The notes under the pieces are model-generated. The model saw nothing but the letters and a program-made list of their open reading frames with translations. It searched no databases and was not told where the DNA came from. A DNA stretch of 52,988 nt. Origin: a virus. Positions within the stretch are counted from its first letter, which is position 1. Every line of letters begins with the position of its first letter. The translations under genes and the position numbers were made by a program. The stretch is from IMG/VR virus record IMGVR_UViG_3300046777_001138, positions 1-52,988 of that record. One strand, written 5' to 3'. Positions 1 to 52,988 of this stretch are shown here, piece by piece.

Positions 1-127
1 TGTAAGGGAGTACCCGTTGGAGAACGACTACGGGTATGATGAGAAACCCTACGCTGAGGTTACCCCTGATACTCTCGGCGTGAATAATCTGGAATACACC
101 TTGCTTTTACAGAAAGCACAGGGTAAA
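1..127. repeat. Terminal direct repeat, left copy
   Basis: The first 127 bases are identical to the last 127. The repeat lies inside a reading frame that continues cleanly across the junction, so the molecule is circular or circularly permuted. The length matches a common assembler k-mer, which favours an assembly overlap over a true packaged terminal repeat. Confidence 0.97.
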
Positions 128-214
128 ACGGTACGAGAGGTGGCAAAGGCTCTACGGCGTAGTAGTAGCTGGGTCCATCGTGAACTGGTGAGGCTTAAGG
201 AGGTGCTGGTATAA
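2..214 (+). CDS. Sigma-70-like HTH protein, C-terminal part (gene crosses the junction)
   Basis: This is the 3' part of a gene that begins at 52626. Joining the ends gives 450 nt, or 149 codons plus stop, with no frameshift. The C-terminus (QGKTVREVAKALRRSSSWVH and following) is a helix-turn-helix like sigma region 4 or a related transcription-factor HTH. The stop TAA overlaps the next start in a TAATG junction, so the genes are translationally coupled. It is one of several sigma-like proteins in this genome. Promoter specificity cannot be read from the sequence. Confidence 0.8.
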   Translation, partial: VREYPLENDYGYDEKPYAEVTPDTLGVNNLEYTLLLQKAQGKTVREVAKALRRSSSWVHRELVRLKEVLV

Positions 215-519
215 TGTCTGAAAGAGATACAGTGTCGAAGTATTGGTCGGATAGTATGGGTATTTTGTACTGCCAAACTGTGGAAGGCTACGCTTTCCGC
301 TGGGATGATGCTTATGAAAAATGGGAGACTATCCCACTACCTCCCGGTGTAGTTCCTGACCTTTCTTGGTCTATGTACACGGATGCCCAATTAAAGTTGG
401 ATCTGATCAAGCAACACTTGACAGACCATAGGGAAAAACAGTACTATGCTCGGACAGAGCATGATCTTGTGCTGTGGGAGAAGACTTTGGAAACCTTGTT
501 TGAAGAGGAGACGAAGTGA
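214..519 (+). CDS. Hypothetical protein, 101 aa
   Basis: I do not recognise this protein. It starts at the ATG of a TAATG overlap with the upstream sigma-like gene. A GGAGG lies only about 13 bases upstream, so initiation is probably coupled. It is tryptophan- and tyrosine-rich in the first half (WDDAYEKWETIPLPPG) and has a charged, helical C-terminus (LWEKTLETLFEEETK). It is soluble, with no membrane segment. Its position between sigma-like genes suggests an early function. Confidence 0.75.
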   Translation: MSERDTVSKYWSDSMGILYCQTVEGYAFRWDDAYEKWETIPLPPGVVPDLSWSMYTDAQLKLDLIKQHLTDHREKQYYARTEHDLVLWEKTLETLFEEETK

Positions 520-725
520 TGGAAATGGAAACACGAGTTGCCACCGTAGATGGAACTGTTATTTGTATTGAATCAAGTAGTTGGCCTAGCTGTGATAACC
601 TGAAGTTGTCAATGGAAACCAAGTTCTTTGACAGTATCAAAACCGAACTAGACAAGACTCAACAATCAGCATTGATGACAGCTTTACAAATTGCATGGGA
701 GGTTCGCTATGGACGAAATTCCTGA
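519..725 (+). CDS. Hypothetical protein, 68 aa
   Basis: Unrecognised small acidic protein. The ATG at 519 overlaps the upstream stop by one base (TGATG). A GAGGAG about eight bases before it supports this start over the in-frame GTG at 516. The 3' end overlaps the next gene by 17 bp, as is usual in this packed early operon. Confidence 0.7.
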   Translation: MEMETRVATVDGTVICIESSSWPSCDNLKLSMETKFFDSIKTELDKTQQSALMTALQIAWEVRYGRNS

Positions 726-930
726 TCCACCATCCTATGAGAAGATCCAAGCGATAGGTAAACAGGTGTATGGCACGGATTGTTTCCGTACTACCCTGAA
801 TAATACCGCTGACCATGAGATCTACATCCCATCGTGTGACGATGAGGGATACATTACTGTCCCAGCGAAGGGACAACTGATTGTTATGAGGACACCGGAA
901 GGATATCGTAATCTGAAAGAAGGAGAATAG
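709..930 (+). CDS. Hypothetical protein, 73 aa
   Basis: Unrecognised. A GGGAGG six bases upstream picks the ATG at 709 over a TTG at 691. The central part (NTADHEIYIPSCDDEGYITV) looks like a small beta-rich domain. No membrane segment or catalytic motif is visible. The stop TAG is followed at once by the next sigma-like gene. Confidence 0.7.
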   Translation: MDEIPDPPSYEKIQAIGKQVYGTDCFRTTLNNTADHEIYIPSCDDEGYITVPAKGQLIVMRTPEGYRNLKEGE

Positions 931-932
931 TG

Positions 933-1493
933 ATGATTAGTGAAGTGAAGCAGAATGACATTCGACCGATGACAGACGCTGAGAGAGATGCCATGGCTCT
1001 CCACATGAATGTAGCCTACAAGTTCATGCCTAGGAAGAAATACGATGAAGACCAGATGCAGGATACCTTGCTTCGCAATGTGCGAAACTGGATCAGGAAC
1101 AGACACAAGTGTCCTCAGATCAAAGATGTCACCTTCATGGCCAATTCCACGATGTATAACGCTGGGAGATCCAAGCGTCGTAACATCAGCACAATCCATA
1201 TTGACTTGTGCGTGTCATTAGATCGTGACTTGGTTAAAGGTGCGCCGTATGATGTAGCTGACTATCGAGAGCCTGAGGACAAAGGATTCAGGGATTGGTC
1301 TTATGTGACCAACTTCCTCAATGTCTTGACCCAGCGCCAACGGGATATCCTTGAGATGCGCCGACGAGGTGAAAGTCTTAGCTGCATCGCTGAGACATTC
1401 AGTCTGAGCAAGGAGAGGATCCGTCAAATAGAAACTAGGGCTATTGAACGGCTTCAGGTAGAGATTAACAAGGACATGTCCAAATGCAATTGA
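933..1493 (+). CDS. Sigma-70 family RNA polymerase sigma factor-like protein
   Basis: A 186-residue protein whose C-terminal third carries a clear sigma region 4 helix-turn-helix. LTQRQRDILEMRRRGESL is followed by a SKERIRQIETRAIERL recognition helix that binds a -35 element in typical sigma factors. The N-terminal half is basic and helical but does not show a full region 2. AAGGAG seven bases upstream supports the ATG at 933 over the GTG at 930. The 3' end overlaps the next sigma-like gene by 10 bp, so the two are co-translated. It may direct host RNA polymerase to phage promoters, or act as an anti- or co-factor if it lacks region 2. Confidence 0.88.
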   Translation: MISEVKQNDIRPMTDAERDAMALHMNVAYKFMPRKKYDEDQMQDTLLRNVRNWIRNRHKCPQIKDVTFMANSTMYNAGRSKRRNISTIHIDLCVSLDRDLVKGAPYDVADYREPEDKGFRDWSYVTNFLNVLTQRQRDILEMRRRGESLSCIAETFSLSKERIRQIETRAIERLQVEINKDMSKCN

Positions 1494-2020
1494 CTCCAAA
1501 CCAGACTCTTCTACACAAGAATGTAGCTCTGGTGTACAAACTCATGGGCAAATACGGGTTGAATAACCGGGAGGCTATGGGAGACAAAGGGCAATTCATT
1601 TGGCTGTGCATATGCAAGTATGTTGAAGGCTACAAGAAGGAAAGGAGTGCATTTGGTACATGGCTGGGATGGGCTGTGTGGTCAGCGGTAAAGGTCTACA
1701 ATAAACAGGTAGCCACACACGCTGACAGGTATAAATGCTTTGAGGACATGCTATTTGTCCATGACCGAGAGCATGAAGATTCTCAGCGGGATTATCTGGC
1801 CCACCAGAAGATCTTGGATACAATGGATAGAGTCTTGGTATCCAAGAAGGGAGGAGCATCACACAGGGAAGTGGTAAGGCTTTGCTGGGAGCAAGGGATG
1901 CCTTACAGGAAAGCAGCTAAGATTCTTGGTATTAGTGGGCAGAGGGCCCATAGGATCCTACAAGTATCAAGACAGAAGTTACAAGTAGAACTCAAGGAAA
2001 TGGAAGGAGAGTTGGTGTGA
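1484..2020 (+). CDS. Sigma-70-like protein with region 2- and region 4-like parts
   Basis: A 178-residue protein. The N-terminal half resembles sigma region 2: a helical core with FGTWLGWAVWSAVKVYNKQ, similar to the -10 recognition helix environment. The C-terminus holds an HTH (YRKAAKILGISGQRAHRILQ) like region 4. The length fits ECF-type sigma factors of 170-200 residues. It starts in a 10-bp overlap with the preceding sigma-like gene. The tandem arrangement suggests successive promoter switching, which is inference. Confidence 0.8.
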   Translation: MQLTPNQTLLHKNVALVYKLMGKYGLNNREAMGDKGQFIWLCICKYVEGYKKERSAFGTWLGWAVWSAVKVYNKQVATHADRYKCFEDMLFVHDREHEDSQRDYLAHQKILDTMDRVLVSKKGGASHREVVRLCWEQGMPYRKAAKILGISGQRAHRILQVSRQKLQVELKEMEGELV

Positions 2021-2172
2021 CAGACGAAGAGTTTGAGACGATAAAGAAACTCTACGGTAAATCAGACCGTATTGGTACACACTGGGCAGAGTGTTGGAAT
2101 GCACATGTGTACTGTGCAGTCTGTAAACTGATTAAGGAAGTTGAACGACTAAAGGAGGAACGAAATGGGTGA
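2017..2172 (+). CDS. Small protein, 51 aa, GTG start
   Basis: A short gene between two larger ones, starting at a GTG that overlaps the upstream stop (GTGA). GGAGAG upstream gives a ribosome binding site. The product is VTDEEFETIKKLYGKSDRIG followed by a helical, charged C-terminus (KLIKEVERLKEER) with two cysteines. It overlaps the next start by 8 bp. I do not recognise the family, but frame, spacing and coupling look genuine. Confidence 0.6.
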   Translation: MTDEEFETIKKLYGKSDRIGTHWAECWNAHVYCAVCKLIKEVERLKEERNG

Positions 2173-2611
2173 ACCAGTATTGTGCTATGTAAAAGGTGAT
2201 ACAGCGTATTTCACTACGCAGGAACTTAGTAAACAATGGGGAGATGACTGGAACGATGCTCCGTATGAGCATAACGCTGGTAGACCTAATGAGCCTAGTA
2301 TGCACTACTATTCGGATGGTAGGCAAGAAAAGAGGGCTTGTGATTGGAACGAGGACGGTACGCCAAAGTGGGAGATCATTGAAGTAAAATTTAGCAGTGA
2401 TCTATATACTCCAGAAGATTGGCACTATGGTAGTTCACCGTTCTCGGTAGAAGACATTAACGTTGGCATAGCCCCATGGCTAGCTACTTCTAAATATTCT
2501 AGTGATCCTAAGATAACAATCTTTGCTGGAGCAACTATCGAAGAGTTTAAGCGTAAGGTCCGTGAGTCCGGTGGAAAGATCTATGTGGAGGAAAAGGAAG
2601 ATGGAGAGTGA
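2165..2611 (+). CDS. Conserved phage protein, 148 aa
   Basis: The N-terminus (CYVKGDTAYFTTQELSKQWG then DDWNDAPYEHNAG) matches a phage hypothetical family that I recall from many siphoviruses, whose function is unknown. It is aromatic- and asparagine-rich with no membrane segment. Its C-terminus (ITIFAGATIEEFKRKVRESG) looks like a small alpha-beta unit. AAGGAGG lies seven bases before the ATG. It sits directly before the thyX and dcd genes. Confidence 0.8.
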   Translation: MGEPVLCYVKGDTAYFTTQELSKQWGDDWNDAPYEHNAGRPNEPSMHYYSDGRQEKRACDWNEDGTPKWEIIEVKFSSDLYTPEDWHYGSSPFSVEDINVGIAPWLATSKYSSDPKITIFAGATIEEFKRKVRESGGKIYVEEKEDGE

Positions 2612-2747
2612 ATTGGGTTGTGCTGCCTTCGAGACTTTATTGGAAGCATTAAAGTGGAAGGTAGTACGCCGGGAAAAAGATCGTGTGATCATCGCTCGTA
2701 ACGATGAAGAGATGGAAGTAAAACTGAAGGAGGGAAATGATGAGTGA
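2601..2747 (+). CDS. Hypothetical protein, 48 aa
   Basis: Unrecognised small basic/acidic protein beginning MESELGCAAF. The start was chosen at the ATG preceded by GGAAAAGGAAG and overlaps the preceding gene by 11 bp. The longer in-frame reading from 2523 would overlap almost 90 bp and has no ribosome binding site. It ends 8 bp inside thyX. Confidence 0.6.
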   Translation: MESELGCAAFETLLEALKWKVVRREKDRVIIARNDEEMEVKLKEGNDE

Positions 2748-3540
2748 CACAGACATTACAGCTACGGTAGTAAAGGACTCTCTGAATGTAGACTATGGTT
2801 CAAGACTTACAACCATGATCATTAGATTCCCACGAGTAATACTAAGTCAGGTATTGACCCATCGTGTATTCAGCAGAAATACTAGCTCGTCAAGAGCTAT
2901 TCCTACGAGTAAGCTACTGAACAGGGAACCATGGATTCCTGACAAGGTTGGAGTCAACAAACCGGGTATGTCGGCGGATGAGTATCTGGAAGGCGAAACC
3001 CTTGAGCAATTCAGGGAGGATATTTACTTTTTGCATGAGGCAATGGTTGATGAGGTTGACAAGCTGGCAACCAAGTACAACATTCACAAGCAGACTCTTA
3101 ACCGTTACCTAGAGCCTTGGCTGATGACTACGATGCTCGTGTCATCTACCGAGTGGGACAACTGGTTTAATCTTCGTCTGAACCATAAAGCACAACCTGA
3201 GATTCAGGAACTCGCCGAGAAAATGGCCCATGCCAGAGCGATGAGTACGCCTGAAAAAGTATTGCCCGGTCACTGGCACATTCCATTTGAAGACTTTGGC
3301 GATCATCGTGCATTAGACATTGCTGTAGCACGATGCGCTAGGGTAAGCTATGAGACTCATGCCGGTGTTCGTGATCGTGAGGAAGACATTCGGTTGTTTG
3401 AACAACTGAAAGCGGACAAACACATGTCCCCGTTTGAACATGTGGCGTGTGCAAGGGCGCAAGAAGGCTACTACTTGTACCCTGAGGCAAACTTCAAGGG
3501 TTGGACACAATACAGAGCATTTGTGGAGGCAGGAGAGTGA
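2740..3540 (+). CDS. thyX: Flavin-dependent thymidylate synthase (ThyX-like)
   Basis: It would convert dUMP to dTMP using methylene-tetrahydrofolate and reduced FAD, supplying thymidylate for phage DNA synthesis. The signature region lies near residues 40-53 (LTHRVFSRNTSSSRAIP), a variant of the ThyX RHRxxSxNexSxR motif. The C-terminal part carries HMSPFEHVA, also typical of phage ThyX proteins. At 266 residues it has a usual length. The ATG at 2740 has GGAGG about seven bases upstream and overlaps the preceding gene. The neighbouring dCTP deaminase gene fits a nucleotide supply module. The first arginine of the classical motif is replaced by Thr-His, as in other divergent phage forms. Confidence 0.88.
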   Translation: MSDTDITATVVKDSLNVDYGSRLTTMIIRFPRVILSQVLTHRVFSRNTSSSRAIPTSKLLNREPWIPDKVGVNKPGMSADEYLEGETLEQFREDIYFLHEAMVDEVDKLATKYNIHKQTLNRYLEPWLMTTMLVSSTEWDNWFNLRLNHKAQPEIQELAEKMAHARAMSTPEKVLPGHWHIPFEDFGDHRALDIAVARCARVSYETHAGVRDREEDIRLFEQLKADKHMSPFEHVACARAQEGYYLYPEANFKGWTQYRAFVEAGE

Positions 3541-3779
3541 AAAAGGAGTTTAGGGACGATGAGGGTACAGTTTTTACTGTTGAAGAAAATTGGGACATGC
3601 ACTGGGTTGGTGCTTGGATTGAAATAAACAAGCCCCCACATTATTTTGTGGAAAAAGATGGCAAGTACATTTTAATGTTGCTGCCAGATGTAGCTAAGAA
3701 CTTTGCAAAAGAATTACTTATTATTTCGGATTCTATTGAAAGGAAAAGGGATGAGTATTCTCAGCGGAATGGCGATTAA
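3537..3779 (+). CDS. Small paralogous-family protein, 80 aa
   Basis: It starts at a GTG overlapping the thyX stop (GTGA), with GGAGGCAGGAG upstream. The C-terminus (LPDVAKNFAKELLIISDSIE) matches the ends of two other small proteins in this genome (14972-15163 and 43977-44159), so it belongs to a three-member family. The N-terminal half is a short beta-rich region. Function is unknown. Its 3' end overlaps dcd by 29 bp. Confidence 0.65.
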   Translation: MKKEFRDDEGTVFTVEENWDMHWVGAWIEINKPPHYFVEKDGKYILMLLPDVAKNFAKELLIISDSIERKRDEYSQRNGD

Positions 3780-4296
3780 GGAAGCGATTGCACGAGGTGA
3801 CATTGAGATCTCCGACTTCGATGAGTCTAGGCTCAATCCTCATTCGTATAATCTACGGCTTGGAAACAAAGTCTTGACATACTATGAGTCTATTTTGGAC
3901 TCTAGTAAAGAAGATCCATATATTACAGACGAATTACAAGCGGAAGGTTGTACGCTATGGCCCGGTACACTTTATCTTATGCACACCATGGAGACTGTGT
4001 GTTCACACAAGTATGTCCCTATCATTGATGGAAGGTCTTCAGTAGGTCGTCTAGGCATTGGGGTGCATATTACTGCTGGCTACGGTGATGTAGGATTCAA
4101 TGGAACCTACACGCTAGAGGTGACTGTAGTCAAACCAGTGATCGTCTACCCGGGTTCCGAGATCTGTCAGATTAGGTTCCAGACGCTGCAACTTGGTGAG
4201 AATGAAAAGGGGTATCCAAAGTATCAAGGCAAGTACAATGGTCAGACTGGCCCAAGAGCATCCGGTTGGTGGAAGGAGGCTCACAAATGGGGGTAA
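3751..4296 (+). CDS. dcd: dCTP deaminase / dUTPase family protein
   Basis: A 181-residue trimeric-dUTPase-fold protein. RLNPHSYNLRLG near residues 27-38, the catalytic DGRSSVGRLGIGVH block near 93-106, the tyrosine-glycine-aspartate turn at 111-113 and TLE near 121-123 are the dCTP deaminase hallmarks. In this family, arginine, serines and the glutamate bind and deaminate dCTP to dUTP. Together with ThyX it would route dCTP to dTTP. GAAAGGAAAAGG before the ATG at 3751 supports this start over an upstream in-frame ATG. A bifunctional deaminase-dUTPase is possible but cannot be decided here. Confidence 0.9.
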   Translation: MSILSGMAIKEAIARGDIEISDFDESRLNPHSYNLRLGNKVLTYYESILDSSKEDPYITDELQAEGCTLWPGTLYLMHTMETVCSHKYVPIIDGRSSVGRLGIGVHITAGYGDVGFNGTYTLEVTVVKPVIVYPGSEICQIRFQTLQLGENEKGYPKYQGKYNGQTGPRASGWWKEAHKWG

Positions 4297-4679
4297 CACT
4301 CAAAGATTCATTACCCCTGTGTGAAGTGCTTTCATATGCCAGCGATCCTTCCAATCCTGCTGACGCAGCATTGTTCATGGAAGGAGATAAAGTCGCTTTA
4401 CTTCTTATTGATGGCAATGGTGAAAGGACATGGCACGAGAAGAAGATTGCAGAGTTCTGGAATGCTGCACAGGATCAGGGATTGATGGCAATTGCGCTGA
4501 GTTACAATCACTATCAGGATGCTTGGCATTGGTTTGATTTTGATTGGAGTAGCCTTCCAGCAATGGATGTGAACCAAGAGACTCATATGGTAGAAATATG
4601 GTTCAAAGGATACTCGCCGACAAGTGAACTGTATGGTCACATTACTAGGAGGAGGAAGGAAAATGAAGGATCCAATTAA
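4287..4679 (+). CDS. Hypothetical protein, 130 aa
   Basis: Unrecognised. The start at 4287 has GGAGG seven bases upstream and overlaps the dcd gene by 10 bp. The product has a central acidic, aromatic stretch (YQDAWHWFDFDW) and an N-terminal alpha-beta pattern (GDKVALLLIDGNG). No membrane segment is visible. It overlaps the DUF3310 gene by 17 bp. Confidence 0.7.
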   Translation: MGVTLKDSLPLCEVLSYASDPSNPADAALFMEGDKVALLLIDGNGERTWHEKKIAEFWNAAQDQGLMAIALSYNHYQDAWHWFDFDWSSLPAMDVNQETHMVEIWFKGYSPTSELYGHITRRRKENEGSN

Positions 4680-5154
4680 ACCGAGTCATTACACAGCATT
4701 AGACGGATCAGGTATTACTTGTGCAGATGCACAGCGAGCAATGCTTGGTAGAGATGGTTACATTGCTTACCTTCGTGGAATGGTGATTAAATATCAATGG
4801 CGATTCCTTCGTAAGGATGGATTCAAAGATATACTAAAAGACGAAGAGTGCCTTAGGATGCTTAAGGAAGAACTATCTTCCTTAGGAGTTCCTGATGCCA
4901 ACCCACAAGTTCCGATTAACACCGCCGCCGTCCACGAACAATATCTGGAGAAGGGGGAAGAAAGGGACCTACCTAGCGCCTCACTACAGGACTTGGATCG
5001 ACACCCATCGTCCGCAAGTAGAATCAGTATTTGGGGAATCGACCAATCCATTATCGCTAGCTCGGTTGGAGATACTGGTCAGCGGTGGGACTGGTTTGAG
5101 GCGGGGTCGGGATCTGGACAACCTGGCGAAAGCGATCTGCGACCTCCTAGTTAG
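4663..5154 (+). CDS. DUF3310-like protein with long overlap into rusA
   Basis: The first ~75 residues match the phage DUF3310 pattern: DPIKPSHYTALDGSGITCAD, then a GYIAYLRGMVIKYQWRFLRK core and a KEELSSLG end. Such proteins are common nucleotide-kinase-like phage accessories of unknown role. The reading frame does not stop where such proteins usually end. It continues for about 85 codons across the first two thirds of rusA in another frame, giving a Ser/Pro/Gly-rich tail. The tail is either a genuine overlapping segment or a chance extension. AGGAGGAAGG gives a strong ribosome binding site for the ATG at 4663. Confidence 0.75.
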   Translation: MKDPIKPSHYTALDGSGITCADAQRAMLGRDGYIAYLRGMVIKYQWRFLRKDGFKDILKDEECLRMLKEELSSLGVPDANPQVPINTAAVHEQYLEKGEERDLPSASLQDLDRHPSSASRISIWGIDQSIIASSVGDTGQRWDWFEAGSGSGQPGESDLRPPS

Positions 5155-5293
5155 ATGCTGTGTAATTACGGACGATTGCTACGATGTAGTGCAGGAGATA
5201 AGTCTGAAGTATCTCGGAGGATACAGAGGGGACACTCCTGCATTCGTTGATGTGTTTGTCCATGAACTGGAAGAAAAGAACAGGAAAGTCTAA
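4895..5293 (+). CDS. rusA: RusA-like Holliday junction resolvase
   Basis: A 132-residue RusA-family nuclease. PPPSTNNIWRR lies near residues 10-20, and GRDLDNLAKAICDLL near 71-85 carries the metal-binding aspartates and the conserved lysine. ITDDCYDV near 91-98 supplies the later acidic pair. The enzyme cuts Holliday junctions and branched replication intermediates, often before packaging. TAGGAG six bases before the ATG supports the start although it lies well inside the preceding frame. The stop overlaps the next start (TAATG). Confidence 0.92.
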   Translation: MPTHKFRLTPPPSTNNIWRRGKKGTYLAPHYRTWIDTHRPQVESVFGESTNPLSLARLEILVSGGTGLRRGRDLDNLAKAICDLLVRCCVITDDCYDVVQEISLKYLGGYRGDTPAFVDVFVHELEEKNRKV

Positions 5294-5595
5294 TGTCACG
5301 AAAGTTTACTTTTACCGTACCTCTTGTTCACGACAAGTCCTACGGATCACTTGAATTAACTCGACCAATTGGCAGTAAAACATGGTTGCCTTTGCCAACT
5401 GGTGGTTACATTTGTGTTGAGGTCCTTGGTACTGGAAGGACTCAGGCACAGATTAGATTTACTGCAGATAAGGATGTACCCATTATAAAAGGGGAATCAC
5501 TCAATAGGCCGAAATATGACATAAACGACTGGGGTGATGAGGAACGAATGATTGACGATAGGCATCCGGGTGATTTTGAAGACTATGTGAACTAA
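5293..5595 (+). CDS. CsrA/RsmA-like RNA-binding protein
   Basis: Residues 20-70 follow the CsrA pattern: LELTRPIGSKTWLPL resembles the beta-1/beta-2 region, VEVLGTGRTQAQIRFTADKD resembles beta-3/beta-4, and VPIIKGESL resembles the RNA-binding tail. CsrA dimers bind GGA motifs in mRNA leaders and block or stabilise translation. At 100 residues it is longer than the usual ~60: it adds about 19 residues at the N-terminus and a very acidic C-terminus (DWGDEERMIDDRHPGDFED). The key arginine of the VxREEI segment appears as lysine. It is coupled to rusA by TAATG. A chance beta-barrel similarity is the alternative. Confidence 0.65.
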   Translation: MSRKFTFTVPLVHDKSYGSLELTRPIGSKTWLPLPTGGYICVEVLGTGRTQAQIRFTADKDVPIIKGESLNRPKYDINDWGDEERMIDDRHPGDFEDYVN

Positions 5596-5606
5596 GGAGG
5601 ATGCTA

Positions 5607-6116
5607 ATGAGGTATCTTACGGAAGAGGAAGCGTGTGAGTATCTTTATTTTGATCCCACTTCAAATTGTTTGCGTAGAAAACTGACTAAGAAATTGGCAT
5701 CAGAGTCCAATTCTTCGGCGGAGTTTTACCACAAATCGAGTGGCTACCTACATGTCAAGGTTGGTAATTGTAGATTTCAAGCCCATAGGCTTGTTTATTT
5801 AATTACCAAAGGCCCTATTCCGGATGGTATGGATGTAGACCATATTGACAGGGATCGGCGTAACAATGCGCCATACAATCTTCGTTTGGCGACCAAAGCA
5901 GAAAATAGTCTGAACAGGTCAAAGTACAAAAATAATACTTCTGGTTTTCCGGGAGTTAGGTGGTTTGCTAAGCTAAGCAAATGGATTGCATATATTTCTT
6001 TTGGAGGAAAAAGGTTTCACTTAGGTGTCTACACAGAACTTCAGGAAGCGGTTGATGCAAGAAAACTTGCAGAAGTCATTTTCTTTGGTGATTTTAGACC
6101 CATACATTCCAAGTGA
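5607..6116 (+). CDS. HNH homing endonuclease with AP2-like DNA-binding domain
   Basis: A 169-residue selfish endonuclease. AHRLVYLITKGPIPDGMDVD leads into HIDRDRRNNAPYNLRLATKAEN, a classic HNH core (H, N, N) near residues 73-109. The C-terminus (TSGFPGVRWFAKLSKWIAYI) is an AP2-type DNA-binding unit. GGAGG six bases before the ATG at 5607 selects this start over the one at 5601. It is inserted between the CsrA-like gene and a replication-region gene. Two further relatives lie at 39.8 and 41.3 kb. Confidence 0.93.
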   Translation: MRYLTEEEACEYLYFDPTSNCLRRKLTKKLASESNSSAEFYHKSSGYLHVKVGNCRFQAHRLVYLITKGPIPDGMDVDHIDRDRRNNAPYNLRLATKAENSLNRSKYKNNTSGFPGVRWFAKLSKWIAYISFGGKRFHLGVYTELQEAVDARKLAEVIFFGDFRPIHSK

Positions 6117-6925
6117 AACGCAAGGTCAACCCATACAGCGAATTTTTAGTGCCATGTTCCTCCATCGACAGGAGGATCTATGTCACTTCGTCGAATAATT
6201 TCCATGGGTTGATCAGTATGCTCGGCGCTGCTTGGGGCATCGCTGAGGAAGATCGTCAGGATCTGGCTGAGACTCTACTAGAAGAGATCTTCTTCTGTGG
6301 GTACGACTGGTATGACGACTTCTACCCGATCTTGTCAAAGATCAGGGTGATTGATATTAACGATTGGCTTGCTGGAACACGACCGTCCATTTTGTTCCCA
6401 AGCTATGATCCAGCAGTGTACTTTAATGGCCTGTCTGGAGGAGTCAATTATCGTCGGCGTTGGTGTCTGGATCAGTCGCAGTCCATGCGTATTGATCAGG
6501 TTGCTGAAATGGTTATTGCCCTATGGGGTGATGACTGTGTAGCCGATATGGGTGCTTACTGTGGATGGGATGCAATCCTAGTCCATAACCATGAGCGCCG
6601 GGTAATCATTGATGTTGCGATATTCCCTTGGAACTTGACCACAGGGGCTATACGCAAGGTCCACATAGCAGCACGGAAGATTCGTGCCATGCAGGGTATC
6701 CACAAAGCGTATGGGCTAGTACCCATTCAAATAGTTGATACCACCAACGGAATCTACTGGTCGCCGGCCCATGACATTGCGATAATGGATTCCGGGAAGA
6801 TCCTGATTACGGCATCAGGGTTACCTAGTGATGAAGAGGAATCGCTGGGAATAGAACTGAGTGAACTTCGTCCTCTTGGTGATTTGAACAGGTATTTTAA
6901 GGAGTTGAAGAATGTCAATGTTTAA
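6113..6925 (+). CDS. Hypothetical replication-region protein, 270 aa
   Basis: I do not recognise this family. It begins at a GTG overlapping the HNH stop by 4 bp and has no clear ribosome binding site, so the inserted HNH gene may have replaced its original leader. The middle contains GAYCGWDAILVHNHERRVII followed by DVAIFP. Scattered acidic and aromatic residues suggest an enzyme or DNA-processing accessory, but no motif is decisive. The 3' end overlaps the Sak4-like ATPase gene by 14 bp, so it probably belongs to the recombination module. Confidence 0.75.
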   Translation: MKRKVNPYSEFLVPCSSIDRRIYVTSSNNFHGLISMLGAAWGIAEEDRQDLAETLLEEIFFCGYDWYDDFYPILSKIRVIDINDWLAGTRPSILFPSYDPAVYFNGLSGGVNYRRRWCLDQSQSMRIDQVAEMVIALWGDDCVADMGAYCGWDAILVHNHERRVIIDVAIFPWNLTTGAIRKVHIAARKIRAMQGIHKAYGLVPIQIVDTTNGIYWSPAHDIAIMDSGKILITASGLPSDEEESLGIELSELRPLGDLNRYFKELKNVNV

Positions 6926-7895
6926 GAAGGCAGAGACAAAAGCGATCAAGCTGACGCTGGGAGTGATTGGACCCTCCGGAGCAGGTAAGACACTATCCAG
7001 CCTGAAGATGGCTCGGGGTCTTGTCGGCGAGAATGGTAAGATCGCATTCATCGGAACGGAAGGTGGAAAGGAGCAGCTTTACACCAATCACATCAAGAAT
7101 GGGTTTGACACGCTGACTATCTCAGCGCCATACACTATCGAGAAGTTGCAGGATGCACTTACAGGTGCTGTGGAAGGTGGCTATGACATCGTTGTCATTG
7201 ACAGCCTGTCCCACTTCTGGAGTGGTGACGGTGGCGCATTGTCTCAGGTCGATGAGATCGCTAGCGTAAACAATGGCAATAGCTCCGCTGGGTGGAACAT
7301 TGTCACGAAGAAGATTGACAAACTGATCAATCGTATTACCACCTTCCCTATCCACCTGATCCTTACTGTTCGTAGCGAGATCGTTTACGACTACAGCAAG
7401 GAACCCGGTCAGAAGATGAAGGTCACCAAGCTGGGTCTTACCCCTGTTTGGCGCAGTGGTAAGCAGTGTATTACTTACGAACTTGACAATGTGATGACGA
7501 TTTCGTCTGAGCATATCGCCAAGGTATCCAAGACTCGTCTGTTTGACATGGCTGACAAGATCTTCAATCGTCCTGATGAGAAGATTGGAGCCATGATCGG
7601 TGAGATCGTAAACACCGGAAACTACCTTGCCAAGCCTATCGGCGAAGCAGTAGAGAAGCAGGTTGAACCAGATCTTATTCCGACTGAGGAAGAGTCGGTA
7701 GCTGTCACTGAGAAGCAAAGGTCGCTGACCAAGCTGGAAGACTTGGCGATCAAGACTGGCCGTGACACTGGTACTTGGTTTGCACAGCTCGCTACTCACT
7801 TTGGTAAGAAGGTAATCACTGAAGTACCCAATACCAAACTGAAAGAGGTCATTGACAAGGTTACGGGTGACTTGGCGAAGAAGCAGACGGTCTAG
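6912..7895 (+). CDS. Sak4/RecA-like single-strand annealing ATPase (AAA)
   Basis: A 327-residue P-loop ATPase. Walker A is GPSGAGKT at residues 20-27, and Walker B is IVVIDSLSHFW near 93-103. A later SGWNIVTKKIDKLINRI segment and IHLILTVRSE follow the RecA-like core layout of phage Sak4 and AAA_24 proteins. Such proteins promote annealing and recombination during phage replication, usually with an SSB. The lysine/glutamate-rich C-terminus could be the partner-binding part. AAGGAG lies seven bases before the ATG. A strong intrinsic terminator follows within 15 bp, so this gene ends a transcription unit. Confidence 0.88.
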   Translation: MSMFKKAETKAIKLTLGVIGPSGAGKTLSSLKMARGLVGENGKIAFIGTEGGKEQLYTNHIKNGFDTLTISAPYTIEKLQDALTGAVEGGYDIVVIDSLSHFWSGDGGALSQVDEIASVNNGNSSAGWNIVTKKIDKLINRITTFPIHLILTVRSEIVYDYSKEPGQKMKVTKLGLTPVWRSGKQCITYELDNVMTISSEHIAKVSKTRLFDMADKIFNRPDEKIGAMIGEIVNTGNYLAKPIGEAVEKQVEPDLIPTEEESVAVTEKQRSLTKLEDLAIKTGRDTGTWFAQLATHFGKKVITEVPNTKLKEVIDKVTGDLAKKQTV

Positions 7896-7908
7896 TCATA
7901 ACATTCTT

Positions 7909-7937
7909 GGCCCCTTCATGTGGAGGGGCCTTTTTAT
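7909..7937 (+). terminator. Rho-independent terminator
   Basis: Perfect stem GGCCCCT / AGGGGCC (7909-7915 with 7924-7930), 8-base loop, then TTTTT. It lies 14 bp after the Sak4-like gene and separates it from the primase operon. Confidence 0.92.
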
Positions 7938-7952
7938 TGGAAGGAGACTGAA

Positions 7953-8318
7953 ATGAAATTTGCTGAGATTATTCCGGGATTGTTGGAAGGTAAGAAATAT
8001 TGTAGAAAAGTTGTTAATGTAGTCTATATCTTGCAGCTTGGCACAGAAGGACTTGAGTTTGTATCAGATAATGAAATGTTTCGTTCTGATGTTGTAGAAG
8101 AAGAAGATTTGAAAGCGGAATGGCAAGAGTATTCAAAATGGAAAGAAGCCCCTTGGTATACTGCGGTTGAATTTTCACGCCGTAACCCTCATGTAAAAAT
8201 TCGCATAGGTGATTTTTACAAGAGTTGGAATGATTTTCATATAGGCGTTTCTCTTCAGTATTATCTGCAAAATCATGACCAGTGTACATGGTACATCCCA
8301 GCGGAGGATACCAAGTGA
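7953..8318 (+). CDS. Paralogous accessory protein (Tad2-like N-terminus), 121 aa
   Basis: The first half (FAEIIPGLLEGKKYCRK, then an acidic DLKAEWQEY end) recalls the short phage domain of the DUF2829 / Thoeris anti-defence 2 type, only distantly. The second half (WKEAPWYTAVEFSRRN to CTWYIPAE) is shared with proteins at 42452 and 51686, so it belongs to a dispersed family in this genome. GGAAGGAG eight bases upstream supports the start at 7953. It follows a terminator and is first in the primase operon. An anti-defence role is inference only. Confidence 0.7.
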   Translation: MKFAEIIPGLLEGKKYCRKVVNVVYILQLGTEGLEFVSDNEMFRSDVVEEEDLKAEWQEYSKWKEAPWYTAVEFSRRNPHVKIRIGDFYKSWNDFHIGVSLQYYLQNHDQCTWYIPAEDTK

Positions 8319-10087
8319 TCTCAGTAGAATCCCAGCTAGACCTTCTGAAGCGTAGATTCAAACACTTCACCAAGATCCGTGAAAAGGAGTATGTAGCCTC
8401 ATGTCCGGCTCACGGCGATAATAACCCATCCCTCTCCATCTCAGAGTCTGATTCTGGCAAGGTTCTACTCTATTGTTTTTCTCATGGATGCTCTGCAAAG
8501 AACATCGTAAAGAAGGCAGGTCTAGCCTTCAGTTCAATGGGAGAGATCGTAGAGAAGGATATTGGCCCAGATCTTACCGCTGAGGAAATGGAGCCCGTCA
8601 GTATCAAGCAGTATGATATCTTCGACTGGCCAGTAACCAAGGTCTACAACTACTCCGATGATGAGGGAAGTGTAGTCCTTAAAGTGACACGCAGGGATAG
8701 TGATCCTATCCTGCATGGAATCGAGAAGAAAGCCTTCTTCCAATCTACCAAGAATGACCAAGGAAAGTGGGTCAACAAGGTAGTATCAGGCACTGAGATA
8801 CCTCCCTACAATCTCGGTGACATTCTTTCCTCCACCAAGGATCAGACGATCTATGTGGTAGAGGGGGAGAAGGCCGCTGATATTCTCGGCGATGCTGATC
8901 GCCTGATCGTAACAACTAACCCCGGCGGTGCAGGACGATGGAGCAAGATCTCTTATCGTTTCAAACATGTATTCGCTGGGAGAAACATTGTTATCCTGCC
9001 TGATGCAGATGCAGTGGGACGATCCCACGCTATTGATATTGCATTGGACATGGAAGCAACAGGCGCCAAATCAATCAAGGTCGTTGACCTATGGCCCGGT
9101 GACAATGACGGGAAGGATATCGTTGACTGGCTAAAGGAGCATGAAGTTGATGAATTCCATGGAATTGTTCGTGATGCCAAAACCTTTCAACTGGATCCGA
9201 GTACCACGGGCTTTAGGCTCCCATGCGGGGCGAGCTTTGAGTCACTTGCTCATCCCGACATTGTACTACGAGGTCGTAACTTCCTTGTACCGGGATTGGT
9301 TTTGTCGGGCTCCCTCTGTGTACTGGCCGGTGGCGGGGGAGTGGGAAAGTCATCCCAATGCGGTCACTTGGCCGCAAGAGTCTCTCAGGGCAAGCGTGTA
9401 TTTGGCCTGCCTGCATCCGCCTACATCGACGGAGTACCCAAAGGAAATGTAATCTGGATCAGTAAGGAGGAAGGCGCTGAGACAGAGATTCTTCCCCGTC
9501 TAATCAGCGAGGGAGCAGCGCTAGAACGCATCTTCGTGCTGCGTGAGGGACATGTTGACTTGGACGACCCGGACTCGGTACGGGCCCTCCTATCCGCTAG
9601 GAAACCGAAACTGGTAATCCTAGATCCATTAACCAGTTATCTCAGCGGATCTGAGAATGAGAACCAAGGTATCCGTAAAACCTTGGAGCAACTTCTTCAG
9701 ATCACACAAGAACTTCAATTGGATACAGCCTATGTTGGTCTCGTCCACTTGAACAAGGGTGAAGGTACAGGGGTGAAGCAGGTCCTAGGATCTGTGGGTA
9801 TCCCGAACCTTTCACGATCTACGCTGATGATCACTAAGAACGAAGAGGAGCATTGCTCCGAGCTGAAGGTTGTTAAGTCGAACTTCAGATGTAACACAGG
9901 CACCCTCCGATTCACGATCAATTCGATGATGCCGGAGGAGGCAGAACGACGCATTAAGGCTTCGGGTGTAAGGATGGCTGGCAACACCCGGCGCATAACG
10001 CAAGGTTTTTCACAAGTTGATATCAAGGAATGGGTGGACTCGACTGTCGGGTCAGAGCCTGTATCTTTATCGAGTCAGCCATATTAG
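8315..10087 (+). CDS. Bifunctional DNA primase-helicase
   Basis: A 590-residue replication protein. A zinc ribbon near residues 30-59 (CPAHGDNNPS and CFSHGC) is followed by a TOPRIM domain (VVEGEKAAD with Glu near 183, then ILPDADAVG near 228-235). A RepA/DnaB-like helicase core follows, with Walker A AGGGGVGKSS near 338-347 and Walker B LVILDPLTSY near 433-442. It would unwind DNA at the fork and synthesise primers for the downstream family A polymerase. The start is a GTG that overlaps the upstream stop, with GGAGG seven bases before it. The whole layout matches primase-helicases of T7- and siphovirus-type replication modules. Confidence 0.92.
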   Translation: MISVESQLDLLKRRFKHFTKIREKEYVASCPAHGDNNPSLSISESDSGKVLLYCFSHGCSAKNIVKKAGLAFSSMGEIVEKDIGPDLTAEEMEPVSIKQYDIFDWPVTKVYNYSDDEGSVVLKVTRRDSDPILHGIEKKAFFQSTKNDQGKWVNKVVSGTEIPPYNLGDILSSTKDQTIYVVEGEKAADILGDADRLIVTTNPGGAGRWSKISYRFKHVFAGRNIVILPDADAVGRSHAIDIALDMEATGAKSIKVVDLWPGDNDGKDIVDWLKEHEVDEFHGIVRDAKTFQLDPSTTGFRLPCGASFESLAHPDIVLRGRNFLVPGLVLSGSLCVLAGGGGVGKSSQCGHLAARVSQGKRVFGLPASAYIDGVPKGNVIWISKEEGAETEILPRLISEGAALERIFVLREGHVDLDDPDSVRALLSARKPKLVILDPLTSYLSGSENENQGIRKTLEQLLQITQELQLDTAYVGLVHLNKGEGTGVKQVLGSVGIPNLSRSTLMITKNEEEHCSELKVVKSNFRCNTGTLRFTINSMMPEEAERRIKASGVRMAGNTRRITQGFSQVDIKEWVDSTVGSEPVSLSSQPY

Positions 10088-10095
10088 GAGTTGAA

Positions 10096-10644
10096 ATGAG
10101 TATTGCTATCGCTAAGGAAGTTGCTGTGCAGTTGTTGAGCAATGCACCTGCAACAGGAATTGAAAAGATCAAGATCGCTAAGGCGATCAAGGATAAACTT
10201 GGACTTCAGGATTGGGCTACGCCCTTTGGATATATCAAGAAGCTGGAGGAGGAAGGACAACTTCACAGCAAGGATTTCTGTTACCCCGGCGCAAAGCCTG
10301 TGTATACCCCGGGTGGTGGTGGGCAACGGTTCCCCAAGCCTAACATTGCCCCTGAGGCCATGGCCAAGTTCAAGCAACAAGTCTTGGATCATTTGGCTAC
10401 CAAGCCTGACGGCAAGGACTTTAAGGATATCCTTACCCGTACCGTCGAGACTCGTGCAGCAATGAATGCTGCTATTCAGGAGTTGAAGGAAGAAGGGAAG
10501 ATCGTCTTCGCTGGGAAAGACGATGCTGGTAGCTGGTACATCGCTCTTCGGCGTACTACCCGTACTCCTGCTGTTCCTGATCCAGTGGATCCCAGCCAGC
10601 CAAAAACTTCTGGGATGAAATCGCAAGATGACTTGCCTTTCTAG
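10096..10644 (+). CDS. Tandem winged-helix protein with SSB-like acidic tip
   Basis: A 182-residue protein with two similar helix-rich units: VAVQLLSNAPATGIEKIKIA and following, then FKQQVLDHLATKPDGKDFKD and following, each ending in a short beta-wing (HSKDFCYP; KIVFAGKDDAGSWYIA). This is the look of tandem winged-helix domains. The last residues, KSQDDLPF, match the acidic C-terminal tip of bacterial SSB (DDDIPF), which recruits repair and replication enzymes. It may therefore act as the phage ssDNA- or dsDNA-binding partner of the primase-helicase. AGGAG seven bases before the ATG at 10096 fixes the start. Confidence 0.75.
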   Translation: MSIAIAKEVAVQLLSNAPATGIEKIKIAKAIKDKLGLQDWATPFGYIKKLEEEGQLHSKDFCYPGAKPVYTPGGGGQRFPKPNIAPEAMAKFKQQVLDHLATKPDGKDFKDILTRTVETRAAMNAAIQELKEEGKIVFAGKDDAGSWYIALRRTTRTPAVPDPVDPSQPKTSGMKSQDDLPF

Positions 10645-10661
10645 GAAGTGGTGAGTAAGAT
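10633..10661 (+). promoter_or_regulatory. Candidate sigma-70-type promoter for the structured RNA
   Basis: TTGCCT and TAAGAT separated by 17 bases at the end of the winged-helix gene would start transcription just before the stem-loop region at 10.68 kb. The match to consensus is moderate. Confidence 0.4.
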
Positions 10662-10682
10662 AGTAGTGTCAAGAACATCTTG

Positions 10683-10917
10683 TCTGGGGAACCCGGACTG
10701 GCCCAGATGGACTTGATCGGAAAATCTAGCTTCCGTTACGCTAGATGTTTGCTGGTTGCTAACCAGAGTGAAGCAATCGTCTAACACTAGGACACCCCTT
10801 ATGATTAGGGGAAATAGAGGATGGCACCCTCTTTGCTTCAATTACTCACTCAGGCTACTTAACTCATTGTTTGCTCAATGGGCCAACCAGCGTGAACTAC
10901 TGAGTGGGTATCTTTTT
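10683..10917 (+). ncRNA. Candidate structured non-coding RNA, multi-stem
   Basis: No convincing gene lies here, but stems follow one another. TCTGGG/CCCAGA is at 10683-10707, with GGA in its loop. A perfect ATCTAGC/GCTAGAT is at 10724-10746, and CTGGTT/AACCAG is at 10752-10766. A three-way junction is closed by the perfect 8-bp TGAAGCAA/TTGCTTCA (10769-10776 with 10833-10840) and encloses CCCCT/AGGGG and AGAGG/CCTCT. An 11-bp stem, 10843-10853 with 10900-10910, holds an inner CATTG/CAATG hairpin and ends in TCTTTTT. This is the layout of a small RNA with its own terminator. GGA triplets are frequent, which would suit a CsrA-binding RNA. Confidence 0.6.
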
Positions 10918-11011
10918 ACGCTGTGGTAGGATGGGATGTTTTCATCATTTCCTGTCACTCCACATGGTTCTGCTGAAGGCGAAGGATGTCAAGCAGGATC
11001 TCCACAGCGTA
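10917..11011 (+). ncRNA. Second stem-bounded element with GGAUGU-like sites
   Basis: A perfect 10-bp stem TACGCTGTGG/CCACAGCGTA (10917-10926 with 11002-11011) encloses a mostly unpaired stretch. That stretch carries AGGATG, GGGATGT, AAGGATGT (10982-10989) and CAGGATC. AAGGATGT equals the core of the published CsrA SELEX consensus (ARGGAUGU). It may be part of the same transcript as the preceding stems if the first terminator is read through, or a leader of the 11098 gene. Confidence 0.45.
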
Positions 11012-11042
11012 CTAATTCCATCTGTTCGCTACCGATGGACCA

Positions 11043-11081
11043 GCCCTCACTAGCCAGCCTCCGGTTAGTGGGGGCCTTTTT
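11043..11081 (+). terminator. Intrinsic terminator before the 11098 gene
   Basis: Stem GCCCTCACTA with TAGTGGGGGC (11043-11052 with 11066-11075, one G-U pair), then CTTTTT. It lies 17 bp before the next gene, so it could also act as a leader attenuator. Confidence 0.8.
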
Positions 11082-11097
11082 GTATAAGGATGTGAGT

Positions 11098-11310
11098 ATG
11101 ACTATTAAGGAACTGCGTGATACTCTTAATGACCATATTGAAAATGGATATGGTAATGTGGATGTTCTTGCGAGAGATGTTTATGGGGATATACTTCCTA
11201 TAGATACGGAAGTTAATCCTACTACTGATCATGCAAGGGGAACTTATTTACTATTGGAAGGTAACGAAATAATATGGAATGGGGAATTGTTGCCTATTTC
11301 GCAAGTATGA
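11098..11310 (+). CDS. Hypothetical protein, 70 aa
   Basis: Short protein beginning MTIKELRDTLNDHIENGYGN, a pattern often seen in small phage proteins of unknown function (helix, then GNxDVLARD). The ATG at 11098 is preceded by AAGGATGTGAG, which is both a ribosome binding site and a match to the CsrA-type ARGGAUGU core. It lies just after an intrinsic terminator and the structured region, so translational control by the CsrA-like protein is conceivable. The longer reading from 10936 crosses the stem-loops and is rejected. Confidence 0.7.
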   Translation: MTIKELRDTLNDHIENGYGNVDVLARDVYGDILPIDTEVNPTTDHARGTYLLLEGNEIIWNGELLPISQV

Positions 11311-11381
11311 TTATTGCATACACTATCGGTGTTCGATGGGCAGTGCGTGTGGTGGATCAGTTCTTTAAGGAGAAGCAATGA
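11307..11381 (+). CDS. Possible micro-protein, 24 aa
   Basis: A very short frame with ATGA overlaps to the genes on both sides, encoding MIIAYTIGVRWAVRVVDQFF and four more residues. It is hydrophobic then basic and might be membrane-associated. The coupled ATGA junctions are the only support. It could be just a spacer. Confidence 0.35.
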   Translation: MIIAYTIGVRWAVRVVDQFFKEKQ

Positions 11382-11923
11382 ACTTCGCCGACCAACCCAA
11401 ACAGACACGCTACGATGAAGCAGCATCGCTTACCCAGCGTCTACTCCGTACAATATCCGGTAAACTTCCCATGGAGTACCAGATCAAGTCTACCGCTGGT
11501 GGAGGCATAGACGACATATCTGGTCACGATGCAATCGTAGTCACTCCGTCAGGGGAGTTCTCGGTACAGATATCGATCAGACCAACATATCATTTTGCCT
11601 ACCAAGACATTCTCTGGGAACGCTGGGAATACCCTGCAATGTCTGAACGGGTGAACGGAAGGAGCCAGAATTATGACTTCAACGCATGGTGGCATCTGGT
11701 CAGGCTGGCTGATGAAAACGATTGGGTGTGGTACGAATGTTCTCGGCGTAAACTACATGATGCTGTAAATCGGATGGACATTGCATTTTTCAATGGTGAA
11801 ATGCGTACGGATTGTGGTATGATAAAGTGGATCGGGGAAAAGCCGGGTGATCCGGCGAAGCTGCTGTACTGCTTCAACCCTGAGAAAGTAGCCAGTAGGT
11901 TTCAAAGGATTACGGTGAGGTGA
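11378..11923 (+). CDS. Hypothetical protein, possible nuclease-like fold, 181 aa
   Basis: I do not recognise it with certainty. The segment IDDISGHDAIVV then GEFSVQISIR has an acidic residue, a strand, then E-x-Q, which resembles a degenerate PD-(D/E)XK active site (E-x-K normally). The rest is aromatic and helical (WERWEYPAMSERVNGRSQNY). AAGGAG lies six bases before the ATG. It is located directly before the DNA polymerase, so a role in DNA processing is plausible. Confidence 0.7.
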   Translation: MNFADQPKQTRYDEAASLTQRLLRTISGKLPMEYQIKSTAGGGIDDISGHDAIVVTPSGEFSVQISIRPTYHFAYQDILWERWEYPAMSERVNGRSQNYDFNAWWHLVRLADENDWVWYECSRRKLHDAVNRMDIAFFNGEMRTDCGMIKWIGEKPGDPAKLLYCFNPEKVASRFQRITVR

Positions 11924-12120
11924 TGGATGTTCAAGAAGGCCAGTGGAAGAACCGATGTAAACACTGTGGAATACACTTTTATACACACGATTTCACAAAT
12001 CAATTATGTACTCCATGCAATAACGGCCTCTTCGATCTTATCGCTAGATACGGAGACAACGGGGCTTCAGCCGTTCCACGACAGCAAGATGCGTCTCCTA
12101 ACGATCAGGACAGACGCTGA
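11923..12120 (+). CDS. Out-of-frame zinc-ribbon-like reading at the polymerase 5' end
   Basis: A 65-codon frame overlaps the first ~65 codons of the polymerase gene. It encodes CKHCGIHFYTH then LCTPCNN, a CxxC...CxxC zinc-ribbon pattern. The ATG forms a TGATG junction with the upstream stop. The ribosome binding site spacing fits the polymerase start four bases later better. Either the locus is dual-coding or the cysteines are chance. I list it because the pattern is unusually clean. Confidence 0.3.
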   Translation: MDVQEGQWKNRCKHCGIHFYTHDFTNQLCTPCNNGLFDLIARYGDNGASAVPRQQDASPNDQDRR

Positions 12121-13696
12121 GGAAACCTTTGTCATTGACTGCTTTATGGTTGATCCTAGGCCAGTCTTAGAGGCTATTAGGCATAAGGTTGTAATCGCAC
12201 ACAATTGGGCCTTTGATGGCCCATTCCTGATCCAGCATGGGTTCGACTACGCTGCCAACTCTCTTCGTGATACGCTGATCGGGTCATTCTTGCTAAATGT
12301 AGGCTACAAGACTTCAAACAGCCTTGCCAGCGTGTTATCCATGCAACTCGGTATCGAGATGGATAAGGAGCACCAGAAGTCTGATTGGTCTGGTGCATTA
12401 ACAAAGGAGCAGCTTGATTACGCAGCGTTGGATGTTCAATATCTGATTCCTTTACATCAGAAGTTGGTCTGTCTTCTCAAAGAACAAAGGATGATGAAGA
12501 TATGGAGACTGGAACACAAGACTTTGAAAGCCGTTCTGTGGATGCGTATGAACGGTGTGGCAGTGGACCGGAACCGCTGGATCACCCTCTACAACCAAGC
12601 CATCTCCAAGCGTACCAGACTGGTTCAGGAACTGAAGGAGATGGTTCCACCGAGAACATTTGGGTCGCCGTATTCGTGGCGCAAGCCGACAGATATCAAA
12701 CAGGCGGCTGGTCGATTGGGGATCCCTCTGGAGAGTACCAACAAAGCCTCCCTAGCGTTGCTCGGTGATTATCCCTTCGTCAACAAGATTCAGGAATGGA
12801 GAAAGTGTGACCAAGTCATCAAAACTTTTGGACCAGATTGGTTGTCGTTTAGGGGCTCTGATGGACGAGTTCACGCTGAGTTCGTTCAGTGCCGTCCGGA
12901 GACTGGACGATTCAGTTGTAATAACCCTAACATGCAACAGATCCCAAGGGGATCCCACCGAAAATGTTTCGTGGCAGATGAAGGATGGTCAATTGTTAAA
13001 GCAGACTACTCCACCATCGAGTTAAGGATGGCAGCTAAACTAGCCAAGGAACCATCCATGCGTCAAGCATTCCTAGATAAGGAAGACTTGCATACCAAAA
13101 CCGCTAAGGATGCACTCGGCGTAGAGAAGCCTACCAAGGAAGATAGGACTCTGGCCAAGGCTTTGAACTTCGGCCTACTCTACGGTTGCGGTGCTAGTAC
13201 GCTGAGGACACAGCTTGCTGCTAACTGGGGTATGGTACTTCCGCTGGAAAAGGTTCAATTACTCAAGACCAAGTTCTTCAAGGCATATCGTGGGTTGAAG
13301 AAATGGCATAACAAGGTCAAACGAAAGAAGCCTACTACGATTAGGACTCCATGGGGCAGGATGCGATACAACCTGATTGACACGCAGGTTCAGGATAAGA
13401 AGACAAAGAAGTGGAAGACAAAGGAACCATTTACTCAGCGTGTGAACACACCAGTTCAGGCTACATCCGCTGATGGAATGAAACAAGCTATTGCTGATCT
13501 TTGGGATCAAAGGAATAAGTACCCAATTAAATTACTACTTGTAGTCCATGATGAAATTGTATTAACTTGTCCTGATTATTGTGCAACAGAAGTTGCAGAC
13601 TGGCTTAAGATGATAATGACAAAGGCGATGCAGCCTCTGCTAGGGGATATTCCTTGTGAGGTAGAAGCCACTATTGGAAAGACATGGGGTGGTTAG
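11927..13696 (+). CDS. polA: Family A DNA polymerase with 3'-5' exonuclease
   Basis: A 589-residue replicative polymerase. The exonuclease has DTETTGL (Asp41, Glu43), IAHNWAFD near 90-97 and YAALD (Tyr165, Asp169), so proofreading residues are intact. Polymerase motif A is KADYSTIELR (Asp360), motif B is RTLAKALNFGLLYG (Arg407, Lys411, Phe415) and motif C is VVHDEIVL (His541, Asp542). No 5'-3' nuclease domain is present, which is normal for phage forms. The residue matching E. coli Phe762 is phenylalanine. GAGG six bases upstream supports the ATG at 11927. It works with the primase-helicase upstream. Confidence 0.96.
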   Translation: MFKKASGRTDVNTVEYTFIHTISQINYVLHAITASSILSLDTETTGLQPFHDSKMRLLTIRTDAEETFVIDCFMVDPRPVLEAIRHKVVIAHNWAFDGPFLIQHGFDYAANSLRDTLIGSFLLNVGYKTSNSLASVLSMQLGIEMDKEHQKSDWSGALTKEQLDYAALDVQYLIPLHQKLVCLLKEQRMMKIWRLEHKTLKAVLWMRMNGVAVDRNRWITLYNQAISKRTRLVQELKEMVPPRTFGSPYSWRKPTDIKQAAGRLGIPLESTNKASLALLGDYPFVNKIQEWRKCDQVIKTFGPDWLSFRGSDGRVHAEFVQCRPETGRFSCNNPNMQQIPRGSHRKCFVADEGWSIVKADYSTIELRMAAKLAKEPSMRQAFLDKEDLHTKTAKDALGVEKPTKEDRTLAKALNFGLLYGCGASTLRTQLAANWGMVLPLEKVQLLKTKFFKAYRGLKKWHNKVKRKKPTTIRTPWGRMRYNLIDTQVQDKKTKKWKTKEPFTQRVNTPVQATSADGMKQAIADLWDQRNKYPIKLLLVVHDEIVLTCPDYCATEVADWLKMIMTKAMQPLLGDIPCEVEATIGKTWGG

Positions 13697-13697
13697 G

Positions 13698-13901
13698 ATG
13701 ACAGAGCGTGAAATGGGATTGAGACAGTTTGACTACCCTTGGTATGCTGACGGCGAATCAATAATGGATCGCCGTGGTAATGTTGTGGCCGTGGTAAGTA
13801 ATAGTAGATTCGCAAACTTTATCGTTCATTGTGTCAAGAACGGAAAAGATGCAACCATGGACTCTTGGGCGAAAGCTGGGATTGAATATGAGCTGGCTTA
13901 A
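13698..13901 (+). CDS. Hypothetical protein, 67 aa
   Basis: Small protein (MTEREMGLRQFDYPWYADGE, then IMDRRGNVVAVV and a C-terminal helix). The pattern G-x-x-I-x-D-x-x-G-x-x-V-A resembles small phage proteins that fold as a short beta-meander, with function unknown. It starts two bases after the polymerase stop, with GGTTAGG upstream, and overlaps the next gene by 14 bp. Confidence 0.65.
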   Translation: MTEREMGLRQFDYPWYADGESIMDRRGNVVAVVSNSRFANFIVHCVKNGKDATMDSWAKAGIEYELA

Positions 13902-14490
13902 CGCATCAGACGCTGACAAACCTACCCCGAAGGACTGGGCTATCGTCCAAGGGATTGCCACCCAAATCCATGACATCCTCCAGCGTTCAGATGATCCCAA
14001 CTGGAACCTAAAGTATGACAGGATCTTTGACCGTATCATGGACCGGATGCTATCCGGCGATCAAATCTGGTGGGCTAATGCTCAGGTAGTCCATCTTCTC
14101 AGCGAAGACGAGATCGCTAGGAAGTCTATCTCGTGTGAGTTCCAAGTATCTAGGAACCGCTGGAAGAACTTGAAGGTCGAGGACAAGATTGATGTTCGTC
14201 AGGCTCTCTTAGATGTGGTAGTAAACGAGGATTGCACCCTGACACCGATGGAAGGATTCATCCTAATCTGTCGGTATGTTCATGGCGTATCCATGTCAGC
14301 CATTGGTGAGATGCTCGGGTATGACCGACAGTTTATCTCATCAGCACTTGACGCCATCGCTGAGAAACTTATACTTGAGATGGGTGAGAGGGTGGATGTT
14401 CATGTAGCATCCGAGCCTGAGCCAATAGTGATGAAAGAAGTGAAGTTTGATTCTCGGTTTGTTCCCGGGGCTCATAGGAGGGCTCGGTAA
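13888..14490 (+). CDS. Sigma region 4-like HTH protein, 200 aa
   Basis: The C-terminal half holds LTPMEGFILICRYVHGVSMS followed by AIGEMLGYDRQFISSALDAI, an HTH arranged like sigma region 4 (LT..E..IL ... IA..L......V...). The N-terminal half is helical and charged but lacks a clear region 2. The ATG at 13888 overlaps the upstream gene. It is the last gene before the plus-strand virion-like block, so it could drive that block. This is inference. Confidence 0.65.
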   Translation: MSWLNASDADKPTPKDWAIVQGIATQIHDILQRSDDPNWNLKYDRIFDRIMDRMLSGDQIWWANAQVVHLLSEDEIARKSISCEFQVSRNRWKNLKVEDKIDVRQALLDVVVNEDCTLTPMEGFILICRYVHGVSMSAIGEMLGYDRQFISSALDAIAEKLILEMGERVDVHVASEPEPIVMKEVKFDSRFVPGAHRRAR

Positions 14491-14963
14491 TGGCAGTACA
14501 AAGCAGTAATCAGAGTTCTCTATCCCTTGCTAGTCAGGGAGGAGACATCGTACTAGATGTCAAGGACAATTCCCCGATCCATGTCCGTATCACGGAGTCT
14601 AGGGAGATCACCCCATCTGTCGGCGATGCTCTTAATGTCTATGGATGGGTAGCTATCAATGCTAACACCAATGGACTCACGCTGGAAGATGATGAACTGT
14701 TTGGCCGTGGAGTAGTACTAGATCCCGGTACTACCGGAACACCTAGTACATTTATTTTATACAATCCTATCGTTACCCAAGGTCTGACAGTAGACCAAGA
14801 AGTGTTTATTAAGTCTCGTGGGTATTACACATTCAGCTACGCTGAACCTCGTGGTGAAGTGGAAGCGTCTACGATGATCTGGGATGTACTCGGTGGAGGA
14901 TCTGGATCCGCTGGGGTAACCAGTGTACAATGTACGGCTAACATTCTTGTGGTTGCATACTAG
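14490..14963 (+). CDS. Putative virion protein, 157 aa
   Basis: Ser/Thr/Gly/Asn-rich, beta-predicted and soluble, beginning MAVQSSNQSSLSLASQGGD and ending in a glycine-rich linker (LGGGSGSAGVTSVQC). This composition fits a small capsid or tail decoration protein. The start overlaps the upstream stop (TAATG). It is the first of a plus-strand set of virion-like genes, away from the main minus-strand structural operon. Confidence 0.6.
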   Translation: MAVQSSNQSSLSLASQGGDIVLDVKDNSPIHVRITESREITPSVGDALNVYGWVAINANTNGLTLEDDELFGRGVVLDPGTTGTPSTFILYNPIVTQGLTVDQEVFIKSRGYYTFSYAEPRGEVEASTMIWDVLGGGSGSAGVTSVQCTANILVVAY

Positions 14964-14971
14964 GGGTAATG

Positions 14972-15163
14972 ATGTACACAATACATATGGATGAATACAA
15001 AAGGGATGTGTGGATAAGTCCGTACATGAAAAATGTAGAATTGCATTTTGAGATTGACGGTGAAACACTGGTGTATCAATTTACACCTAAGGTAGCCAAA
15101 GACATTGCAGCCGATCTTATTCGATTCGCTGATGACATAGAAAAGTTTGGTCCACATGCCTAG
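14972..15163 (+). CDS. Small paralogous-family protein, 63 aa
   Basis: It shares the C-terminal pattern TPKVAKDIAADLIRFADDIE with the proteins at 3537 and 43977. AGGGG lies seven bases before the second of two adjacent ATGs, at 14972. Function is unknown. It lies between virion-like genes and overlaps the next gene by 8 bp. Confidence 0.65.
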   Translation: MYTIHMDEYKRDVWISPYMKNVELHFEIDGETLVYQFTPKVAKDIAADLIRFADDIEKFGPHA

Positions 15164-15596
15164 TTTCAATTGTTACTCCGATCAGTCTTCACCAGATGAA
15201 GCATTGCTCAGGCCATGGCCCAAGTGTGGCATTGAATCCTTGCCGTCATCCATATCTGGTACAGTAAGTTATTCCGGTACTGCGCCTTTAGTGTGTCCCT
15301 ACGCTGACGGTACCTATGCAGTAACATGGACGCAGAACAATCCATGTTCCACAACTTATATAACAGTTGGGCACCCGATTGCTATTACGATCAATCTCCC
15401 AGCGTATATACCGGGTGAACATGATACTGGCACAGGAATATTTGGGTTCACTACGAACTATGTTACCACAGCGTTGAACCAAGGCTCATGCGTGTGGGAT
15501 GGGACTAATTGGGTATTCTCAGCGAACTGGTCTGGGTTCCTAGTAGTAGGAGCAGAGACTTGTTCGATGGCTGTTGAAATAACAGGAGTAGGATAA
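15156..15596 (+). CDS. Putative virion protein, Ig-like/beta-rich, 146 aa
   Basis: Secreted-looking composition but no signal peptide. It is rich in Thr, Ser, Gly and Cys (six cysteines). Repeating strands such as GTVSYSGTAPLVCPYADGTY and a W-rich end (WDGTNWVFSANW) resemble phage surface beta-sandwich proteins. It would be a minor capsid or fibre component. It overlaps genes on both sides, so it is co-translated. Confidence 0.55.
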   Translation: MPSFNCYSDQSSPDEALLRPWPKCGIESLPSSISGTVSYSGTAPLVCPYADGTYAVTWTQNNPCSTTYITVGHPIAITINLPAYIPGEHDTGTGIFGFTTNYVTTALNQGSCVWDGTNWVFSANWSGFLVVGAETCSMAVEITGVG

Positions 15597-15796
15597 TGGA
15601 TAATGGATTGGAGAAGGAGTATGAGAACGCTGAGGAATACTACCAGACCATACGAGAGATATTTGTTGAATTGATCGACAAAGATACTACCGAATTTTAT
15701 TTGACAGCCTGCTTCTATCGATTTATGGATGCTCGGCGTAGAGTACTTGATCTACGCAATGCACTACTCACTTCCAGAGTAAACAATAATGGGTAG
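15596..15796 (+). CDS. Hypothetical protein, 66 aa
   Basis: Unrecognised acidic-to-basic helical protein (EYENAEEYYQTIREIFVELI then MDARRRVLDLRNALLTSR). It is coupled to its neighbours by a TAATG start and an 8-bp 3' overlap. It may be a small assembly factor for the flanking virion-like proteins. Confidence 0.6.
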   Translation: MDNGLEKEYENAEEYYQTIREIFVELIDKDTTEFYLTACFYRFMDARRRVLDLRNALLTSRVNNNG

Positions 15797-16886
15797 AGGC
15801 TTTCACGCTACACGCCTACAAGGCTCCTGCTTTTCCAATGTCCTGTCTGGGTATCAACTCGGACAGGCTACTGCCCACATTGTATGGGGTGTGAACGATG
15901 TAGCTGCCCCACAGACTGACATTACATCCGGTGGATGTTGGTATGATTCAACGCATACTAGCTACCCTATGGTTCCTACGCTGAAGGGTAAATCCTCCTA
16001 CGCATACGGTTACACTCCACAGACTGGTGATAAGGAATTACCCAGCGAATGGTATTTTGACCTAGCCGAGTTGGATAGCAAGGTAGGTCCATACAAGATT
16101 ACTAATCCATTCTTCCCGATCTATTCAAAGACTATTAAGGGATTCAGGTTCAAGAACAGTCAATGTGTTCTTCCTCTGGTGAAGAAGAGATCCAATGTAT
16201 CCCCGATCATGCAGGGGTTCACAGATGTGTATTGGACTGACTTCTATCCTCAGGATCCTTTACAGACTGACATTGGAACGGATTGGCTAGGTAACATCTA
16301 CAACGATGGTGCATCAGCCAGTCAATACATGATGCACTCCGCTGGAGTAACGGAGCCATTCCTTGGCGAAGAGTTTTACGAGGATACTGAGTCAAGTATC
16401 GACAAGTCAAAAGCAGACTACCAGATTGGATTCAGCCCATTCTGTGATCCCATCAAGATCTACAACGATCAGAACACTCAGATTGGATCCGCCGACGGTA
16501 TGGCTTTCCAGCTCTTCATCTTCAACGGGATGATCAAGGATCGTCTCAAACCGGTGTTAAAGCCTGAGGATCCTACTCGATACCTTGATACTGAACTACA
16601 GTATTTTTCCGTGGAATTATGGTCATATTTATCGGTCACCTCGCTGCCCGGATATACGCTTAAGAGTCCTAGGCTATTCACGGAGCGTTGGTGGTATTAC
16701 ACTCAGGAAGGGTTGAAGACTGGATCGGTATCTCCCAGCGACCCTTACTTCTTCCTCACCAACTCGATGAAACAGACCAGAAGCATTCAGTTCAACTTGG
16801 CGGATAACTCAAACAATCCCCTGCATACGCCGACGAAGGCATATACAATACCTTGGTCAGGCGGTCGTATCTATCTTACAGCGTGA
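15789..16886 (+). CDS. Putative virion-associated protein, 365 aa
   Basis: No family was recognised. It is aromatic- and glycine-rich, beta-predicted, with no membrane segment. It begins MGRGFHATRLQGSCFSNVLS, has many Tyr/Trp pairs (FTERWWYYTQEG), and ends TIPWSGGRIYLTA. The composition and the neighbours suggest a structural protein of the virion surface. It overlaps the preceding gene by 8 bp. Confidence 0.6.
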   Translation: MGRGFHATRLQGSCFSNVLSGYQLGQATAHIVWGVNDVAAPQTDITSGGCWYDSTHTSYPMVPTLKGKSSYAYGYTPQTGDKELPSEWYFDLAELDSKVGPYKITNPFFPIYSKTIKGFRFKNSQCVLPLVKKRSNVSPIMQGFTDVYWTDFYPQDPLQTDIGTDWLGNIYNDGASASQYMMHSAGVTEPFLGEEFYEDTESSIDKSKADYQIGFSPFCDPIKIYNDQNTQIGSADGMAFQLFIFNGMIKDRLKPVLKPEDPTRYLDTELQYFSVELWSYLSVTSLPGYTLKSPRLFTERWWYYTQEGLKTGSVSPSDPYFFLTNSMKQTRSIQFNLADNSNNPLHTPTKAYTIPWSGGRIYLTA

Positions 16887-16894
16887 GGTGAGTT

Positions 16895-17053
16895 ATGCAA
16901 GGATTATACATAGCGATCTTCTTTCTTTCCTGCCTAGGTCTTGCAGACATCGCTACTACTCGTGACAAGATACCAGAGTCTGAAGTGAAGGTAAAGTTTT
17001 ACTTGATCGTAGCTATGATGTGTATTCTTGGCCTCCTTACTTGTAGGATCTAG
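16895..17053 (+). CDS. Small two-TM membrane protein, 52 aa
   Basis: Encoded between two virion-like genes. It starts at an ATG preceded by GAGGTGAG. Two hydrophobic segments, GLYIAIFFLSCLGLADIA and YLIVAMMCILGLLTC, are separated by a charged loop (TTRDKIPESEVKVK), so a hairpin membrane protein is likely. A holin-like or accessory membrane function is possible but unproved. Confidence 0.6.
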   Translation: MQGLYIAIFFLSCLGLADIATTRDKIPESEVKVKFYLIVAMMCILGLLTCRI

Positions 17054-17055
17054 TA

Positions 17056-19023
17056 ATGCCATTCTGGCTCTGCGTACAAACATCGTTCACCCTGCAAGTA
17101 GCTTCACCTAATGCAGGGTATCCTTTTGTCGTCGAATCTGACGAATCCCCCGGTTACATCCGTGTTCTCGGGCCATTCGATACCGAAGAGCTTGCCAACG
17201 CTGCGAACATCGTTCCATTCAATCCTTTGGAGGCTCCTGCTGGACCTAACACTACCAAGGGATTCTACGCATATTGTGCGTACAATAGCAACACAAACAC
17301 CGCAGTAGTTGCGGAGTTTGACAATCCGCCAACAAGACTTATTGCTACCACAGCGTATGGTCCCTATGACACAGAGGAACTTGCTCAGGCTAAAGCTGAT
17401 ACGATGTTCTGTTCCAAATCGTTTACACCTGCGTTCGATGTATGCGATCCGACACCAAGAGCCAAGACTAACCCAGATCTTGAATGTTCCCTCGTCTGTT
17501 CCTCGCTTCAATGGCCACAGCAGTCAGGAACCATCCAAGTAAAGTTCTACGCTAATGTCTGTGGAGAGGATGATCCATTATCCTCACCATGCCTTGGCGG
17601 TATCTACCAGATCCCTTTGGGATGTGCCCCCAGCCTTGAGCCTGTCCAAGCAACCTGTTGGAATGGTTACACAGGTACATTCAATGTTGCCCTGATCACT
17701 GATCCACCAAGAGGATACACCCTGCGTATGTCAGGGACGATGTGTATTGACCCAGACTCTAACTTTGTGACCGTCTCAGTGGCCCTAGAACGGCTTGTGA
17801 ATCCAGTTGACCTAGATCCCAACAATCCACCCGATCTGCCCGTATGGTCCAATTGTGGGTCATTTGGAGGCAGGATACCGATTACGACTCCACAACCCGA
17901 CAAAACAAAGAACAGGATCTATGTTTCTGATCTGGAAGGATTCAACCCATCCTGTGCAGGACTCTCAGGCTGTGTACAGTATGTACAGTACTCAGTCTTC
18001 CTGATTCCTCAACAGTTCGGATGTGATGGTACGGCTAACGGTGGACCGCTGACTACCAACCGCTGTAACATGTCAACGAACATGCACGCTTACTCGTGTA
18101 TGTCAGCGTTGATTGAACCGTTGGCAGTAAGTCCTGTCCCAGCGTTCAGGGCACAGTTTGTACAGATGGGTGCTAACGCTACGACTTCGACAGAGGAACA
18201 TGGGTGTTTCTATGTCACACAGCCAACAGCCGGAAACTATGTTGCGGATCCCTCCCCCAAGTTCTTTTCCGCTAATAGCATCGGAGGATGTGGGTGCCCT
18301 AGTGACGATGTGGTTGGGGCTACCCAGCAGATTCAGTTCGGGAAAGCAGCGGGATTTCAGGTATTCGTCAAGCGAGTTAATGGCGGCTCATTTTGCGTCG
18401 GTATGCGCCGGGGTGATAGCGACACTTGGGTAGTTAAGTCTGGAGCAGACATTACCCACATTCAGGACTCGATCCCGTATGTAGATGTGATTCAGTTTTC
18501 CACATTCAACGCTAAGTTGACGATCTACATGCTTCAGTTTCCATCTCCTGAGATTGCAGGATGCTACAATGGAAATGAGCATCCTCCGACTACAGGACCT
18601 TGGCCTTACATTGAAGACGATGCGTTAGTATACGATCCGTCTGATTCCAGTTATTTAGTCTTTGGTGCTGACGGTTCTGAACTGAAGCCATACGATATCA
18701 TTGTCTGGCAGAAGGCTCCAGTCATGATGGATGCTCCAGCGATGGCTATGGAAGAACCGATATCCAAGCCAGTAGCCAAAAAGCCTCTCAAACTGACTCA
18801 CTCGGTATGGACCGAGAGGATGAGAGAGCCTTGCATCTACGCTGGGAAAGAGATTGAGACCGTTGCTGGATGTGGATGTTCTGGTAAGCCTATGAAGGAA
18901 TGTTCCAAGTTCGGAGTATGTCGTACATCCGGCGTAGATTGGGACACTAGATCAAATGAGCCTACCCACATGAATCCGATTCAATTATGTTTGAAGTGTG
19001 ACGATTATACGAGGAGAAGTTAA
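17056..19023 (+). CDS. Large cysteine-rich virion-like protein, 655 aa
   Basis: The N-terminal region contains two similar segments, LGPFDTEELANAANIV near residue 38 and YGPYDTEELAQAKADT near residue 101. A long beta-rich middle part has many cysteines. The C-terminus has a zinc-ribbon-like tail: CIYAGKEIETVAGCGC, then MKECSKFGVC, and a final CLKCDD. This tail resembles Cys patterns that I associate with planctomycetal and environmental phage proteins, from memory only. It is a candidate receptor-binding or fibre protein. It begins three bases after the small membrane gene. Confidence 0.6.
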   Translation: MPFWLCVQTSFTLQVASPNAGYPFVVESDESPGYIRVLGPFDTEELANAANIVPFNPLEAPAGPNTTKGFYAYCAYNSNTNTAVVAEFDNPPTRLIATTAYGPYDTEELAQAKADTMFCSKSFTPAFDVCDPTPRAKTNPDLECSLVCSSLQWPQQSGTIQVKFYANVCGEDDPLSSPCLGGIYQIPLGCAPSLEPVQATCWNGYTGTFNVALITDPPRGYTLRMSGTMCIDPDSNFVTVSVALERLVNPVDLDPNNPPDLPVWSNCGSFGGRIPITTPQPDKTKNRIYVSDLEGFNPSCAGLSGCVQYVQYSVFLIPQQFGCDGTANGGPLTTNRCNMSTNMHAYSCMSALIEPLAVSPVPAFRAQFVQMGANATTSTEEHGCFYVTQPTAGNYVADPSPKFFSANSIGGCGCPSDDVVGATQQIQFGKAAGFQVFVKRVNGGSFCVGMRRGDSDTWVVKSGADITHIQDSIPYVDVIQFSTFNAKLTIYMLQFPSPEIAGCYNGNEHPPTTGPWPYIEDDALVYDPSDSSYLVFGADGSELKPYDIIVWQKAPVMMDAPAMAMEEPISKPVAKKPLKLTHSVWTERMREPCIYAGKEIETVAGCGCSGKPMKECSKFGVCRTSGVDWDTRSNEPTHMNPIQLCLKCDDYTRRS

Positions 19024-19578
19024 GTGGGAACACCTCTTAGACCAGACGAACTTGCTGATGTAACAGCGACTACAGCCGACTATCTAGTCGTAACACCCAC
19101 GGGAGGGCCAGCAGGACGCTCTACAATCGCAGATGTCCTTGCCCTTGGCTCAGGAGGTGTGTCAAGCCTTAACAGCCTTACAGGGGCACTCAGTATCGTT
19201 GCAGGGACCAATGTGACAGTGACCCCTGCTGGGTCAAACATTACTATCGCTGCCTCTGGTGGTTCCTCAGCGCCGACTGTAAATGCGCAGACTGGCACGA
19301 CCTACACCCTTGTTCTCGGCGATGCAAACAATAGGGTAACGCTGAGTAATACATCCGGTATCACGGTAACTATTCCACCGAACAGTTCTGTAGCCTTTCC
19401 TGTCGGTACTGGAGTAGATCTTGTTCAATTGAACACTGGGCAGGTTACTGTAGCACCGGGATCAGGTGTTACTTTAAATGGTACACCCGGGTTGAAACTA
19501 CGGGCTAGGTACTCAGGATGTAGCATCATTCAGACTGCTGCGAACACATGGGTACTTGTGGGGGATTCCACTCCATGA
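19024..19578 (+). CDS. Putative fibre/appendage protein, 184 aa
   Basis: GTG start with AGGAG eight bases upstream. The middle part has collagen- or fibre-shaft-like low-complexity text (SLNSLTGALSIVAGTNVTVT). The C-terminus matches a fold I have seen in many phage fibre tips: NAQTGTTYTLVLGDANNRVT, then TIPPNSSVAFPVGTGVDLVQ and TANTWVLVGD-like text. It probably belongs to a tail fibre or capsid appendage. Confidence 0.7.
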   Translation: MGTPLRPDELADVTATTADYLVVTPTGGPAGRSTIADVLALGSGGVSSLNSLTGALSIVAGTNVTVTPAGSNITIAASGGSSAPTVNAQTGTTYTLVLGDANNRVTLSNTSGITVTIPPNSSVAFPVGTGVDLVQLNTGQVTVAPGSGVTLNGTPGLKLRARYSGCSIIQTAANTWVLVGDSTP

Positions 19579-20003
19579 ACATTGGCCTTTGGACTCCACA
19601 TGCCCAGATTACATTATGCCCGGGTGGATTCGGTACGCCGACTACACAGACTCGGATGCACTATACAGCGTCGGAACGCCCTGATGTACCGTACATCGTT
19701 GGTGGATGCCTATCAACGCTTGTAGCTGGCAATGATGCCTTAGGCTCATTCCAGAACGCACAGCTAGCGATACCATTCACCATGATCTCAGCAGGGCACA
19801 TCCAAGTGACGCTGACTGTAGGAGGAACCTACTCGTTCCAGCCTACGGTTCAGATCAATGGTACGACATACCTGTCTGCTGCTGGTAATGTTACTGTAGC
19901 TGTATCCGCTGGAAGTAATACTTTAAACTTTTCCATCACACCAGTGGCACCCGGTACAGTGCCTGCTGATGGGATAGCGATAACAGCGATTCTTGGTTTC
20001 TAG
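19575..20003 (+). CDS. Putative virion protein, 142 aa
   Basis: Follows the fibre-like gene with an ATGA overlap and GGGGGATTCC upstream. The N-terminus is aromatic. The C-terminal half (GGTYSFQPTVQINGTTYLSA and an alternating Val/Thr pattern) is a beta-sandwich-like adhesion domain. It is a likely companion of the upstream fibre protein. Confidence 0.55.
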   Translation: MNIGLWTPHAQITLCPGGFGTPTTQTRMHYTASERPDVPYIVGGCLSTLVAGNDALGSFQNAQLAIPFTMISAGHIQVTLTVGGTYSFQPTVQINGTTYLSAAGNVTVAVSAGSNTLNFSITPVAPGTVPADGIAITAILGF

Positions 20004-20021
20004 TTTAAATAGGAGGATGCG

Positions 20022-20231
20022 ATGAGTTCAATGCCTGATTGTCTATTTGAGCGTGAACTTGAACTAATGCGAGAAACAATTCGTGAAACGTGTAGAAATG
20101 ATTTCTTAGCTGAACTTGTCCATAGATATGATCAGAAAGTATACGATCTATCTACTGCTTACGAATACATTAAACGATTAGACGACCCAGATAGGAATAT
20201 GAGGGGAGTCACCCATGTAATTACCTATTAA
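20022..20231 (+). CDS. Hypothetical protein, 69 aa
   Basis: Small helical, charged protein (MSSMPDCLFERELELMRETI). AGGAGGATGCG provides a strong ribosome binding site. It is the last plus-strand gene of this block and overlaps the convergent minus-strand gene by 4 bp. No terminator hairpin is visible between them. Confidence 0.65.
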   Translation: MSSMPDCLFERELELMRETIRETCRNDFLAELVHRYDQKVYDLSTAYEYIKRLDDPDRNMRGVTHVITY

Positions 20232-20584
20232 GCCTTACTGTTCTTAATCATGGCATGGATCTCGGTCAGCTTGGTACCGTGATCCTCAGTCCTCTTGTCC
20301 ACCGTATCAATCTTCTCCAGCGCACGAGTAAGCCTCATTCCTTCAGGCTTCCATTCCAATTGATTTTCAAGTATCCTTGTAGTCGCAGCAGCTACGCTGG
20401 CTAATGTATTCGATGCTTGATCCAGATACGATATGTGTCGTTCAGCAAGTGGCTTGATAACTTCAATGCCAAGCCACTTTAAACTAACCACGAAGACATA
20501 CAAAGCCACGAGAATGCCTACAGCAGGAAGCCCGATCTCTTTGACAGCGGAGACCAGATCTACGAGTTGCATGTCATTCTCCAT
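20228..20584 (-). CDS. Single-TM protein with coiled coil, candidate holin or spanin-like, 118 aa
   Basis: One hydrophobic segment near residues 17-38 (IGLPAVGILVALYVFVVSLK) is followed by a long charged amphipathic helix (NTLASVAAATTRILENQLEW) and a basic C-terminus. This layout fits a BhlA-like holin or an i-spanin. It is the last gene of the minus-strand operon, next to a peptidase and another TM protein. It converges on plus-strand genes. Confidence 0.6.
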   Translation of the reverse strand: MENDMQLVDLVSAVKEIGLPAVGILVALYVFVVSLKWLGIEVIKPLAERHISYLDQASNTLASVAAATTRILENQLEWKPEGMRLTRALEKIDTVDKRTEDHGTKLTEIHAMIKNSKA

Positions 20585-20592
20585 GTATACAC

Positions 20593-20892
20593 CTAAGAGA
20601 TGTAGTTGGCCAAGATCTTCAGCGCCAGTTTGATTGCTACAGAAATGACGATACCAGAGATCAAGCCTTGCTTCATCTCGTTGGCTTCGATCAGCGCAAG
20701 AATAGCTTCCTCTTCAGAAACATTCTCTGCACCTACAAGTTTCTCGGTAGGAATGAATTTGTTCAGGCCATAGCCTGCAACATTCCAAGCTACATGAACA
20801 AGGTCTGCTACAGGAACATCCTTGCCACGAACCTTGTCCAGAAGAAGCATCAAACCTTCTGTAGGTAATTCAACAGGATACGGTACTAACAT
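20593..20892 (-). CDS. C-terminal single-TM protein, lysis-region, 99 aa
   Basis: A soluble N-terminal part ends in a hydrophobic helix near residues 78-98 (LISGIVISVAIKLALKILAN). It sits between a papain-like peptidase and a holin-like gene, so it may be an accessory lysis protein. AAGGGG lies seven bases upstream. A TATAATG box overlaps the start. Confidence 0.6.
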   Translation of the reverse strand: MLVPYPVELPTEGLMLLLDKVRGKDVPVADLVHVAWNVAGYGLNKFIPTEKLVGAENVSEEEAILALIEANEMKQGLISGIVISVAIKLALKILANYIS

Positions 20893-20902
20893 TATAAGCC
20901 CC

Positions 20903-21811
20903 TTAGTAATTTAAGCCAGAGTAATCTAGCTTGTTCTGTTTGAACCCATCAATTCCAGAATACGCCCAACTGTCTCCTTGCCTCAAGATGTAGTTAGCAT
21001 CATCAAAACTGATCCAGAAACACGCACCATTAGGCATATCCACCATAGGACCGGACGCTGAGTTTGGACCCCAGCTATTAACAACCAAAACACCCGGTCG
21101 TTTACCTTTTCGATCCTTGTATGCAATCATGGCCATGGAGTGATTCCATACGCCACTACGCCGACAGAAGCCCTCTTTGTCACGGGTCTGAGTGAACCCA
21201 GCGTTGGATGCGATCTGAATGGCATAGCCAGCCGATATAGCTGCAACCAACTGGTCAATGGTTTTGACCTGAGTAACAGTCTTAATCAGATGCTTTTTGC
21301 CCGATTCGAGCAGGGACTTTGGAGGCCCTTCGGATCCCCACTTTCTCGCTTGAGCTTCGGTGTACACCCCTGCTTCCTCAGCGGAGACGATACCGTATTG
21401 CTGAGAGAACTTAGCACACCAGACAGCGTTTGAGCCATCACCACGGAAGGGAGGACGACCAGAACCGCCGATAAGTACCCTACTGCCCCCATAGACATAA
21501 CTTGGCGAAAGTAGCTTCCATGTTTCCCTGTCGCCATTGTCAATCTCCACAGCGGCTGTTACTTGTGCAGCATTAGTCCACCCAAAACCACAACAGGATC
21601 CAACTGCACCCTGATTCAACGCCGGGAGGGGCTTTCCAGTGACCTTTTCCACACTCTTGAAGAGGAGGACAGTATCCGGGGCTTCTTCTGCACCGTAGAT
21701 CGGTACATCTGAAAACTCTGGATATTGGAGTGTTTCCTTGAAGGCCTCAACGACCCCTTCTTCAGGAGCAACCCAACCATTATCAACAGGAAGTGCGTAT
21801 TCATCTGACAT
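20903..21811 (-). CDS. Papain-fold (C1A) cysteine peptidase, candidate lysin
   Basis: A 302-residue protein with a C1-type active site. Gln67 and Cys73 lie in LNQGAVGSCCGFGWTN (oxyanion glutamine six residues before the nucleophile, as in papain), His224 in GVWNHSMAMIAYKD, and Asn245 in VLVVNSWGPN. The tryptophan that usually follows the catalytic cysteine is a second cysteine. No signal peptide is visible, so export would rely on a holin. Between a tail region and two TM proteins it could cleave a host envelope protein or peptide cross-link during lysis or injection. No standard lysozyme or amidase is seen elsewhere. Confidence 0.8.
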   Translation of the reverse strand: MSDEYALPVDNGWVAPEEGVVEAFKETLQYPEFSDVPIYGAEEAPDTVLLFKSVEKVTGKPLPALNQGAVGSCCGFGWTNAAQVTAAVEIDNGDRETWKLLSPSYVYGGSRVLIGGSGRPPFRGDGSNAVWCAKFSQQYGIVSAEEAGVYTEAQARKWGSEGPPKSLLESGKKHLIKTVTQVKTIDQLVAAISAGYAIQIASNAGFTQTRDKEGFCRRSGVWNHSMAMIAYKDRKGKRPGVLVVNSWGPNSASGPMVDMPNGACFWISFDDANYILRQGDSWAYSGIDGFKQNKLDYSGLNY

Positions 21812-22359
21812 TACTTCACCGGGCCTTTCAACGCTGAGACAACATCTTTTAACACACCTGTCAGTTCCTCAACGCTATTCGCATTCTGGTTACTCAGCCA
21901 GTCACCAAACTTGAACCCCTTAGCGTACTCACCGAACTTAGCGGCATTGAGATTGACAGCAAGAGCCTCAACCATTTGAGGATGAGACCAACCAAGTCCA
22001 CCGGCTTGACCGATTATAGACTCAATCACCGGAACAGCCACCTTACCGGCATCAATCCTTTTCTGAGCATCGGGAACCGACTTGATGAAGATGTTGAGAA
22101 AGTCCTTTGCCCTATCATTCAACTCATCTTCCACAGGAACAGGCGTAGGAGGGATAGGCGCTGGAGGAACAGGTTTTACATCCGGAGCAGCAGAGTCCTT
22201 CGCTAGGAAGATAATAACCCCACCATTGACGATCTTGACCCCGGTAGGCAAGACCGAGATCTGTGCCTGAGTCTTGATCTCAATAGTAGACTTGGATGCA
22301 GGGTCCACTACAATCGTAGTCTGTCCAATCAGCAACAAAGCAAGTAGAGCGTTCATCAT
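21811..22359 (-). CDS. Membrane-anchored or secreted protein, 182 aa
   Basis: A short hydrophobic N-terminus (MMNALLALLLIGQTTIVV) looks like a signal or anchor. A beta-rich part follows, then a proline-rich linker near residues 60-76 (PVPPAPIPPTPVPVE) and a helical C-terminal domain. GGAGAA lies before the double ATG. It is coupled to the peptidase gene by TAATG, so a partner role in lysis or envelope attachment is likely. Confidence 0.6.
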   Translation of the reverse strand: MMNALLALLLIGQTTIVVDPASKSTIEIKTQAQISVLPTGVKIVNGGVIIFLAKDSAAPDVKPVPPAPIPPTPVPVEDELNDRAKDFLNIFIKSVPDAQKRIDAGKVAVPVIESIIGQAGGLGWSHPQMVEALAVNLNAAKFGEYAKGFKFGDWLSNQNANSVEELTGVLKDVVSALKGPVK

Positions 22360-22364
22360 TTCTC

Positions 22365-22658
22365 CTAGAAGTTGGAAGCAGTCACAGTAAACCCAGACTC
22401 ATTTAAAGCCTCAAGTGTCCCCGTACCACTCCATTGGAAGTAATATTGTCCAGCAAATGCGGGAGTGTACAAAATGTAATAACATCCTGTGGAAGTCTTT
22501 ACGACTTCAGGATCGGTTACATACACATAAGTATCAACTGCACCACCTGACAATCGAATCTTGACCGTCACCGTGGTGGGATCTACAAATGTACCGCTAA
22601 CATTGTAAAATGCCCCAGACAGCAACACCGGAGATCCAACTACATAATTCTGAGCCAT
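22365..22658 (-). CDS. Ig-like virion surface protein, 97 aa
   Basis: Beginning MAQNYVVGSPVLLSGAFYNV, with later TGCYYILYTPAFAGQYYFQW, this matches the short Ig-like beta-sandwich proteins found near phage tail-tip genes. GGAGG six bases upstream supports this start over an upstream ATG at 22697. It follows a run of small tail proteins. Confidence 0.65.
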   Translation of the reverse strand: MAQNYVVGSPVLLSGAFYNVSGTFVDPTTVTVKIRLSGGAVDTYVYVTDPEVVKTSTGCYYILYTPAFAGQYYFQWSGTGTLEALNESGFTVTASNF

Positions 22659-22659
22659 G

Positions 22660-22923
22660 TTAGACCTCCAAGGAAGATTGTAAACCGTTAAGATCATTCA
22701 GCGTGGGACCAAGAATGGATCCAACCGCACAGACCACATTCAGGTTCATACTGTTCGTACACACGACATAACCGTAGGGTAGGACTACACCAGCAGCAGA
22801 CCCTGCGAACGCTGTGCTAGTCTGCGTAGACCAGCCAGCATTCACGATGTTAGTCGTAGTACCGGATGGCGCTGACGAAGTTGATGTAGCCCAGTCAGCG
22901 GTAACTGTAACGCTGATAGACAT
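22660..22923 (-). CDS. Small tail-region protein, 87 aa
   Basis: Ser/Thr-rich, hydrophobic beta-like protein (MSISVTVTADWATSTSSAPS). TAATG coupling to the upstream gene places it in the tail operon. No family recognised; a minor virion protein is likely. Confidence 0.55.
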   Translation of the reverse strand: MSISVTVTADWATSTSSAPSGTTTNIVNAGWSTQTSTAFAGSAAGVVLPYGYVVCTNSMNLNVVCAVGSILGPTLNDLNGLQSSLEV

Positions 22924-23342
22924 TAGTTTTGTACTCGCAGATTGGTGCTAACCGTTACAGCAAAGGTCCCACCGCTGGAAGATTGGTTGGTCGTGAAGTC
23001 AATACACCCAACCAATTCGTCGGCGGAAGCAGCACCACCACGGTTCTTATAGATTACACCGTAACGAGCCGTAATCGTTGAAGTAGTCCATGAGGTGACC
23101 GTAGCAGAGATCTCTTGCCTATCGTTTGTGTTATCAACGCTAAGTATGGTAAGAGCGCAAGCATTACCACCAGCGGTATACCCAGTGCCTGTAACCTCGT
23201 TCGTAATGTCCGAACGCTTACTATGATCCTTATCCGGAGTGTACGACGATGTAGTAAGCATCATTTTGAAGCTGTCTGAAGACACATTAACATTACTGTT
23301 AAAGACATCGTTGTAGAACGAATTGTATACAATGCTGGCCAT
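22923..23342 (-). CDS. Conserved phage tail-region protein, 139 aa
   Basis: [55 protein letters not shown] and RYGVIYKNRGGAASADELV match a widespread phage protein family located beside tail fibre genes, probably a virion or tail-tip component. Function is not firmly known. TAATG couplings lie on both sides. Confidence 0.75.
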   Translation of the reverse strand: MASIVYNSFYNDVFNSNVNVSSDSFKMMLTTSSYTPDKDHSKRSDITNEVTGTGYTAGGNACALTILSVDNTNDRQEISATVTSWTTSTITARYGVIYKNRGGAASADELVGCIDFTTNQSSSGGTFAVTVSTNLRVQN

Positions 23343-23482
23343 TACTTGGAGCCTTTCTTGTTAGACTTTCCAGACTTGGATAATGCAATTGCGATTGCTT
23401 GCCGTTGAGGCTTACCGGCTTTCATTTCAGTCTTGATGTTAGCCGATATTACTTTGTTTGAGTTTCCCTTTTTGAGAGGCAT
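23342..23482 (-). CDS. DUF6496-like small basic protein, 46 aa
   Basis: Encodes [20 protein letters not shown] then [20 protein letters not shown] and a Lys-rich tail. This small basic family recurs in many phage genomes (pattern MPLKKG..KKVIS.NIK.EM..GKPQ.QAIAIAL). Its role is unknown and may be nucleic-acid related. AGGAG seven bases before the ATG and a TAATG junction to the next gene support it. Confidence 0.85.
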
Positions 23483-23490
23483 TGTAGCTC

Positions 23491-24063
23491 CTATGGAAGT
23501 TCTTGTGGGATTTGTTGCAATCCTAGTGCATCAAGGCAATTCTGCCAATCCCACGGAGTCAGCGCAGAATGTTCGAGACCATCATTTGATGATTCCAAAA
23601 AGCTCCCCTGATAGCTGACCTTCCAAAACTTCACCCCTGGAGCGGCAGCAATCCCACTTCCAAGCAGCTCCAACCGGTCGGTATCGGTGATATTGAGTGT
23701 CGTTCCGTAATGGGTAAAAGGTGCCGAGCCCGTAACGGAAAGCCCGACGCCAACGGAGAGCGGATTGGCAGGATCCCGTTTGGCCCCATTGGGTAAAGGA
23801 ACCGCAGCGTCAAGAGCGGCGAAGGCCTGTGCGAGTGCATCGCTGGCAACAATGACAAAGAGTCGATTAAAAACAAACTCTTCCGATCCAAGCACAGTCA
23901 AGAATGGCCAGACGGTTTTATCCGCCTGATTCCACTCTTCCGCCGAGATAAACCAAACGCCGACTGCATCCTGAATTGGATTAAAAAAGGAATCAGGCGC
24001 AAACTGTTGACCACGCAGTTGAGCCGCTTGCGCTTCTGTTACGGGATAGACAACTTGCGGCAT
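23491..24063 (-). CDS. Tail-region protein, 190 aa
   Basis: Starts [20 protein letters not shown] and contains [20 protein letters not shown]. This pairs with the adjacent fibre-like gene in the same way as chaperone or adaptor proteins do next to tail fibres in other phages. By eye the stretch is richer in G and C than the neighbouring tape measure gene. It is coupled by TAATG. Confidence 0.6.
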
Positions 24064-24881
24064 TAGACATTCCTCCCAAGGGTGGTCTGGTATGCCTGAA
24101 CAAGAGTGTAAAGGTTGTCACAATCTCCAGAAGTCAGGCCATTGCCAACGAAAGAAAGCCGGTGCTCAATCGGTGAATATTGAGCCGCTGTGCCGGATTG
24201 ATTCCTTGCGCCGATAAAAAACGGATAATTGTGTCTTGTGTTTGAGCCAGCGCCATTGGTTGTTTTTGTGCCACGAATCGAAACAATAGAAGAGCTTGCT
24301 CCGTTCCTTGTCCCAAAAATAAAACCTAAAGTGCTAGCGTTAGAAACGGTTATTTGAACTCCATTGTTTTGAAGAATAAATATTGCGGAGTCGCCCGCTT
24401 CTCTAGGCCCAATTATGTCATAGGTTGCGGTGTCCGTGCATCCTATTGGTTGTTTTGCCGAACCCGCCGCAACAGAAGTGCCACCATAAAACCCAAACGA
24501 CTCGCTATTCGTGGAAAGATTGGAGAGTGGAGAAAGGAAGGTGTTGGCATAGCCATTGGTGCCGTTGGGGAGCGCACCCGTAGATGAGTGTGTCCACCCA
24601 CCTGAGAAGGTTAAACGAAAAGCTGCGTCCAGATCCCTAGGGTCTTTCAGGTTGTACTTGTGCGTCGTCGCTGTCCCGCCCACCATGGGATAAAACGCCA
24701 ACATTTTCGACCAAATCGAGTTGCTTTTCAGGTCCAGCACGAGCTGATTGACTGCGGTCTTTTGGGTTGGATTTGTAATACCAGTTGCAGTAAAAAAAGC
24801 AACAGCATCTGGGTCATACGCCACCGACGAAGTACCACTCGTGGTAGACGAATAGCCAACTCTAAGTAGTGGTAAGCCCAT
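24063..24881 (-). CDS. Tail fibre / receptor-binding-like protein, 272 aa
   Basis: FFTATGITNPTQKTAVNQLV, SIWSKMLAFYPMVGGTATTH and KYNLKDPRDLDAAFRLTFSG are hallmarks of a phage tail protein family with a C-terminal LamG-like (concanavalin-type) fold. The C-terminus ends LSFVGNGLTSGDCDNLYTLV, also family-typical. It would bind host surface glycans. Its own TATAGTG box lies 25-30 bp upstream. Together with the 190-aa neighbour it may be an exchangeable module. Confidence 0.75.
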   Translation of the reverse strand: MGLPLLRVGYSSTTSGTSSVAYDPDAVAFFTATGITNPTQKTAVNQLVLDLKSNSIWSKMLAFYPMVGGTATTHKYNLKDPRDLDAAFRLTFSGGWTHSSTGALPNGTNGYANTFLSPLSNLSTNSESFGFYGGTSVAAGSAKQPIGCTDTATYDIIGPREAGDSAIFILQNNGVQITVSNASTLGFIFGTRNGASSSIVSIRGTKTTNGAGSNTRHNYPFFIGARNQSGTAAQYSPIEHRLSFVGNGLTSGDCDNLYTLVQAYQTTLGRNV

Positions 24882-24902
24882 TTAGTTTATCCTTCGGAAT
24901 AC

Positions 24903-24914
24903 TACACTATAAGC
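24903..24914 (-). promoter_or_regulatory. TATARTG box upstream of the fibre gene
   Basis: GCTTATAGTGT in the 36-bp gap, 25-30 bases before the ATG. It is one of eight similar boxes in minus-strand gaps and is a likely late-promoter -10 element. No clear -35 is visible. Confidence 0.5.
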
Positions 24915-24917
24915 AGG

Positions 24918-26153
24918 TTAGACTAATAGACTTCCAATCTGCTGATAAGTATACGCTGGATCTTGAAAAAGTAATTGGTGAGGAAATGACGGATACAGCG
25001 ACGGTGTACCGTTTGTAGTTGATATTAAAGGCCCACCAATCTTTACTTGTGCTGATGTATACATGGCAGGATACCAATACCCATCCCTTGCGTTTGGGAC
25101 TAAGTTATTACCTCTAGGTATAAACGCACCTCTGCTCTTTAAACCGGCGACAGGATCTTTATCTTCATTTCTTCTTCGAGGATCCCTATAAATAAACATC
25201 AACTCAAGATCGCATAACCTAGATGGAGTTAGAGTGTTGGAAGCGGTAATAGGAGGAAATGGTCTGTTGTAAATCTGCTTTGTCTTTGCACCTACATACA
25301 ACAATGTACCAGCAGGCCAATTATCAAAACTAGTCTGATTTACAGTCCCTTGCGCCAAGTCTAAGATTGAAAATCCCGCTGGTGGGCCAAATACTTTTGT
25401 TACATCAGGACCTGTAAGCCATTCGTAAGGCACCCCGTACCAAGTGTAAACAACCTTTGCTCCGGGTCTAAGTTGATGCACATTACCTTTACCAGCGGGC
25501 AATCCTTGCACATTGGCATTATTAGACCACATCACATATTGACCCATTTCCGCCGACAAAAATTGACCCTCAATCTCGTAAGTCTTTGTGCAAAATCTTT
25601 TCCACTCGTTCCAAACAGGAATGCTAGCTTTGTTTGGTTTTGTGGAATCAGTATTCTGCGGTAAAAAGAAATCTACTTCATCTGTGTTTGTAATTTGATC
25701 GTCCGTAGCAACAAGATAGGACCTTTGGGAATATTCTGAGTTTACTACATATTCCCTGTATCTTGGCCACAATGGGGCTGTTTTTTGTTTTAGATCACTG
25801 GACGCTATGAGTGTACCATTACCATTCTTTCCCTCAAATTGGTCACACATAACATAGGCTTGACCAGAAATACCGGAGATAGCCGTAGCGTACAACCAAG
25901 GCATATACGCATGTGCAAGAGGAGGTACACGGTTTAGTTTACCAAACCCAGCAGATCCACCCGGATAACCTCCAATAGTGTCCCCAAGAATTGTGTAAAT
26001 AAGCGATGGAAGTGCTTGTTCAGATACATGCATTGTCATGGTTGCTTTTGCATCAACCGTAGACAATTGAATTGTATCTTTACTTGTCGGGCCGATAGGA
26101 GTAAGACAGAACCTAAGTTCATCTTGGGTCAACTGCCTATATTGCATTTCCAT
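24918..26153 (-). CDS. Distal tail / baseplate-like protein, 411 aa
   Basis: Large protein directly after the tape measure gene, where siphophages carry distal tail proteins. It begins MEMQYRQLTQDELRFCLTPI and is beta-rich with many Tyr/Trp. Its C-terminus (YWYPAMYTSAQVKIGGPLIS) vaguely resembles a segment of the tube-like protein at 28929. AGGA six bases before the ATG supports the start. No catalytic motif is visible. The assignment rests on gene order. Confidence 0.6.
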   Translation of the reverse strand: MEMQYRQLTQDELRFCLTPIGPTSKDTIQLSTVDAKATMTMHVSEQALPSLIYTILGDTIGGYPGGSAGFGKLNRVPPLAHAYMPWLYATAISGISGQAYVMCDQFEGKNGNGTLIASSDLKQKTAPLWPRYREYVVNSEYSQRSYLVATDDQITNTDEVDFFLPQNTDSTKPNKASIPVWNEWKRFCTKTYEIEGQFLSAEMGQYVMWSNNANVQGLPAGKGNVHQLRPGAKVVYTWYGVPYEWLTGPDVTKVFGPPAGFSILDLAQGTVNQTSFDNWPAGTLLYVGAKTKQIYNRPFPPITASNTLTPSRLCDLELMFIYRDPRRRNEDKDPVAGLKSRGAFIPRGNNLVPNARDGYWYPAMYTSAQVKIGGPLISTTNGTPSLYPSFPHQLLFQDPAYTYQQIGSLLV

Positions 26154-26156
26154 GGA

Positions 26157-28163
26157 TTATCCTGCAAAGTTAAATTTAAACATACCAAAGAACTCTTCAG
26201 GAGCAGCCATCTTTTTGTTTACATTACCATCTTCTTTGGCCAATCCCAAATTAGGATTGTTTTTATTTTGTTCAAATTCTTTTGCCCATTTATTAGGCAA
26301 ATCATTTTTAAGAATTTGTTCTGCAACTGCTCGCTGAGGGTCGTTAAAGCCTGAAGTTGCCAAATAAGCGTTCTGGACAGCGGTGTTACCTATGTCTGCG
26401 AAACCAGTGAGTTTGGTCGATGTCGCAGCGGCCAGACCTATAGTAGACTTTTGCGTCAATGCCTTCTTTATGGCTTCACCCAAAAACGGAATATAGCTAG
26501 AAAGCTGAATGATCGCCTCACGAAGAGCCCACACAAATCCGTTTATGTAATCAATCATAGATGCAAATCCCTTAAACAATGGGTTAAGCAATGCCATGAT
26601 TAGATCTATGGTTCCCTCTATTGCTCCAAACAATGTACCTAAAACAACCGAAAGAACATTTGTGATAAATGACAGTATGCTTATAAGCGGTTGCGCCAAA
26701 GTAATAACAGATTGAATAAGTTTACCAAGTAACTGCATAGCTGGTCCAAATATGCCAAGCACATAGTCTACCATTGGTGTTATGGCAGAAATAAAGGATG
26801 CCATGGATTCACCAAGTGAAACCATGACTGGGTATAGCCTATCAGCGATTACTCTTGTCAATGGGATAACTGCTTGAAGTGTCAGCGTAGAATACACGCC
26901 TACGACCGCCTCTAGATCACGAAGAACTAGGCTGGCAGCACTAGCAACACCGGGAGCATATGCAGCAGCAGACTTAATTAGACCAGACACCCATTTCTCA
27001 AATATTGCCACGCTGGCTTGAATCGCTGCGTTTAATGCTACCAGACCAGCACCAATAGTAAACACTACTGCACCCGCTGGACCAAACGCTTTGGTTAGCA
27101 TTTTTGAAATAGCGCCGACAATAGCGGCTTTAGACCACGAAAAGCCTTTTTTCTTTCCGTCTTTCGATTCCCCTGTTTCGCTAGACGCATCGCCTCTAAC
27201 TGTCTGATTGGCAAGAGCTTCCATAGCCAATTCAAGTTTGGCCTGATCCTTCTGATACTTCCTACGCTGCTCGTAGTCACTCCGCAAATATTTTTGCTCA
27301 AGCGCATTCAGCTCGTCTTGTTCACGAGATTTCTTTTTCGCTAACGCATTCAGGCCCTTGCGCCATAAAGCAGCAGCTTCAGCTTCCTCTTTTGCAGCAT
27401 TTTCTTTTTCTTTTACTGCGTCTTTTCCAGCCAAATAATCCACACGAGATGGACCATAGGACCACGCCAACTCGTTAGCAGCGGCATCCTCTCGCATCTT
27501 TTGTATTTTATCTAATCCCCGCCTCCACAACGCAGCAGCGGATTTCTCTTGAGCTGCAATTACAAGTTCTTCTTGGGCAGCTTCTTTACTCAATTCCGCT
27601 GCTTTAAACGCTTCAACGTGAGCCTCTTGAGTAGGCTGGTATTGAGTCTGTTGGCTTCGCTGTTTTTCCTTTTCCTTACCAACCAAGTAGTCCACACGAG
27701 ATGGACCAAACGCCATGCCAGCAGCTAGCCCAGCAAGGTCACTCTCTTTTAGTAGCTGAGCAAACTCTTTGTCAAATGCTTTCTGCGATTCAGACCCAAG
27801 TTTAAAGTCTATGCGTGATGGACCGTAGGCCATCCCTGCATCAATGCCTTCCTGAATTGCTTTTTTGGTAGACTGTCGAATATCGTAGTCAAGTTCACGG
27901 TCAATAGCGGAACCCTTCGATCCCCCTCCACCACTTACTTTTCCAGAACCAATCTTTGAGATCAACTTGTCGATAGACGACGACAATGCAGCTACAGCAG
28001 TCTGTAATTGCTGCTGAACAGTTTCAAGCAATCCCAGTTTTGCTGTGGATGCAATTAATTGGGTAGAATTGTCCGTGAGTGCAGCAATAAGCGGAGCCAG
28101 TGCAGCGTCCGAAGACCCTCCACCAGCTCCACCGAGATCCGTTGCTGTTACTGTTCCACTCAT
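26157..28163 (-). CDS. Tail tape measure protein, 668 aa
   Basis: Determines tail length and forms the rod inside the tube. The N-terminal 300 residues are helical and lysine/glutamate-rich. They contain three copies of a repeat, GPSR[IV]D[FY]xxG, near residues 114, 153 and 237, and two of AALWR[RK]GL near 210 and 265. The C-terminal half has long hydrophobic stretches (AIVGAISKMLTKAFGPAGAV) as in tape measure proteins that cross the membrane. The length would predict a tail of about 100 nm, using the usual ~1.5 Angstrom per residue. The start is coupled to the frameshift product stop (TAATG). Confidence 0.9.
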   Translation of the reverse strand: MSGTVTATDLGGAGGGSSDAALAPLIAALTDNSTQLIASTAKLGLLETVQQQLQTAVAALSSSIDKLISKIGSGKVSGGGGSKGSAIDRELDYDIRQSTKKAIQEGIDAGMAYGPSRIDFKLGSESQKAFDKEFAQLLKESDLAGLAAGMAFGPSRVDYLVGKEKEKQRSQQTQYQPTQEAHVEAFKAAELSKEAAQEELVIAAQEKSAAALWRRGLDKIQKMREDAAANELAWSYGPSRVDYLAGKDAVKEKENAAKEEAEAAALWRKGLNALAKKKSREQDELNALEQKYLRSDYEQRRKYQKDQAKLELAMEALANQTVRGDASSETGESKDGKKKGFSWSKAAIVGAISKMLTKAFGPAGAVVFTIGAGLVALNAAIQASVAIFEKWVSGLIKSAAAYAPGVASAASLVLRDLEAVVGVYSTLTLQAVIPLTRVIADRLYPVMVSLGESMASFISAITPMVDYVLGIFGPAMQLLGKLIQSVITLAQPLISILSFITNVLSVVLGTLFGAIEGTIDLIMALLNPLFKGFASMIDYINGFVWALREAIIQLSSYIPFLGEAIKKALTQKSTIGLAAATSTKLTGFADIGNTAVQNAYLATSGFNDPQRAVAEQILKNDLPNKWAKEFEQNKNNPNLGLAKEDGNVNKKMAAPEEFFGMFKFNFAG

Positions 28164-28510
28164 TAACTATACCCTCGTTGTTCGTATTCTGCCCATTGCT
28201 TTTCAATCTTGTCAGCAGGCATACCGAACGCTGAAGCAGTGAAAAAGAACTCAATCTTGATCTTCTCAAGATCCTTCACTTCCCGATACAGTTCAGGGGC
28301 AGGAAGTGGTCTGGGATTACCTTTTGAATCCCTAGGTCTGAAGTAGTGCCCAAAGATCTGTCTATCCGTTAATTTACCAATCTGCTCATATGTCAGATTG
28401 TAAGGTTCTGATATTAGGATAGCATATGTCTGGGCAATGTTCAGAATGTGATGCTGTTTGCTGCGACTGCTGTACGGCCCTGTTACTGCCCCGTCAGAGT
28501 CGCCCTCCAG
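28163..28510 (-). CDS. -1 frameshift extension of the tail assembly chaperone
   Basis: A reading frame of 115 codons, open in the -1 frame from the slippery heptamer at 28516-28510 down to a TAA that overlaps the tape measure start. It has no start codon of its own with a ribosome binding site, as in lambda G-T. The fusion product would have 256 residues. The extension contains EPYNLTYEQIGKLTDRQIFG, then YREVKDLEKIKIEFFFTASA and ends AEYEQRGYS. The position between chaperone and tape measure is the classical one. Confidence 0.85.
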   Translation of the reverse strand: MEGDSDGAVTGPYSSRSKQHHILNIAQTYAILISEPYNLTYEQIGKLTDRQIFGHYFRPRDSKGNPRPLPAPELYREVKDLEKIKIEFFFTASAFGMPADKIEKQWAEYEQRGYS

Positions 28511-28932
28511 TTTGGGAAGGAGATATCCATGATCAGCCCAATCAACTCAGCGACTTCCTCAGGATGTTCCTGAAGGATCTTACCCCAGTCCTTCACAGGA
28601 ACGCCGGTACAGACATTGAGGACATTGGCAATGCCATCCTCAGTCTTGAACCATTCCTTGAAAGCCTTGGACCCGAATGTATAGAACCCAGTCAGAGCCC
28701 GATCATGGTACACGCCATAAGCGATACCATACTCTTCGTCTGACATGAAATCTTTATCCTTCTTCAGGATGTTCCTAGCTCTAGCCGCCAACACCCCTTC
28801 AAGTTTAGCCTTCGTGTCCTGATCAATGAGAGTGTAGCTGATCTCACGATCACCGATCTTAAACGGCATCGCTCCAGCCGCATTCCCGATATTAGCCCTA
28901 ACGCTTGCGCTAGGCTTAGAACTTGTACTCAC
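28483..28932 (-). CDS. Tail assembly chaperone (short form)
   Basis: A 149-residue protein preceding the tape measure gene; such proteins coat the tape measure during tail assembly. It contains MPFKIGDREISYTLIDQDTK and an acidic C-terminus (LQEHPEEVAELIGLIMD). The 3' end carries CCCAAAC in the phase C-CCA-AAC, 25 bases before the stop, which lets a fraction of ribosomes shift -1 into the extension. GTG at 28932 with AAGGGA upstream and a GTGA overlap is preferred over the ATG at 28956, which has no ribosome binding site. Confidence 0.85.
   Translation of the reverse strand: MSTSSKPSASVRANIGNAAGAMPFKIGDREISYTLIDQDTKAKLEGVLAARARNILKKDKDFMSDEEYGIAYGVYHDRALTGFYTFGSKAFKEWFKTEDGIANVLNVCTGVPVKDWGKILQEHPEEVAELIGLIMDISFPNWRATLTGQ
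28510..28516 (-). promoter_or_regulatory. Programmed -1 ribosomal frameshift site CCCAAAC
   Basis: A canonical X-XXY-YYZ heptamer read as C-CCA-AAC in the chaperone frame. After slippage the tRNAs re-pair with CCC and AAA, and translation continues as CTG-GAG-GGC. Confidence 0.85.
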
Positions 28933-29495
28933 GAGGTATGTCCCTTCAAAGTCCATGGATAATTATTTAGGAATGGATTCTTTGGCGTAATCTTGTTACC
29001 CGTTGTATCCACCCATCCACTATAAACAGGATCTGAACTACCGATATCAAACGACCAATCTATTTTTGCAGAAACACTAATTCCATACGAAGTAGTGATA
29101 GAGTTGGCATAGTCCATCTTGGACACAATGACTGGAATTTTACACATCAACACATCACTATCCAATGACAATCGAAGTTTCCACCATAACGGGCATCCTA
29201 GATATAACCCAGGATTTCCATTACGAGGTACAAGCCCATTCAGGATTATTTCTCCTGCGGGCATTGTAGGATACCAACCTTCACCCCTTGAACTAGGCAT
29301 GTTGCGTTCAAGCATAGTCATGCTCAGCGCAATCGTCCAGTCCTTGAATGTCATGAAGTTATTATCAAGCGTTGGCTCAGGAAACGCTAATGGGTCCGAC
29401 TCATTGAAAATCTGGCTACCACACGGCTTGGGGTACTCACGGGTTTCCATGAGTACCGAGCCTTGTTTGCCAGACCACATCGTCGGAGAAGCCAT
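28929..29495 (-). CDS. Tail-tube-like protein 3, 188 aa
   Basis: The N-terminus (WSGKQGSVLMETREYP) is similar to that of the next upstream gene product (LSGKYGSVLVAGTEIP), so it is probably a diverged tail-tube paralogue. The rest is beta-rich with WYPTMPAGEIILNGLVPRNG. It overlaps the chaperone start by GTGA. An initiator or tail-completion form of the tube is an alternative. Confidence 0.6.
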   Translation of the reverse strand: MASPTMWSGKQGSVLMETREYPKPCGSQIFNESDPLAFPEPTLDNNFMTFKDWTIALSMTMLERNMPSSRGEGWYPTMPAGEIILNGLVPRNGNPGLYLGCPLWWKLRLSLDSDVLMCKIPVIVSKMDYANSITTSYGISVSAKIDWSFDIGSSDPVYSGWVDTTGNKITPKNPFLNNYPWTLKGHTS

Positions 29496-29498
29496 TGA

Positions 29499-29894
29499 TT
29501 ACACCTCTTGGCTGGTCAGACTCGTACACGAGATCGAGAGTTCAGTCATGGCCTTGATGTCGTTATTACGGCCATTGTCCGTGATACGCATCTTCCGTTC
29601 CATGACAGTCAGACCAGAATTGACCATCAGTTTTACAGTTACCACAGCGCCGACAGACATAGCTGTCGAGGTCACCAAGGCAGTAGGACGGACATTGAAA
29701 GTCACATTGTAACGCCCAATACCCGCAAGCATTTGTTGCTGTGCAAAGGTATCAACGCCAGCCCTAGACATGAAGGTAGTGGCATCAAGTTCGTCCACTT
29801 CCTCGTCATAGGTCCAGTCATACGCTGGAATCTCAGTACCTGCGACGAGTACAGAGCCATACTTACCGGATAGTCCGGGACTTGTTGCAGCCAT
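29499..29894 (-). CDS. Tail-tube-like protein 2, 131 aa
   Basis: Pattern W-x-x-D-x-x-x-D-x-LD-x-T-x-F (YDWTYDEEVDELDATTFMSR) shared with the adjacent 125-residue protein. The later TFNVRPTALVTSTAMSVGAV and AMTELSISCTSLTSQEV strands suit the phage tube fold. AGGAG eight bases before the ATG. One of three consecutive tube-like genes. Confidence 0.7.
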   Translation of the reverse strand: MAATSPGLSGKYGSVLVAGTEIPAYDWTYDEEVDELDATTFMSRAGVDTFAQQQMLAGIGRYNVTFNVRPTALVTSTAMSVGAVVTVKLMVNSGLTVMERKMRITDNGRNNDIKAMTELSISCTSLTSQEV

Positions 29895-29905
29895 AGAATT
29901 ACTCC

Positions 29906-30283
29906 TTAAGCGTCGTCAGAGGTAGTGGTTTTACCGGAAAGTTCAAACTCATAGGTTCCGTCTACAGACAACTTTTTGTTGATCTTGGAGATCATCACAT
30001 AGTCCGTAGCCCAGACGATAGGAGTCGTACCCGATCCAAGTTCAACAGTAACTACAGTGCCAGTAGTAGGCAGGGTAGTAGCCACGAGCATTGGACCTGA
30101 TATCGTGTATGATCCACGCCGAATACCATCGATGTTATCCTGCATACCACCCGTACAAAAGTTGGTGGTATCAAGGGCATCAGCGGTATCGTCAATCTTC
30201 CAGTTGTTTGCACACAAGGTAATAGGGGATCCACCAACAGTATTCTTGTAGGTGACATACCCCGTTTTTCCGGCGATAGCCAT
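29906..30283 (-). CDS. Tail-tube-like protein 1 (candidate major tail protein), 125 aa
   Basis: Contains NNWKIDDTADALDTTNFCTG, GIRRGSYTISGPML and a final YEFELSGKTTTSDDA. This is the common pattern of short siphophage tail-tube proteins: W-x-x-x-D, LDTTNF, GxxxyxxsG. AAGGAG seven bases before the ATG. It is followed by two paralogues, so which one forms the main tube cannot be decided. Confidence 0.75.
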   Translation of the reverse strand: MAIAGKTGYVTYKNTVGGSPITLCANNWKIDDTADALDTTNFCTGGMQDNIDGIRRGSYTISGPMLVATTLPTTGTVVTVELGSGTTPIVWATDYVMISKINKKLSVDGTYEFELSGKTTTSDDA

Positions 30284-30294
30284 GTGTAGACTCC

Positions 30295-30756
30295 TTAGGT
30301 AGGTCTTGCTTCAGATGTGGTAACATACATCCGTACATTGGATGCTTGGTAGTTTGATCCCGTCCCTGAGATGGGAATCGTCAGCGGTGTACCGATGGTC
30401 ACATCTATATCCCAGACCTCAGAGATTGAACCAAGTGGGCTACCACTGCGTTTTAGCAACAAGGCATTACGGATAGTCTCTCGTGTCGTCAGCGACGATT
30501 GTAGACCGGTTTCATACTCACGGTTACCAGCTTCTACGAGGCAGATACCGATTGGGTATGTCCAGAACAATCCGCCGAAGAAACCATCTTTTGATGTTTC
30601 CCCCTCGGTAGGACCAACCAAGATCATTGGTAAATCATCACCGGGAAGGATAACCAATTTCTTCCTCGCCACAATCGTACCCGGCAACGCTGGGCTAACA
30701 GCCTGAAGCCTAGCTACTGTAGCACTCAGAATCTGGCCTAGCAGGCTATCGCTCAC
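30295..30756 (-). CDS. Tail terminator-like / minor tail protein, 153 aa
   Basis: GTG start overlapping the upstream stop (GTGA). It has an N-terminal helix (LLGQILSATVARLQAV), strands such as PMILVGPTEGETSK, and a TTRETIRNALLL helix. Position between the neck gene and the tube genes is that of a tail terminator. Family not certain. Confidence 0.65.
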   Translation of the reverse strand: MSDSLLGQILSATVARLQAVSPALPGTIVARKKLVILPGDDLPMILVGPTEGETSKDGFFGGLFWTYPIGICLVEAGNREYETGLQSSLTTRETIRNALLLKRSGSPLGSISEVWDIDVTIGTPLTIPISGTGSNYQASNVRMYVTTSEARPT

Positions 30757-31094
30757 AGCGTTTCTCCTGCATCCACGATGCCTGTAATAACCCAGCGATT
30801 AGACCAACTGGTTTCCACATTACCAAGGATCCGGTAAGTCCTGCCAGTATCCTCATCTACGATCTTGCCGTTAGCCTCAGGAGCGTAGCCTAGTTCGTTC
30901 TTGAAGATACAGAACTTGGTTCCTACCGTTGGAACACTTGTACCGGCTACCGATGCAGGAACCTGAGTCGCTGGGTAACGCTTGACATTCTCAATGGTTA
31001 CTTCTGTTCTCGGCGTAGAAAAAGGTGTATAGGTAAGCGTAATCAAGTTGTCAAAGACAAGGTAGTCGTCAGTAATATCGAGAGAATCTGACAT
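30753..31094 (-). CDS. Head-tail connector / neck protein, 113 aa
   Basis: Beta-rich protein (MSDSLDITDDYLVFDNLITL, then IVDEDTGRTYRILGNVETSW) in the usual place of a neck or stopper protein. It is coupled to its neighbours at both ends. No decisive motif. Confidence 0.6.
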   Translation of the reverse strand: MSDSLDITDDYLVFDNLITLTYTPFSTPRTEVTIENVKRYPATQVPASVAGTSVPTVGTKFCIFKNELGYAPEANGKIVDEDTGRTYRILGNVETSWSNRWVITGIVDAGETL

Positions 31095-31534
31095 TACAGT
31101 TCTATCATCTCGTATGGGTGATTTGAAACAGTATACCCGCCGACACCGAACACCTTGTCCAACTCAGCCCTTGTATCGTTTTCGTTTAGGAAATCGAAAG
31201 GGCCCTTGCGTTCTTTTTCGTTTGCAAGGAACTCGCCATAGTCGAAGTCATTTCCGAACCATTGACCATGTGAGTGAGGCGTGTAGCCTAGTTTTATACC
31301 GCCGTCAATGATCTGGTAGGCTACTGACTTTTGGAGATCACCAGTGACCAAGTGAGGGTAATCGCCGGGAACTGAAGGATTCTTGTTGTTAGGGTTCACA
31401 ACTCCAAGTTTATCCCGAAGATCCTTAACCAGCTGATCACCTAATTCCTTCAGGCGAGAGATCGGAACTATCAGCCCCTGACCTCTCTTGCCTTTCGCAG
31501 CGATAGACGCAAACAACATCGCTGCTTCACGCAT
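31094..31534 (-). CDS. HK97 gp10-like neck/tail protein, 146 aa
   Basis: Basic N-terminal helix (LFASIAAKGKRGQGLIVPIS), then PHLVTGDLQKSVAYQI and YGEFLANEKERKGPFDFLNE. The segment G-x-L-x-x-S...YG.FLE.G....RPF resembles gp10/minor tail proteins that join head and tail. TAATG start overlap. Confidence 0.7.
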   Translation of the reverse strand: MREAAMLFASIAAKGKRGQGLIVPISRLKELGDQLVKDLRDKLGVVNPNNKNPSVPGDYPHLVTGDLQKSVAYQIIDGGIKLGYTPHSHGQWFGNDFDYGEFLANEKERKGPFDFLNENDTRAELDKVFGVGGYTVSNHPYEMIEL

Positions 31535-31854
31535 TAGACAGCCGCAAACCTGTAAGTCAAGTGACCACCACAGTTCGCAGTAGCCGAAGAGTTAAGAACT
31601 AAGTTCTCACCATCAGCACACTTAAGAACACCAAACTCGTCCATGTAAGTGCCTGAAGACATTACAGGAGAAATACCGCCGGATGCCACTACGGGCATTG
31701 GACCAGTAAGATCCGTAGACCCAGACTTCCACTTAAGCGTAGTATCCGCCGAAACGAGTACCGTATAACCAAGGACAACAATACGCTTCCCAGAGATACC
31801 GGTGACAACCGTAGTGTCCCCAGAAGCAGTAGTAGAAATCTTTGCGTACAACAT
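31534..31854 (-). CDS. Conserved phage virion-like protein, 106 aa
   Basis: Short beta-sandwich pattern (RIVVLGYTVLVSADTTLKWK, then LNSSATANCGGHLTYRFAAV) known from many siphophages as a structural protein of unassigned position. TAATG coupling on both sides. Confidence 0.65.
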   Translation of the reverse strand: MLYAKISTTASGDTTVVTGISGKRIVVLGYTVLVSADTTLKWKSGSTDLTGPMPVVASGGISPVMSSGTYMDEFGVLKCADGENLVLNSSATANCGGHLTYRFAAV

Positions 31855-32081
31855 TAGTAAGTAATCCCCCGAGTGTACTTGACGATAGGGCCCTGAAGTT
31901 TCATCTGTATCCGGCGCAACTCATCCAATTGCTGACAAAGCATTCGGAAGTATTCTGTCCATTCTACCCGCTGGCCGTCCACTTCATACGATGGCTTTGG
32001 GTTTACCGACAACTCTGCGATTTTACCCGATAAGTTGTCGATAGCAATTTGGACATTAGTTGCTGCCTGATCAGTTGCCAT
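31854..32081 (-). CDS. Small head-region protein, 75 aa
   Basis: Helical protein (NVQIAIDNLSGKIAELSVNP and FRMLCQQLDELRRIQMKLQG). Its length and place suggest a small connector or assembly factor that I cannot name. It overlaps the upstream gene by 11 bp. Confidence 0.6.
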   Translation of the reverse strand: MATDQAATNVQIAIDNLSGKIAELSVNPKPSYEVDGQRVEWTEYFRMLCQQLDELRRIQMKLQGPIVKYTRGITY

Positions 32082-32268
32082 CAGTTACCTCTTTGATCGT
32101 ATAGGCCCTGTAAGGGCGATCAGGCGACAGGTTAAACTCAATCCGGTAATTTTCTAGTGCTACTTCAGGATTTGCTACCTGATACTCAACCACAGGGAGA
32201 TTAGGGTAGCTGACCGCATAGGTCTTGATCTTTGGGTTTCCCATCTTGATTATGATCGACTTCGACAT
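32071..32268 (-). CDS. Hypothetical protein, 65 aa
   Basis: First gene after the capsid gene and its hairpin. The ATG at 32268 has GAGG six bases upstream. TATAATG lies just upstream at 32284-32278. The product (MSKSIIIKMGNPKIKTYAVS) is small and beta-like. Function unknown. Confidence 0.6.
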   Translation of the reverse strand: MSKSIIIKMGNPKIKTYAVSYPNLPVVEYQVANPEVALENYRIEFNLSPDRPYRAYTIKEVTDGN

Positions 32269-32277
32269 CACTCACCT

Positions 32278-32284
32278 CATTATA
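32278..32284 (-). promoter_or_regulatory. TATAATG box after the capsid gene
   Basis: GGCTTATAATG in the 76-bp gap between the capsid gene and the next gene. The same text occurs at 40389-40395. It is a candidate late promoter -10, although it lies very close to the ribosome binding site. Confidence 0.4.
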
Positions 32285-32299
32285 AGCCTTGTGGAAAGA

Positions 32300-32327
32300 A
32301 TCCCCCGGGTTTTTTAGGCCCGGGGAT
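32300..32327 (-). terminator. GC-rich hairpin downstream of the capsid gene
   Basis: Stem ATCCCCGGG with CCCGGGGGAT (one bulge) around CCTAAAAAA. It lies 18 bp after the capsid stop. A partial terminator would keep capsid expression above the downstream genes. The T-run after it is weak (ATTCTTT). Confidence 0.6.
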
Positions 32328-32344
32328 AAGCCTACCTGCTACGA

Positions 32345-33715
32345 TTAGGACGCAGCAGAGGTCTGTTTGGCGGTGTGCCAAGGTGACAACACAGCGGGAA
32401 TACCTTTTTCAGCACCGAAGTAGCTGGCAACGAGTCCATTGTCAACCATGCTGTAGCTGGCAGGTGCAGCCTGTTGGATGGTAAGCGGGAACGCTTGCAT
32501 GTACGCAAATGCTTTCGTGGTATCGGTGAGGAACCAAGTCGCAGTTGCCTGAGCCGTGGTGTATCCACCAGTGACCAACTCTTGCTCAAGCAAGGGGCTG
32601 GTAAGGACCTTGTACGAACCGAAGTTCGACACAGGGTTACCCGCACCGCTGTTGACATACAGAGGGTTAGCCGAAGACTGAGCGCCACCAGTACGGAACT
32701 GGGTGGTGAGCGAGTCAAGGATAAGGTTGGCGGTAGCCAGCTTGCCGGGACACACAACCAGAGTGGTTGGGTTGACCAAGATGCGCTTGCCAGTATCAGG
32801 ATCGGTAAACCGACTGAAAGCAAGGTAAGCAGTCTGGATCGAGGTCCAGTCGTAGAGAGGGTTTGCGTCGGAAACAACAAGGTTACCAGCGTAACCGAGG
32901 GTGTTACCAGCAGCAGCGACGTAAGTGTTATACGCAGTACCCTTCCAATTGAAGGCATTGCTTACACCAGAGAACATCTGAAGCTGCTCAAGTTCCTTAC
33001 GGTAACCGAGTTCTTCACCGATGCTCATGGCATTGGAGAGGATATCGCCAGTCAAATCGTAGAAAACAGCTTCCTTGGTCACATCAATGGCCAAAGCGTT
33101 TTCACGAAGTTCCGGAGTTTGGATCCAGCGTTCCCCGAACTGAGTGCGAGGATGAGGCTGACCGGGTTGACGACGAGCAGCACGGTCACCAATGGGGTTG
33201 AGCCCAATGATTTTCTGACCGTTCAGCTTGGTAGGAATGGTCTTCATCAACTGGTCACCGATGAACGATGGGTTATTAAACCCTTCGAGCATCTTGACTT
33301 CGATCAAACCACCGGTCAGGATCGAGTAGGCGTTGATGTTGATGAACGCTGAGGGATCGAGACCGATACCCGTCGATTCAAAGATCGCATTCTGATTGCC
33401 ACCGCTGGCAGCAGTAATGTGGTTCTTCGCCCGGACATATTTGGCGTAAGTCTCACCGTTGATAGGGTCCAGCATGGCCAGACCTTCAGATCCAAGAATA
33501 CTTTCAGCTACCTCACGGAGACTGAAATTATCAGCAAACAGCTGACGATTAGGATCCAGCTTGCGGTTACCATTGGCATCTTTGTGATCGTTGCCGTTGG
33601 CATCGCACAATCCAAGCCCATGGCGCATTTGGGTAACAAAACTTTGTACCCCTTTCCCGCCACTACGGCTGCAACTTTCGTAAGCATCCCGAAGAACAAA
33701 CTTATTGATAGACAT
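32345..33715 (-). CDS. Major capsid protein (HK97-fold), 456 aa
   Basis: The largest head protein, encoded after protease-scaffold and decoration genes. It has the usual capsid features: an N-terminal helical arm (MSINKFVLRDAYESCSRSGG), an ENALAIDVTKEAVFYDLTGD helix-strand region, a WTSIQTAYLAFSRFTDPDTG stretch, then RILVNPTTLVVCPGKLATAN and AWFLTD-like text near the end. The last part resembles the P-domain of many phage capsids. AAGGAG lies six bases before the ATG. Two tall antisense frames overlie it and are ignored. Confidence 0.88.
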   Translation of the reverse strand: MSINKFVLRDAYESCSRSGGKGVQSFVTQMRHGLGLCDANGNDHKDANGNRKLDPNRQLFADNFSLREVAESILGSEGLAMLDPINGETYAKYVRAKNHITAASGGNQNAIFESTGIGLDPSAFININAYSILTGGLIEVKMLEGFNNPSFIGDQLMKTIPTKLNGQKIIGLNPIGDRAARRQPGQPHPRTQFGERWIQTPELRENALAIDVTKEAVFYDLTGDILSNAMSIGEELGYRKELEQLQMFSGVSNAFNWKGTAYNTYVAAAGNTLGYAGNLVVSDANPLYDWTSIQTAYLAFSRFTDPDTGKRILVNPTTLVVCPGKLATANLILDSLTTQFRTGGAQSSANPLYVNSGAGNPVSNFGSYKVLTSPLLEQELVTGGYTTAQATATWFLTDTTKAFAYMQAFPLTIQQAAPASYSMVDNGLVASYFGAEKGIPAVLSPWHTAKQTSAAS

Positions 33716-33748
33716 GAAATCTCCTTATGACTGTTTGGCTACTCAGGG

Positions 33749-34258
33749 TTAGGGGATGGCATCGGCTGCACGAAGAGCCGAGAACTTGCCAACAAGACGG
33801 ACACGGAGAGATTCCGTACCGGACCCAACCTTGGGTTGGAGAAGTTGACCGATGACGCTACCAGAGGTAGAGCCGATGGCAACAGTGCTGTCAGAACCGA
33901 CTACGCCGACAACAGTAGAACCAACTACCGAAGCAGCACCGGTTACCGACGCCATGTAGATCGCCGACAAAGCGATGACAATACCGTCAGTACCAGTAGG
34001 ATAACCGGGAGTACCCGCAGAAGAGTCGGTAGCAAGTTTACCCTGCATCGACACACCACAGAAACTAGCACCGATGTAAGCCACGGTATCAGAGATACCA
34101 GCGGTTCCCTTGCTGACAGGCTCAACCTTCCCCGTAGCAGGATCGAAACACATGAGATCACCGGGGTTGATTGCAGTCGAAGCAATCGCCGGAAGACTCA
34201 GGGTCTCATATACTTCAGGGGGAAGACAAAAACGCCATCCGTTCGCATTCGTACTCAT
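33749..34258 (-). CDS. Capsid decoration protein, 169 aa
   Basis: Gly/Ser/Val/Ala-rich protein with the pattern TAINPGDLMCFDPATGKVEP and later AYIGASFCGVS, seen in small proteins that stabilise phage capsids. Located between the protease-scaffold and the capsid genes. GGAG upstream of the ATG. Confidence 0.7.
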   Translation of the reverse strand: MSTNANGWRFCLPPEVYETLSLPAIASTAINPGDLMCFDPATGKVEPVSKGTAGISDTVAYIGASFCGVSMQGKLATDSSAGTPGYPTGTDGIVIALSAIYMASVTGAASVVGSTVVGVVGSDSTVAIGSTSGSVIGQLLQPKVGSGTESLRVRLVGKFSALRAADAIP

Positions 34259-34271
34259 GTGGTCTCCTTAG

Positions 34272-35303
34272 TTAGCTGCGAAGAGCAGCGAAGTCGATCT
34301 TGTAAGGCTGACTCGGAGCGCCTACCGAACCAGTGACAGGCTTCTCAACGGATTCCGCCAAAGCCATCTTCTTAATCAATGCCACGGCTGAAGACCTTGG
34401 TACGGCACCAAGACTTTCCATGACAGCCTTTTCGAGTTTCACACCAGCGACATCGCAGAGATGCTCGATCTCCGAGAGACTGTTGGAAGATTCCGCAACC
34501 GCTGGAGCAGGTGCAGGAGTTTCTACCTTCTGAGCAACAACCGTGGATTCCGCCACGGGAGCCGCAACAGTTTGTTCGACGACAGGTTCTGCCATTGCAG
34601 ACTCCTTGTGAACGGGATCAACAAAGGAAAAACTCTCGGAGGCAGATCCCTTCTCCTCTTTCGAGCTTGACTTGTCATCGGTATCGGATCCAGATTCGTT
34701 ATCCGTAATACCGTATTCCTCGGCAACAGCCTTGAGCTTGTCACCGTATTCCATGTCCTTGTTCGATGACAACGAAGACATCTTTTTGCACTTGGCACAC
34801 TCACCGACTACATGGCTCATGGACTCGTGCATAGCTTCGGTAGTAGCAGGAGCGCCGACAAGATCAACTGAAATTACTTTGTCGATCTCTTGAGCCTCTT
34901 GCACACCACCTACAGACTTCCATTTACAGATGGCATAATGAGAGAACCCCATGGTATGCGGCATCTTCTCAGCGGTCTCCATTACCTTGGAAGATATTGG
35001 ATCCGACAACAGCAACTGAAAGTCACCGTAGATACCTTCACCGACCACATAGCGAACATTGATGATCTGACCAAGACGGTCATTTACATCACGATCAACC
35101 GGATTTTCCCGGTCATGGTTTCGGTTGACCACTGCGTTTTCATACTTGTGGAAACCTTCCCGCATCGCTTTGTCAGAATATCGCCGACCGTTCTTGGATA
35201 CTGGACCCAAGATCTTGATATTCCTTATGATACCTTCTTTCTTGTCTACGACAAGTTTAGAGAAGGACGTTGATTCATGTACTTCAGATAGATTACTAGA
35301 CAT
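34272..35303 (-). CDS. Prohead protease with C-terminal scaffold
   Basis: The N-terminal half has the phage maturation-protease pattern: IRNIKILGPVSKNGRRYSDK, VVNRNHDRENP with the likely catalytic histidine near residue 60, MGFSHYAICKW near residue 118, and VISVDLVGAPATTEAMHES near 143-161. The second half is Ala/Glu/Val-rich low-complexity (AEPVVEQTVAAPVAESTVVA), as expected of a scaffolding segment removed after assembly. A single 343-residue fusion would therefore both scaffold and cleave. A TATAATG box lies just before the start. Confidence 0.85.
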   Translation of the reverse strand: MSSNLSEVHESTSFSKLVVDKKEGIIRNIKILGPVSKNGRRYSDKAMREGFHKYENAVVNRNHDRENPVDRDVNDRLGQIINVRYVVGEGIYGDFQLLLSDPISSKVMETAEKMPHTMGFSHYAICKWKSVGGVQEAQEIDKVISVDLVGAPATTEAMHESMSHVVGECAKCKKMSSLSSNKDMEYGDKLKAVAEEYGITDNESGSDTDDKSSSKEEKGSASESFSFVDPVHKESAMAEPVVEQTVAAPVAESTVVAQKVETPAPAPAVAESSNSLSEIEHLCDVAGVKLEKAVMESLGAVPRSSAVALIKKMALAESVEKPVTGSVGAPSQPYKIDFAALRS

Positions 35304-35307
35304 GCTA

Positions 35308-35314
35308 CATTATA
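35308..35314 (-). promoter_or_regulatory. TATAATG box before the protease-scaffold gene
   Basis: GGAGTATAATG upstream of the ATG at 35303. The GGAG also acts as ribosome binding site, so the box could be coincidental here. Confidence 0.35.
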
Positions 35315-35317
35315 CTC

Positions 35318-36919
35318 CTATTCTTTGTTTTGTTCACCCGGTTTGGAGTCTTTCTTTTTATCTTCATTTGCTTTATCGGCAGATTGTTGTAATATGACAG
35401 GCTCGATAATCTCTGCCGGTTTACCATCTCCGCCGGGAATAACACGGGCCTGATTAGCCATAGGAGGTACAGGATCTTCAACAGCTTCTTGGCGACGATT
35501 AGCAAGTTCTTCTTCGTAGTCCCAATCATTTTCAGAACAAATACGATGCTTGGACTTGATACCCATCTCAACATATTCTTTGTTCATGCGTGCTTCAGCA
35601 CCCTTGTCACGAACCTCAATCGAAGGCGCAGTAAGAACAAGTTCTACCTCGTCCTCCCACTCCAACGGAATAAGCCCAGCCAACGCAGCGTTCTTCATAG
35701 CTGCCATAATGATCGACTCGAAGAATTCCCCGTAGTCGTCCTGCATCGAGGTACAAGTACGCAGGAATGGGGATTCCGCCGTGAGAGACGACGCATTGCT
35801 CATCTCACCACTTTTACCGGATACAACCCATTCAGGAGCATTCCAGCGACTACCAGCACACCTAAGCAGACCCTGAAGCACTTCAAGGTGCGCAGTAACA
35901 TTTCGCCCACCGGGAGGCTCAATGTACTTGGTATTTGTCGTCATATCCAAGATCGCACCCGGGGTAACCGTCTGGTAACCATCAAATGCGCTTGGCATCA
36001 AGTTATTCGGAAGATTTGGAGCGTAGGGATACCCCGATTTCTGGGTGTCAAGGAAGTCGTCAATCTGGGCCGCTGTCGATCCGTCATGCTCCCGAATAGC
36101 TGCAATAGCTGCCTGAATCGCTGATCCCTCACCAACATTACGGGTAAGTTTCAACGAGAGATTGAACATTTCCGCCGTAGAAAACGCAAACGCAGGTTCA
36201 CCACGCTTCATCTTCTCGGTGCAGAACATCTTGATATGCTTGATCTTGTCCGCTTCAACAAACGTATCTGGTCCTACAGACCCATTAGGGCCATTGTATC
36301 GGACGTTGTATCCCTTAATGTTCTGAGTATCTATAACGTCAGTTTTAATACCGAACGACCACTCAAAGAAAGTGGCATCATATGGCATACATACCAATTC
36401 AGGCTCAATAGAACGGAATTGAAGATATCCGTCTTCGCTAGGAAACAACCGCACAAAGTCTTCACCATCAACTTGAGACCGTTCAAAACACTCTTTTTGG
36501 AACTTGATAAACTTCGTCTTCTTCATCCAGTCCTTAAGGAAGTTTCTACATTGCTTAACCAACTCAGCGTTTGAACCAATAAAATGTGGCTTAAATCCCT
36601 TGCCAATAACATACCCACGGATAGCCTGAATAGTACCGCTAGCGTTGGAATTTGTCTTGTAAATAAAACGACTTACCGCACGAAGCCTGCCAAGATCTAG
36701 CTCGTTACGGACAAATGGGTAGTCCGCACCATAGGCCCTGTCTATAGGATTGTTTACGCCGTAAGGACTGAATCCAATACCTAAATACTGGCTTGACCCA
36801 TACATCATGGAGTCGCCTTGCCAGTCCATAGGCTGAGCAGGGAAACCCCATGACTCACGGACAGCCTGCTTACGAATTGGCTGAGTCGGCGAGAACATCT
36901 TTTTCAGCCAATCGAACAT
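35318..36919 (-). CDS. Portal protein, 533 aa
   Basis: Forms the dodecameric gate for DNA entry and exit. It shows SRFIYKTNSNASGTIQAIRG near residue 65, QVDGEDFVRLFPSEDGYLQF near 150 and a YVEMGIKSKHRICSENDWDY end region, all common in lambda-type portals. The ATG at 36919 has GGAG six bases upstream, which rules out the ATG at 36931. The C-terminus is Gln/Lys-rich. It follows the large terminase by 58 bp. Confidence 0.88.
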   Translation of the reverse strand: MFDWLKKMFSPTQPIRKQAVRESWGFPAQPMDWQGDSMMYGSSQYLGIGFSPYGVNNPIDRAYGADYPFVRNELDLGRLRAVSRFIYKTNSNASGTIQAIRGYVIGKGFKPHFIGSNAELVKQCRNFLKDWMKKTKFIKFQKECFERSQVDGEDFVRLFPSEDGYLQFRSIEPELVCMPYDATFFEWSFGIKTDVIDTQNIKGYNVRYNGPNGSVGPDTFVEADKIKHIKMFCTEKMKRGEPAFAFSTAEMFNLSLKLTRNVGEGSAIQAAIAAIREHDGSTAAQIDDFLDTQKSGYPYAPNLPNNLMPSAFDGYQTVTPGAILDMTTNTKYIEPPGGRNVTAHLEVLQGLLRCAGSRWNAPEWVVSGKSGEMSNASSLTAESPFLRTCTSMQDDYGEFFESIIMAAMKNAALAGLIPLEWEDEVELVLTAPSIEVRDKGAEARMNKEYVEMGIKSKHRICSENDWDYEEELANRRQEAVEDPVPPMANQARVIPGGDGKPAEIIEPVILQQSADKANEDKKKDSKPGEQNKE

Positions 36920-36951
36920 AAGGATCTCCAATCAAATTTACTACCTAGCCA

Positions 36952-36960
36952 CACTATAAG
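36952..36960 (-). promoter_or_regulatory. TATAGTG box between terminase and portal
   Basis: TGCTTATAGTGTGG in the 58-bp gap, similar to the box at 24905. About 30 bases upstream of the portal start, so a promoter with a short leader is plausible. Confidence 0.5.
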
Positions 36961-36977
36961 CACAAGATTTCAAATAG

Positions 36978-38471
36978 TTAGGTCTTTAGACCCTTAGCGC
37001 CCGGTTTAATTTTACCATTACATAATGATATCAAAGTCCTTAAAGCTAGTTCTAAACTATCCGGTCCATCGTCGTATCTAGCTGAAGGGAACATTTTTAG
37101 TTGGTCTACCAATAAAGCACCATATTGGTTTTTGACCACACGAATTCTTTTTTGCTCCAAAAATGGACCTAACCGCCGAATTCGTATTTCCTTCTTGATA
37201 ACATTATGCACTCCTTGCGTTACAAGCCTCATGTTTAACAAATCGCTTTTTTTCGACAGGTTGTTTAACAAAAGGCTCTGGAACGAGTTTGACTCGCATG
37301 TTATCATTGACGGATTGTACTTCTGTGACATTTCGATAACGGTGTCTACAATAGCTTCGGCGCTCATCCGGCTGATTATGGGGTTTGCTAAAACCGTATT
37401 ATCTCGTAATCGAGCCAGCAATGTAATAGCGCAATAATCTCCAAGTTTAGCTTCGTTGCCCTTGGAAGGGTCAATTGCGATTACACTCTCTACAATTTCT
37501 GACCTTTGGGGCCATTTATCTTCCCACCATATGTGATCTGCGAATAAATCTACCGGCCATTCAGTAGCACCCGGAGCAGTTGGGTTCTGTTGATATAAAG
37601 CCTCAAACTCTCTCGTACCAAGGCTCGTCTTTATCTGCTCAAGCGCCTGAGCATCATACTTGGTAGGCCATAGAGCCTCTCCAATGGCCCTAGGATCGTC
37701 TTTATGGTTCTCACCCGTAGCAATCGCTGGCAGACACAGATACTCGAACTGGTCAGCGTTCTTCTCCATCAGCTGGGTCTGAAGAACAGCGCCGACAAGA
37801 TCCTCCGGGTTCCACCGGGTCATCACGATCAGGATCCGGGCATCCTTTTCAGCACGAGTTCTAAAAGTGGATTTATACCAATTTAGTATGTTTTCCCTGA
37901 TTGTAGGTGAGTCAGCGTCAGCACGGTTCCTGATCGGATCGTCCACGATCAGCCACTGACCGCCCATACCAGTAATCGAACCACCAACACCGGCTGAACG
38001 ATAAAAGCCTCTTTTTCCAACCATTTCAAACAAGTCAGAAGTTCGTGTATATCTTTCTGACACAGCCCCACGGCCGCCCTGACCTTCTGCTAATCTAGAA
38101 TCAGGGAATAAACGCTTGAATTCTTCTGAACATATATATTTCTGCACATCGTTGTTTATTCTACTAGACAATTCGCTGGAGTAGGAACAGGCCATTACCC
38201 CAGTATCCGGGTTCCTACCAAGGATGTAAGAAGGCAAAAGACGACTGATAAGTTCGGATTTACCATGCCGTGGAGGCATTGACACACATAAACGCCGAAG
38301 ATGGTTAGGATCTTCCAGCGGAAGGAACATCCGTTCGATATTGTCAATGATTACTTGATGATGCCACGAACATTCGAATTGTGGAAATACATACTCAGCG
38401 TAATGTTTGAAGCTAGTCCTAGCGTTTTCACGCTTGGCTAGTTCGTTGATCATCATGTCCAGTTCGTTCAT
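36978..38471 (-). CDS. terL: Terminase large subunit
   Basis: A 497-residue packaging motor. The ATPase has SMPPRHGKSELISR near residues 64-77 (Walker A), WLIVDDPIRNR near 173-183 (Walker B) and a following MTRWNPEDL coupling motif. The nuclease domain begins with VIAIDPSKGNEAKLGDYCAI, its first metal-binding aspartate near residue 334, and ends with a D-x-x-DS-like block (YDDGPDSLELALR). It overlaps the small subunit gene by 44 bp. Confidence 0.96.
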   Translation of the reverse strand: MNELDMMINELAKRENARTSFKHYAEYVFPQFECSWHHQVIIDNIERMFLPLEDPNHLRRLCVSMPPRHGKSELISRLLPSYILGRNPDTGVMACSYSSELSSRINNDVQKYICSEEFKRLFPDSRLAEGQGGRGAVSERYTRTSDLFEMVGKRGFYRSAGVGGSITGMGGQWLIVDDPIRNRADADSPTIRENILNWYKSTFRTRAEKDARILIVMTRWNPEDLVGAVLQTQLMEKNADQFEYLCLPAIATGENHKDDPRAIGEALWPTKYDAQALEQIKTSLGTREFEALYQQNPTAPGATEWPVDLFADHIWWEDKWPQRSEIVESVIAIDPSKGNEAKLGDYCAITLLARLRDNTVLANPIISRMSAEAIVDTVIEMSQKYNPSMITCESNSFQSLLLNNLSKKSDLLNMRLVTQGVHNVIKKEIRIRRLGPFLEQKRIRVVKNQYGALLVDQLKMFPSARYDDGPDSLELALRTLISLCNGKIKPGAKGLKT

Positions 38472-38970
38472 CAGTGAAGTCTCTGTCGTTGATCACAGGT
38501 TCACTAGATGGACGAATCACTTTAGCCTCAATCACATTCTGAGGCTTGTTTTCTATACGCTGCTGCCTTGCTCTTTCAGCTACCAAGGCCTGTAACTGCT
38601 GATCACTCATCTTCGACGGATCAGTCGTATTGATCAGCCTATGGTCAATCTCAGTCTTCGATGTGTACCCACGGCCTTTACCCAGCGTAGACAAGGCCAT
38701 CTTCACCGCCCAAGGATCTCCGCTGATGACAGCATCGCTGAAGTGCCCTTCAGCCACATCCACGAGCATGTTTCTTAGTTTGTCAATCAGTTCACGAAGC
38801 CTTGGCCTTACTGCAATGAACCTACTCAGACGGTATAGGTCGATATCCAGAAGATTAGCCGCCTTTGGCACAGACCCATTACACGCTTTGAGTGCAATGG
38901 TTACTTCCCGCAGGGTCAACCGTTTACCCGCTGGAGTACCCTCAGGTGATTCTTCTAGGTCGTTAGTCAC
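38428..38970 (-). CDS. terS: Terminase small subunit
   Basis: A 180-residue protein with an N-terminal HTH-like unit (LTLREVTIALKACNGSVPKA then ANLLDIDLYRLSRFI) that would bind the packaging site. GKGRGYTSKTEIDHRLINTT in the middle and a Gln/Arg-rich coil near the C-terminus fit TerS proteins. GTG start overlapping the upstream stop (GTGA), with AAGGAA upstream. It directly precedes and overlaps terL. Confidence 0.85.
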   Translation of the reverse strand: MTNDLEESPEGTPAGKRLTLREVTIALKACNGSVPKAANLLDIDLYRLSRFIAVRPRLRELIDKLRNMLVDVAEGHFSDAVISGDPWAVKMALSTLGKGRGYTSKTEIDHRLINTTDPSKMSDQQLQALVAERARQQRIENKPQNVIEAKVIRPSSEPVINDRDFTDERTGHDDQRTSQA

Positions 38971-39158
38971 TTGTGTTCCTTTTGAAATGCCGACTTGTGG
39001 AAGTCAATGTCTGCATCTTCCAATGCTTGAAGAGCATCCAGCCTACCCTTAATAGAAAAGTAGGATGCGGCAGCATGTTCTGCGCTGCTAACCGCTTGGC
39101 TTGTCATAAACGCAAGGATCTCTTTCCTAGCCTCAGCAATCCATTCACTCAGCGTCAT
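38967..39158 (-). CDS. Hypothetical protein, 63 aa
   Basis: Helical protein (MTLSEWIAEARKEILAFMTS, then KGRLDALQALEDADI). The ATG at 39158 has GGAG seven bases upstream. It ends in a GTGA overlap with terS, so it is part of the packaging operon. Its function is unknown. Confidence 0.65.
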   Translation of the reverse strand: MTLSEWIAEARKEILAFMTSQAVSSAEHAAASYFSIKGRLDALQALEDADIDFHKSAFQKEHK

Positions 39159-39159
39159 A

Positions 39160-39798
39160 CTAACTCTCCACTTTAGGTTCCACATCGGCCAACATTAGCC
39201 TAACATCCCGTTCCGTGATCGGATCATCCACACCCAACCCAAACTTCTTCATAACTTGTTTCATGTCTAAAAGCCATGGATCCAGCCCTGAAAGGGCCAG
39301 TTTCTGTAGTAATTCGACCAAAAGTCGTGTCACTACCTCGTTTTCACCCATGTCCTTGCCAGAATCAAGCAATGATTCAACATACCACGATTGGAAGATT
39401 CTGGTCCCCTTTTCGTAGGTAGATTCCTCAATATCAATGAAATCTTCCACATAAATCGGTGAATTGATGCTTCCAGACCACTCAGCCTCAATACCATGGG
39501 AATGTAAAGCCGAAACAGTATTTTTCATCACATCTTTGAGTAGTTTAGCTATTGCACCCTTCTCGTATTTCGCTGCGGTACGGGTAGCAATTGACAAGAA
39601 GATTGGTAACCTTCCCTCATCTGCCATTTCGTCTAGCCCACGCTCTGTAAGATACACTCCCACATAATAATCACACTTGTACTTAACAAGACGCTTACGA
39701 GCTTGGTGACTAAATTCTGAATTTGCTTCCGCTATGTCCATACCCAGAATCCCATGGTAAAATTCTGGGCCAAATATTTTCTTAATCCTTTCAGGCAT
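39160..39798 (-). CDS. Hypothetical protein, 212 aa
   Basis: I do not recognise it. The start MPERIKKIFGPEFYHG was chosen because it overlaps the HNH stop by 8 bp. The upstream extension is hydrophobic in a way that suggests non-coding. The protein is mixed alpha-beta and acidic. It lies between the HNH gene and the terminase genes. Confidence 0.65.
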   Translation of the reverse strand: MPERIKKIFGPEFYHGILGMDIAEANSEFSHQARKRLVKYKCDYYVGVYLTERGLDEMADEGRLPIFLSIATRTAAKYEKGAIAKLLKDVMKNTVSALHSHGIEAEWSGSINSPIYVEDFIDIEESTYEKGTRIFQSWYVESLLDSGKDMGENEVVTRLLVELLQKLALSGLDPWLLDMKQVMKKFGLGVDDPITERDVRLMLADVEPKVES

Positions 39799-40327
39799 CG
39801 TGACGCAATTTGGCATTGTAGGCATAAGAAAAGTCTCCGTGCAGTTTAGAAGCAGCCTCACAATACGCTTTATAAGCCTCTTCAGCAGTATAAAAGGCCC
39901 CCAAATATTTCTGCTTCTGTTGTACACAAATACTTGCCGTCCACTTGTTTTTATCCCTATTCCAGCTAACTCCCTTGAACCCAGATGTATTATCAGACCG
40001 TTTCCCTTTGTTACAGCAATTTTCCGACGCTGTACTTAACCGCAAGTTTTCTATACGGTCATTAGAATGATCCCGATTTATATGGTCTATTTGCTTTCCT
40101 TCTTTAATTTCACCATTATGCAACATCCATATAATCCTAGCCCTTGATGTATATCTACCGTTTAGTCTAATATACCAGCGCCCAGATCTTTTGTGCAAAG
40201 TACCGGCTATAGATCCTGCTGCGGCAACTACTCTATTTGCAAATCCACCGTTTATTCTGTCTATTTTCCAGCGAATAACACCCGGTTCCGACTCATAAAA
40301 TAAATCATGTACGCTTAGACTGTTCAT
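39791..40327 (-). CDS. HNH homing endonuclease with AP2-like domain (second copy)
   Basis: A 178-residue endonuclease. DHINRDHSNDRIENLRLSTA is the HNH core (H, N, N), and NTSGFKGVSWNRDKNKWTAS is an AP2-type DNA-binding repeat. Its N-terminus MNSLSVHDLFYESEPGVIRW is similar to the copy at 41337. GGAGG upstream of the ATG. The 65-bp leader, including the hairpin and the TATAATG box, is shared with the third copy, so the two were duplicated together. Confidence 0.92.
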   Translation of the reverse strand: MNSLSVHDLFYESEPGVIRWKIDRINGGFANRVVAAAGSIAGTLHKRSGRWYIRLNGRYTSRARIIWMLHNGEIKEGKQIDHINRDHSNDRIENLRLSTASENCCNKGKRSDNTSGFKGVSWNRDKNKWTASICVQQKQKYLGAFYTAEEAYKAYCEAASKLHGDFSYAYNAKLRHDA

Positions 40328-40356
40328 ATCAATCCTCCACGAAAGGGTTGGTCAAA

Positions 40357-40395
40357 GCCCGAGCAGTTGACGCTGCGTCGGGCACTTTCATTATA
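40357..40395 (-). promoter_or_regulatory. Leader of HNH copy 2: TATAATG box and hairpin
   Basis: GGCTTATAATG at 40398-40389, then stem GCCCGA/TCGGGC (40357-40362 with 40378-40383) containing GCAG/CTGC, then a TTTGACCAACCCTTTC segment and AGGAGG-type site. The same arrangement occurs before the third HNH copy. Confidence 0.55.
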
Positions 40396-40398
40396 AGC

Positions 40399-41055
40399 CT
40401 ATCTACCGTAAAGCTCTAACGGAACGTCATCGAAGTCCTCGTGGCCTAGTGTCTTGTCTATGTCTCGGTTAAACACACAGAATGTACCGTACTTCTGCTC
40501 CAACACCCAATCAACGTAACGAGCAGCTTGTTTTTCATTGGGAAACTCCCGAAATACCGTAGCTCTCTTAGCTTTCGTAGTGTCCCCAACTCGTATTTCA
40601 CCTCTCCATACCCCCGGAATATGCACTCCAAACCCCGGATCCCAACTCACGCCGAAGTATTTCCCTTTCTGTCTACGCTGAAGCATTGCTACCGTCTTAA
40701 ACGCCTCATTAGTCGTGTATTTCGAGTTATGTGGCGTATACTTCTCCTTCGGATCAATCCTCGTCAGTACAGCATTACCGGGCCTAGGATGATCCTCATA
40801 CCACTCCAGAAACAACTTCTTGGTATGAAACATAGGACCCAACAGACCCTCCTGCTTCATACGCTGGAAGAAACTCTCCGCATACAACCTCAACCCTAAT
40901 ACACCCTGAGCCTCACGAGTCCTAGGTACACCCTGCTTAAACGCCTTACGCTTCGCTAGGACAGCTTCCTGCCTAGCTGCCTCAAACGGATCATCCGCTT
41001 TTACAAACTTTGACCTGTAAGGATCCCGTTTGATACGCTGTTTCTTAGGAGGCAT
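40399..41055 (-). CDS. AP2-domain protein, possible endonuclease relative, 218 aa
   Basis: Basic protein beginning MPPKKQRIKRDPYRSKFVKA. The C-terminal third (GKYFGVSWDPGFGVHIPGVW, RGEIRVGDTTKAKRATVFRE) is an AP2-type DNA-binding domain. The middle part has a GLLGPMFHTKKLFLEWYEDH segment typical of phage HNH/AP2 relatives, but no HNH motif. The ATG at 41055 has GGGAG seven bases upstream. A regulator or inactive endonuclease is likely. Confidence 0.65.
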   Translation of the reverse strand: MPPKKQRIKRDPYRSKFVKADDPFEAARQEAVLAKRKAFKQGVPRTREAQGVLGLRLYAESFFQRMKQEGLLGPMFHTKKLFLEWYEDHPRPGNAVLTRIDPKEKYTPHNSKYTTNEAFKTVAMLQRRQKGKYFGVSWDPGFGVHIPGVWRGEIRVGDTTKAKRATVFREFPNEKQAARYVDWVLEQKYGTFCVFNRDIDKTLGHEDFDDVPLELYGR

Positions 41056-41260
41056 CTCCACGCTCCCATTCCGCTGGATGATTCATCTCGTCCACATACG
41101 CATTCCATTGACCAACAGGAATCTCCTCAGAGATACCCTTTGCAATCAACGCATTCACCATAAGATTATGGGAATCCATCATAGTCTGTAGGTGCCTATT
41201 CAGAATCCTAGCAACATCCCTACGGAGTACTAGGATTGTTTCTAACGGCTTGTCTTCCAT
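41045..41260 (-). CDS. Hypothetical protein, 71 aa
   Basis: Helical protein (MEDKPLETILVLRRDVARIL). GGAGG upstream of the ATG and a TATAATG box at 41285-41279. It overlaps the AP2 gene by 11 bp. No family recognised. Confidence 0.6.
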   Translation of the reverse strand: MEDKPLETILVLRRDVARILNRHLQTMMDSHNLMVNALIAKGISEEIPVGQWNAYVDEMNHPAEWERGDAS

Positions 41261-41278
41261 AGCTCACCTCCTCACTTC

Positions 41279-41285
41279 CATTATA
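41279..41285 (-). promoter_or_regulatory. TATAATG box before the 41260 gene
   Basis: TTCGTATAATGGAAG, 19 bases before the start codon, followed by AGGAGG. One of the eight boxes on this strand. Confidence 0.45.
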
Positions 41286-41336
41286 CGAAGAAACCTGTAA
41301 GGAAACTAGGGTATAGTCTCTTACAGGTCGGATGTT

Positions 41337-41846
41337 TTACAGACAAGCAAACTCACCGTGGTAATCTAACACGGCGTCACAATATGCTGCATAGGCTAAC
41401 CACTTATTTTCATACGAACCTATCGTTTTTCGTTTACCCTCAAACTGCATTTGCGCACGCCATTTACATTTTGATTGCTCATAACTTACACCTTTCAACC
41501 CAGATGTGTTGTTCTTGTGCTTCCGCCGATTTGCTTGATTCTGTTTTCGTGACGCCAATCTAATGTTGTCTATGCTATCATTAAGCGTATCGTGGTTCTT
41601 GTGGTCTATTTCCATTCCGTCAGGAATTGGTCCGTTGTGCATTTCCCAAATTACTCTACCCCTAGTTACATTCTCCCCATCAACATACATTATCCAGTAA
41701 TTTTTACGCTTGTCTAAGTGTCCAGCTATATCACCAGCCCTTGCCATCAGCCTACTGTAGACAATACCAGAGTACCTATCAGTTTTAAATCTAAGAATCC
41801 CGGGTTCTGACTCGACAAAAAGCTCATTCAGTCTTAAACTGTTCAT
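41337..41846 (-). CDS. HNH homing endonuclease with AP2-like domain (third copy)
   Basis: A 169-residue endonuclease. EIDHKNHDTLNDSIDNIRLA is the HNH core and NTSGLKGVSYEQSKCKWRAQ is the AP2-type unit. It is a paralogue of the 39791 copy and shares its leader. It is the first gene of the long minus-strand operon. Confidence 0.92.
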   Translation of the reverse strand: MNSLRLNELFVESEPGILRFKTDRYSGIVYSRLMARAGDIAGHLDKRKNYWIMYVDGENVTRGRVIWEMHNGPIPDGMEIDHKNHDTLNDSIDNIRLASRKQNQANRRKHKNNTSGLKGVSYEQSKCKWRAQMQFEGKRKTIGSYENKWLAYAAYCDAVLDYHGEFACL

Positions 41847-41875
41847 ATCAATCCTCTCAGAAAGGGTTGGTCATG

Positions 41876-41939
41876 GCCCCAAGTAGCGACAACTACTGTG
41901 GGGCTTCTTTCATAATAGAACACCTAGAATACAATACAA
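41876..41939 (-). promoter_or_regulatory. Promoter and leader hairpin of the minus-strand operon
   Basis: TTGTAT (41939-41934) and TATTAT (41917-41912) are 16 bases apart, a fair sigma-70-like promoter. The transcript would then form a hairpin GCCCC/GGGGC with inner AGTAG/CTACT (41876-41904). Because the next gene is an HNH, it could also be a private promoter. Confidence 0.5.
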
Positions 41940-42223
41940 CTTGGTTCCTAGAAAAATGTCACTTGAGTTCCATTTTTCGTCGTCACTCAGCGCCTTTGGG
42001 CGCTGGATGAGGTTGGTTATCTCGAACTTCGTTCTCGTAACCTTATGTTTTTAATGTAATTATAAACAGAAATTGTAGCTTTGTCACCGGTAAATCCAAT
42101 AATTCTGGAAATATTCCCAAAGTAGTTACTAGTTGTCTCACTGCGTTCGACCGCTGAGGAAAGACAGAAGACACATTGACTTCCTTGGGTTCTAGGTCAA
42201 TAATAGGCCTAGGAGGAAGTGAA
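41940..42223. promoter_or_regulatory. Divergent intergenic control region
   Basis: About 280 bp without a supported gene between the two divergent operons. It has a CAGCGCC/GGCGCTG hairpin (41988-42005). GGTTA...TAACC with an inner GAAC/GTTC stem (42014-42041) is followed by TTATGTTTTT, which could be a plus-strand terminator. TTGACT and AATAAT are separated by 17 bases at 42177-42205, a plus-strand promoter candidate. Confidence 0.5.
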
Positions 42224-42397
42224 ATGAAACTGTTTTTGTTCGGATTGAACATCTCGGTCATATCCGTTTGTTGTACGCTGACAGTATGTCAACTCCTTGA
42301 ATACCAGTTCAAAGGTAACCGGGAATCCATCATCATGTGGACTGTAGCCTCTTTGATGGCTACCCACGGTATAGTCAAATCACTCCGGATTAAGTAA
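42224..42397 (+). CDS. Two-TM small membrane protein, 57 aa
   Basis: Starts MKLFLFGLNISVISVCCTLT and has a second hydrophobic segment (IIMWTVASLMATHGIV). AGGAGG eight bases before the ATG. It is the first gene after the divergent promoter region. A function in the membrane, such as superinfection exclusion, is possible but not shown. Confidence 0.65.
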   Translation: MKLFLFGLNISVISVCCTLTVCQLLEYQFKGNRESIIMWTVASLMATHGIVKSLRIK

Positions 42398-42414
42398 ACT
42401 TACCTCAGCGGTCA

Positions 42415-42427
42415 TGCCCGTAGGGCA
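42415..42427 (+). repeat. Small hairpin TGCCC/GGGCA
   Basis: Perfect 5-bp stem with a 3-base loop, 25 bases before the 42452 gene. Possibly part of a leader structure. Confidence 0.4.
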
Positions 42428-42451
42428 GGACACTAACCAATAGGAGCCAGT

Positions 42452-42871
42452 ATGCCAGAGATTACAGCAGTAGAAGCTTTTGATCGTATGAACAGAGGGG
42501 AAATCGTTGAACGCTATTTTCAGTTTGATGGTGCTTGGCGTAAATGTAAAAAAGTTATTGAAAACAACCAAGAGTCCATCGTATGGTGGTGCAAATCGGT
42601 TAAAAAATGGACCACACCTAAACCTGATTTTTGGCTAATACATTTTTGTGTCAAAGGTAACTACCGTACACCAGAACCAGAATGGAAAGAAGTTCCTTGG
42701 TATGAAGCCGTAGAGTGGATGAACAATAATCGTGACAATGAATGTCAGTCTTGTCATAAAGATTGTGAAACTAGATGGGCCATCCCATTAGCTCATGTTT
42801 GGTCAAAAACAACAACAACATACGATTTTCCTCAATGGTATTTCAACCATGTATTCCGTATACCCGTTTAA
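42452..42871 (+). CDS. Paralogous accessory protein, 139 aa
   Basis: The C-terminal half carries WKEVPWYEAVEWMNNN, nearly the same as WKEAPWYTAVEFSRRN in the protein at 7953. The N-terminal half (TAVEAFDRMNRGEIVERYFQ) resembles the short domain in 43591 and 50112. AGGAG lies six bases before the ATG. Cys and His residues (CQSCHKDCETRW) could bind zinc. It may be an anti-defence or adaptor protein; the only evidence is resemblance. Confidence 0.65.
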   Translation: MPEITAVEAFDRMNRGEIVERYFQFDGAWRKCKKVIENNQESIVWWCKSVKKWTTPKPDFWLIHFCVKGNYRTPEPEWKEVPWYEAVEWMNNNRDNECQSCHKDCETRWAIPLAHVWSKTTTTYDFPQWYFNHVFRIPV

Positions 42872-42921
42872 ACCACACTAGAATGCCCTAGAATCGACGA
42901 TCTACTGAAACTTGACCTCAG

Positions 42922-42950
42922 AGTCACTTTTACTAACAAAGTGGCTCTAC
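42922..42950 (+). repeat. Stem-loop in the 42872-42970 gap
   Basis: AGAGTCACTTT pairs with AAAGTGGCTCT (11 bp, one G-U) around ACTAAC-like loop text. There is no T-run after it, so it is a regulatory leader rather than a terminator. A TTGACC lies at its 5' edge. Confidence 0.5.
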
Positions 42951-42970
42951 GAGCCTCCTAGGAGCCTAGA

Positions 42971-43195
42971 ATGGATACTGTAAGACTTGGTTCAATCTGC
43001 ATTGACATCTTGTCTCATATAGACTGCCTAATGATAGAAGGATACGGGTCTGGTATATGCCAAGACTCCAAATGGCTTATGACATGTACCAATCCTGAAC
43101 ATGTCCGTACTTACATTGAATCTCTTAAGTATTACCATACCAACCTTGGTAAAGCCATAGAGGCATTGGATTCTAAGAATAAGGACTTCAAGTAA
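42971..43195 (+). CDS. Hypothetical protein, 74 aa
   Basis: Small protein beginning MDTVRLGSICIDILSHIDCL with helical C-terminus. GGAG six bases before the ATG. It ends in a TAATG overlap with the next gene. Function unknown. Confidence 0.6.
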   Translation: MDTVRLGSICIDILSHIDCLMIEGYGSGICQDSKWLMTCTNPEHVRTYIESLKYYHTNLGKAIEALDSKNKDFK

Positions 43196-43296
43196 TGACA
43201 CAGACCGAGATAATTCTAGTCTTAACCATACTCCTAGCGTCAACAATGCTAGCCTGTGTATGTGAATACCTCTTTCCAACGAACTTCGATGACTAG
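43195..43296 (+). CDS. Single-TM micro-protein, 33 aa
   Basis: Overlaps the previous stop (TAATG). MTQTEIILVLTILLASTMLA is a hydrophobic segment followed by CVCEYLFPTNFDD. It is too small for automated detection in many pipelines. A lipobox-like LAC is present but the N-terminus lacks positive charge. Confidence 0.45.
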   Translation: MTQTEIILVLTILLASTMLACVCEYLFPTNFDD

Positions 43297-43585
43297 TTGT
43301 ACTTGCCATGTAAACGGTGTACCATATTGTAACTGGTGCATAGCTCAATTGTGGTATCCAGTAGAGGAAGTGAAGATGAAGACGATTCAGGACAAGGTAA
43401 GATTCACTAAAGCACTTAGTGATATCATCTCTACTACTGGTGGTAGCACAGTATGTATTACTACCGCTGAAGGTAAATCCTACACCTTCTCAGCGGATAC
43501 CCTAACATACTTCTACACAGACAAACTACTATGCCTAGGTGACCTGTCTGAACATGCCACTGTAACCTACAACATCGAAGGATAG
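43289..43585 (+). CDS. Hypothetical protein with Cys-rich N-terminus, 98 aa
   Basis: From the ATG at 43289 the protein starts MTSCTCHVNGVPYCNWCIAQ, possibly a CxC..CxxC zinc site. A second in-frame ATG at 43376 has a much better ribosome binding site (GAGGAAGTGAAG) and would give a 69-residue protein starting MKTIQDKVRFTKALSDIIST. The start is therefore uncertain. Confidence 0.5.
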   Translation: MTSCTCHVNGVPYCNWCIAQLWYPVEEVKMKTIQDKVRFTKALSDIISTTGGSTVCITTAEGKSYTFSADTLTYFYTDKLLCLGDLSEHATVTYNIEG

Positions 43586-43590
43586 TAACC

Positions 43591-43977
43591 ATGCCAGAGA
43601 GACTCACGCTAGGTCAAGCCGTAGATGCTATGATTGCTGGTAAACATGTCCTTGTTGAACGACTCCTATACAGGTATGACCCAATAAGCGGATGTTTTGA
43701 GCAAAAGTCTTCTGATCCAGAAGATGATTTTAATCCTACATGTCTTGACAAAGAAGAGGTCAGAGCTGCCTCAAGAGGTGAATGTTATTTGTATGAACCT
43801 CCAATCAAATGGAGGAAAGCTACATGGCTAGAAGCCTTACAAGCTGCCTACGAAGGCAGGAAAGTAAAGGAAATGAGCCTAGGACACGAAAGGATCATCA
43901 CTAAAAACGACTTCTCGCATATGCGTGTACAAGAACTAGAGTCATGGCATGACGATCTCTATGTGGAGGACAAGTAA
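43591..43977 (+). CDS. Paralogous accessory protein, 128 aa
   Basis: LTLGQAVDAMIAGKHVLVER is similar to LTAGQAIDAMGEGKMV in the protein at 50112. The second half IKWRKATWLEALQAAYEGRK repeats a similar helix. Function is unknown. AAGGA lies nine bases before the ATG. Confidence 0.65.
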   Translation: MPERLTLGQAVDAMIAGKHVLVERLLYRYDPISGCFEQKSSDPEDDFNPTCLDKEEVRAASRGECYLYEPPIKWRKATWLEALQAAYEGRKVKEMSLGHERIITKNDFSHMRVQELESWHDDLYVEDK

Positions 43978-44159
43978 TGCCTACATTCTTAGATAGATAC
44001 GGGGATAGTTTACATGTAGGAATTTATCATTCCTATATCGAGATAGCTGCCTGTGAACTACCTATACCGATATCTACTCTTATTTTTGATGCGGATCAGG
44101 CTAGAAAGATTGGAATGGAATTGATTAACTTGGCCAATGAACTCGAAGGGTTAAAGTAA
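43977..44159 (+). CDS. Small paralogous-family protein, 60 aa
   Basis: The C-terminus DADQARKIGMELINLANELE matches the family of 3537 and 14972. It is coupled on both sides by TAATG. The N-terminus is a short beta-like hairpin. Confidence 0.6.
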   Translation: MPTFLDRYGDSLHVGIYHSYIEIAACELPIPISTLIFDADQARKIGMELINLANELEGLK

Positions 44160-44356
44160 TGCTTACCCAGCGTAAAGCCTTCCAGATCGTCAAACGAATG
44201 CATATCCAACTCTCCAAGAAATCCATCAGGAGACGGACTGAACAGCTATGGTGCAGGAAACTAGCCAAGTATTACAATGTACCATTATGGACAGATAGGT
44301 CCAGTATTAGAAAATTGTTTATGTATGTAGACCTGTTTCCTAATGAACCAGTTTGA
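44159..44356 (+). CDS. Basic hypothetical protein, 65 aa
   Basis: Lys/Arg-rich helical protein (MLTQRKAFQIVKRMHIQLSK, then RRRTEQLWCRKLAKYY). It might bind nucleic acid. TAATG start overlap. Confidence 0.55.
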   Translation: MLTQRKAFQIVKRMHIQLSKKSIRRRTEQLWCRKLAKYYNVPLWTDRSSIRKLFMYVDLFPNEPV

Positions 44357-44387
44357 ATTCAGGATCCGGATCAAGGGGGATGGGTGT

Positions 44388-44711
44388 ATGAACATCAAGA
44401 AGGCAATCAAACTATACAAGCGACTAGAGTCCACACCATTCCCAAAGGTAGGACTAAAATATAAAGACTGCTCCTCGCTAAGACAATGGGTAGACTCTTG
44501 TAGTAACAGAATTAGCAGTCTACAACACGAGAGCGTAAGACTCGGCAACGGTAAGTCAGACTGGTGGCAGTGCCAAAGAGACCTATGGGACATATTCAGC
44601 ATACGAGCCTGTAACAAGGCATACCGTAGACGAAGATTAGAGATTGCTATGAAGACGGGTATTATGTCAAAGAAGAAAGTGTGTGACTGGGTGTGCGGTA
44701 TTAATGAGTAG
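44388..44711 (+). CDS. Basic hypothetical protein, 107 aa
   Basis: Starts MNIKKAIKLYKRLESTPFPK. GGGGGA nine bases upstream favours this ATG over an earlier one at 44343. The C-terminus is basic and has four cysteines in the last part. No family recognised. Confidence 0.55.
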   Translation: MNIKKAIKLYKRLESTPFPKVGLKYKDCSSLRQWVDSCSNRISSLQHESVRLGNGKSDWWQCQRDLWDIFSIRACNKAYRRRRLEIAMKTGIMSKKKVCDWVCGINE

Positions 44712-44886
44712 GAGTGTAGGCGGTTGGTGTAGACTAGATGAAGTAAATGTGACGAAGTTGGTTTTCGAAGTTTTCATATCCATATCCTAGACCCTCCCCT
44801 TCCCCTCTTCTTACCAGCTTTTGGGTCCCATAGTGGGGGAGGGGGCCGATAGCCCTCGACTCCGCTTGCATGGCTTCCGGTCCAAA

Positions 44887-44933
44887 CCAATGGTAGATCA
44901 TCGATCCTAGGCGATCCTATCGCTTACCATTGG
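44887..44933. repeat. Inverted repeat CCAATGGTA / TACCATTGG
   Basis: Perfect 9-bp arms around a GATC-rich spacer, spanning the 3' end of the small antisense gene. It could be a terminator stem for that gene, or a protein-binding site. Confidence 0.55.
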
Positions 44934-45081
44934 CCAATTCTTCCTTGATGTCTCCAATGGTCTGAAGCGCTTGACGGATAGAACATTTGAGAATGACCAT
45001 TTGGATATCCGATGCGGTCCGATCCTTGATAAGCTTGGCCATTGATTTTCCACCCTTGATATACTCGTGCTGGTTAGTCAT
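44917..45081 (-). CDS. Small antisense-oriented protein, 54 aa
   Basis: A lone minus-strand gene in the plus-strand block. It encodes MTNQHEYIKGGKSMAKLIKD then RTASDIQMVILKCSIRQALQ and ends NGKR. GGAAAGG is found eight bases upstream of the ATG. It is helical and charged. Its isolation and orientation suggest a regulator. The inverted repeat lies at its end. Confidence 0.55.
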   Translation of the reverse strand: MTNQHEYIKGGKSMAKLIKDRTASDIQMVILKCSIRQALQTIGDIKEELANGKR

Positions 45082-45411
45082 CGTCCTACCCTTTCCTAGT
45101 GGTGTTCCCGTTTGGGTATGTTCTCAGTATCGGGTATGGGCGATTGTATGTCAAGGGGAAAGTGAAGGAAAAGGGAAAGATTTTTTGGAGGGGCTTGGCA
45201 TCCGATGCCGAAGGGCGCAAATCCTAGCCTACTGCTTACCAGTCACTGTACCATTCCACTAGCACACCCCTTTTCCTCCTCACAATATTCCCTCCCCTAG
45301 TTGCCAGTTGAACACCATACCCCCATATAGTATTATTTTCCGCCCATTTCGTAATACTCCCATACCATCCTAGCCCATAGAATGTTTTCTCGGCGATTTT
45401 CTAAACTCTAG

Positions 45412-45452
45412 TTTCCCTTACCCAATAACGACTTATGGCAATCTTTGAAACA
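45412..45452 (+). repeat. 41-bp leader element, copy A
   Basis: TTTCCCTT-N5-ATAACGACTTA-N4-AATCT-N2-GAAACA, the same as at 49893 with identical spacing. A later AGGGAAA (45469-45475) can pair with TTTCCCT. Confidence 0.75.
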
Positions 45453-45479
45453 ATCCCGAATATTTTCTAGGGAAAATGC

Positions 45480-45508
45480 TTGACGTGTTCCGATACGTGG
45501 TATATCCT
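45480..45508 (+). promoter_or_regulatory. Sigma-70-type promoter TTGACG-N17-TATCCT
   Basis: It lies just after the 41-bp element and 44 bp before the first gene of the 45.5-49.9 kb block. The -35 is strong and the -10 moderate. Confidence 0.65.
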
Positions 45509-45551
45509 AGCCCATGTGAGACGACGAAACCCAAACAAAAGGAAACGGAAC

Positions 45552-45863
45552 ATGACAAGCCAAACGGTTGAAATTCAATACTTGCCCCAACGTATTCACG
45601 ACGGGGCCTATTTTTGGAATAGCCCCGCTAGTGCGGTAGTATCCCCATGGGGGCGGTTTACTAGGGGCCAATCTGCTAGCGGCTATGGTTCCAAAATAAC
45701 TACCGATTACATGGTAGAAATAAATAATCGGCTGTACAGGGTTTACGCTACGTGCTTTTCTAACGTTGCTTCGCACTGGATTACATACAAAGGCACTAAG
45801 TTATTTTTGCCCTGCTGGATTGAAAGGTCTGATTTTAGGCCAATATCGGAACGGGTACGATAG
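45552..45863 (+). CDS. Hypothetical protein, 103 aa
   Basis: Starts MTSQTVEIQYLPQRIHDGAY. AGGAAACGG upstream supports the ATG over one at 45480 inside the promoter. It is beta-rich and aromatic. First gene of the block controlled by the TTGACG promoter. Confidence 0.6.
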   Translation: MTSQTVEIQYLPQRIHDGAYFWNSPASAVVSPWGRFTRGQSASGYGSKITTDYMVEINNRLYRVYATCFSNVASHWITYKGTKLFLPCWIERSDFRPISERVR

Positions 45864-45873
45864 TGTCCTATTT

Positions 45874-45897
45874 CCACCCATGTTGACCTATGGGTGG
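45874..45897 (+). repeat. Stem-loop between 45863 and 45943
   Basis: CCACCCAT pairs with ATGGGTGG (8 bp) around GTTGACCT. No T-run follows. Confidence 0.5.
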
Positions 45898-45942
45898 GTG
45901 TGGTTACACTATGTTTCAAACCTACCCTTTGGAGAATGTAAT

Positions 45943-46197
45943 ATGAAAAGCCAATGGAAATTCTATATCTATGACGTTTGGGGCAATTCTGAAGATGGAT
46001 TTGAAGTTAACAACATATACGGAACCGATAAGCAATACGACATATCGGACGATATTTCCGATAGTGACTTAGTGGCCATGGTATTCGGTAAAGAAGCTAA
46101 TCTAGTGGAAATTGACTCCCACTATTGCGACGAAACCGCCATAGGTTTCAACCGTATATCGGATGGAAAACCGATAGGTGAAATACGGAAAGTTTAG
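45943..46197 (+). CDS. Hypothetical protein, 84 aa
   Basis: Starts MKSQWKFYIYDVWGNSEDGF. GGAGAATGTAAT before the ATG supports it. It is acidic (DISDDISDSDLVAMV) and beta-like. I do not recognise the family. Confidence 0.6.
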   Translation: MKSQWKFYIYDVWGNSEDGFEVNNIYGTDKQYDISDDISDSDLVAMVFGKEANLVEIDSHYCDETAIGFNRISDGKPIGEIRKV

Positions 46198-46230
46198 CCA
46201 CATTACCCAACAGGAAAGGACGATAGGATT

Positions 46231-46605
46231 ATGAAAGCATTACCTAAGGACTCTAACGGCTTTACCCAATACCCTAAGGCAATACGGGAACTATTGGACC
46301 ATGGGGGACAGCCTGAAATGTGGATCGACTTACCCAATCATTCATGGGCAAAATTGTATTGGACCAAATCATCCGGCCAATATGGGCACCAAATGATAAC
46401 GGTGTATTGTAATGGTAAGGATATTGCCACAAACAAAACCAGTGGTTGTGGTTATTCCAAATTAGGGTCAAGTTTGGAGAATCTGTTTAGATTCATTGGA
46501 TCCAAACCAAAGGAATATCAAATGAATTCCGATAGTTTGTACCCTTATCATATTGGTGGAAACTATTACCGAATTAATCAAACCGACTTGGAACCAATAG
46601 CTTAA
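46231..46605 (+). CDS. Hypothetical protein, 124 aa
   Basis: Starts MKALPKDSNGFTQYPKAIRE and contains GQYGHQMITVYCNGKDIATN. It is beta-rich with no membrane segment. No family recognised. Confidence 0.6.
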   Translation: MKALPKDSNGFTQYPKAIRELLDHGGQPEMWIDLPNHSWAKLYWTKSSGQYGHQMITVYCNGKDIATNKTSGCGYSKLGSSLENLFRFIGSKPKEYQMNSDSLYPYHIGGNYYRINQTDLEPIA

Positions 46606-46644
46606 CCTATTACCCATTCAGGAACCACTAGGGAGAATACGACC

Positions 46645-46956
46645 ATGCCTTATACGCTAACCTTGACTCACGACGAACGCCAAGCGATTGATTGGGTAGG
46701 CTATCGGTATCCTTGCGGGGATGAGTTCCGTAAACTGCTTACCAATTCTAGGGTATCTTCAGATACTCCTGAGGATATAGAATCCGGAGTAGGCTATTGG
46801 CTATCGGGTTGGGAATCAAATCAAGATATTACCTACTCCATTCCCGAATCAATTGCATGGGGAATAAACGATTTACTCGGCGAACCGGGTAGTATAGCAT
46901 GTTTTGAGCCGTCATTTGTTTCTAAACTTTGGGAATTCATGGAAAGGATAGTGTAA
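46645..46956 (+). CDS. Hypothetical protein, 103 aa
   Basis: Starts MPYTLTLTHDERQAIDWVGY, ends with a helical part (IACFEPSFVSKLWEFMERIV). GGGAGAA upstream of the ATG. The pattern DERQAIDWVGxRYxxGDE resembles small phage proteins seen in other genomes, from memory. Confidence 0.6.
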   Translation: MPYTLTLTHDERQAIDWVGYRYPCGDEFRKLLTNSRVSSDTPEDIESGVGYWLSGWESNQDITYSIPESIAWGINDLLGEPGSIACFEPSFVSKLWEFMERIV

Positions 46957-46958
46957 CT

Positions 46959-47180
46959 ATGCCACAACCAAAAGCATACTGCCCGCAGTACGGGTATAGG
47001 TTCCAGATTCTAGTTAAATGTCCGGACGATAGGACATTTGAGCACTGCGATTATGCAACTACTGGCAAGGAAAAGCATAGGCTATTGGCCGAATACAGGT
47101 TAGCCTATGGTCCGGGGTTTGAGTTTAAATCTGTTCTATTGCCAATGAAATATTGGCCAAAGAAAGTAGCTACCCAATGA
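46959..47180 (+). CDS. Hypothetical protein, 73 aa
   Basis: Starts MPQPKAYCPQYGYRFQILVK three bases after the upstream stop. It has one CPQYGYRFQ segment and His/Cys residues (CPDDRTFEHCDYA) that might bind metal. An upstream in-frame ATG at 46929 is rejected because AAGGA precedes the later start. Confidence 0.55.
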   Translation: MPQPKAYCPQYGYRFQILVKCPDDRTFEHCDYATTGKEKHRLLAEYRLAYGPGFEFKSVLLPMKYWPKKVATQ

Positions 47181-47308
47181 AATATCTATTCCTATCTACC
47201 CTCTTTGTTACTAGCATAGGGTGCAAGGGATCCACCCAAACCTATGTAACGGTTTCCTACAATCAAGGCCAGAATTCAGTTTCAATAACCCATATGATAG
47301 GAAGGTGA
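47177..47308 (+). CDS. Putative small lipoprotein, 43 aa
   Basis: Overlaps the upstream stop (ATGA). MKYLFLSTLFVTSIGC is a signal-like sequence with a lipobox-like SIGC, followed by a polar mature part (KGSTQTYVTVSYNQGQNSVS). Phage lipoproteins often block superinfection, but the role here is inferred only. Confidence 0.5.
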   Translation: MKYLFLSTLFVTSIGCKGSTQTYVTVSYNQGQNSVSITHMIGR

Positions 47309-47309
47309 G

Positions 47310-47507
47310 ATGATGCGTCAGAATGTCCAGATCGACTATATCCTAGCGTATCCGTGGGGTTTTACTGAAACCGCTACCCTATTTCATACCCGTACCTTAA
47401 CAGTAAACGGATTGAAACGGGTACTGAAAAGGTTAGGTTATGACCACAACGCAAAATATGTGGAATCAATTGATTGTCAGGGGAGGATAGCCAATGCTCA
47501 GCCTTAG
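47310..47507 (+). CDS. Hypothetical protein, 65 aa
   Basis: Starts MMRQNVQIDYILAYPWGFTE with a helical C-terminus (VNGLKRVLKRLGYDHNAKYV). GGAAGGTGAG lies upstream of the double ATG. It overlaps the next gene by 14 bp. Confidence 0.55.
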   Translation: MMRQNVQIDYILAYPWGFTETATLFHTRTLTVNGLKRVLKRLGYDHNAKYVESIDCQGRIANAQP

Positions 47508-47670
47508 GCTTTCCATTTACTGTCTGATCCTATCCGTTGCCATACTGGGTAGAATAGTCTGGCAGTTTTCAGATTTTCCTATTTGTCAGGATCCAGTACC
47601 CTCAATAGAACTGGACAGGATATCCGATAGTCCACCCATTGAAAAGGAAGTGAAGAATGATTCTGTATGA
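47494..47670 (+). CDS. N-terminal TM protein, 58 aa
   Basis: MLSLRLSIYCLILSVAILGR is a hydrophobic helix followed by an acidic tail (PSIELDRISDSPPIEKEV). GGGAGG six bases before the ATG. It overlaps its neighbours at both ends. Confidence 0.5.
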   Translation: MLSLRLSIYCLILSVAILGRIVWQFSDFPICQDPVPSIELDRISDSPPIEKEVKNDSV

Positions 47671-47962
47671 TGCGCAAACCGATGCGGAAATTGGCTACTA
47701 CTATTGTTCCAAAGTATTGGAAACTAGGCGTTATGGCAAATGCTATTTGCATTCAAAGAACAGGGCAACGGTTACCCTATTGGATGGATCCATTGAAATA
47801 ACTCATGGATCCTGGGGAAGATCCCTGAATTCTGGGGGCCACAAATACAAAGTATGGGCCAACTATTCCGATTCCGGAAAGCCAGTACCAACAAAAATAC
47901 TAGTCACCCTATTGGCCCAATACAAAGTGGATTTGAGCAAGGAAAAAGAAAATGCTAAGTAA
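47657..47962 (+). CDS. Hypothetical protein, 101 aa
   Basis: Starts MILYDAQTDAEIGYYYCSKV. It is a small beta-rich protein with a basic C-terminus. AAGGAAGTGAAG precedes the ATG. Function unknown. Confidence 0.6.
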   Translation: MILYDAQTDAEIGYYYCSKVLETRRYGKCYLHSKNRATVTLLDGSIEITHGSWGRSLNSGGHKYKVWANYSDSGKPVPTKILVTLLAQYKVDLSKEKENAK

Positions 47963-48632
47963 GGAATTACAATATTTGAAATGGCAAGACCCTGCCCGAA
48001 TTCGTATCGGTTGGGAATGGTATAATGCCAAGCAATTCCAGGTGCATGATTTGACGGATTATGGAACCTATTCCATAGTTCCTGCCGATAGGGTATTCCC
48101 GTATCTAACCAAAAGATATATCGTCTCCCCTATCGCCTCCGATGGAACCGTATGCGAAGGGTTTACTGGCGACGGGGCTACCCGTATGGAATTGGATAAA
48201 CTGATTACTGGGGAGGATATTCCGCCTCATGGTTGGGATTTTCAACCCAAACCAGTAAACCCAATACCCAAGCCAGAACCAATTGGGGACATTGTTTCCT
48301 CAGCGAAAACATTTGCCAAACGACTAGCGGATTCATCCGGATCGGTTCCTATCGTAGTCCTATTACCCGATGGAAAACCGATGGCCTGTAGTCGGGATGG
48401 TTCCAGACTGTCCAGACTGGACACCGTTAGGCTCAAGATGTTAGTCGCCGACGTTGGCATACCATTACCCGATGGCATCAATGGCGAATGGTGGACCATC
48501 CTGAGACGATATCTTGAGGACTCGGCTCCTCAGTTACTTATGATGATTGACGCTGCCACAGGTCAATCTAAGGGCCTTAGCGTGGGTGGTACTGGCTTGG
48601 ATGGTGGGACTCTTTACATTTGGAGGAAGTGA
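47952..48632 (+). CDS. Two-domain protein with Pro-rich linker, 226 aa
   Basis: An N-terminal domain (MLSKELQYLKWQDPARIRIG) is joined by PKPVNPIPKPEPIGD near residue 100 to a C-terminal domain that begins IVSSAKTFAKRLADSSGSVP and ends in a Gly-rich strand. The linker resembles one in the protein at 48959. No catalytic motif is visible. Confidence 0.6.
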   Translation: MLSKELQYLKWQDPARIRIGWEWYNAKQFQVHDLTDYGTYSIVPADRVFPYLTKRYIVSPIASDGTVCEGFTGDGATRMELDKLITGEDIPPHGWDFQPKPVNPIPKPEPIGDIVSSAKTFAKRLADSSGSVPIVVLLPDGKPMACSRDGSRLSRLDTVRLKMLVADVGIPLPDGINGEWWTILRRYLEDSAPQLLMMIDAATGQSKGLSVGGTGLDGGTLYIWRK

Positions 48633-48633
48633 T

Positions 48634-48957
48634 ATGTACAGTTTCGAGACTAGCTACGATTTTGAGTACAAAGGCAAGAAGTATGACATATTTTGCGAGA
48701 TAGAATACGACATACAAGGCAAACATTTGCCAGCTACATATTTGGAACCTGAAGAATTCCCAGAAGTTGACAATGTTAAAATAACCGTAGTAGGAATGAA
48801 TTGGTGGAACGAAAATAGCTTAGATTGGGACCCAGTACCAGACGAAGAACTAGGGTACGCTGAGATAGAACATGCGTTTTTATCTCAAGACAATTCCGAA
48901 TTGGAATCAAAGATTGAAGAAGAATGTTGGAATGATGCCAGCGAAAGGAGTTGTTAA
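48634..48957 (+). CDS. Acidic hypothetical protein, 107 aa
   Basis: Starts MYSFETSYDFEYKGKKYDIF and is strongly acidic toward the C-terminus. GGAGG seven bases upstream fixes the ATG at 48634. Beta-rich. Unknown. Confidence 0.6.
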   Translation: MYSFETSYDFEYKGKKYDIFCEIEYDIQGKHLPATYLEPEEFPEVDNVKITVVGMNWWNENSLDWDPVPDEELGYAEIEHAFLSQDNSELESKIEEECWNDASERSC

Positions 48958-48958
48958 T

Positions 48959-49381
48959 ATGACCACTAAGAAACGCAAAGAGTACACCTACGATCAGGCC
49001 TTGGAGATGATGAAACAGACACCGGGCTTGATCATGAGTTGGAGTCCATTTCCTAAACACAAAGTTAGCTATGTAGCTAGGTATTGGAATGGTAAGTATC
49101 AGGAGAAAGAAAGGTTAGGGGTTGAATGGTATCCTTGTTGGCCGGATACACCATATGGCTATGGTAAATCAGATCCATGGTGGGTTTACCAAAAGCCTCC
49201 TGCCACTAAGAAACCAAAGCCAGTACCCAAACCAGAACCAGCCCCGGTCCAACCCATCACCCCAAATGACGATCTCATGAACATTTGGACACCTCTTTCC
49301 AATACTCTTCTTGATGCACTAGACGAGTATATCAAAGCTGCTGTAAATGAAATACTTAAGGAGAAGTTCAGTGGAAACTAA
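48959..49381 (+). CDS. Hypothetical protein with Pro/Lys-rich linker, 140 aa
   Basis: An N-terminal domain starting MTTKKRKEYTYDQALEMMKQ, resembling the AxExxxxxG unit of the paralogous family, leads to KPKPVPKPEPAPVQPI near residue 85 and a C-terminal helix (LLDALDEYIKAAVNEILKEK). AAAGGAG lies 8 bases before the ATG. The arrangement is like the protein at 47952. Confidence 0.6.
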   Translation: MTTKKRKEYTYDQALEMMKQTPGLIMSWSPFPKHKVSYVARYWNGKYQEKERLGVEWYPCWPDTPYGYGKSDPWWVYQKPPATKKPKPVPKPEPAPVQPITPNDDLMNIWTPLSNTLLDALDEYIKAAVNEILKEKFSGN

Positions 49382-49658
49382 GCAGGATTACAAGATACAC
49401 GCTGAGGTAACAACTGAAACTGTTACCATCTCTATGGGTCGAGACTGGTTTGGATCCCTCTTAGGCATCCTCTACCAAGCCGAGAAGCGGCTGAAAATTC
49501 AACACGCTCACCATGACGAACAAGGCAATGTGAACGAAGCAATCATGCTAAAATGGCAACTTGAAATAGTGGATCAGATGGTAGAACAACTTACGGATCG
49601 TATATTGGATACTGTCCCCAAGAAGAACCTACTACCCAAACAAAAACCAAATGGCTAG
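49371..49658 (+). CDS. Hypothetical protein, GTG start, 95 aa
   Basis: The GTG at 49371 has AAGGAGAAG upstream and lies in an 11-bp overlap. The protein is helical (EAIMLKWQLEIVDQMVEQLT). The earlier ATG at 49347 has no ribosome binding site. Confidence 0.55.
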   Translation: METKQDYKIHAEVTTETVTISMGRDWFGSLLGILYQAEKRLKIQHAHHDEQGNVNEAIMLKWQLEIVDQMVEQLTDRILDTVPKKNLLPKQKPNG

Positions 49659-49881
49659 ATTTTACAGGCTACTTACCCCTAGGAAAACCATGGACTCTTT
49701 TGAATTGGTATCCGACGACTCGATCACTTGGAAAGTCGTTGGTATCAAGAATGGCATGGAAGTGTGTACCATGGCTTACTGTAACGAATTTACTCAGGCT
49801 CTTGAGTTAATTCAGGAGCTTGGTGGAAACATCGCTAAGGATAGACATTTGCTTCCTCAGCGGTCACAAAGTGACATCTAG
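49651..49881 (+). CDS. Hypothetical protein, 76 aa
   Basis: Starts MARFYRLLTPRKTMDSFELV and has a hydrophobic beta core (SITWKVVGIKNGMEVCTMAY). It overlaps the previous gene by 8 bp. Last gene before a structured leader. Confidence 0.6.
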   Translation: MARFYRLLTPRKTMDSFELVSDDSITWKVVGIKNGMEVCTMAYCNEFTQALELIQELGGNIAKDRHLLPQRSQSDI

Positions 49882-49892
49882 GTAACAACTAT

Positions 49893-49933
49893 TTTCCCTT
49901 GGTACATAACGACTTAGGGAAATCTGTGAAACA
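49893..49933 (+). repeat. 41-bp leader element, copy B
   Basis: Same element as at 45412 with identical spacing. Here TTTCCCT and AGGGAAA (49916-49922) can form a stem around the conserved ATAACGACTTA loop. Confidence 0.75.
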
Positions 49934-50065
49934 GAGGGTTTGAAGAACCCGATCATTCCCATTAGACAAACAAGTCTAGGAGTGTATACGACGACGACTT
50001 CACTTACTTCATCGCCTTTCGGCGATGTGTGGAGACGAGTAAATCGAGACTAATCGAGATTTACG
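49934..50065 (+). ncRNA. Structured leader before the 50112 gene
   Basis: Several hairpins follow the 41-bp element: GGGTT/AACCC (49936-49950), TAGAC/GTCTA (49963-49978) and CATCGCC/GGCGATG (50010-50027). The last differs from the hairpin at 41988 by one compensatory base pair. It may be a 5' leader or a small RNA. Confidence 0.45.
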
Positions 50066-50119
50066 ATGTCGGAACCAATAGACCTACTACCCAAGATTGA
50101 AGGAGATGGCTATGAGTGA
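50066..50119 (+). CDS. Possible leader peptide, 17 aa
   Basis: MSEPIDLLPKIEGDGYE, overlapping the next start by 8 bp. There is no strong ribosome binding site. It could couple translation of the next gene, or be chance. Confidence 0.25.
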   Translation: MSEPIDLLPKIEGDGYE

Positions 50120-50723
50120 TGAAGTGAAACTGAGTTGGGAAGAAGCTAGCAAACTGATCGTGGAAAATCCCGGAAGTATTGTCAGGCAACTAAACGAGGA
50201 CATACGCTACTGGTATGAGGGTTCCCAGTTAATGTGGGAAGTTCCAAATCGGGTGAAAGAAGCTACTAGGTGGTGGACATATGAAAAAGAGATTCGGTAT
50301 CTCATCGTTTTTGATACCCGTACCCCATTACCCAACTTAGAACTAGCTACCCTAACCGCTGGGCAGGCTATTGATGCCATGGGGGAGGGGAAGATGGTTA
50401 AGGGTGTAGACGGAGGTATTTTCCGTAAAACACCCGAATCTACCTATGGGTATCAAACATTAGATGTGTCTACCAACGAATGGAGTAGTGCAATAACTAA
50501 CTTCATGTTGGGACTAGGGGCACCATTCACCATCTACGAGGAACCTATTGAACAATGGACTCCTACCAGTATGGAGGAGGCACTACGCCAACGGTTTGTT
50601 GACGGTCGTACCATCAAGATAGTACACCCCAATACAGGCCGAGAGGATATTTATGGAGAGGATGCCAACGCCGTAAGCATCACTAAAGTCCGATGTGATG
50701 CCACATGGTTTGTTAAAAAATAA
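50112..50723 (+). CDS. Paralogous accessory protein, 203 aa
   Basis: Contains LTAGQAIDAMGEGKMVKGVD (as in 43591) and further units (SWEEASKLIVENPGSIVRQL; SMEEALRQRFVDGRTIKI), so it appears to be built from three related short domains, each A-x-x-x-x-x-x-G-x-x-V-like. GGAG six bases before the ATG. Function unknown. Confidence 0.65.
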   Translation: MSDEVKLSWEEASKLIVENPGSIVRQLNEDIRYWYEGSQLMWEVPNRVKEATRWWTYEKEIRYLIVFDTRTPLPNLELATLTAGQAIDAMGEGKMVKGVDGGIFRKTPESTYGYQTLDVSTNEWSSAITNFMLGLGAPFTIYEEPIEQWTPTSMEEALRQRFVDGRTIKIVHPNTGREDIYGEDANAVSITKVRCDATWFVKK

Positions 50724-50732
50724 TCCGGATTA
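50721..50732. promoter_or_regulatory. 12-bp palindrome TAATCCGGATTA (operator candidate)
   Basis: Perfect palindrome overlapping the upstream stop and ending five bases before the -35 of the next promoter. The position suits a repressor or activator. Confidence 0.45.
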
Positions 50733-50736
50733 CCTC

Positions 50737-50765
50737 TTGTTTTCCAGCGAAGTGTCCGATATAGT
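50737..50765 (+). promoter_or_regulatory. Promoter TTGTTT-N17-TATAGT
   Basis: Good spacing, 49 bases upstream of the 50814 gene. A GAGGGGAG/CTCCCCTC hairpin follows at 50774-50794, and may stabilise the leader. Confidence 0.65.
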
Positions 50766-50773
50766 TTCAACAG

Positions 50774-50794
50774 AGGGGAGATGTGACTCCCCTC
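50774..50794 (+). repeat. Leader hairpin GAGGGGAG / CTCCCCTC
   Basis: Perfect 8-bp stem with a 5-base loop, 20 bases before the 50814 start. No T-run follows, so a leader stem is more likely than a terminator. Confidence 0.6.
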
Positions 50795-50813
50795 ATCTAA
50801 CAGGAGTGAAGTG

Positions 50814-51281
50814 ATGAACGCAGCAGTGATTAAGGCCGCCAGTAAAGTTCTCGAATCCACCGACACTATCGAGGTCGGTAACCATCATGTCGATTTCATC
50901 GTCTCGATCACCGATAACATCGCTGACGAAACAACCACTCACCACTATCAAGGTACTGTCAGTAAATCGTCTGACCAGATGATCGCAGCTACCGCTACGA
51001 TCCCTTGGCTACAGGTCGTTGGCCGTATGGCTATCGCTCTGGGTGCTACGCAGGACAACACCCTGAAACTGCTCCGGGAATGCATCCTAGGCGCTGTAAA
51101 TGGTGGTCAGGATGTTTCCTCAGCGTTACTCGAACTCGATGTTAGGATCGCTGGTACGGTTGACAAGGTCAAGAAGGAACTGACTGGTAGCCTGCCCAAG
51201 ATTCCTCGTGCAGGTGCTGTCAAGGTTTTAGTCCAAGAATCAGTTGAAGTTGAAACCATGTCTAACTGTGAGGTGAAGTAA
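50814..51281 (+). CDS. Conserved hypothetical early protein, 155 aa
   Basis: Begins MNAAVIKAASKVLESTDTIE. It has long helices with ATATIPWLQVVGRMAIALGA and ALLELDVRIAGTVDKVKKEL. AGGAG ten bases before the ATG. The gene has its own promoter and a hairpin leader, so it is probably expressed early and strongly. No family recognised. Confidence 0.65.
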   Translation: MNAAVIKAASKVLESTDTIEVGNHHVDFIVSITDNIADETTTHHYQGTVSKSSDQMIAATATIPWLQVVGRMAIALGATQDNTLKLLRECILGAVNGGQDVSSALLELDVRIAGTVDKVKKELTGSLPKIPRAGAVKVLVQESVEVETMSNCEVK

Positions 51282-51565
51282 TGACTATTAAATGGAACTA
51301 TTGTACTAATCTTCCTGATGTATTTCCTAATGGCAAAGATTATTTTACCTCTGATCTTGTTTTGGTTTACGCTTTGGAAAAATATTATGGTGATAGGGAC
51401 TTACTTATAGGAACGGTGAGTATCATTAACTCAACCGATGGGACCAACAAAACAAGTTGGTCCTACGATAATGTAGAGTTTGATGATAACTACATCCCAC
51501 TTATGTGGGCACCCTTAAACAAACCTACATTTGAACAACTTGCGTTGTGTAGTCATGGAGAGTGA
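51281..51565 (+). CDS. DUF551-like protein, 94 aa
   Basis: The pattern W...LPD......VLVYA and the ending IPLMWAPLNKP resemble DUF551, a common small phage protein of unknown function that ends in THWMPLPxPP. TAATG coupling to the previous gene. Confidence 0.6.
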   Translation: MTIKWNYCTNLPDVFPNGKDYFTSDLVLVYALEKYYGDRDLLIGTVSIINSTDGTNKTSWSYDNVEFDDNYIPLMWAPLNKPTFEQLALCSHGE

Positions 51566-51569
51566 TGAC

Positions 51570-51686
51570 ATGATCCAGTTTGTCAGGAGGATGTTCGTGT
51601 CATTCTCCATTGTGGGATTGTATTTTACTGTCTTGTGTGGTATTTCGTGGATCGTAAGTTGTATGTACGGAAAGAGGGGTGAGTGA
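51570..51686 (+). CDS. Single-TM small protein, 38 aa
   Basis: MIQFVRRMFVSFSIVGLYFT then VLCGISWIVSCMYGKRGE: one hydrophobic helix flanked by basic residues. GGAG nine bases before this ATG. It overlaps the next start (TGATG). Confidence 0.55.
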   Translation: MIQFVRRMFVSFSIVGLYFTVLCGISWIVSCMYGKRGE

Positions 51687-52066
51687 TGGAAGGGTACAAA
51701 GAGATTACTTGGCAAGAGGCTTGTGAAGTTGAGGATTGGGCTGAATTGCAATACAACGAAGGCGATGGTACATGGGTAGGCAAACACAATGACATTCGCT
51801 CGAATAGTCTGGGATGGATTCAAGATTGCAAATGGCGCATCAAGGTCAAATCTGAAAAGACTTGGTGGGAGAAGGAAGGGCTGAAGAAAGTAGACTGGAA
51901 ACAGGCTTTGCGTTGGTGGTGTAGACAAAACAAAGAAAAGCATCCTGAAATTAAATTTGAAACACCTAGAGGTACTGTGTATGAATGGGTATGGGCAGAA
52001 GGGGATGCAGTTGCTTGTATGCTTGATGATGAAAGAAATACATACTTTATCCCAGCGGAGGCATAG
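51686..52066 (+). CDS. Paralogous accessory protein, 126 aa
   Basis: Starts MEGYKEITWQEACEVEDWAE. Its second half (WWEKEGLKKVDWKQALRWWC, ending YFIPAEA) is related to the ends of proteins at 7953 and 42452. AGGGG upstream. Unknown function. Confidence 0.65.
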   Translation: MEGYKEITWQEACEVEDWAELQYNEGDGTWVGKHNDIRSNSLGWIQDCKWRIKVKSEKTWWEKEGLKKVDWKQALRWWCRQNKEKHPEIKFETPRGTVYEWVWAEGDAVACMLDDERNTYFIPAEA

Positions 52067-52069
52067 CCC

Positions 52070-52636
52070 ATGGATCCCAGTGAACTACCCCACAAACTGA
52101 TTTTCTCCAGTATCAACCGAGCTAACGCTATGCGTGGTAGCTACGCCTTAGTCCTTACCGAGGATGATCACCAGACGCTAGCAACCATGCTGATCGGGAT
52201 GTATTCAAGGAAGTACAACCCGAAACTAGGTAAGCCTAGCACCTTCCTTACCAAGTCTGCTAGGTTAGCTCTCAAGGCTCTAGCCACTACCCGCCAGAGA
52301 AGGTCTAAGCGACCTGCGATGATCCAGCCTGTACTTTATGCGCTGGATAAAGAATCCCGCCCAGAGTCTGAACAGGCAGAATCCTGTATTGAGGATCTGG
52401 ATCGACAGAAGGCTCTACAGTCCGTCAGGGATGCACTGGAGTGGCTGGAACCTAGGAAAGCAGAAGCAATCAGGCTTAGGGACTTTGAGGGTCAACGCTA
52501 CGCAACTATTGCAGCAACCATGGGGTTGAGTAAAGCTAGGGTAGCTGCACTGAGATCGGAAGGGATGGAGGAACTGAAGTTCTTCCTCAGCGGGGCTACT
52601 TGGGACGCACTTGGAGGTGACCCTAATGCTGACTAA
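52070..52636 (+). CDS. Sigma-70-like protein with region 4 HTH, 188 aa
   Basis: A C-terminal region 4-like part (LEWLEPRKAEAIRLRDFEGQ and YATIAATMGLSKARVAALRS) is preceded by a helical N-terminal half with TLATMLIGMYSRKYNPKLGK that could be region 2. The length is that of ECF sigma factors. GGAGG eight bases before the ATG. It overlaps the next sigma-like gene by 11 bp. One of a series of sigma-like genes that continues across the junction to 2020. Confidence 0.78.
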   Translation: MDPSELPHKLIFSSINRANAMRGSYALVLTEDDHQTLATMLIGMYSRKYNPKLGKPSTFLTKSARLALKALATTRQRRSKRPAMIQPVLYALDKESRPESEQAESCIEDLDRQKALQSVRDALEWLEPRKAEAIRLRDFEGQRYATIAATMGLSKARVAALRSEGMEELKFFLSGATWDALGGDPNAD

Positions 52637-52988
52637 CACAGACCGAAAGGAGTTGGAATCAGTCATGCCTGTTGTGTTCAACAGGATGGCTAAGCTAAAG
52701 CCTAAATACAACCTGACAGACGATCAGGCTCAGGACGCTTATGTCAGTCTGGTTGAGCGTTGGATCAAAAGGAAGAACAAAACGGCTTGTAGGCCTACTA
52801 CAGCAGCAGCAAATGCCATTGGCTGGAGTTGCATAGATGTGGTCAGGGTAAAGCCTGAACCTGTAAGGGAGTACCCGTTGGAGAACGACTACGGGTATGA
52901 TGAGAAACCCTACGCTGAGGTTACCCCTGATACTCTCGGCGTGAATAATCTGGAATACACCTTGCTTTTACAGAAAGCACAGGGTAAA
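52626..52988 (+). CDS. Sigma-70-like HTH protein, N-terminal part (continues at 2-214)
   Basis: Starts MLTNTDRKELESVMPVVFNR inside the preceding gene. NLTDDQAQDAYVSLVERWIK is a sigma region 2-like helix pattern. The frame is open through the end of the window and continues without a break at base 2. The complete protein has 149 residues. Confidence 0.75.
   Translation, partial: MLTNTDRKELESVMPVVFNRMAKLKPKYNLTDDQAQDAYVSLVERWIKRKNKTACRPTTAAANAIGWSCIDVVRVKPEPVREYPLENDYGYDEKPYAEVTPDTLGVNNLEYTLLLQKAQGK
52862..52988. repeat. Terminal direct repeat, right copy
   Basis: Identical to 1-127. It shows that the sequence is one full circle. Confidence 0.97.

Follow-up and report, generated by a model that had tools for sequence, protein, structure and literature searches.

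The window, which is the whole 52,988-base record IMGVR_UViG_3300046777_001138 (IMG/VR) of an uncultured phage, encodes a small protein that is probably a highly diverged, CsrA-family-like phage protein, and for which we infer fold, dimer formation, RNA binding, targets and timing. The initial annotation had placed an open reading frame with the motifs LTRPIGSK and ADKDVPIIKGE behind this proposal, and coordinates, strand and translation of this frame were found as described (Table 1). Phage-borne CsrA is already known; the novel part is probably the strongly diverged form, with a lysine at an otherwise invariant arginine position and an acidic tail.

Table 1. Position of the CsrA-like gene, its parts and its neighbours in the window.
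Feature	Position	Strand	Basis or remark
RusA-like Holliday junction resolvase gene	4895..5293	+	upstream of the CsrA-like gene; same neighbour in relatives
CsrA-like gene	5293..5595	+	ATG to TAA, 100 aa; motifs LTRPIGSK and ADKDVPIIKGE in the translation
N-terminal extension, residues 1-18	5293..5346	+	12/18 identical in relatives
CsrA-like core, residues 19-69	5347..5499	+	47/51 (92%) identical in relatives, pN 0.09 at saturated pS
K66 codon, at the position of RNA-contact R44 of CsrA	5488..5490	+	alignment to CsrA panel
Acidic C-terminal tail, residues 74-100	5512..5592	+	net charge -7
HNH/AP2 endonuclease gene	5601..6116	+	separates the CsrA-like gene from the gene that normally follows it; missing in the four relatives
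270-aa conserved gene, function unassigned	6113..6925	+	downstream; adjoins the CsrA-like gene directly in relatives

The start codon of the CsrA-like gene overlaps the stop codon of the RusA gene (TAATG in the window, TGATG in the relatives), so that the gene is probably translationally coupled to RusA. The block around it encodes ThyX, a dCTP-deaminase-like protein, RusA, an AAA_24/Sak4-like ATPase, a primase-helicase and a DNA polymerase, and the CsrA-like gene is probably expressed together with the replication genes. The product of the endonuclease gene matched HNH_3 and, weakly, AP2; since the relatives are without this gene, it has the appearance of a mobile insertion immediately after the CsrA-like gene. 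Three look-alike genes with an HNH-type start and an AP2-like end were seen in the window (5601-6116, 39791-40327 and 41337-41846), the latter two being classed as HNH/AP2-like by eye only. Close to both ends of the record, at 930-1493, 1484-2020 and 52070-52636, lie genes that resemble sigma factors (of region 4 type, or with sigma matches in PHROGs). The gene at 10096-10644 (+) gave a weak MarR-like match, and its product carries the C-terminal tip DDLPF (SDLPF in relatives). Tips of this kind are known from single-stranded-DNA-binding proteins.

When the first 25 kb of the window were subjected to sequence comparison, a near relative was absent among isolated phages. Four further IMG/VR contigs (L002, L003, L007 and L008) encode the CsrA-like protein with 73-74% identity to that of the window, and in all four the gene order is RusA gene, CsrA-like gene, 270-aa gene. 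These relatives are in effect one second sequence, and the profile used below rests on only two distinct sequence types. Between the window and L002, pS was 0.83 (saturated) and pN 0.175 over the whole gene, with a pN of 0.091 in residues 19-69 and of 0.24-0.27 in both ends. As residues 19-69 have remained 92% identical in spite of saturated synonymous sites, the gene is regarded as real and under selection. As judged from these substitution rates, purifying selection peaks in precisely the CsrA-like core, whose extent is that of the CsrA domain.

More distant relatives were sought with peptide patterns in viral contigs, where none was found beyond the four contigs; genome contigs yielded no relative of the protein, and phages and plasmids nothing credible. 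Two degenerate DNA patterns recovered the same four contigs plus chance matches, among them L095, whose protein sits between terminase and portal, and L176, where a comparable protein was not seen. Synteny searches via the 270-aa gene, the AAA_24 gene and the primase-helicase led to the same phages, or to remote ones without the CsrA-like gene.

The extensions on both sides of the core had been pointed out initially and were confirmed, with lengths of about 19 and about 30 residues. The C-terminal one is very acidic, as had also been stated: from residue 74 onwards, 10 of the 27 residues are D or E, and the tail of the relative has a net charge of -7 as well, despite lower sequence conservation. 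The protein ends in FEDYVN.

In library searches, CsrA was the only family named by any library that gave matches (Pfam, PHROGs and PDB sequences). CsrA (PF02599) was the sole Pfam match of the window protein (P0001), with 14.9 bits and an E value of 0.027; the curated cut-off of 27 bits was missed both by P0001 and by P0002 (12.3 bits), and the L007 variant gave no score. The sole match in PHROGs was CsrA-like (E 0.34). Among PDB sequences the sole match was 1vpz, a CsrA homolog (E 1.5, or 0.33 with the profile), in an alignment that partly covers its His-tag. NCBIfam returned no match to the CsrA-like protein.

Profiles were then compared by hhalign. Against a panel of 82 CsrAs (80 from genomes, mostly of planctomycetes, together with those of E. 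coli and P. aeruginosa), 86.5% and a score of 32.1 were obtained over L20-E68, while 200 column shuffles did not exceed 19.6 and the reversed profile reached 9.6. A more diverse CsrA set that included phage CsrAs gave 92% and a score of 36.4 over the whole core (200 shuffles: at most 16.9). In local alignment to CsrA, the window protein (P1) ranked above 2000 of 2000 shuffles, with the caveat that one real non-coding reading frame of the window scored close to it. An HMM built from the diverse CsrA set placed P1 and P2 above all 10,000 shuffles; with an HMM from planctomycete-type CsrAs alone, the two were not cleanly apart from 10,000 shuffles. In the reverse search, scores above 3 bits were reached by 52% of 110 CsrA ORFs as compared with 0.4% of 5922 other ORFs, and many of the alignments started at residues 19-20, in the first conserved strand. 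As the CsrAs in this search are kin to each other, it is taken as supporting evidence and no p-value is attached to it.

Taken together, the resemblance to CsrA is better than chance in most of the tests made, and these comparisons indicate a kinship that is probable and not formally significant. The resemblance claimed in the initial annotation therefore stood in part: it was upheld by profile-profile comparison, local alignment, reverse search, the diverse HMM and the invariant residues retained (below), and fell short with the Pfam cut-off and the planctomycete-type HMM, besides being nearly equalled by a rival domain. The comparison with PF02599 that had been suggested there was marginal for single-model matches and favourable at the profile-profile level.

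This rival domain emerged when the phage profile was run against 392 planctomycete-phylum genomes, where three hits at E values up to 0.01 were obtained, which is about the number expected by chance. One of the hits, which lies in a coiled-coil protein of 597 codons, is a member of a domain that is widespread and has no Pfam name. It seems unlikely that the core represents, as a free-standing unit, this C-terminal domain of many planctomycete coiled-coil proteins of unassigned function (motif PI.KGD....P.Y) and not a CsrA, although hhalign gave 79% and a score of 31.2 for it over residues 42-79 only (shuffles at most 19.5), its HMM scored P1 and P2 with 11.9 and 11.1 bits, above the planctomycete-type CsrA HMM (HMMER), and the conserved P73 fits. 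The domain explains only the C-terminal half of this core, and not LELTR; it stems from a search with a chance-level hit count, all members listed sit in long open frames of at least 387 codons, and it is outscored in hhalign by the diverse CsrA profile (36.4 vs 31.2). In HMMER, the diverse CsrA profile beat the domain for the window protein and not for its relative. CsrA accounts for the core in its full length, including LELTR, and is favoured over the planctomycete domain. In L115/L116 and homologues (G207:C487:4803-5060), this Pfam-less domain lies C-terminally in long coiled-coil proteins; its motif is VNLG..D...G...V ... PI.KGD....P.Y, and it was found in 66 of 149 planctomycete-phylum genomes.

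All 82 CsrAs of the panel have six residues in common beside the initiator region, namely L2, L4, R6, A36, R44 and E46. Depending on the alignment, five of these six residues are kept in the phage protein, as L20 (L2), L22 (L4), R24 (R6), A58 (A36) and E68 (E46). In RsmA, a salt bridge between R6 and E46 connects the two subunits (PMC3791407), and the pair is kept as R24 and E68. The sixth residue, R44, which is indispensable for RNA binding by RsmA, is an arginine in all 82 panel CsrAs and in nine of nine phage CsrAs; in all five phage sequences of the present family it is replaced by K66, so that the lysine reported earlier in place of the RNA-contact arginine was fully borne out. The equivalent of R44 in RsmN contacts RNA by stacking and several hydrogen bonds, and its alanine mutant loses affinity more than 1000-fold with the dimer intact (PMC3791407). 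Three changes go beyond the initial annotation: a four-residue insertion between the first and the second predicted strand, the replacement of R7 by P25 or S25, and a D in place of P37, which is also present in the CsrA of a 595-kb phage (L180).

The pattern of kept and changed residues bears on a further reading, to which we give slightly less weight than to the planctomycete domain and which is improbable as well: a CsrA-derived decoy or anti-CsrA that would pair with host CsrA in mixed dimers, impair the RNA sites that the subunits share by means of K66, P25 or S25 and an acidic, RNA-mimicking tail, and thereby switch off host Csr control. Such a mode of action by mixed dimers would follow if the changed R44 and R7 abolish RNA binding. 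The subunit-linking R6 and E46 are kept while the RNA-facing R7 and R44 are changed, the tail is acidic, and it is established for RsmA/RsmE that the RNA sites of CsrA are common to both subunits, all of which agrees with a decoy. However, lysine retains the positive charge, and the L4, V40 and V42-type contacts are kept. Very improbable is a small barrel protein that binds nucleic acids as part of the replication machinery, for instance an acidic-tailed single-stranded-DNA-binding protein, since in spite of the acidic tail and of a gene that follows the RusA resolvase near the Sak4-like ATPase, the primase-helicase and the DNA polymerase, no such family was found in Pfam, PHROGs or NCBIfam at E values up to 10, and the tail is without a DDLPF-type tip, which is found on the other gene at 10096-10644.

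As a diverged CsrA-like protein, the gene product would be expected to fold with its core residues 19-69 into a five-stranded CsrA unit and to dimerise by strand exchange. This would create two RNA sites, in each of which the opening strand of one subunit (L22, T23, R24) meets the final strand of its partner (V62, I64, K66, E68). The protein would be made probably early in infection, with the replication genes; as a dimer it would bind at GGA-like sites close to ribosome-binding sites, so that mRNAs of the host or the phage would change in translation or in stability. K66 for R44 and P or S for R7 predict weaker or shifted RNA recognition, which may even be absent, and the acidic tail may compete with RNA to tune binding, or may hold a partner. 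By such means the CsrA-like protein could reprogramme host translation or time the phage's own genes. A CsrB-like sponge RNA or GGA cluster was not seen in the window; the excess of ANGGA on its + strand plausibly reflects ribosome-binding sites. Terminase relatives gave an ambiguous picture of the host, as they occur in 30 of 392 planctomycete-phylum genomes (best 39%) and also in many isolated phages, where the best match is a methanogen virus (35%).

An arginine that is needed for RNA recognition and has been fixed as lysine under strong selection would provide a test of altered RNA binding by CsrA proteins, and the same lineage would also test whether CsrA can become an inhibitor of host CsrA. 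Should the ancestry alone be correct, the protein would be a modest extension of phage CsrA past the reach of standard profiles.

Of 2,517 phage genomes, 30 are reported to carry csrA genes (PMC7366521), and 94 INPHARED records match CsrA. The CsrA-like gene resembles phage-encoded CsrA (PHROG 9500; RsmM-type Pseudomonas phage proteins) in being a small CsrA-like gene on a phage. The nine phage CsrAs compared, however, are recognisable CsrAs with the arginine, and three of the most diverged ones still pass the Pfam cut-off, whereas the window protein does not. CsrA-domain proteins with changed N-terminal parts were observed in Vibrio phage D93 (L189:1830-2117) and Pseudomonas phage vsMR (L185); the D93 protein is annotated as hypothetical, yet it scores 49.8 bits, above the Pfam CsrA cut-off. 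RsmQ, a plasmid CsrA homologue that exerts global control of the host proteome (PMC9928087), is likewise a CsrA-type protein of a mobile element, and host control of this kind is proposed here; RsmQ resides on plasmids and its RNA binding was demonstrated by experiment, whereas RNA binding by the window protein is predicted. With CsrA/RsmA (PF02599) the protein shares core length, the order of conserved residues, five of the six invariant residues, the R6-E46 pair and the A.K.V.I pattern of the last strands. It differs from them in scoring under the Pfam cut-off, in K at R44, P or S at R7 and D at P37, in the four-residue insertion after the first strand, and in its N-terminal extension and acidic tail. 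A further diverged form of CsrA, RsmN/RsmF of Pseudomonas aeruginosa (PMC3791407), has an inter-strand insertion as well; in RsmN, a 16-residue loop lies between strands 2 and 3 and the arginine is kept, whereas the window protein has a lysine, and its insertion, of four residues, lies between the first and the second predicted strand.

Follow-up and report, generated by a model that had tools for sequence, protein, structure and literature searches.

Organization of the non-coding locus

The window analysed here is the whole 52,988-nt stretch of the viral record IMGVR_UViG_3300046777_001138, from a phage known from metagenome data alone. Its replication and nucleotide genes include those for ThyX (2737–3540), a RecA-like AAA_24 protein (6912–7895), a primase-helicase (8282–10087) and a family A DNA polymerase (11927–13696). 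Two adjacent genes (930–1493 and 1484–2020) code for proteins with sigma-70 region 4 (46.4 and 27.8 bits), and the phage may thus use its own promoters. The 204-aa product of the gene at 10030–10644 is weakly similar to winged-helix proteins and ends in an acidic tail like that of SSB (DDLPF); the relatives of the window phage have a similar gene at the equivalent place.

The region between this gene and the one starting at 11098 had been described as gene-free, and this is borne out: no conserved ORF was found in 10644–11098, and the genes 3′ of the region vary among relatives. Folding and comparison give good support to the interpretation of 10656–11081 (+ strand) as a conserved and structured composite non-coding RNA cassette, in which a degenerate tRNA-like cloverleaf is followed by a 10-bp hairpin module, a three-way junction and an intrinsic terminator (Table 1). 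The 442-nt RNA folds at −160.7 kcal/mol, better than 100 of 100 dinucleotide-preserving shuffles (z = −4.0). The original prediction proposed covariation in homologous phages as a check on its stems, and the stems do covary across relatives. The viral relatives, designated here by L numbers, all come from metagenomic contigs; many are fragments and several belong to one clade.

Table 1. Features of the RNA cassette and the putative CsrA-like gene of the window.
Feature	Coordinates	Strand	Basis and remarks
Putative divergent CsrA-domain protein	5293–5595	+	Profile comparison; kept in all window-group phages examined
−10-like box, TAAGAT	10656–10661	+	Directly 3′ of upstream stop codon; TATGAT, TATAAT or TATAGT at the equivalent spot in relatives
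5′ stem-loops, specific to the window	10668–10766	+	Folding, comparison
tRNA-like cloverleaf, degenerate	10769–10840	+	7-relative alignment, 95% of cells paired
Hairpin module, 10-bp stem ACTCACTCAG/CTGAGTGGGT, conserved GTGAACT within	10844–10909	+	Comparison of relatives
CyVA-1-like three-way junction	10917–11011	+	Rfam RF02965 match; covariation in 12 phage sequences
P1	10918–10926/11002–11010	+	Helix of CyVA-1-like junction
P2	10929–10937/10954–10961	+	Helix of CyVA-1-like junction
P3	10966–10974/10992–11000	+	Helix of CyVA-1-like junction
Kissing loop arm 1, CATCATTT, in P2 loop	10943–10950	+	Covaries with 10981–10988
Kissing loop arm 2, GAAGGATG, in P3 loop	10981–10988	+	Covaries with 10943–10950; takes in most of AAGGATGT
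Small hairpin 5′ of terminator	11017–11039	+	Folding; like hairpin (TTACCG..CGGTA) in L004, L005, L014 and L043
Intrinsic terminator, 13-bp stem and CTTTTT	11043–11081	+	Terminator search

Relatives also have a −10-like box immediately 3′ of the upstream gene. Because no sigma-70 consensus promoter was found for the cassette, this box is a weak promoter candidate. The stretch that matches the window-specific 5′ stem-loops is a second tRNA-like element in L002 and only a short hairpin in L004, L005, L014 and L043. The whole window has no Rfam match at gathering score, and BLAST comparison of the region and three of its elements with 50,697 phage records returned chance-level pieces only. Sub-threshold Rfam matches to mir-34, a snoRNA, a toxic sRNA and Plastid-ycf2 antisense were dismissed as chance.

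The tRNA-like and hairpin modules

A three-way junction closed by an 8-bp helix had been predicted in the region; the 8-bp closure (TGAAGCAA/TTGCTTCA) is real but belongs to the tRNA-type cloverleaf. This cloverleaf has the T-loop ATGGCAC in place of a TTCRA T-loop, a D-loop without the GG of tRNAs, no U33 and no CCA. Both ARAGORN and Rfam call its homologues in L002 and L004 as tRNAs, and ARAGORN also calls that of L005, while neither program calls the window copy or those of L009 and L043. The altered T-loop and the D-loop without GG are common to four phages (the window phage, L009, L014 and L043). In the alignment the D-loop 19/T-loop 56 pair is G-C in canonical copies and reversed to C-G in altered ones, a swap that would keep the elbow contact and may have been a single event. 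All ten pairs of the adjoining hairpin are retained in 7/7 relatives, with both sides changed at four pairs.

The homology to elements that score as tRNAs, together with the degenerate loops of the window copy, could be accounted for by a decaying phage tRNA cluster, in which former tRNA genes and their spacers still fold, are followed by a terminator and have no function. Such decay would not be expected to preserve the altered loops, kept here in four phages, nor the compensatory changes that maintain the hairpin and the CyVA-1-like helices, and we regard it as highly improbable.

A CyVA-1-like three-way junction

The perfect 10-bp stem of the original prediction (10917/11011) is real; it is helix P1 of a second, three-way junction, and its pairs show covariation. 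Under permissive settings the Rfam model of CyVA-1 (RF02965) gives one strong match in the window, to 10924–11007 over the full model (1–77; 29.4 bits, E = 1.8e-4), a score below the curated gathering score of 41.4. The P1-P2-P3 consensus structure of RF02965 and its conserved loop letters GUUUU and GAAGGNGAA..GUCA are present in the window copy. Patterns derived from the loops recover the core element in many viral contigs and in acidobacterial chromosomes; viral record L070 scores 54.6 bits for RF02965, over the cut-off, L024 scores 41.0, and other virus records 24.7–37.2. The homology also holds in the reverse direction, in that a covariance model built from 12 phage sequences only (R1) matches the acidobacterial CyVA-1 loci L084 (E = 3.5e-11) and L077 (E = 3.2e-7), as well as each CyVA-1-bearing record tried. 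By this comparison of sequence and structure, the three-way junction is distantly homologous to CyVA-1, to our knowledge an orphan bacterial RNA class without an assigned function.

Matches are present in 3 of 149 sampled Acidobacteria genomes (the sample includes the centre genome itself), and the acidobacterial chromosomal copies lie at unrelated intergenic locations. Pattern matches without the stem and kissing complementarity were dismissed as chance, as were L081, L082 and L099; the L081 genome has no RF02965 match.

The two loops of the core pair as an 8-bp kissing helix, NNNNNUUU with GAANNNNN. Across P1, P2, P3 and the kissing helix in the 12 phage sequences, 95.5% of cells are paired and 19 pairs are changed on both sides, with a covariation score of 0.486; shuffled alignments score 0.146 and slid ones no more than 0.12. 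For 26 phage and acidobacterial sequences, 97% of kissing-helix cells are paired, and the kissing helix and P3 together score 0.759 against 0.218 when shuffled; some elements of both alignments were chosen partly by stem and loop complementarity. Because of this selection the pairing was retested on an unselected set, made up of the window copy and every match to a pattern that ignores loop 2. All 16 distinct elements, the window's own among them, carry the complementary 5-mer, with four or more of the five positions paired, and nine different 5-mers are represented. Random 5-mers reach this level in 20% of cases, and among 218 swapped pairs 54 do. The GAU/GUC part of P2 is invariant across phage-type elements, an invariance that the search pattern partly imposed for some matches; covariation therefore lends no support to this part of P2, and it could be a binding site instead of a stem.

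The covarying 8-bp complementarity might also, or instead, act between molecules to give dimers or larger assemblies. Precedent comes from two tRNA-adjacent phage RNAs, GOLLD and ROOL, whose assembly is mediated by kissing loops (PMC12286853). The window has no Rfam match to the GOLLD or ROOL models, and intramolecular pairing is favoured by the position of the two loops on neighbouring arms of a single junction; an oligomeric RNA seems to us most improbable.

Relatives and genomic settings

In the window-phage relatives L004, L005, L009, L014 and L043 the core lies 3′ of the tRNA-like and hairpin module; the L002 contig has this module and stops short of the core. L043 (minus strand) has an extra structured module of ~110 nt between hairpin and core, with GCCAGCG..TTGGCTGGC and a TTCGATT loop, and the end of L002 begins with the same sequence. 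This module is possibly a second tRNA-like element, although ARAGORN makes no tRNA call on it. Elsewhere the core occurs alone at unrelated sites: before a structural-region gene, after an HNH gene, or in the loop of a terminator hairpin. The last arrangement is seen in L157, L158, L160, L161 and L162 (two of these records being ~205 kb), where the core is within a terminator-like hairpin loop with A-rich and U-rich flanks. A normal tRNA-Met(CAT) is located at 2460–2536 of L024, ~400 bp upstream of the CyVA-1-like element. The 63.6-kb record L070, with its above-threshold CyVA-1, has a group I intron match just over the cut-off (3608–3881; 50.1 bits) and another under it (4110–4313; 38.1 bits).

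The position of the element directly upstream of the 11098 gene raises the question of a cis-acting leader or attenuator. Several phages have the element right before a gene or as a terminator stem itself, and in some jumbo-phage copies P1 and a U-run form a terminator ahead of the next gene. In the window, however, a strong terminator separates the element from 11098, and the gene 3′ of the element differs among the window, L004, L005, L009 and L014; a cis-acting role is in our judgement very unlikely. Since the downstream genes change from phage to phage, as does the genome position of the element, the RNA probably acts in trans.

GGA triplets and a CsrA-like protein

The original prediction likened the region to CsrB/RsmY-type sponge RNAs on the basis of 14 GGA triplets, several of them in loops. 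The count stands (13 in 10644–11085 and one more at 11088), but the enrichment is weak: 13 compares with 8.9±2.0 in dinucleotide shuffles (P = 0.035), a number attained by 18% of + strand stretches of equal size. The placement in loops is mostly wrong, as a single GGA (10984) is mostly unpaired in the fold (unpaired values 0.99, 0.55 and 1.0), and it is located in the kissing helix. Two copies of AAGGATGT were noted and are present, at 10982 and 11086, but the word also occurs at 5470, at 38220 and once on the minus strand. The 11086 copy does lie over the ribosome binding site of the 11098 gene and is an ordinary Shine-Dalgarno sequence 7 nt before the ATG; the copy at 10982 falls in variable kissing-loop bases, where relatives show GTGCG, TGGTG, TGGCG and others. 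The only conserved GGA of the core is in the invariant GGGAUG of the phage-type P2, which folding puts in a stem, and GGGAUGU is kept by phage-type elements and absent from bacterial-type ones. No conserved accessible GGA was found in the cassettes of relatives, and the cassette has neither multiple GGA triplets in apical loops nor sponge-type GGA sites conserved between relatives. With its triplets mostly paired and barely enriched, and AAGGATGT at 10982 in variable bases, the sponge reading is unsupported.

The second component of the predicted Csr circuit, a CsrA-like protein, fares better. The 5293 product scores 14.9 bits against Pfam CsrA, below the 27-bit cut-off, and profile comparison with hhalign aligns it with CsrA over 48 columns (P = 2.3e-6, probability 89%, 33% identity); every orthologue has R or K at the position of CsrA Arg44. 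An AlphaFold model is mostly strands, with a mean pLDDT of 46.8 that is too poor for a fold search. The product is plausibly a divergent CsrA. Searches of viral contigs with window-type CsrA-like proteins returned only the already-known phages. CsrA-family genes are present in 7 of 15 RNA-bearing virus records (about three lineages, with three of the records over the cut-off), compared with 2 of 50 control virus records, both weak and none over the cut-off; this co-occurrence, uncorrected for relatedness or host, is suggestive. The csrA rate among phages in a published survey is 1.2% (PMC7366521).

A Csr circuit, in which the RNA titrates CsrA of the host or the CsrA-like protein of the phage, either as a CsrB/RsmY-like sponge or through a single high-affinity site, would draw on the 5293 gene, the co-occurrence and the retention of GGGAUGU in phage-type elements. 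The paired and unconserved GGA triplets speak against it, as do the failure to detect CsrA in six acidobacterial genomes bearing CyVA-1 and the several RNA-bearing virus records also without CsrA; furthermore, CsrA may follow the host and not the RNA. We consider such a circuit unlikely, with the 5293 protein a possible partner of the RNA. A more specific and doubtful proposal is that a CyVA-1-class kissing-loop RNA and a CsrA-family protein have come together independently in several phage lineages, with CsrA bound by P2 at its fixed GGGAUGU/CCUGUCA face. If true, this would be a Csr circuit on a different RNA architecture, without repeated GGA loops, and a phage-encoded RNA-protein regulatory pair.

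Proposed function and comparison with known systems

We favour, as the probable interpretation, that 10656–11081 is one transcription unit and yields a trans-acting, protein-binding phage RNA taken from a bacterial RNA class. The single transcript would carry the tRNA-like part, the hairpin, the CyVA-1-like kissing-loop junction and the terminator. The tRNA-like part would probably recruit tRNA-processing enzymes (RNase P/Z), trimming or protecting the RNA, and the rigid CyVA-1-like fold is a putative protein-binding platform. In an infected cell, an RNA-binding protein may be engaged or titrated through this platform; the phage's own CsrA-like protein is one candidate. Comparison establishes the core's homology to CyVA-1, the pattern of the terminator, and the stems with their kissing pairing; as CyVA-1 has no function known to us, the rest of this picture is inferred.

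Many phage records, of 13 to 205 kb, contain CyVA-1-class RNA with a strongly covarying loop-loop pairing, which places this orphan bacterial class in a viral context, enlarges its alignment and offers a hypothesis on its partner that can be tested. In being joined to a degenerate tRNA-like element, the RNA is a further member of the small set of phage RNAs found together with such elements.

Among known systems, CsrB/CsrC and RsmX/Y/Z resemble the cassette in having many GGA triplets and an intrinsic terminator, with a CsrA-like gene in the same phage. They differ in that the window triplets are mostly paired, unconserved and not repeated in apical loops, and the cassette has no Rfam match to these RNAs. 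With phage tRNA genes and pseudo-tRNAs it shares the cloverleaf, and relatives pass tRNA detectors, whereas the window copy has altered T- and D-loops, no U33 or CCA, and a place inside a larger terminated RNA. GOLLD and ROOL are likewise phage-borne structured RNAs with kissing loops and a tRNA-like neighbour; the window RNA is smaller and has no sequence or model match to them. CyVA-1 is matched in the helix order P1, P2, P3, the GUUUU..UUUCC and GAAGGMGAANNNNNUCA loops and the reciprocal model matches. The window copy departs from that class in its sub-cut-off score, and the phage-type P2 has a fixed GGGAUG/CCUGUCA where CyVA-1 has a plain stem; it is also phage-borne, in a cassette with a tRNA-like element and a hairpin.
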